Positions 1-21,702 of a DNA stretch of 21,702 nucleotides are shown piece by piece. The DNA lies in assembly GCA_030619245.1 (NCBI GenBank), contig JAUXBS010000001.1:1-21702 (forward strand), written 5' to 3'. A model generated the notes under the pieces. The model saw only the letters and a list, made by a program, of their open reading frames with translations, was not told the origin of the DNA and ran no database searches. Source of the DNA: Clostridia bacterium. GTDB lineage: Bacteria > UBA6262 > WVXT01 > JAUXBS01. Numbering within the stretch: the first letter of the stretch is position 1; the number at the start of each line of letters is the position of its first letter. Made by a program: the position numbers and the translations under genes.

Positions 1-798
1 ACCTTCAATTCCCAGGGCGTATACCTGACAGTGGCGGAATCGGGCAGCCTGGTATCCGGTGAGAAGGAAATATATGTACGGATTAGCAGTAACACTGCAT
101 ACGGTGACATAACCATAACGGCCGGTAAGGCGAGATTAGTGCTGCCTGCCGGTATAACGCTTGATAATTCTGCGGTAATAAGCATTGTAAACATAGCAGA
201 CCTTTCAAATAAGCTGGCGGAGGGAGATGATTACATAGCGGAACTGGTGCCTTTAACGACGTATGAGTTTACCGCAAAAAACAGCACGGGTACGGTGGAA
301 CTGAACTTTTCCACGGGTACGGTTACGGCTGTGATAAACCTGCCGTATCCCGCAGGCAGGAATCCGGACTTAATCTGGATGTTCTATTACAACGCTGTTG
401 AAGGGGAATGGGAGAAAGTGGAAGGTAAAGGGGTTGACGCTGATAAGGGTGTAATAACTTCTCCTGTAAGCCACCTGTCAATATACTGCCTGATGGAGGT
501 TGATACGCCGGGCGCGCTTATAATAACAGATTACGGTAATTACCCTAACCCGTTTAATAACAGCACGATGTTCTTCTACCAGCTTGGGAACGATGCGTCT
601 GAGGTGACAATAAAGATATTCACGGTAGCCGGGAGGCTGATAGACAGTATTAACTGTGAAGGCAGGGTTTTCGGGTATAACGAGAAAGAATGGGCCGCGC
701 CGCCGGATATCGCGGGCGGGGTATACCTGTGGAAGATAACCGCGTCAAGGGATTCCGAGAGTAAAGAAGTTATCGGCAAATTAATGATAATGCGATAA
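1..798 (+). CDS. Secreted/surface protein, C-terminal end with FlgD/T9SS-like tail (partial)
   Basis: The frame is open from base 1, so the gene starts before the window and 265 codons of its C-terminal end are seen. The GTG at 31 is internal and not a real start. The visible part is beta-rich. A segment around codons 120-165 (motifs MFYYNAVEGEWEKVEG and SPVSHLSIYCLME) resembles the repeat that often precedes the tail in large secreted proteins of diderm phyla. From codon 181 the motif YPNPFNNST, then VTIKIFTVAGRLI and GGVYLWKITA, matches the FlgD-Ig-like / por-secretion-tail fold (type A sorting domain) of about 80 residues. Function of the missing N-terminal part is unknown. In Bacteroidota such tails direct export by type IX secretion; whether this organism has that system cannot be seen here. 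No terminator follows the stop. Confidence 0.8.
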   Translation, partial: TFNSQGVYLTVAESGSLVSGEKEIYVRISSNTAYGDITITAGKARLVLPAGITLDNSAVISIVNIADLSNKLAEGDDYIAELVPLTTYEFTAKNSTGTVELNFSTGTVTAVINLPYPAGRNPDLIWMFYYNAVEGEWEKVEGKGVDADKGVITSPVSHLSIYCLMEVDTPGALIITDYGNYPNPFNNSTMFFYQLGNDASEVTIKIFTVAGRLIDSINCEGRVFGYNEKEWAAPPDIAGGVYLWKITASRDSESKEVIGKLMIMR

Positions 799-847
799 AA
801 TAACAGTAAAATCATAAAATATCCGTCTTGATAATTTAATAAATAAC

Positions 848-876
848 TTGACAGTTTACCGGTAATTTTGTATATT
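848..876 (+). promoter_or_regulatory. Near-consensus sigma-70 promoter
   Basis: TTGACA (848-853), a 17-base spacer and TATATT (871-876). The predicted transcription start, about 7 bases after the -10 box, is 883-884, which coincides with the ATG of the next gene. The transcript would therefore be leaderless or nearly so. Confidence 0.75.
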
Positions 877-883
877 CTTGCCT

Positions 884-1642
884 ATGTTATTAAGAAAGAA
901 AATAAAAGCAATAAAGATAACTTTTATTATTATATCATGCCTTTTCTTCCTTTCAGGAAGATGCATTTCCTCGCAATTAACCGAAAAATTGATTGAAGCA
1001 GGATTGGATTTTATTTCAAATCCCGGTGATTTTATATTTGACCTGCACCATGATACTATGGATTATACTCCCCTGCCAAAGAACAAGTTCCTGGGAATAC
1101 ACACGAATATACTGCTCCTGGCAAATCCGGCCCTGATGAACAGTGTTACGGTAAAAGTTGCTGTTGGCGGGGAGAAGATGCTTCCTCAGGTTGGAGCTTT
1201 CTATGGCGCGTGGAAGACACTTGCCCTGGATATGTTTTCGGGTTCCCTGGGAATGTCAACGGCAGACCTTTCGGGTTGGAGCGCGGGGTTTTTTGTTGCA
1301 ATAAACGTTGATGAGGATACACGGTTGTTTACTAATGTTAATTACTCAAAGTTCAACTTGAATATTGAGCTTGAAGAGCCATTGATTATTATAGAAGATG
1401 TTCTGGAGTTCCCCGGGCTTTCCGGGGACGCGTATGATACATTTATTTTTACCGGGATAGAGTGTACGGTTGGTGAATACAGGGATAAGATAGTCATAGC
1501 CCAGACAGGTTATGGAATAAGGACTAATAAAATAGTTGCCAAGATTCTTATTCATAAAGGGACAATGGAATTTGGTTTAACAATTTATCCGGAAGGATTG
1601 CTTGTTATACATCCGGTTTTAAACATGCAGTTCAGGTTCTAA
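884..1642 (+). CDS. Secreted, probable outer-membrane beta-barrel-like protein of unknown function
   Basis: The 252-residue product begins with a signal peptide: a basic N-terminus (MLLRKKIKAIK), a hydrophobic core (ITFIIISCLFFLSG) and a likely cleavage region near residues 24-28. The mature part has alternating hydrophobic and polar residues typical of beta strands, and it ends in NMQFRF, a terminal aromatic residue as expected of proteins inserted by the BAM complex. A TTG at 878 lies in frame, but the ATG at 884 gives the better signal peptide and falls at the predicted +1 of the upstream promoter. There is no Shine-Dalgarno sequence. The next gene starts 3 bases after the stop, so the two are probably co-transcribed. 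I do not recognise the family; the barrel assignment is inference from composition and the C-terminus. Confidence 0.7.
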   Translation: MLLRKKIKAIKITFIIISCLFFLSGRCISSQLTEKLIEAGLDFISNPGDFIFDLHHDTMDYTPLPKNKFLGIHTNILLLANPALMNSVTVKVAVGGEKMLPQVGAFYGAWKTLALDMFSGSLGMSTADLSGWSAGFFVAINVDEDTRLFTNVNYSKFNLNIELEEPLIIIEDVLEFPGLSGDAYDTFIFTGIECTVGEYRDKIVIAQTGYGIRTNKIVAKILIHKGTMEFGLTIYPEGLLVIHPVLNMQFRF

Positions 1643-1645
1643 ATA

Positions 1646-3622
1646 ATGAAAAAGAAAATATTTATAACTTTATTAATGATTATAATGGTCTTGAAAGGGT
1701 TTGCGTTTGCCCAAATAGAGGCAGAGCAACCGATAGCGGAAGAGCCGGCAGTGACAGAAGAAGTTACGGAAGAAACTGCTGTTGGTGAAGAAGAAAAGTC
1801 AGGAGAGGGAGTTCCTAAAGAAGAAGTTGCAGTGGAAGAGCCGGCAGTGGCAGAGCCGGCAGTGGCAGAGCCGGCAGTGGCAGAGGAAATAAAGGAAGGG
1901 AAACCGGCTATAGCCATACAGGACTTCAATGCTCAGGGTGTTTCCAGCTCAGAGGCTGCTTTTATAAGCGATTTTTTCAGAAGCGCCCTGGTGTCCTTAA
2001 AGGCGTTCAGGGTTATTGACAGGGCAAACATGGAAAGGATTCTGGCCGAGCAGGGGTTCCAGCAGACCGGTTGTACCACTCAGGAATGCGCTGTCCGGAT
2101 GGGAAGGCTTTTAAATGTTAAAAATATTGTATCCGGTAATTTCGGCAAATTAGGCGAATTGTACCAGATGACCGTAAAGGTTGTGAATGTTGAATCAGGA
2201 GAGATAATATATACTGACAGCGCAAGCTGCCCATCTACGGATGAACTGCAGTTAAAGACAGGGGAACTGGCATCAAAAATGGCAGCTGCAATAGGAGTGA
2301 TTCCTGAAGAAAAGCCGGAACCAGAGAAGGAACCTGTCAAAAAGGAAATTACTGAAAAGGAAGTTGAATCCGAAACGGTAAATAGGTTTAGAGTGCCTGA
2401 GTTTCCCGAAGATGAGTTTGAACCGCCTGTTAGATTTGAAAGGGTTGGAAGGCCCCCGGTTTTTGCGAGAGAGCCGGAGAAGGGAGGCATTGCGCCGTAT
2501 TATTCTTTCCAGTTCAGTGAAGGGATGGCGTTTCCTGCAATTTCCTCGGGTTCGGTAAGTAGTGACTGGTTTTTTGCTTCAAACCTGGTAAACGACGCAG
2601 GATTTATTCTGAAGCCGTCAGAAAGGTATTCCCTCATGGTTTTCTATGAGTTGAAGTATACAGGCCCCGGCCTTGAGAGGCAGGAAGGCAGGGTCTTTTC
2701 CGAGAAAACGATTGACCATATAATGTTCGGGCAGTTACAAATCGGTATTACGGACAGGTTGAAGCTAAAAGTGGTGCGTAATTATATGACTGAGTTACAG
2801 AGGTCCGGTACAGACGAGGAATGGACAACAGGTATGTATAATTTCAACCGCACCGGGACAGATATAAGGATGGAACTGAGTAATGTGCTGGGAGGTTATA
2901 AATTCTCCATGGGATTGCAGAGGAATTACCTCAGTTTCCCGAACTATTTTAACCCGATAATACAGGCCCAGATGGGGGCAGCGTTCAGTGAAGCGGGTGG
3001 TTTCCAGGACCAGATTGCCTATGCAGGCGTGATAAGCCTTACGGGGAAGAACCTCAGGATAACCTGGAAGCATGAAATACAGGATTATGAAAAGCAGAAA
3101 GTTATATGTTCTAGTGGAACGTACAGTGACACGTTGCTTCAACAAGACAAAAGCTCGGCGTTGAATATATCCGCAAGACTGGGGAGAAGGTTCTCTGTCA
3201 GTCCCGTGTTAATTTTAAAGAAGAAGTCCTCAAATCAGAATTACCTGCACTTTGAAGACTTTCTGGATATAAGCCCGGATTTCCAGGCCGAGTACTACAA
3301 TTATATCCAGGGAAGTATTTCAACGGTAGTAAGGTGGAGGATATTCCCGGAACTTGAGTTATTCTGCGTTCCGAGGTATGATAGGAGATTATATACCTCA
3401 AGGAATCCGAGAGATGTGAATAACATTTTCCTGACACGTTCGCACCAGAGGAACAATGCAATAATAGTTTCAGGCGGGTTTACACGTTTCTATGATAAGG
3501 TTTCAAGTTGTTCGGTTTATTATACTTATGTAAAGCAGGAATCCAATATGAAATATGAAAAATACACGCCGTATAACTACACAGGCCAGTACTTCGGTAT
3601 AAGGTTTAACTTTACTTTCTAA
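1646..3622 (+). CDS. CsgG/LpoB-like domain fused to a putative outer-membrane beta-barrel
   Basis: The 658-residue product starts with a signal peptide (MKKKIFITLLMIIMVLKGFAFA). Residues about 23-85 are a Glu/Pro/Ala/Val linker with repeats of EPAVA. Residues 86 to about 218 match the CsgG/LpoB-like fold: IAIQDFNAQG, VIDRANMERILAEQ, then TGCTTQECA (Cys143 and Cys148), GRLLNVKNIVSGNFGK and VKVVNVESGEI. A second acidic and Pro-rich linker follows to about residue 285. The remaining 370 or so residues alternate in beta-strand fashion and end YFGIRFNFTF, a typical barrel C-terminus. CsgG-type domains act in the periplasm in secretion or as regulators of cell-wall enzymes. No lipobox cysteine is visible, so the barrel rather than a lipid may anchor the protein. 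It follows the preceding barrel-like gene by 3 bases. The domain call is confident; the cellular role is not known. Confidence 0.75.
   Translation: MKKKIFITLLMIIMVLKGFAFAQIEAEQPIAEEPAVTEEVTEETAVGEEEKSGEGVPKEEVAVEEPAVAEPAVAEPAVAEEIKEGKPAIAIQDFNAQGVSSSEAAFISDFFRSALVSLKAFRVIDRANMERILAEQGFQQTGCTTQECAVRMGRLLNVKNIVSGNFGKLGELYQMTVKVVNVESGEIIYTDSASCPSTDELQLKTGELASKMAAAIGVIPEEKPEPEKEPVKKEITEKEVESETVNRFRVPEFPEDEFEPPVRFERVGRPPVFAREPEKGGIAPYYSFQFSEGMAFPAISSGSVSSDWFFASNLVNDAGFILKPSERYSLMVFYELKYTGPGLERQEGRVFSEKTIDHIMFGQLQIGITDRLKLKVVRNYMTELQRSGTDEEWTTGMYNFNRTGTDIRMELSNVLGGYKFSMGLQRNYLSFPNYFNPIIQAQMGAAFSEAGGFQDQIAYAGVISLTGKNLRITWKHEIQDYEKQKVICSSGTYSDTLLQQDKSSALNISARLGRRFSVSPVLILKKKSSNQNYLHFEDFLDISPDFQAEYYNYIQGSISTVVRWRIFPELELFCVPRYDRRLYTSRNPRDVNNIFLTRSHQRNNAIIVSGGFTRFYDKVSSCSVYYTYVKQESNMKYEKYTPYNYTGQYFGIRFNFTF
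1838..1882 (+). repeat. Three perfect 15-base tandem repeats in the linker
   Basis: Unit GAGCCGGCAGTGGCA occurs three times in a row (1838-1852, 1853-1867, 1868-1882) and encodes EPAVA. A related unit lies at 1742-1756. Being in frame, copy-number change would only lengthen or shorten the linker between the signal peptide and the CsgG-like domain. Confidence 0.9.
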
Positions 3623-3680
3623 TCCACGGTTTAAAATCCTTTAAATTACAATTGGTTTTTAGCAATTAACTGAAATTTTA

Positions 3681-3714
3681 GCATAAGCAAGTTGATTATG
3701 CGGGGATGCATCCC
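3681..3714 (+). other. Paired hairpin elements in the 3623-3828 intergenic region
   Basis: GCATAA (3681-3686) pairs with TTATGC (3696-3701) across a 9-base loop, and directly after it lies the perfect palindrome GGGATGCATCCC (3703-3714). These sit between the CsgG-like gene and the intrinsic terminator that starts 22 bases later. They may be a 3' UTR structure or part of a small RNA. I match them to no riboswitch class I know. Confidence 0.35.
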
Positions 3715-3735
3715 AGTCATAGTAAGTGATTAAAT

Positions 3736-3766
3736 TCCGGGAGGAAGGGTTCTTCCGGATTTTTTT
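3736..3766 (+). terminator. Rho-independent terminator
   Basis: A 10-pair stem (3736-3745 with 3750-3759, two G-U pairs) with an AGGG loop is followed by seven T residues (3760-3766). It lies 114 bases after the stop of the CsgG-like gene and just before the comM promoter, and so separates the envelope block from the DNA-processing block. Confidence 0.88.
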
Positions 3767-3767
3767 A

Positions 3768-3795
3768 TTGCAATAATAGATATTTTAAGTAATAT
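3768..3795 (+). promoter_or_regulatory. Candidate sigma-70 promoter for comM
   Basis: TTGCAA (3768-3773), a 16-base spacer and TAATAT (3790-3795) lie immediately after the terminator. A GGAG ribosome site at 3818-3821 stands 7 bases before the ATG at 3829. Confidence 0.5.
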
Positions 3796-3828
3796 AGGGG
3801 AGGAAATATTCAACATTGGAGAAAAACT

Positions 3829-5364
3829 ATGCTTTCAATAGGTTTGTCAAGCGCAATTTCCGGTATTGACGCCTACACGGTAAAGGTTGAGGTTGATATA
3901 AGAAGGGGGTTCCCGAGTTTTGCAACAGTGGGATTGCCCGACAAGGCAGTAAAGGAATCAAAGGAAAGGGTAATAGCGGCAATAAAGAACTCGGGGTTCA
4001 GGTTTTCAACTGAGAGGGTAACCGTTAACCTTGCTCCAGCCGATATTAAAAAGGAAGGCGCTGCTTTTGACCTTTCTATAGCACTGGGGATGCTTGCAGC
4101 TTCAGGACAACTGCCCCGGGATATATTGAAGAGGTACCTGGTGCTTGGCGAACTTTCACTTGACGGTAGCATACGAAGTGTAAGGGGAGTTCTGCCTATT
4201 GCAATACAGTCAAGAGGAGAGGAGGTAGAAGGTATTATAGTGCCTGAGGTGAATAAAAAAGAGGCGGCTGTTGTTGATGGTGTCAACGTGTATCCCATGA
4301 AGAACCTCAGGGAGGTTGTGGATTTTCTGAGCGGCAGGGCTGAAAAAGGGCCGTATAAACTGGATGTCAATAATGAGTTCAACAGGAGCAGGAAATACGG
4401 GTTGGATTTTATAGACGTGAAGGGGCAGGATTTTGCCAAGAGGGCTATGGAGATAGCCGCTGCCGGCGGGCATAATATACTCATGATAGGGCCCCCGGGT
4501 TCCGGCAAGACCATGCTTGCAAAGAGGCTGCCCACGATACTTCCCGAGATGACACTTGATGAATCCCTGGAGACTACAAAGATTCACAGCGTTATAGGGT
4601 TCGTGGAAGGCAAACCGGGGCTTATCGGGACCAGGCCGTTCCGCGCGCCGCATCATACGATTTCAAACATTGCATTGATTGGCGGAGGTAGTTTTCCGCG
4701 GCCGGGCGAAGTGAGCCTGGCGCATAATGGTGTATTGTTTCTTGATGAATTAACTGAATTTAGCCATGGAGCCCTGGAGGTTCTGCGGCAGCCGCTTGAG
4801 GACGGGGCCGTGTTAATCGCGCGCGCCGCAACTTCTGTCAGTTATCCTGCCAGGTTCATGCTTGTTGCGGCAATGAATCCCTGCCCATGCGGATATTACG
4901 GTGATTCACGCAGGGAATGCGTTTGCACTCCTTTCCGGATACAGAAGTACATGTCAAGGATTTCGGGCCCTCTTCTTGACAGGATTGATTTGCACATTGA
5001 GGTTCCTGCAGTGAAGTACCATGAATTGAATAATGAAAGTACCGGGGAGAATTCTGAAACAATACGTGAAAGGGTGCAGAAGGCAAGAAATATACAGAAG
5101 AGCAGGTTTGAGAAGTCAAAGAGTATTTACTGCAATGCCCATATGCAGAGCAGGCATATAAAGAAACACTGCTGTATTGATGAAGCGGGAAAACAACTTC
5201 TTAAGAATGCTATTGATAAACTGGGTTTATCGGCAAGGGCTTATGACCGGGTTTTGAAGGTTTCTCTTACCATAGCCGACCTGGAAGGCGCAAAAAGCAT
5301 AGTGTCTTCTCACCTTGCTGAGGCGATACAGTATAGAAGCCTTGACAAAAGCCTGTGGTTGTAA
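3829..5364 (+). CDS. comM: ComM/YifB family AAA+ ATPase (Mg-chelatase-like)
   Basis: The 511-residue product has the three-part layout of the family. An N-terminal S5/Lon-protease-like fold runs to about residue 170 ([32 protein letters not shown]). The AAA+ module carries Walker A GPPGSGKT (221-228) and Walker B VLFLDE (302-307), followed by the family Cys-rich segment [10 protein letters not shown]...CVC. A C-terminal Mg-chelatase helical domain follows ([22 protein letters not shown]). Length and motifs are those of a complete member. In Vibrio cholerae ComM is a hexameric branch-migration helicase that helps integrate transforming single-stranded DNA; it is not a chelatase subunit. dprA lies two genes downstream, which fits a recombination or uptake role, though yifB is widespread and no uptake machinery is in the window. 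It has its own promoter and ribosome site. Confidence 0.95.
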
Positions 5365-5420
5365 TAGAATATAATCCGGTTTTCTTATGGCAGAGTTTCA
5401 ATAATACTTATAGTAATTAT

Positions 5421-5449
5421 TTGATATTATTATTTTAATTTGATATAAT
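5421..5449 (+). promoter_or_regulatory. Near-consensus sigma-70 promoter for the LysM gene
   Basis: TTGATA (5421-5426), a 17-base AT-rich spacer and a perfect TATAAT (5444-5449). Predicted start is near 5456, giving a leader of about 20 bases that just contains the ribosome site at 5464-5472. Confidence 0.75.
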
Positions 5450-5463
5450 ATTAAAATGTTTCA

Positions 5464-5472
5464 AGAGGAGGT
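5464..5472 (+). promoter_or_regulatory. Strong Shine-Dalgarno that decides the LysM gene start
   Basis: AGAGGAGGT ends 4 bases before the ATG at 5477. The in-frame ATG at 5456 lies at the predicted transcription start and would put this ribosome site inside the coding region, so 5477 is preferred. The signal peptide also begins there. Confidence 0.85.
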
Positions 5473-5476
5473 AAAT

Positions 5477-6406
5477 ATGAAAAAAACATTGAAATGTTTT
5501 ATTTGCATGCTGGCAGGGATATTTATGATTTCTGTGGTTTCGGTGAGTGGGTTCGCTGCGAATAGCAGTGACGAAGATATTGATGACGATTTTTTTGGGG
5601 ATGAATTTGATGAGGATGATGATCTCTTTGATGTTGATGATTGGGAGGAAGAAGTAGAACCGCCGGTAAAGAAGGAAGTTAAAAAAGACATAAAGAAGAA
5701 AGAAAAAAAGAAAGCGAAAAAAGAACCAAAAAAAGAGACGGTAACCAAAAAAGAAAAAACGACCAGAGAAAAGGATGTTGATGAATTTGATTTGGACGAG
5801 GATTTGTTTGACCTTAAAGATGAGGGAAAAGCAGAAGCAATAGAGGAGAAAAAGGTTGTAAAGAGAGAAGTGGAAATAACGTTTAGTGTTTATAAAGCGA
5901 AAAAGGGTGATACCCTTATTACTGTTGCGGAAAAATACTACAGTGACCCTGACAGGTGGGAAGAGATATGGAAGTATAATAAATACATAAAGGACCCAAT
6001 GGTTCTTTTCATTGAAGATGAAATAATAGTTCCAATTTATGAAGTAAAAATTAAGGATGAATTGGAATCAGAGGAGCTTCAGCAGGTAAAGGAAAAATTT
6101 GAGAAGAGTTATGAAAAGCAGTCCTTTTATGCCGGGGAAATTGAATATGACGGCAGTATTCTGGAAATCAAGAATGAGGATTTGCTAATGCCTGTTGCCG
6201 GTAATATTGTTTATGTTGACATTGGTTTGTATGACGGGGTGAAAAAGGATTCATTGTATACGGTTTACCGCGAAGAGGGAGAGATAGCAAGGAAGATTGG
6301 CCTTGTAAGAATAACGGGTGATATCGGTGAAAATGATGCTACGGCATTGATTGTAAGCAGTTTTGAACCGATATTTATCGATGATTTTATTTTGGAGAAG
6401 AAGTAA
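5477..6406 (+). CDS. Secreted LysM-domain protein with alternating acidic and basic blocks
   Basis: The 309-residue product starts with a signal peptide (MKKTLKCFICMLAGIFMISV, cleavage probably after GFAA). Residues about 29-60 are almost all Asp/Glu with Phe and Trp. Residues about 61-97 are Lys-rich. A second acidic block follows (DEFDLDEDLFDLKDE), echoing the first (DEDDDLFDVDD). A LysM fold occupies about 136-187 (YKAKKGDTLITVAEKYY, WEEIWKYNKYI, EDEIIVPI), which in known families binds peptidoglycan. The last 110 or so residues have beta-rich motifs (DIGLYDGVKKDSLYTVYRE; GLVRITGDIGENDATALIV) like the small barrel that often follows LysM in envelope proteins. It lies between comM and dprA with its own promoter. 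The LysM call is firm; the exact role, perhaps envelope scaffolding, is inference. Confidence 0.82.
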   Translation: MKKTLKCFICMLAGIFMISVVSVSGFAANSSDEDIDDDFFGDEFDEDDDLFDVDDWEEEVEPPVKKEVKKDIKKKEKKKAKKEPKKETVTKKEKTTREKDVDEFDLDEDLFDLKDEGKAEAIEEKKVVKREVEITFSVYKAKKGDTLITVAEKYYSDPDRWEEIWKYNKYIKDPMVLFIEDEIIVPIYEVKIKDELESEELQQVKEKFEKSYEKQSFYAGEIEYDGSILEIKNEDLLMPVAGNIVYVDIGLYDGVKKDSLYTVYREEGEIARKIGLVRITGDIGENDATALIVSSFEPIFIDDFILEKK

Positions 6407-6418
6407 TACATATATATT

Positions 6419-6448
6419 TTGGTGGAGATTATAAATTATTGGTATAGT
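6419..6448 (+). promoter_or_regulatory. Weak candidate promoter for dprA
   Basis: TTGGTG (6419-6424), an 18-base spacer and TATAGT (6443-6448), with AT-rich sequence around it. The leader to the ATG at 6472 would be short and shows no Shine-Dalgarno. The region is so AT-rich that chance matches are likely. Confidence 0.35.
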
Positions 6449-6471
6449 ATATAAGTTTATTTGATGTTTAT

Positions 6472-7575
6472 ATGGATGAAATAACCGGAGATTTATTAAA
6501 ATTAAGCCTTATAAATGATTTGGGAGCGGTAAGGTTAAATAATTTGCTTGAATATTTTGGTACAACACGGAATATACTTCAGGCAAAAGAAGATGAATTA
6601 AGGCGTATACCCGGGATAGGGAAGAAGCTGTCTTCTCAGATTAGTTCCCTTAATAGCGGGATAAACATTGAGAAGGAAATTGAGAAGCTTGAGAGGGATG
6701 GAATTTCGGTTGTAACTGTTTATGATAAAAACTATCCTGTAAATCTTAAGTCCATTTATGATTCCCCATTCATTTTGTACGTTAAAGGTGAAATAATTCC
6801 TGAAGATGCTTATGCTGTCAGTGTTGTTGGAACCCGCAGGGCTACTTCGTACGGGAGAACGGCAGCCGAAAGAATAAGCACTGACCTTGCTAAAAGGAAT
6901 GTAACAATAGTAAGCGGTTTAGCCCGGGGTATTGATACTATTGCTCATCAAAGCGCGCTTGCCTGCGGTGGAAGGACAATAGCTGTCCTTGGTTCCGGAC
7001 TGGGTGTTTGCTATCCTCCGGAAAACAAAAGATTGTTTGAGCGTATTACGCATAATGGCGCCGTGATTTCAGAGTTTCCCCTGATGGCCGGGCCGGAGAA
7101 GCGGAATTTTCCGATGAGGAACAGGATTATAAGCGGACTGGGGCTTGGAACGGTTGTAGTAGAGGCTCCAGCAAGGAGCGGCGCTTTGATTACTGCCGAT
7201 GCCGCCCTTGAGCAGGGCCGGGAAGTGTTTGCTGTCCCGGGCAGCGTGTTTTCAGAAAACTCAACGGGGACTCATTTACTGATAAAACAGGGCGCGAAAC
7301 TTGTGGAAGATTATAAGGATATTATAGAAGAAATAGACTCCCTGGGAAGAATGGTACTGCAAAAGGATAATGCTGTCCATGAGGTAGATGATGAGGAATT
7401 GACAGGGGTCGAGGAAAAAATTTACAGTTTATTATCCCTTGAACCGGTACAGATAGACTCTATAAGCAGAAAAACAGAGCTGCCCGTTAAGGATGTTTCC
7501 ATTATTCTGATGGGGTTGGAAGTGAAAGGCAGGATAAGGGAAGTGCCCGGCAAGAGGTATATACGCAGGGTTTAA
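6472..7575 (+). CDS. dprA: DNA-processing protein DprA (Smf)
   Basis: DprA binds incoming single-stranded DNA during natural transformation and loads RecA. The 367-residue product has an N-terminal helix-hairpin-helix region (RRIPGIGKKL, near 45-55), then the extended Rossmann fold with VVGTRRATSYG (Gly120-Arg122), SGLARGIDTIAHQ (from Ser148), AVLGSGLGVCYPPEN, FPMRNRIISGLG, VVVEAPARSGALITADAALEQGR (read in two overlapping parts), FAVPGS and GTHLLIKQGA. A C-terminal winged-helix domain starts near 310 (IYSLLSLEPVQIDSI...LEVKGRIREVPG). This is the complete DprA/Smf architecture. The ATG at 6472 has no clear Shine-Dalgarno. DprA is also common in species not known to be competent, so the presence of dprA and comM supports, but does not prove, transformation. 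Confidence 0.95.
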   Translation: MDEITGDLLKLSLINDLGAVRLNNLLEYFGTTRNILQAKEDELRRIPGIGKKLSSQISSLNSGINIEKEIEKLERDGISVVTVYDKNYPVNLKSIYDSPFILYVKGEIIPEDAYAVSVVGTRRATSYGRTAAERISTDLAKRNVTIVSGLARGIDTIAHQSALACGGRTIAVLGSGLGVCYPPENKRLFERITHNGAVISEFPLMAGPEKRNFPMRNRIISGLGLGTVVVEAPARSGALITADAALEQGREVFAVPGSVFSENSTGTHLLIKQGAKLVEDYKDIIEEIDSLGRMVLQKDNAVHEVDDEELTGVEEKIYSLLSLEPVQIDSISRKTELPVKDVSIILMGLEVKGRIREVPGKRYIRRV

Positions 7576-7596
7576 CTTTATGATTAGGAGGAAATA

Positions 7597-7788
7597 ATGG
7601 CGAGGAAAATTAACAGGGATAAATTTATTAATGATTTTATGTTTTTTGATGATGAAAATAACAGTTTAAACAAATATTTGACCAGATCAAAAGTGTCCCA
7701 GCAAGAGAAAGAAGAGGTTTTTTTAAGGATTTTGGAAGAGTATATTGAGTATAGTGCAAACTTAAAGAAAAAAGAAAAGCTGAATTAG
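7597..7788 (+). CDS. Small protein of unknown function between dprA and topA
   Basis: The 63-residue charged product has a strong ribosome site (AGGAGG at 7586-7591, 5 bases before the ATG), which supports real translation. It starts 21 bases after dprA and ends 12 bases before topA, consistent with one transcript. The sequence is predicted helical: a basic start (MARKINRDKF), an acidic Phe-rich stretch (FMFFDDENN) and a Glu-rich helix (SQQEKEEVFLRILEEYIEYS). No signal peptide, membrane segment or cysteine is present, so it is probably cytoplasmic. I do not recognise it, and no function can be assigned. Confidence 0.65.
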   Translation: MARKINRDKFINDFMFFDDENNSLNKYLTRSKVSQQEKEEVFLRILEEYIEYSANLKKKEKLN

Positions 7789-7800
7789 AATTGAGGCGTG

Positions 7801-9963
7801 ATGGGAAAGGCATTGGTAATTGTTGAGTCCCCTGCGAAGGCCAGGACAATCGGTAAGTTTCTTGGAAGCGGGTATGTCGTTAAGTCATCAATGGGGCATA
7901 TCCTGGATCTGCCGGTAAGAAAACTTGGTATTGATATTGAAAACGATTTCAAGCCAACGTATGAAGTTATTAAAGAAAAGAAAAAGATTGTAAAAGAAAT
8001 TGCGGAAGTAATTACAAAATTCAGTGAGATATATATAGCAACTGATGAAGACAGGGAGGGGGAGGCAATTGGCTGCCATTTAGTTGAGGCCTGTGGTTTA
8101 CCCATAAAAAAGGTAAAGAGGGTGGTATTTCATGAAATAACAAAAGAGGCAATTATTGAATCCTTCAAAAATACCCGGGGCATTGATTACAATATGGTGA
8201 ACGCTCAGCAGGCAAGGCGTATTATGGACCGCCTTGTGGGATATAAGATAAGCCCGCTTCTTTCAAGCAGGGTAAGGAAGGGGCTTTCTGCTGGAAGGGT
8301 ACAGTCAGCCGCCCTGCGTATAATAGTTGACCGGGAGAAAGAGATAAAGAAGTTCGCGCCGCAGGAGTACTGGTCTATTGCCTGTGAATTGAAGAAAAAG
8401 GATGCGGTTGATATGTTCAGCGCTCACCTGGCGTCAAAGGCGGGTGTTACTTATAAAAAGCTGGATATTAATAATGAAAAAACAGCAAAAGGAATAGTAA
8501 AGGAACTTAAGGGACAGGATTATATTATAAGCGGTATAAAAAAGAAGGTTAAAAAGAGGAATCCTTTTCCTCCTTTTATAACTTCTACCCTGCAACAGGA
8601 AGCTTACTTAAAGATTGGATTTTCACCGGAGAAGACAATGAGGGTAGCCCAGAATCTTTATGAGGGTGTCAAGCTTGCGGGAGGCGTTACAGGCATAATA
8701 ACTTACATGAGAACGGATTCCCTGAACATTGCATCAAGCGCGCAGAAGGAAGCGCGGAAGTGGGTGGATAAGAATATTGGTAAATCATATATTCCTGAGA
8801 GTCCCAGGATTTATAAGACCAGAAGCAAGACCGCGCAGGAAGCGCACGAAGCTATAAGGCCGGTTTCTGTTGGCCAAACACCTGATAAGATGAGGGAATA
8901 CCTCACGGGAGACCAGAATAAACTGTACAGGTTGATATGGGAGCGTTTTGTAGCAAGCCAGATGGCTTCTGCCGCATTTGATGCGGTTTCAGTTAACATA
9001 AAGGCAGGGAATTACCTTCTGGGTGTTTCCGGGCAGACCGTTAAGTTTCAAGGGTTCATGAAGGTTTACACTCAGCTGTCTGCTAAGGAATGCCATATCC
9101 CTGTTCTTGCGGAAGGGGATGTTCTGGAGTTAAAACAGGTGGATTCAAAACAGCATTTTACCGAACCTCCACCGCGTTTTAACGGGGCAAGCCTGATCAA
9201 GAATCTTGAGGCAAAAGGAATTGGAAGGCCCTCAACTTATGCTCCTATTATCAATACGATTGTGCGCCGGAGGTATGTAATTGTAAAGAAGAAACAATTT
9301 GTTCCTACAGAGATAGGATTTGTCGTTAATGATATGCTGGTGAAGCATTTCCCCGGGGTTATAGACGTAGGGTTTACTGCCCGGATGGAAGAGGAACTTG
9401 ACGAAATTGCGACAGGTGAAAAGAAGGGTGTCAGCGTGTTGAATGATTTCTATGGGCCGTTTGAAAAGACTTTAAGAAATGCGAGGGAAAAAATGGAAAA
9501 TGTAAAACCAAAAGATGAATCTACAAGTGAAGTATGTGAAAAATGCGGTAAGCCAATGGTTGTGAGGGAGGGGCGTTTCGGTAAATTTCTTGCCTGTTCC
9601 GGGTTCCCGAAATGCAGAAATGCATTTCCGCTGAATGAAAAAGGCGAAAAAATAATGCCGGAAGTGACCGATAAGGCATGTGAAAAATGCGGTAAGCCAA
9701 TGGTCATCAAGAGTGGCAGGAGGGGCAGGTTTCTTGCCTGTTCCGGTTATCCTGAGTGCAGGAATACCCGGTCTCTGGACGGGGAGGATAAAAAAGCGCC
9801 GCCTGAACCAACTGATGAAGTATGCGAAAATTGTGGCATGCCCATGGTGATAAGGACGGGCAGGAGGGGCAGGTTCATGGCATGCAGTGGTTTCCCGAAA
9901 TGCAGGAATGTTAAATCGTTGACTGCCGGCAGTGAAGAAGAGGAGAAGAAGAAGGATAAATAA
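7801..9963 (+). CDS. topA: DNA topoisomerase I (type IA)
   Basis: TopA relaxes negatively supercoiled DNA through a 5'-phosphotyrosine intermediate. The 720-residue product has an N-terminal Toprim domain (ALVIVESPAKARTIGKFLG with Glu9; TDEDREGEA with Asp82, Asp84 and Glu86) and the catalytic tyrosine in GIITYMRTDS (Tyr302). The toroid follows (SRVRKGLSAGRVQSAALR; SKTAQEAHEAIRPV; KGIGRPSTYAPII), with three C-terminal four-Cys zinc ribbons from Cys579, Cys627 and Cys675. A GTG lies in frame at 7798, but the GAGG at 7793-7796 is too close to it, and the family N-terminus fits the ATG at 7801. It follows the 63-residue gene by 12 bases and sits before xerC, as in many bacteria. Confidence 0.97.
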   Translation: MGKALVIVESPAKARTIGKFLGSGYVVKSSMGHILDLPVRKLGIDIENDFKPTYEVIKEKKKIVKEIAEVITKFSEIYIATDEDREGEAIGCHLVEACGLPIKKVKRVVFHEITKEAIIESFKNTRGIDYNMVNAQQARRIMDRLVGYKISPLLSSRVRKGLSAGRVQSAALRIIVDREKEIKKFAPQEYWSIACELKKKDAVDMFSAHLASKAGVTYKKLDINNEKTAKGIVKELKGQDYIISGIKKKVKKRNPFPPFITSTLQQEAYLKIGFSPEKTMRVAQNLYEGVKLAGGVTGIITYMRTDSLNIASSAQKEARKWVDKNIGKSYIPESPRIYKTRSKTAQEAHEAIRPVSVGQTPDKMREYLTGDQNKLYRLIWERFVASQMASAAFDAVSVNIKAGNYLLGVSGQTVKFQGFMKVYTQLSAKECHIPVLAEGDVLELKQVDSKQHFTEPPPRFNGASLIKNLEAKGIGRPSTYAPIINTIVRRRYVIVKKKQFVPTEIGFVVNDMLVKHFPGVIDVGFTARMEEELDEIATGEKKGVSVLNDFYGPFEKTLRNAREKMENVKPKDESTSEVCEKCGKPMVVREGRFGKFLACSGFPKCRNAFPLNEKGEKIMPEVTDKACEKCGKPMVIKSGRRGRFLACSGYPECRNTRSLDGEDKKAPPEPTDEVCENCGMPMVIRTGRRGRFMACSGFPKCRNVKSLTAGSEEEEKKKDK
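9535..9918 (+). repeat. Three zinc-ribbon repeats with an exact 48-codon period in topA
   Basis: Copies begin at 9535, 9679 and 9823, each with the pattern C-x2-C-G-x-PMV...G-R-x-F-x-ACSG-x-P-x-C-R-N. Copies 1 and 2 share 26 identical bases at their start, and copies 2 and 3 share a GGCAGGAGGGGCAGGTT stretch. This points to duplication or gene conversion within the gene. Confidence 0.85.
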
Positions 9964-10001
9964 GGAGACAGTTCCTTTTAAGAACAGTTTCAAATAAAAA
10001 G

Positions 10002-10889
10002 ATGGAAAAGCACACAGAAAATAATTTAAAGAAATTCGCTGTATACCTGGAATATGAGAGGAATGTTTCCAGTAATACAATAATCGCATACAATGCGGAT
10101 ATAAGGGAATTTAATAAATTTATTGAAAAGAGCGGGATAAGTTTAAGAAAGGTGAATCATCTTAATATAAGGGAATACCTGGCATTCCTGCTGGAAAAGG
10201 GTTACGGGAAAAGTACGGTTGCAAGAAAGCTGGCGAGTCTTCGTTCGTTTTATAAATACCTGATGAAGGAAAAGGTCGTCGGTAAAAACCCGCTGATTTA
10301 TGTTTCCACTCCCAAACAGGAAGAAAAAATCCCTTCATTTCTGGAATTGGAGGAGATTATTGAATTATTGAAGATGCCTGACAGGAGAACCCTGATGGGG
10401 CTGAGGGATGCTGCGATACTGGAGGTCCTTTATGGTTCCGGTATCAGGGTAAGCGAGCTCGTTAACCTCGATATCAGAAATGTGGATATTATTGGCGGGG
10501 GAGTTAAGGTAATAGGCAAGGGAAAAAAGGAAAGGCTGGTTCCAATCGGGGAGAAAGCATTGAGCTGTATTGAGGAGTACCTTGATAGGCGCAGGGAAAC
10601 CCAGGGAGAAAAATATGCGTTGTTTCTAAATAACAAAGCAGACAGAATTACCGCCAGGGGTATTAGCCGTTTGCTGTCAAAGTATGTTAAAATCATGAGT
10701 ATAAGAAAGCATGTTACACCTCATACTTTAAGGCATACATTTGCAACGCACCTTTTGAATGCGGGTTGTGATTTAAGGGCAATACAGGAAATGCTTGGTC
10801 ATGTTAATCTGTCAACAACTCAGATATATACCCATTTGTCTACACAGAGGTTAAAGAAGGTTTATAATAAGTCTCATCCCCATGCATAA
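10002..10889 (+). CDS. xerC: Tyrosine recombinase XerC/XerD type
   Basis: The 295-residue product has the SAM-like N-terminal core-binding domain (YLEYERNVSSNTIIAYNADI) and the complete catalytic set in the C-terminal domain: Arg149 (GSGIRVSEL), Lys173 (IGKGKKERLVPIG), His241 and Arg244 (PHTLRHTFATHLL), His267 (MLGHVNLSTTQIYTH) and nucleophile Tyr276. Length and motifs fit the housekeeping recombinases that resolve chromosome dimers at dif, rather than phage integrases, and the position after topA is the usual xerC place. XerC and XerD cannot be told apart with certainty by reading. The start lies 38 bases after topA and shows no Shine-Dalgarno; no alternative in-frame start exists in the gap. 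No dif site was identified in the window. Confidence 0.92.
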   Translation: MEKHTENNLKKFAVYLEYERNVSSNTIIAYNADIREFNKFIEKSGISLRKVNHLNIREYLAFLLEKGYGKSTVARKLASLRSFYKYLMKEKVVGKNPLIYVSTPKQEEKIPSFLELEEIIELLKMPDRRTLMGLRDAAILEVLYGSGIRVSELVNLDIRNVDIIGGGVKVIGKGKKERLVPIGEKALSCIEEYLDRRRETQGEKYALFLNNKADRITARGISRLLSKYVKIMSIRKHVTPHTLRHTFATHLLNAGCDLRAIQEMLGHVNLSTTQIYTHLSTQRLKKVYNKSHPHA

Positions 10890-10903
10890 GGCACAGGTTT
10901 TTT

Positions 10904-11905
10904 ATGAAGTCCAAAGAAAGAATTATAGTAGAAGAAATAGGGTGTGATGAAGAGCAGGCGAAATTATCACTGCGGGAAAGTAGTGATAACCTTCAAAAAG
11001 CAATAAAGTCAATAGCATCCACCTTTAAATTTATCGGGGTTATTAAAGGCAAGTTCATATGTGAAGATATCAACATGTATGGCTTGTTTATTGTAATTGT
11101 TAATTTACGGAAAGAGATTATTATACGGCAGGCAGCTGTTGTGACTAATAATCCGGCAATCTATGAAAATGATATGGGGTTGACCTGGCATATTTTTGAA
11201 AAACGCCTGTATGCCCTGCGCCTGCATGAGGGGAGTCTTCATGAAACAACAAGTAAATTTGAACAAAACCTGAACCGGCAGATAAGAAAAAATCATAAAC
11301 AGATTTTCTTCCAGTTGGTAAGAGAAAAAAAGGCGGGGGAATTGGCCGAACTTTTAAAATCCGGCATTTCAAAATCCCTTCCAGGCGCAAGTAACAGGTT
11401 AGTGCTTGAAATAGAGGAATTAAGCCTGAGTCAGTTCAGGGAATTAAGCGATAAGAGTGTTTCTGTTACAGAAAAGAAAAACGATAATAACAATTCCGGC
11501 AGGGAGCTGACCCTGGAAACGGAACTGGCTGAATGTAACGATGATGGTGATTTTGTTGAGGCCGATAAACTTAAGGAAAATGATACGGTTCTGGTTAGTA
11601 TTACGGATAACAGAGATACTGCTCAGTACCTTTCGAAACTTCTTGGGGGGAGGAAAAGGGATTCTATAATTCCACTGGCTGCAACGATTCAGAAAGTTGA
11701 TTGTGAGGGGAATAATCTTACTGTCGATATGAGGTTTGGCCCGGGGATTACAGGAAGGGCGCTGGTCAATAAGAAAACAAGAGTAAGAATAGTAAAAAGC
11801 CATTTTAAAAATGCTGTCAGACGAAGGATAATAATATGGTTCACAGTAGCATCGGTTATTGCAGTAGGAATAGTTTATTTTGTTCTGAAGATAGTGGTAG
11901 ATTAA
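10904..11905 (+). CDS. Unknown protein with N-terminal UBA/EF-Ts-N-like region and C-terminal membrane anchor
   Basis: The 333-residue product starts 14 bases after xerC. Residues about 7-37 (VEEIGCDEEQAKLSLRES, then AIKSI) align without gaps to the UBA-like N-domain of EF-Ts encoded 1.9 kb downstream: the G-C, K, L, E and K-A positions agree. The middle part contains amphipathic helices and a strand-rich region (MYGLFIVIVNLRKEIIIRQA). After a low-complexity Lys/Asn linker near 185-200, a compact domain follows (VLVSITDNRDTAQYLSKLLGG; IQKVDCEGNNLTVDMRFGPG; ALVNKKTRVRIV). The end is a basic stretch and one hydrophobic segment (IIIWFTVASVIAVGIVYFVL, about 310-329), so the protein is probably tail-anchored with its bulk in the cytoplasm. 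No signal peptide is seen. I do not recognise the full-length family and assign no function. Other bacteria often have hslV-hslU in this position. Confidence 0.75.
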   Translation: MKSKERIIVEEIGCDEEQAKLSLRESSDNLQKAIKSIASTFKFIGVIKGKFICEDINMYGLFIVIVNLRKEIIIRQAAVVTNNPAIYENDMGLTWHIFEKRLYALRLHEGSLHETTSKFEQNLNRQIRKNHKQIFFQLVREKKAGELAELLKSGISKSLPGASNRLVLEIEELSLSQFRELSDKSVSVTEKKNDNNNSGRELTLETELAECNDDGDFVEADKLKENDTVLVSITDNRDTAQYLSKLLGGRKRDSIIPLAATIQKVDCEGNNLTVDMRFGPGITGRALVNKKTRVRIVKSHFKNAVRRRIIIWFTVASVIAVGIVYFVLKIVVD

Positions 11906-11924
11906 AAAAGAAAGAGTAAAAGAC

Positions 11925-11985
11925 AGTCCGGCTTGAATGCGGATTGAAGTGGAGGTAAATCTGAACTTGCCTCGGGCGCTGCCCG
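11925..11985 (+). promoter_or_regulatory. Candidate structured leader of rpsB
   Basis: The 120-base gap before rpsB holds three successive hairpins: AGTCCG/CGGATT (11925-11945, 9-base loop), GAGGTAA/TTGCCTC (11952-11973, 8-base loop) and CGGGC-GCT-GCCCG (11973-11985). Hairpins 2 and 3 share a base, and the palindrome GCCCGGGC (11981-11988) allows alternative pairing. No T-run follows, so it is not an intrinsic terminator. Ribosomal protein leaders are known before rpsB in other bacteria; this one matches none I can recall in detail. Confidence 0.4.
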
Positions 11986-12025
11986 GGCCTGCCTCTATCT
12001 AAAAAAGTTCATTGAAAGGAAGTTT

Positions 12026-12805
12026 ATGATGATTGTAACAATGAAGCAGTTGCTGGAGTCCGGGGTTCACTTTGGGCATCAAACGATGAAGAGGAATCCC
12101 AAGATGTCGAAGTACATTTTTGTGGCTAGGAACGGTATCCACATTATTGACCTGCAAAAAACGATTATGATGGTAAAGGATGCTCATAAATTCATAATCG
12201 CTATCGCGAAGGAAAAAAAGGAAGTTTTATTCGTGGGGACGAAAAGGCAGGCAAAGGAAGTTATTGCCGCTGAAGCCAAGAGGTGTGAAATGCCTTATGT
12301 TAATGAACGCTGGTGGGGAGGGATGTTAACTAATTTTTCAACAATACAAAACAGTGTTAACCAGTTAAGAAAAATGGAACTCATTAATGAGGATACTTCA
12401 GGCTTGAAGAAAAAAGAACTCATAAGGATTGAAAAGGAGAGATTAAGGCTTGAGAAAGGATTGGCAGGAATAAAAAATATGACAACATTGCCGGGTGCTG
12501 TTTTTATTATTGATCCGGGAAAAGAGGATATTGCCGTTGCAGAGGCAAATAAGCTAAAAATCCCTGTTGTAGCTCTTGTGGATACTGACTGTGACCCTGA
12601 TAGAATAGATCATGTTATTCCGGGGAATGATGATGCAATAAGGGCTATCAAGCTAATAACGAATATAATGGCAAATGCGGTTCTGGAAGGAGTGGAGTTG
12701 TCCAGAAAAGAAGAAGAAAAGGAAGAGGAAGAAGAAAAGGAAAAGGAAGAAATAGGAGTGAAAGAAGAAGGAGAAGAGGAGGTTCAGGCTGATGACAGTA
12801 AATAA
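12026..12805 (+). CDS. rpsB: 30S ribosomal protein S2
   Basis: S2 is a late-assembling protein of the small ribosomal subunit. The 259-residue product has the family motifs [88 protein letters not shown] and [15 protein letters not shown]. The last 33 or so residues are a Glu/Lys-only style tail ([15 protein letters not shown]), an extension common and variable in this family. AAGGA at 12016-12020 serves ATG 12026 (spacing 5) or ATG 12029 (spacing 8). Either is possible, and the family start MxVVTMKQ-like fits both. The end overlaps tsf by 14 bases, which suggests translational coupling. Confidence 0.97.
12776..12782 (+). promoter_or_regulatory. Shine-Dalgarno of tsf inside rpsB
   Basis: GAGGAGG lies within the Glu-rich 3' end of rpsB, 9 bases before the tsf ATG at 12792. 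The Glu codons of the S2 tail thus double as the tsf ribosome site, and the overlap favours coupled translation. Confidence 0.75.
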
Positions 12806-13652
12806 GGATGCAATAAAGATATTACGCGATAAGTCCGGTTGTGGTATGATGGAATGCAAAAATGCCCTGGTTGAAGCTGGAAATGATATTGAAAAAGCGC
12901 AGGAAATATTGCGTAAAACCGGCAAGGCGCAGGCAATAAAAAAAGGCAGCAGGAATACCGGGGACGGGTTGGTTAGTATATCCATTGGCGAGGAAGGAAA
13001 ATCCGGGGTGATGGTTGAAGTGGACTGTGAGACGGATTTCGTTGCCAAAACAGATGACTTTAAAAATCTGGTAAAGGATGTTATCGGGAAACTGATTACT
13101 GCTGAGAAAGTAAAAAGCGTGGAAGATATTCCCGGGGATATTAAGGATATAGTTGTTGAAAATATCGGCAGGTTAAAGGAGAATATCAAAATATCAAAAT
13201 TTACCCGTTTTACCGCCGGGTCCCCTGGTAGTTTAATTACCTTGTATATACATCCGGGTAACAAGCTTGGGGTTTTACTTGAAGTTAAATTTGACAGGGA
13301 AGAGTCAAGGAATAATGAAGAGTTGCTTATGATAGTAAAAGATATTTCAATGCAGGTAGCGGCAATGAACCCTTCCTGGGTGAAGAGCGAGGATGTCCCT
13401 GGGGATGTTGTACAAAAGGAAAAGGAAATATACAAACAGCAGGCGAAGGATTCGGGGAAACCGGAAAAAATACTTGATCAGATTGCCACGGGAAGGCTTA
13501 GGAAGTTCTATGGCCAGGTATGCCTGTTGGAACAGGAATATATCAAAGACCCCAAACAAATAGTTAAGGAAGCGCTTTCCGACGCAGGTAAGAAAACGGG
13601 AGCAGAACTTAATGTGATGCGTTTTGCAAGGTTTAAAGTGGGAGAAGAATAA
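12792..13652 (+). CDS. tsf: Elongation factor Ts
   Basis: EF-Ts regenerates EF-Tu-GTP by nucleotide exchange. The 286-residue product has the N-terminal UBA-like domain ([20 protein letters not shown]), then the EF-Tu-contact motif [11 protein letters not shown]. The core subdomains follow ([51 protein letters not shown]), matching the E. coli-like layout. It overlaps rpsB by 14 bases and is followed by pyrH after 3 bases, the standard rpsB-tsf-pyrH-frr order. The full length of the family is present. Confidence 0.97.
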
Positions 13653-14396
<744 letters not shown>

Positions 14397-14432
14397 TTTT
14401 ACAGATATTTTAATGAAAGGGGATGTGAATAC

Positions 14433-14990
14433 ATGGATAAAGAAATTTACAGTAAAACGAAAAAAGCCATGGAGGATGCCGTAGAAGACCTTATGAAAGG
14501 TTTTGCGGGTATCCGTACGGGAAGAGCTTCCACATCAATACTTGAGGGTATTATGGTTGAATATTACGGCGCTTCCCTGGATTTAAAAAAGGTTGCTAAT
14601 GTTATTGTAAGGGATGCAAGGTTAATTGAAATAAAACCTTTTGATGTAAATGTTTCCGGGGCGATAGAAAAGGCTATTTTAAAATCCAATATCGGCATAT
14701 CTCCCGTGAATAACGGTAGTATTATCAGGCTTGAGGTGCCTCCGTTGACAGGTGAAAGGAGAGCGGAGTTTTCCGAGGTGGCAAAGAAATTGCAGGAGGA
14801 ACATAAGGTGGAATTAAGGAATATCAGGAGGGATGCAAATGAGGAATTAAAGGCCCTCAACCACGATAAAAAGATTTCGGAAGATAATATGCATACAGCG
14901 CTTGAAAACATACAAAAGCTAACCAATGATTGTATAAACAAGGCGGACAAACTGCTTGAAGTTAAAACAAAAGAAATAGTTGAAGTATAA
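14433..14990 (+). CDS. frr: Ribosome recycling factor
   Basis: RRF works with EF-G to split the ribosome after termination. The 185-residue product has the normal length and motifs: KGFAGIRTGRAS, VEYYGA, NVIVRDARLIEIKPFD, AIEKAILKSNIGISPVNNG, IRLEVPPLTGERRAEFSEV and ELRNIRRDANEELKALNHDK. A ribosome site (AGGGG at 14418-14422) stands 10 bases before the ATG. It lies 36 bases after pyrH. The 179 bases after its stop hold no gene but contain a hairpin at 15002-15018 (GAATCC/GGATTC, no T-run) and the inverted-repeat element described separately. Confidence 0.97.
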   Translation: MDKEIYSKTKKAMEDAVEDLMKGFAGIRTGRASTSILEGIMVEYYGASLDLKKVANVIVRDARLIEIKPFDVNVSGAIEKAILKSNIGISPVNNGSIIRLEVPPLTGERRAEFSEVAKKLQEEHKVELRNIRRDANEELKALNHDKKISEDNMHTALENIQKLTNDCINKADKLLEVKTKEIVEV

Positions 14991-15023
14991 AATATCGTAA
15001 TGAATCCATGCGGGATTCGGTTA

Positions 15024-15150
15024 TTAATCAGACACAGGACAACCAATCAATTTATTCCATTCAATACTTCGATTATTTTCACATTAGACAGGTTCAGCAC
15101 AGGCATGATTGACTGTGGACTAGATGGTTTGAAGTCCGATGTCTGATTTA
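15024..15150 (+). repeat. Inverted-repeat-bounded element before uppS (MITE-like or structured RNA)
   Basis: The 17-base ends 15024-15040 and 15134-15150 match as inverted repeats at 14 of 17 positions. As RNA this gives AATCAGACA/TGTCTGATT (9 pairs), a 2x2 internal loop, GGAC/GTCC, and AACC (15041-15044) with GGTT (15126-15129). An inner hairpin CACAG/CTGTG spans 15098-15117 with a 10-base loop. The element fills most of the frr-uppS gap and has no ORF of note. It could be a small non-autonomous mobile element or a structured leader of uppS. Confidence 0.45.
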
Positions 15151-15169
15151 TATATTTTAGAGGGTTTAT

Positions 15170-15907
15170 ATGAAAAAAGAAGAATTGATATCACGGGTGG
15201 ATAAAAACAAACTCCCACGGCATATTGCGATTATTATGGATGGTAATGGGAGGTGGGCAAAGAAGAAGAAGCTTCCTAAGATTATGGGCCACAGGCAGGG
15301 AGTGAAGGCGGTAAGGAAAACAATAAAAGCCTGTGGTGAAATCGGGGTGGAAGTGCTGACATTATATACTTTTTCCACAGAAAACTGGAAGCGTTCATCG
15401 GGTGAAGTGAGCGCTCTGATGAGTTTATTGTCCGGGACAGTAAAAAAAGAAGCAAGGAAACTGAAAGACAATAATGTAAAACTGATTATATCAGGGGATA
15501 TTGAAAAACTTAAGCCCGCATTGCAGAAGCTGCTAAAAGAAACAATGACAATCACCAGGGACAGTACGGGACTTGTTTTAAATATTGCATTGAATTACGG
15601 CGGGAGGCAGGAGATTGTACATGCCTGTAAAAGAATAGTCAGGGATGTCCGGGATAAAAAAATAAAAGCAGGTAATATTGATGAGGGTTTATTTTCAGAT
15701 TACCTGTTTACAGCAGGGCTGCCTGACCCTGAGCTTTTAATAAGGACGAGTGGTGAGTTGCGTATAAGCAACTTCCTGTTGTATCAAATAGCGTATTCGG
15801 AGATATATGTAACGAAAGTGTTATGGCCGGATTTTAATGAGAAACACCTTGTTGAGGCCATTGTTGATTTTCAAAACAGAGAACGGCGTTTCGGAAGTTC
15901 ATTATGA
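15170..15907 (+). CDS. uppS: Undecaprenyl diphosphate synthase (cis-prenyltransferase)
   Basis: UppS adds isopentenyl units in cis to farnesyl diphosphate to make the C55 lipid carrier used in peptidoglycan and glycan assembly. The 245-residue product has all family motifs: HIAIIMDGNGRWAKKKKLPK (catalytic Asp24), GHRQGVKAVR, LTLYTFSTENWKR, LNIALNYGGRQEI, GLPDPELLIRTSGELRISNF, LLYQIAYSEIY and WPDFNEKHL. Ribosome site AGAGGG lies just before the ATG. It is the start of the uppS - cdsA-like - dxr - rseP - ispG set; the cdsA-like gene overlaps its stop by 4 bases (ATGA). Confidence 0.97.
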   Translation: MKKEELISRVDKNKLPRHIAIIMDGNGRWAKKKKLPKIMGHRQGVKAVRKTIKACGEIGVEVLTLYTFSTENWKRSSGEVSALMSLLSGTVKKEARKLKDNNVKLIISGDIEKLKPALQKLLKETMTITRDSTGLVLNIALNYGGRQEIVHACKRIVRDVRDKKIKAGNIDEGLFSDYLFTAGLPDPELLIRTSGELRISNFLLYQIAYSEIYVTKVLWPDFNEKHLVEAIVDFQNRERRFGSSL

Positions 15908-16740
15908 TTACGAATAAATTAAAAACAGCAGTAATTGCCATCCCCTTAATAATCCTGATTATCAACTGGAGTTCAGTAAGTTTTCTCATCCTGGTACTGG
16001 CAGTTGTCATTATGGGGCTCCATGAGTTCTATGAACTCATAGAGGACAAAGGATATTACCCGCAGAAGTATTTGGGGATTGCTTGTGGTATATGCCTGAC
16101 CCTTACCATTTTTCTTTTTGAGAGGCGTGTGGATGTTAGAATAACAGGTGTTGTATTGACCGTATTCCTGTTTTTGTTCTTCCTGGTTTCGTTAATAAAA
16201 GAAGATGCGGAAGGAATTATTATTTCCGTTTCAGTATCCCTGCTGGGTGTATTTTATGTTGCCTGGACTATTTCTCATTCAATATTGCTCAGGGATATGA
16301 GGCCTTATGGAAGGAGTTTCATTTACCTGCTGCTGTTTACAGTATGGTCGATTAACCTGCTTATGAACTGGCTGGAGAGGAAGCCTGAAAGAAAAAGGAA
16401 AAACAAAGCAGGCATTAACCTTTACGTCCGGCTGCTCGCCGCATCAATCGCAGGCATGGTTTTTGTGTTGATGTGGCAGAAAGTATTTGAACTGGAATAC
16501 TTTAAGCTCTGGGCTGTAAATCTCGGATTCCTGCCTCTTTACCGTTCTTTGATTGTCGGGTTAATTCTTGGAATAAGCAGCCAGATTGGATACCTGGTTA
16601 ATTCCCGGATAAGCGGGAATGCCGGTATTGGAGATTCAAGAGGGTTGTTCCCTGGGTACGGGGGTGTGCTGGAAAACATAAGTACTTTCCAGTTCAGTAT
16701 CCCTTTAACATATTATTTTATCAGATTCTTTGTTGTTTAA
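15904..16740 (+). CDS. Divergent CdsA-family membrane protein lacking the catalytic signature
   Basis: The 278-residue product has about eight hydrophobic segments and sits in the standard cdsA place, overlapping uppS by 4 bases. The start (LKTAVIAIPLIILII; GLHEFYELIEDKGYYPQKY) and end (ILGISSQIGYLV; NAGIGDSRGLFPGYGGVLEN) align with CdsA, the CTP:phosphatidate cytidylyltransferase. However, the signature residues are changed: the QLGD-type Asp is Tyr230, KR is Ser237-Gly238, the second Lys is Gly243, the His of PGHGG is Tyr252, and DR-x-D is Glu257-Asn258-x-Ser260. Only Asp244 of the set remains. In the middle, WSINLLMNWLERK replaces the W-x-x-DTGAY region, and no SPKKT motif is visible. The frame is intact with no stop codon. 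It is most likely a non-catalytic or repurposed CdsA relative; a true CdsA should be encoded elsewhere. Confidence 0.8.
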   Translation: MITNKLKTAVIAIPLIILIINWSSVSFLILVLAVVIMGLHEFYELIEDKGYYPQKYLGIACGICLTLTIFLFERRVDVRITGVVLTVFLFLFFLVSLIKEDAEGIIISVSVSLLGVFYVAWTISHSILLRDMRPYGRSFIYLLLFTVWSINLLMNWLERKPERKRKNKAGINLYVRLLAASIAGMVFVLMWQKVFELEYFKLWAVNLGFLPLYRSLIVGLILGISSQIGYLVNSRISGNAGIGDSRGLFPGYGGVLENISTFQFSIPLTYYFIRFFVV

Positions 16741-16741
16741 G

Positions 16742-16853
16742 GGGTCAGGTCTCAACATGATACAAAAAAGGGTCAGGCCTTAACACGATACAAAAAAGTT
16801 GTAAATGCTGAGCGAAGTCGAAGTAGGTCAGGCCTTAACACTTTAGCAAAAAA
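16742..16853 (+). repeat. Three-copy REP-like repeat array with a dispersed-repeat insert
   Basis: Three direct repeats of about 28 bases, GGTCAGG(T/C)CT(C/T)AACA ... CAAAAAA, lie at 16742-16769, 16770-16797 (abutting) and 16825-16853. Between copies 2 and 3 lies GCTGAGCGAAGTCGAAG (16807-16823), a type of short repeat I recall as scattered in many bacterial genomes. The GGGTCAGG(T/C)CT core resembles repeats linked to TnpA_REP (Y1) transposases, but no transposase is in the window. The array fills the whole gap between the cdsA-like gene and dxr. Confidence 0.75.
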
Positions 16854-16859
16854 GGGCTA

Positions 16860-18032
16860 ATGAAAAGAAAAATAAAAAAGATTATTATACTTGGTTCAAC
16901 GGGTTCTATAGGGATAAATACGCTTGACGTGATAAAGGGGCTTGGAAGCGGTTTTAAAGTAATCGGCCTGGGAGCGGGGAGGAATATTAACAGGTTCATC
17001 AGGCAAATAAACGAGTTTAAACCGGAAGTTGTCGTTCTCGGTGATGAATCAAAGAAGAAGGAGTTTGAAAAAAGATTAAAGTCCATTAAATACAAACCTT
17101 CAAAGGTTCTTTACGGCATGCAGGGTTTGATTTCTCTTGCCGGGGACAGCCGCGCAAATTTCCTGATATCCGCTATGGTTGGAGCGGTAGGGCTTGTCCC
17201 TACGCTTGAGGCGATAAAGACAGGCAAGGATATTGCGTTAGCCAACAAGGAACCGCTTGTCATTGCGGGGGATATAATTATGAGGAGCGCCAGGAAGCAC
17301 GGTGTGAATATACTGCCTCTTGACAGTGAGCACAGCGCGGTATTTCAATGCCTGCAGGGAGCTGCTCCCGGTAGTGTAAAGAGGATAATCCTTACGGCTT
17401 CGGGGGGGCCTTTCTACAGGTATCCGAATACAAAATTAAGGAAGGTTACCGTGGAAGAAGCCCTTAATCATCCTACGTGGCGGATGGGGGAAAAAATAAC
17501 AGTTGACTCTGCCAATTTAATGAATAAGGGGCTGGAAATAATAGAAGCGCGCCACCTGTTCGGTATTGAGCTGGACAGGATAGATATTTTAATTCACGCG
17601 CAGTCTGTTGTGCATTCAATGGTGGAGTTTGTTGATGGTTCCATTCTTGCCCAACTGGGTATTCCTGATATGCGTGTTCCCATTCAGTATGCGCTAACGT
17701 ATCCGGGGAGGAGGAAGAATAACCTGAGAAGCCTGAACCTTGCGGAATACGGCAAGCTGACTTTTGAAAAGCCGGATTTTGAAAGGTTTCCCTGCCTGGG
17801 CCTGGCTATGCGCGCGGGTAAAAGCGGCGGTACGGCGCCGGTGGTACTGAACGCCGCGAATGAGGTTGCGGTACAGGCGTTTCTTTCCGGCAGGATAAAG
17901 TTTGTGGATATACCTGTTATGGTAAGGACAATGATGGATAAACATAAAGTAATCAGGAAGCCGTCGCTTGAGGACATATTAGCGATGGACAAGCAGGTAA
18001 GGGATGTTCTGGAATCAAAAATAATAAATTGA
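16860..18032 (+). CDS. dxr: 1-deoxy-D-xylulose 5-phosphate reductoisomerase
   Basis: Dxr converts DXP to MEP with NADPH, the first committed step of the non-mevalonate isoprenoid pathway. The 390-residue product has the NADPH fold at the start (IIILGSTGSIGINTLDVI), the substrate and metal motifs ALANKEPLVIAG, LPLDSEHSAVFQCLQG, LTASGGPF, HPTWRMGEKITVDSANLMNK and GLEIIEARHLF, then VHSMVEFVDGSILAQLG and PDMRVPIQYALTYPGR. The usual Ser of NKES is Pro here, a small change next to a substrate-binding Lys. The ATG lies 6 bases after the last A-run of the REP-like array, so the sequence AAAGGG that may act as ribosome site comes from the repeat edge. ispG of the same pathway is two genes downstream. 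Confidence 0.96.
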   Translation: MKRKIKKIIILGSTGSIGINTLDVIKGLGSGFKVIGLGAGRNINRFIRQINEFKPEVVVLGDESKKKEFEKRLKSIKYKPSKVLYGMQGLISLAGDSRANFLISAMVGAVGLVPTLEAIKTGKDIALANKEPLVIAGDIIMRSARKHGVNILPLDSEHSAVFQCLQGAAPGSVKRIILTASGGPFYRYPNTKLRKVTVEEALNHPTWRMGEKITVDSANLMNKGLEIIEARHLFGIELDRIDILIHAQSVVHSMVEFVDGSILAQLGIPDMRVPIQYALTYPGRRKNNLRSLNLAEYGKLTFEKPDFERFPCLGLAMRAGKSGGTAPVVLNAANEVAVQAFLSGRIKFVDIPVMVRTMMDKHKVIRKPSLEDILAMDKQVRDVLESKIIN

Positions 18033-18051
18033 TTATAAGAAAGGGGCAGGC

Positions 18052-19107
18052 ATGGATATTTACGGTATACTGATTAAAGCAGCGGGTTTCATCGTTACTT
18101 TCGGGCTTGTTGTATTTTTCCACGAAATGGGGCATTTTCTTGGCGCCATATGGATGGGAGTCAGGGTTGAAACTTTCTCCCTTGGTTTCGGAAAGGAGTT
18201 ATTCAGTTTTACGAGAGGAAAGACAAAGTTCAGGATTGCGGCTTTTCCCCTGGGCGGGTACTGTAAAATGGCCGGTGAGAACAAAGAGGATGAGGTAAAA
18301 GGTGAGCCGGATGAGTTCCTTTCAAAGAAATGGTGGAGGAGGTTAATAATTGTTTTCTCCGGGCCTTTCATGAATTTTGTTCTTGCCTGGCTGGTTTTTA
18401 CGATGATGATGACTTTTATAGGCATGGATGTTCCCGTCAAAGACGCGGTAGTAGGTGGTTTTCCCGGGGTTTCACCCGCAAGGGAAGCCGGAATCATGAT
18501 TGGCGATAAGGTGGTTAGTATAGACGGACTGGAGGTTGAAAGCTGGAAGCATATGGCTGAGACCATTCATGGGAAACCGGAAGAACCCCTTGAAATGAAA
18601 ATAATTAGAGGGGAAAAGGAAATGGCTATAACGGTTATTCCCAAACGTAATGAGGAAAGCAAGGTTTCATTGATAGGCATCACTCCAGAGTTTGAGAAGG
18701 AGAAGTCTAATATTTTTACCTCGTTATGGGAATCCATTAAACGGGTAGGGGCAATTATTTACATGACTTTACATTCCCTGTGGCTTATGATAGCCGGAAA
18801 AGTCAAGCCCGAGCTTGCGGGCCCTATAGGTATAATCACTCTTGTCGGGCAGGCAGTAAGCCTGGGAATATCATCTTTTCTGAATATGATTGCCGTGATA
18901 AGCATAATGCTGGGTATATTTAACCTTCTCCCCATCCCGATTGTTGACGGCGGTGTTATAGCGCTGTTATTGGTAGAAGCGGTAAGGAAAAAGCCGCTGC
19001 CGGATAAATTTATTGAATTGCTTCAGAAAGTAGGTTTTGCGCTGATAATGATGCTTGTGGTGTTTGCAACCTACCAGGACATATTAAGGATGTTTACTAA
19101 AAAATAA
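18052..19107 (+). CDS. rseP: Site-2 intramembrane metalloprotease (RseP family)
   Basis: RseP-type proteases cut membrane-embedded anti-sigma factors and leftover signal peptides within the membrane, using zinc. The 351-residue product has the HExxH motif in the first membrane segment (FFHEMGHFLGA; His24, Glu25, His28), a GFG motif (SLGFGKELF), a conserved ...PLGGYCKMAGE loop, and one PDZ domain (GFPGVSPAREAGIMIGDKVV to about residue 200). Later membrane segments follow, with NLLPIPIVDGG giving the third zinc ligand Asp. E. coli RseP has two PDZ domains; one is common in other phyla. An AAGGGG ribosome site lies just before the ATG. It starts 19 bases after dxr and is followed without a gap by ispG. 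Confidence 0.94.
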   Translation: MDIYGILIKAAGFIVTFGLVVFFHEMGHFLGAIWMGVRVETFSLGFGKELFSFTRGKTKFRIAAFPLGGYCKMAGENKEDEVKGEPDEFLSKKWWRRLIIVFSGPFMNFVLAWLVFTMMMTFIGMDVPVKDAVVGGFPGVSPAREAGIMIGDKVVSIDGLEVESWKHMAETIHGKPEEPLEMKIIRGEKEMAITVIPKRNEESKVSLIGITPEFEKEKSNIFTSLWESIKRVGAIIYMTLHSLWLMIAGKVKPELAGPIGIITLVGQAVSLGISSFLNMIAVISIMLGIFNLLPIPIVDGGVIALLLVEAVRKKPLPDKFIELLQKVGFALIMMLVVFATYQDILRMFTKK

Positions 19108-20181
19108 ATGATGCGAAACAAGACAAAAAAAATCAGGGCGGGAAACCTGTATATTGGAGGGAAGTCTCCGGTATCAGTCCAGTCCATGACGAATACGGAT
19201 ACGCATAACGTTAATGAAACGGTGAGGCAGATTAAGAAACTTGAGAAAGCCGGTTGTGAACTGGTGAGGGTTGCGGTCCCTGACCTGGCTGCCGCAAGGC
19301 TGCTTGGAAGGATTAAGGGCAGGGTGAATATACCTGTATCGGCTGATATACACTTTGATTACAGGCTGGCTCTTGAGGCGATAAAGCAGGGGGTTGATAA
19401 GTTAAGGCTTAACCCGGGGAATATTGGCGGCCCCGAAAAGGTAAAACCTGTGGCTGTTGCGGCAGGGAAGGCGGGAATACCGATACGCATAGGGGTTAAT
19501 TCCGGTTCCCTGGAGAAGACTGCTGTTAAGGACTTGGCGGGGGCAATGGCGGCGTCCGCGTTAAAACATGTAAGGCTGCTTGAGAAGTTCAATTTTCATG
19601 ATATTGTTATTTCGCTTAAATCGTCGGATGTAAGAACAACCATAAATGCCTATAGGAAAATAGCGGAAAAAACAAGTTACCCGCTGCACCTTGGCGTTAC
19701 GGAAGCGGGGCCGGAATATACGGGTACAGTAAAATCAGCTGTTGCGCTTGGGGTACTGCTTTCGGAGGGAATCGGGGATACAATAAGGGTGTCATTGACC
19801 GCTGACCCGGTGGAAGAGGTAAGGGCCGGTTTTGAAATCCTAAAAGCGCTTGGTTTAAGGAAACGAGGGCTTGAATTAATCTCCTGCCCGACATGCGGGA
19901 GGTGCAGAATAAATATAATTAAGATAGCAAGCCAGGTCCAGGAGGGAATAGACAAGCTCTCAGAAAAGTATCCGGAGCTGCCTTCGGTTAAGATTGCGGT
20001 AATGGGCTGTGTGGTCAACGGCCCGGGAGAGGCGAAGGCTGCTGATATAGGCATTGCGGGAGGAAGGAATTCGGGAGTGTTATTCAAGGGTGGAAGGGTT
20101 GTAAGGAAGGTAAAAGAAAAAGACCTGGTAAGAGTGTTGTTAAGCGAGGTTAAAAAGCATATAAATAAAAAGGAGAAATAA
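19108..20181 (+). CDS. ispG: (E)-4-hydroxy-3-methylbut-2-enyl diphosphate synthase
   Basis: IspG is the 4Fe-4S enzyme that reduces MEcPP to HMBPP near the end of the MEP pathway. The 357-residue product shows the TIM-barrel part (VSVQSMTNTDTHN; GCELVRVAVPD; VSADIHFDYRLAL; LRLNPGNIGG; IRIGVNSGSLE; LHLGVTEAGPEY; GIGDTIRVSLTADPVEEV). The cluster part follows: ISCPTCGRC (Cys260, Cys263, plus Cys266) and MGCVVNGPGE (Cys301, Glu308). It is the short bacterial form without the extra domain. The ATG follows the rseP stop directly; a second ATG at 19111 is possible. No clear Shine-Dalgarno is present, so translation is probably coupled to rseP. Confidence 0.96.
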   Translation: MMRNKTKKIRAGNLYIGGKSPVSVQSMTNTDTHNVNETVRQIKKLEKAGCELVRVAVPDLAAARLLGRIKGRVNIPVSADIHFDYRLALEAIKQGVDKLRLNPGNIGGPEKVKPVAVAAGKAGIPIRIGVNSGSLEKTAVKDLAGAMAASALKHVRLLEKFNFHDIVISLKSSDVRTTINAYRKIAEKTSYPLHLGVTEAGPEYTGTVKSAVALGVLLSEGIGDTIRVSLTADPVEEVRAGFEILKALGLRKRGLELISCPTCGRCRINIIKIASQVQEGIDKLSEKYPELPSVKIAVMGCVVNGPGEAKAADIGIAGGRNSGVLFKGGRVVRKVKEKDLVRVLLSEVKKHINKKEK

Positions 20182-20185
20182 AGAC

Positions 20186-21702
20186 ATGCGTTTATCTGAA
20201 TATTTCTTGACCACCTTAAAGGAAGTCCCGAAGGATGCGGATATCGTTTCACACCGGCTCATGATAAGGGCAGGGATGATAAGAAAACTTGCTTCGGGGA
20301 TTTATGAGTTCCTCCCGTTCGGGTTAAGGGTATTGCGCAAAGTGGAGAACATCATAAGGGAAGAGATGGATAAGGCAGGAGGTCAGGAACTGTACCTGCC
20401 TGCGCTGCTTCCAAAAGAACTATGGGAAGAAAGCGGCAGGTGGGACCTTTACGGGCAGGAATTGATGAGACTCAAGGACAGGAACAACAGGGAGTTCTGC
20501 CTGGGCCCCACGCATGAAGAGGTCATTACTGACCTGGTAAGGAAGGAAGTAAGGTCATACAGGGAACTGCCGAAAATATTGTACCAGTTCCAGATGAAGT
20601 TTCGTGATGAGATAAGGCCCCGTTTCGGCGTGATGCGCGCGAGGGAGTTTTTCATGAAGGACGCTTACAGCTTTGATGCCGATGAAAAAGGGGCGGAGAA
20701 GACCTACCAGAAGGTTTTCAACTGCTACAATGAGATATTTAAAAGATGCGGCCTGAAGTTCCGCGCGGTTGAGGCGGAAACGGGAGCCATAGGCGGGTCC
20801 TTCTCTCATGAATTTATGGTTGTCGCGGATACCGGGGAGGAAAGCATCGTAAGCTGCGAGTGCGGTTACGCCGCAAATATTGAGAAAGCCGAACTCGGAA
20901 AGGGAGAACGGGAGAAAACCACTGAAAAGGAAAAACCCATGGAAGAAGTGGAAACCCCTGATATGAAAACCGTTGAAGAGGTCGGGAGGTTTCTTCGGGA
21001 ACCTGAGAAGAAGTTTATCAAGTCATTGATTTATGAGTACGGGGAGAGCAGGCTGGTAATGGTTCTTGTCCGAGGGGACTACGGGATAAACGAAGCCAAA
21101 CTCAAGAAATACCTCGGGGTAAACGAGGTTGTGCTTGCCGGTGAGGATAAGATTAAAGAATTTACGGGAGCGCCGCTTGGTTTTGCGGGGCCGGTGGGGC
21201 TTAAAGATGCTGACATAATCGCGGATTATTCCGTTGAGGGGCTGGTTAACGGTATTTCAGGGGCAAATAAAAAGGACTGCCACATGAAGAATATTAACCC
21301 GGGCAGGGACTATAAACCGGCAGCCGTGTTGGATTTGCGCAACCCGGCAGAGGGCGATGTGTGTATAAAGTGCGGGCGGAAACTGTCTTTTTCACGGGGT
21401 ATTGAAGTGGGCCATACGTTTAAACTCGGCACGAAATACAGCAAGGCGTTAAAAGCGGATTTTCTTGACAGTGACGGGAAGGAAAAACCGTTCATAATGG
21501 GCTGTTACGGAATAGGGGTATCAAGGGTTGTAGCTGCCGCCATTGAGCAGGGCAATGATGAAAAGGGGATTATCTGGCCGGTGGCAATAGCGCCTTTTCA
21601 TGTTATGGTGGTCCCGGTAAAGTACGATGATTCCAGGATAAGAGAAGTCAGTGATAAGATATACAGCGACCTTTCAGAGGCAGGTTATGAAGTACTGATT
21701 GA
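20186..21702 (+). CDS. proS: Prolyl-tRNA synthetase, bacterial type (3' end cut by window)
   Basis: ProRS charges tRNA-Pro. The frame runs from ATG 20186 to the window end without a stop, giving 505 residues of an expected 570 or so. Class II motifs are all present: motif 1 near RAGMIRKLASGIYEFLPFG, motif 2 FRDEIRPRFGVMRAREFFMK (from Phe139) and motif 3 MGCYGIGVSR (from Gly439). Between motifs 2 and 3 lies the INS-type editing domain that clears Ala-tRNA-Pro (about 225-400; KSLIYEYGESRLVMVLVRGD, LGFAGPVGL), preceded by CECGYAANIEKAE and followed by CIKCG and RGIEVGHTFKLGTKYS. This marks the bacterial E. coli-like form, not the archaeal/eukaryotic one. The anticodon-binding domain begins at APFHVMVVPV. 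AGGAG at 20171-20175 stands 10 bases before the ATG, inside the ispG end. Confidence 0.96.
   Translation, partial: MRLSEYFLTTLKEVPKDADIVSHRLMIRAGMIRKLASGIYEFLPFGLRVLRKVENIIREEMDKAGGQELYLPALLPKELWEESGRWDLYGQELMRLKDRNNREFCLGPTHEEVITDLVRKEVRSYRELPKILYQFQMKFRDEIRPRFGVMRAREFFMKDAYSFDADEKGAEKTYQKVFNCYNEIFKRCGLKFRAVEAETGAIGGSFSHEFMVVADTGEESIVSCECGYAANIEKAELGKGEREKTTEKEKPMEEVETPDMKTVEEVGRFLREPEKKFIKSLIYEYGESRLVMVLVRGDYGINEAKLKKYLGVNEVVLAGEDKIKEFTGAPLGFAGPVGLKDADIIADYSVEGLVNGISGANKKDCHMKNINPGRDYKPAAVLDLRNPAEGDVCIKCGRKLSFSRGIEVGHTFKLGTKYSKALKADFLDSDGKEKPFIMGCYGIGVSRVVAAAIEQGNDEKGIIWPVAIAPFHVMVVPVKYDDSRIREVSDKIYSDLSEAGYEVLI

Follow-up and report, generated by a model that had tools for sequence, protein, structure and literature searches.

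A putative CdsA pseudoenzyme retained between uppS and dxr in a Clostridia bacterium with a second, intact CdsA

In membrane pseudoenzymes such as the inactive rhomboids, the catalytic residues are lost, the fold is kept and binding to a partner is expected. CdsA (CDP-diacylglycerol synthase) is described as making the precursor of the major bacterial phospholipids and as essential in E. coli (PMC7018664). The same account gives D219 and D249 as the metal dyad of TmCdsA, KDx5PGHGGx2DRxD as the signature of an active synthase, and the M domain (TM2-5) as the dimerisation part through which the TmCdsA dimer forms; it also mentions possible heterodimers of human CDS1 and CDS2 (PMC7018664). In E. 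coli, a working CdsA is accompanied by another member of the family, the paralog YnbB, whose resemblance to CdsA lies in the C-terminal half and which reportedly synthesises CDP-DAG (PMC6362211, PMC7018664). The protein that we describe here differs from YnbB, as it is conserved in the other half and has lost the C-terminal signature. It resembles the inactive rhomboids in its loss of catalytic residues and predicted retention of the fold, although the family is different. In the open-licence literature searched, we found no paper joining CdsA or CDP-diacylglycerol synthase with the term "pseudoenzyme", and the text examined there describes no inactive CdsA paralog.

The gene lies in a stretch of 21,702 nucleotides, hereafter the window (contig JAUXBS010000001.1 of a Clostridia bacterium). 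A first-pass annotation had reported a cdsA-like gene between uppS and dxr, with an intact frame and a 4-base overlap with uppS. ORF positions and the Pfam matches of the neighbours confirm this arrangement: the frame at 15904-16740 (+) starts with ATG and runs for 278 codons with no internal stop, and the overlap spans 15904-15907. The three genes are:

15170..15907, + strand: uppS (PF01255), overlapping the next gene by 4 nt, also in the congeneric genome G001
15904..16740, + strand: cdsA-like gene in the uppS-dxr slot, putative pseudoenzyme, product P0001 (278 aa; PF01148), with Y230/S260 in place of D219/D249 of TmCdsA
16860..18032, + strand: dxr, the downstream neighbour

Beyond dxr come an M50 peptidase gene at 18052, then GcpE (ispG), then a class II aminoacyl-tRNA synthetase gene. 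The slot copy of G001 is likewise followed by dxr and by an M50-like gene (read by eye). Together with the uppS overlap kept there, this would suit a membrane anchor for UppS, Dxr or the M50 protease that works independently of an active CdsA. We consider such a scaffold quite unlikely, however, as the gene order is not specific: the same order, again read by eye, surrounds an intact cdsA in the sister family. In the window, the interval from the slot gene to dxr carries three copies of a short repeat, GGTCAGGYCTYAACA, at 16743-16840 (+). This repeat has 10 exact matches over 6 contigs of the genome, against 0 for a reversed control pattern, and 0.07 matches would be expected in the window at up to 2 mismatches. 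Since G001 has almost no gap, or an overlap, between its slot gene and the dxr frame, the stretch looks like a repeat insertion.

The slot protein is a CdsA homolog by profile. P0001 matches PF01148 with 66.7 bits (E 3.8e-18; cut-off 24), and its relatives P0002, P0003 and the partial P0004 score 79.0, 69.7 and 27.6 bits, whereas the intact CdsA of the same genome reaches 198.9 bits. PF01148 is the only Pfam family above cut-off for P0001; no NCBIfam model exceeds its cut-off, the best below it being a phosphatidate cytidylyltransferase model (E 3.5e-9). The predicted structure of P0001 matches TmCdsA (PDB 4q2e, 4q2g), a result partly expected because the alignment behind the model includes intact CdsA proteins. 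The profile search and the structural comparison, both proposed in the first-pass annotation, thus return a CdsA match with replaced active-site residues and a predicted CdsA fold. The slot copy resembles CdsA in predicted fold, length, N/M/C layout and uppS-dxr locus; it differs in having no metal dyad, no DxGAY and no SPKKS loop, in the loss of much of the C-terminal signature, and in a shift of conservation towards the N/M part. P0001 belongs to the CdsA family by homology and predicted fold, yet it lacks the sequence features by which an active CDP-DAG synthase is recognised.

Aligned to the TmCdsA PDB sequence (offset of 20 between the PDB chain and TmCdsA numbering, counted by hand), P0001 has Tyr230 at D219 and Ser260 at D249. 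The Asp-Asp dyad is absent from all three full-length slot copies, which carry Y230/S260 (P0001), C/C (P0002) and Y/S (P0003). At the position of the KDx5PGHGGx2DRxD signature, P0001 reads GDSRGLFPGYGGVLENIS and does not match. Every signature replacement listed in the first-pass annotation holds against the TmCdsA PDB sequence and the in-phylum alignment: besides Tyr230, these are S237-G238 for KR, G243 for K, Y252 for H and E257-N258-I259-S260 for DRxD. The same alignments bear out its statement that the DTGAY and SPKKT regions are beyond recognition (DTGAY or DxGAY and SPKKS here, at about 150-161 and 170-177). The changes of the signature His and of the DRxD Arg are weak evidence alone, the former being Met in the intact-looking P0005-P0026 and the latter Lys in the sister family.

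We then considered the 35 columns with an identity of 85% or more across 31 intact CdsA rows (a set lying outside P0005-P0027 and P0030-P0038, and counted without L025, whose frame exceeds 400 aa, and without the partial P0004). P0001 retains 16 of them, and P0002 and P0003 retain 18 each; the three slot copies all retain 13 of the columns and all lack 14, of which 13 lie in the catalytic C part. In a leave-one-out comparison, intact rows retain at least 81% of the conserved columns (median 94%), so the loss of residues in the slot copies is not due to chance. Five replacements (K5, N151, M154, R176 and N233) are common to the three copies, which suggests that the active site was lost before these lineages split. 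K237 and K243 are still present in two of the three. From these residues, the slot copy is probably inactive. A residual or altered cytidylyltransferase activity would agree with family membership, with the fold and with the signature residues that P0002 and P0003 still have in part, but both dyad aspartates and the SPKKS loop are gone from all three copies. Moreover, D222N, the equivalent of a change at D219, is reported in daptomycin-resistant S. mitis/oralis, where resistance is tied to loss-of-function mutations of cdsA (PMC7018664). We regard residual activity as very improbable.

The intact CdsA of the sister family was observed to have an extra glycine in the signature (PGGHGG), together with the Lys for Arg of DRxD, in four loci:

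L037, 7913-8752: intact CdsA with PGGHGG
L038, 8830-9669: intact CdsA with PGGHGG
L039, 4706-5545: intact CdsA with PGGHGG
L040, 8127-8966: intact CdsA with PGGHGG

As CDP-diacylglycerol is normally essential, the first-pass annotation had predicted a genuine CdsA elsewhere in the genome. This genome (76% complete, 288 contigs) indeed encodes two CdsA proteins, the slot copy and an intact one:

contig C232, 1300-2136: intact CdsA gene of the window's genome, directly after a pgsA-like gene

In G001 (98% complete), from the same genus, the slot copy on C121 is degenerate (66% identical), and C133 carries an intact copy linked to pgsA. The intact paralog is thus present in both genomes that have a degenerate slot copy, one of these two being only 76% complete. 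The G001 copies are on short contigs (3737 and 6318 bases), and the two copies never share a contig in either genome; that both genomes have the pair speaks against contamination. The four sister-family genomes, which complete our phylum sample of six, are 83-96% complete and encode one CdsA each, intact and between uppS and dxr. A protein search yielded two further degenerate relatives on short contigs, P0003 (full-length, 55% identity) and P0004 (partial, 160 aa, 78%). A contig scan with P0001 as query gave no match; with alignment A1, the sole match was L041, a contig that agrees with that of G001 in length and match. In the genome search, 47 of 60 genomes had a CdsA match, 6 of them in the phylum and 41 outside. 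The 24 loci inspected from these 41 genomes have a recognisable C-terminal CdsA signature, which varies in a few rows (such as L026 and L032).

In a 41-row tree (L025 cut to its last 300 residues, P0004 left out), the slot copies form one clade (100/100) that groups with the slot copies of the sister family (97/89). This grouping and the shared locus indicate that they are the vertically inherited cdsA of the lineage. The pgsA-linked copies are placed apart from the slot copies. AU tests did not reject a single clade of all ten in-phylum sequences (p 0.41), a grouping of slot and pgsA-linked copies (p 0.29) or a grouping of pgsA-linked copies with the sister family (p 0.31). The pgsA-linked copy may result from a duplication within the genus or phylum or have an older or foreign origin, both being compatible with these tests.

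Between the window's genome and G001, the slot copy has a pN/pS of 0.28 (0.22-0.35); the intact cdsA has 0.27, the pgsA-like gene 0.28, uppS 0.22 and dxr 0.20. With synonymous sites close to saturation (pS 0.67), dN/dS should lie below these ratios. The dN/dS analysis proposed in the first-pass annotation was thus run as pN/pS on one pair, and its result points to purifying selection. Simple simulations without selection left no run out of 400 free of stops in both copies, at each of four divergences from 0.4 to 1.65, while the three full-length slot copies are stop-free with identity down to 55%. The earlier claim of selection rather than decay is supported by the pN/pS, the open frames and these neutral simulations. 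Three attributes of a pseudoenzyme in the evolutionary sense are found here: catalytic loss in related copies, in the residues of three full-length members; purifying selection, in one pair, P0001 and the G001 copy; and an intact paralog in the same genome, in both genomes. A decaying pseudogene or a translational spacer could account for the loss of family-invariant residues and for the faster C domain, but it is hardly credible given the pN/pS, the three stop-free frames and the shared derived residues. The genome is fragmented and incomplete, which might suggest an assembly or sequencing artefact; P0002, P0003 and P0004 come from other sources, however, and this explanation has a negligible likelihood. 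Decay, artefact and recent loss were set aside on the related degenerate copies, the purifying selection and the neutral simulations.

Conservation is distributed unevenly along the slot copy. The helices are taken from the predicted model, and we set the boundary at codon 135:

15904..16308, + strand (codons 1-135): N domain (TM1) and M domain (TM2-5), 75% identity to the G001 slot copy, the more conserved part
16120..16140, + strand (codons 73-79): charged E-R-R-x-D-V-R motif, invariant in full-length slot copies
16309..16737, + strand (codons 136-278): former catalytic C domain, 58% identity to the G001 slot copy, signature lost

For the three slot pairs, identities in the N+M and C parts are 0.75/0.58, 0.64/0.46 and 0.60/0.47 (Fisher p 3.5e-3, 3.7e-3 and 4.1e-2, not independent), whereas the intact copies of the window's genome and G001 give 0.64/0.74 (p 0.09). 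Among 407 intact pairs with 40-85% identity (non-independent, as they share members, weighted to the related proteins P0005-P0026, and without L025 and P0004), the N+M excess has a median of -0.07, is positive in 31 and is at most +0.07. Compared with the intact enzyme of the sister-family genome G002, two slot copies are also closer in N+M (0.44 and 0.42) than in C (0.32 and 0.34; p 0.05 and 0.17), and the pgsA-linked copies show the reverse (0.35/0.57 and 0.37/0.56).

The C part is not merely a discarded domain, since codons 146-278 have a pN/pS of 0.36 and 9 of its 30 family-conserved columns are kept in all three copies (13 are lost in all three). Judged from these sequence comparisons, the catalytic part appears to be relaxed though not freed, and the N/M part to be held. 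The full-length slot copies (L025 and P0004 not counted) share 41 invariant residues that none of the 7 in-phylum intact copies has; in the slot motif, E73, R74, R75, D77 and V78 are missing from these intact copies. From the helix count of the model, the motif should lie outside the cytoplasm. The slot protein could also have acquired a new function, for example in binding lipids or nucleotides, in another kind of transfer or hydrolysis, or in moving lipids through the retained cavity. The constraint on the C part, the CdsA-like fold of the model and polar residues of the C part that are invariant in, and specific to, the slot copies (including N151, R176, K193, N206, N233 and Q263) speak for this possibility, which we nevertheless find unlikely: PF01148 and no other Pfam family or NCBIfam model was above cut-off, and conservation is lower in the C part than in the N+M part.

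We give a probability of about one half to the reading of the slot copy as a retained CdsA pseudoenzyme, with synthesis taken over by the intact pgsA-linked CdsA. The vertically inherited cdsA of the lineage would have become a pseudoenzyme once the CdsA encoded after the pgsA-like gene had taken over CDP-diacylglycerol synthesis, in this presumed order of events. The slot copy would then have lost the metal dyad and the substrate loops while remaining under selection, above all in its N-terminal helix and four-helix M domain. Because the membrane fold and the dimerisation domain are kept, the dyad is lost and an intact paralog is present, its most plausible role is that of a non-catalytic subunit or regulator. 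It probably acts through the N/M membrane domain, pairing through the M domain perhaps with the active CdsA or with itself. Its gene is presumably co-transcribed with uppS and the M50-protease gene, and the protein might tune or position phospholipid synthesis beside the UppS and M50-protease functions. A more specific proposal, which remains speculative and rather unlikely, is a heteromeric CDP-DAG synthase in which the ancestral CdsA is an obligate non-catalytic regulatory subunit of the second CdsA, senses the envelope side via the E-R-R-x-D-V-R loop and keeps phospholipid output in step with undecaprenyl phosphate synthesis. If the retained-pseudoenzyme reading holds, a lineage with a dead CdsA at the ancestral locus, in which the dimerisation part is the more conserved, would offer a natural separation of a non-catalytic role from the chemistry, and the pair of slot and intact CdsA makes such a role testable.

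Two other genes of the window encode proteins of interest. A 333-aa protein (10904-11905, +), encoded between rpsB and a gene for a tyrosine recombinase, matches no Pfam family above cut-off and has a weak UBA-like start; it shares 44% identity over 303 columns with an equally placed protein in G002. A 658-aa protein (1646-3622, +) contains an LpoB/CsgG-like stretch (LpoB E 7.2e-07), a match which suggests that it is envelope-associated.
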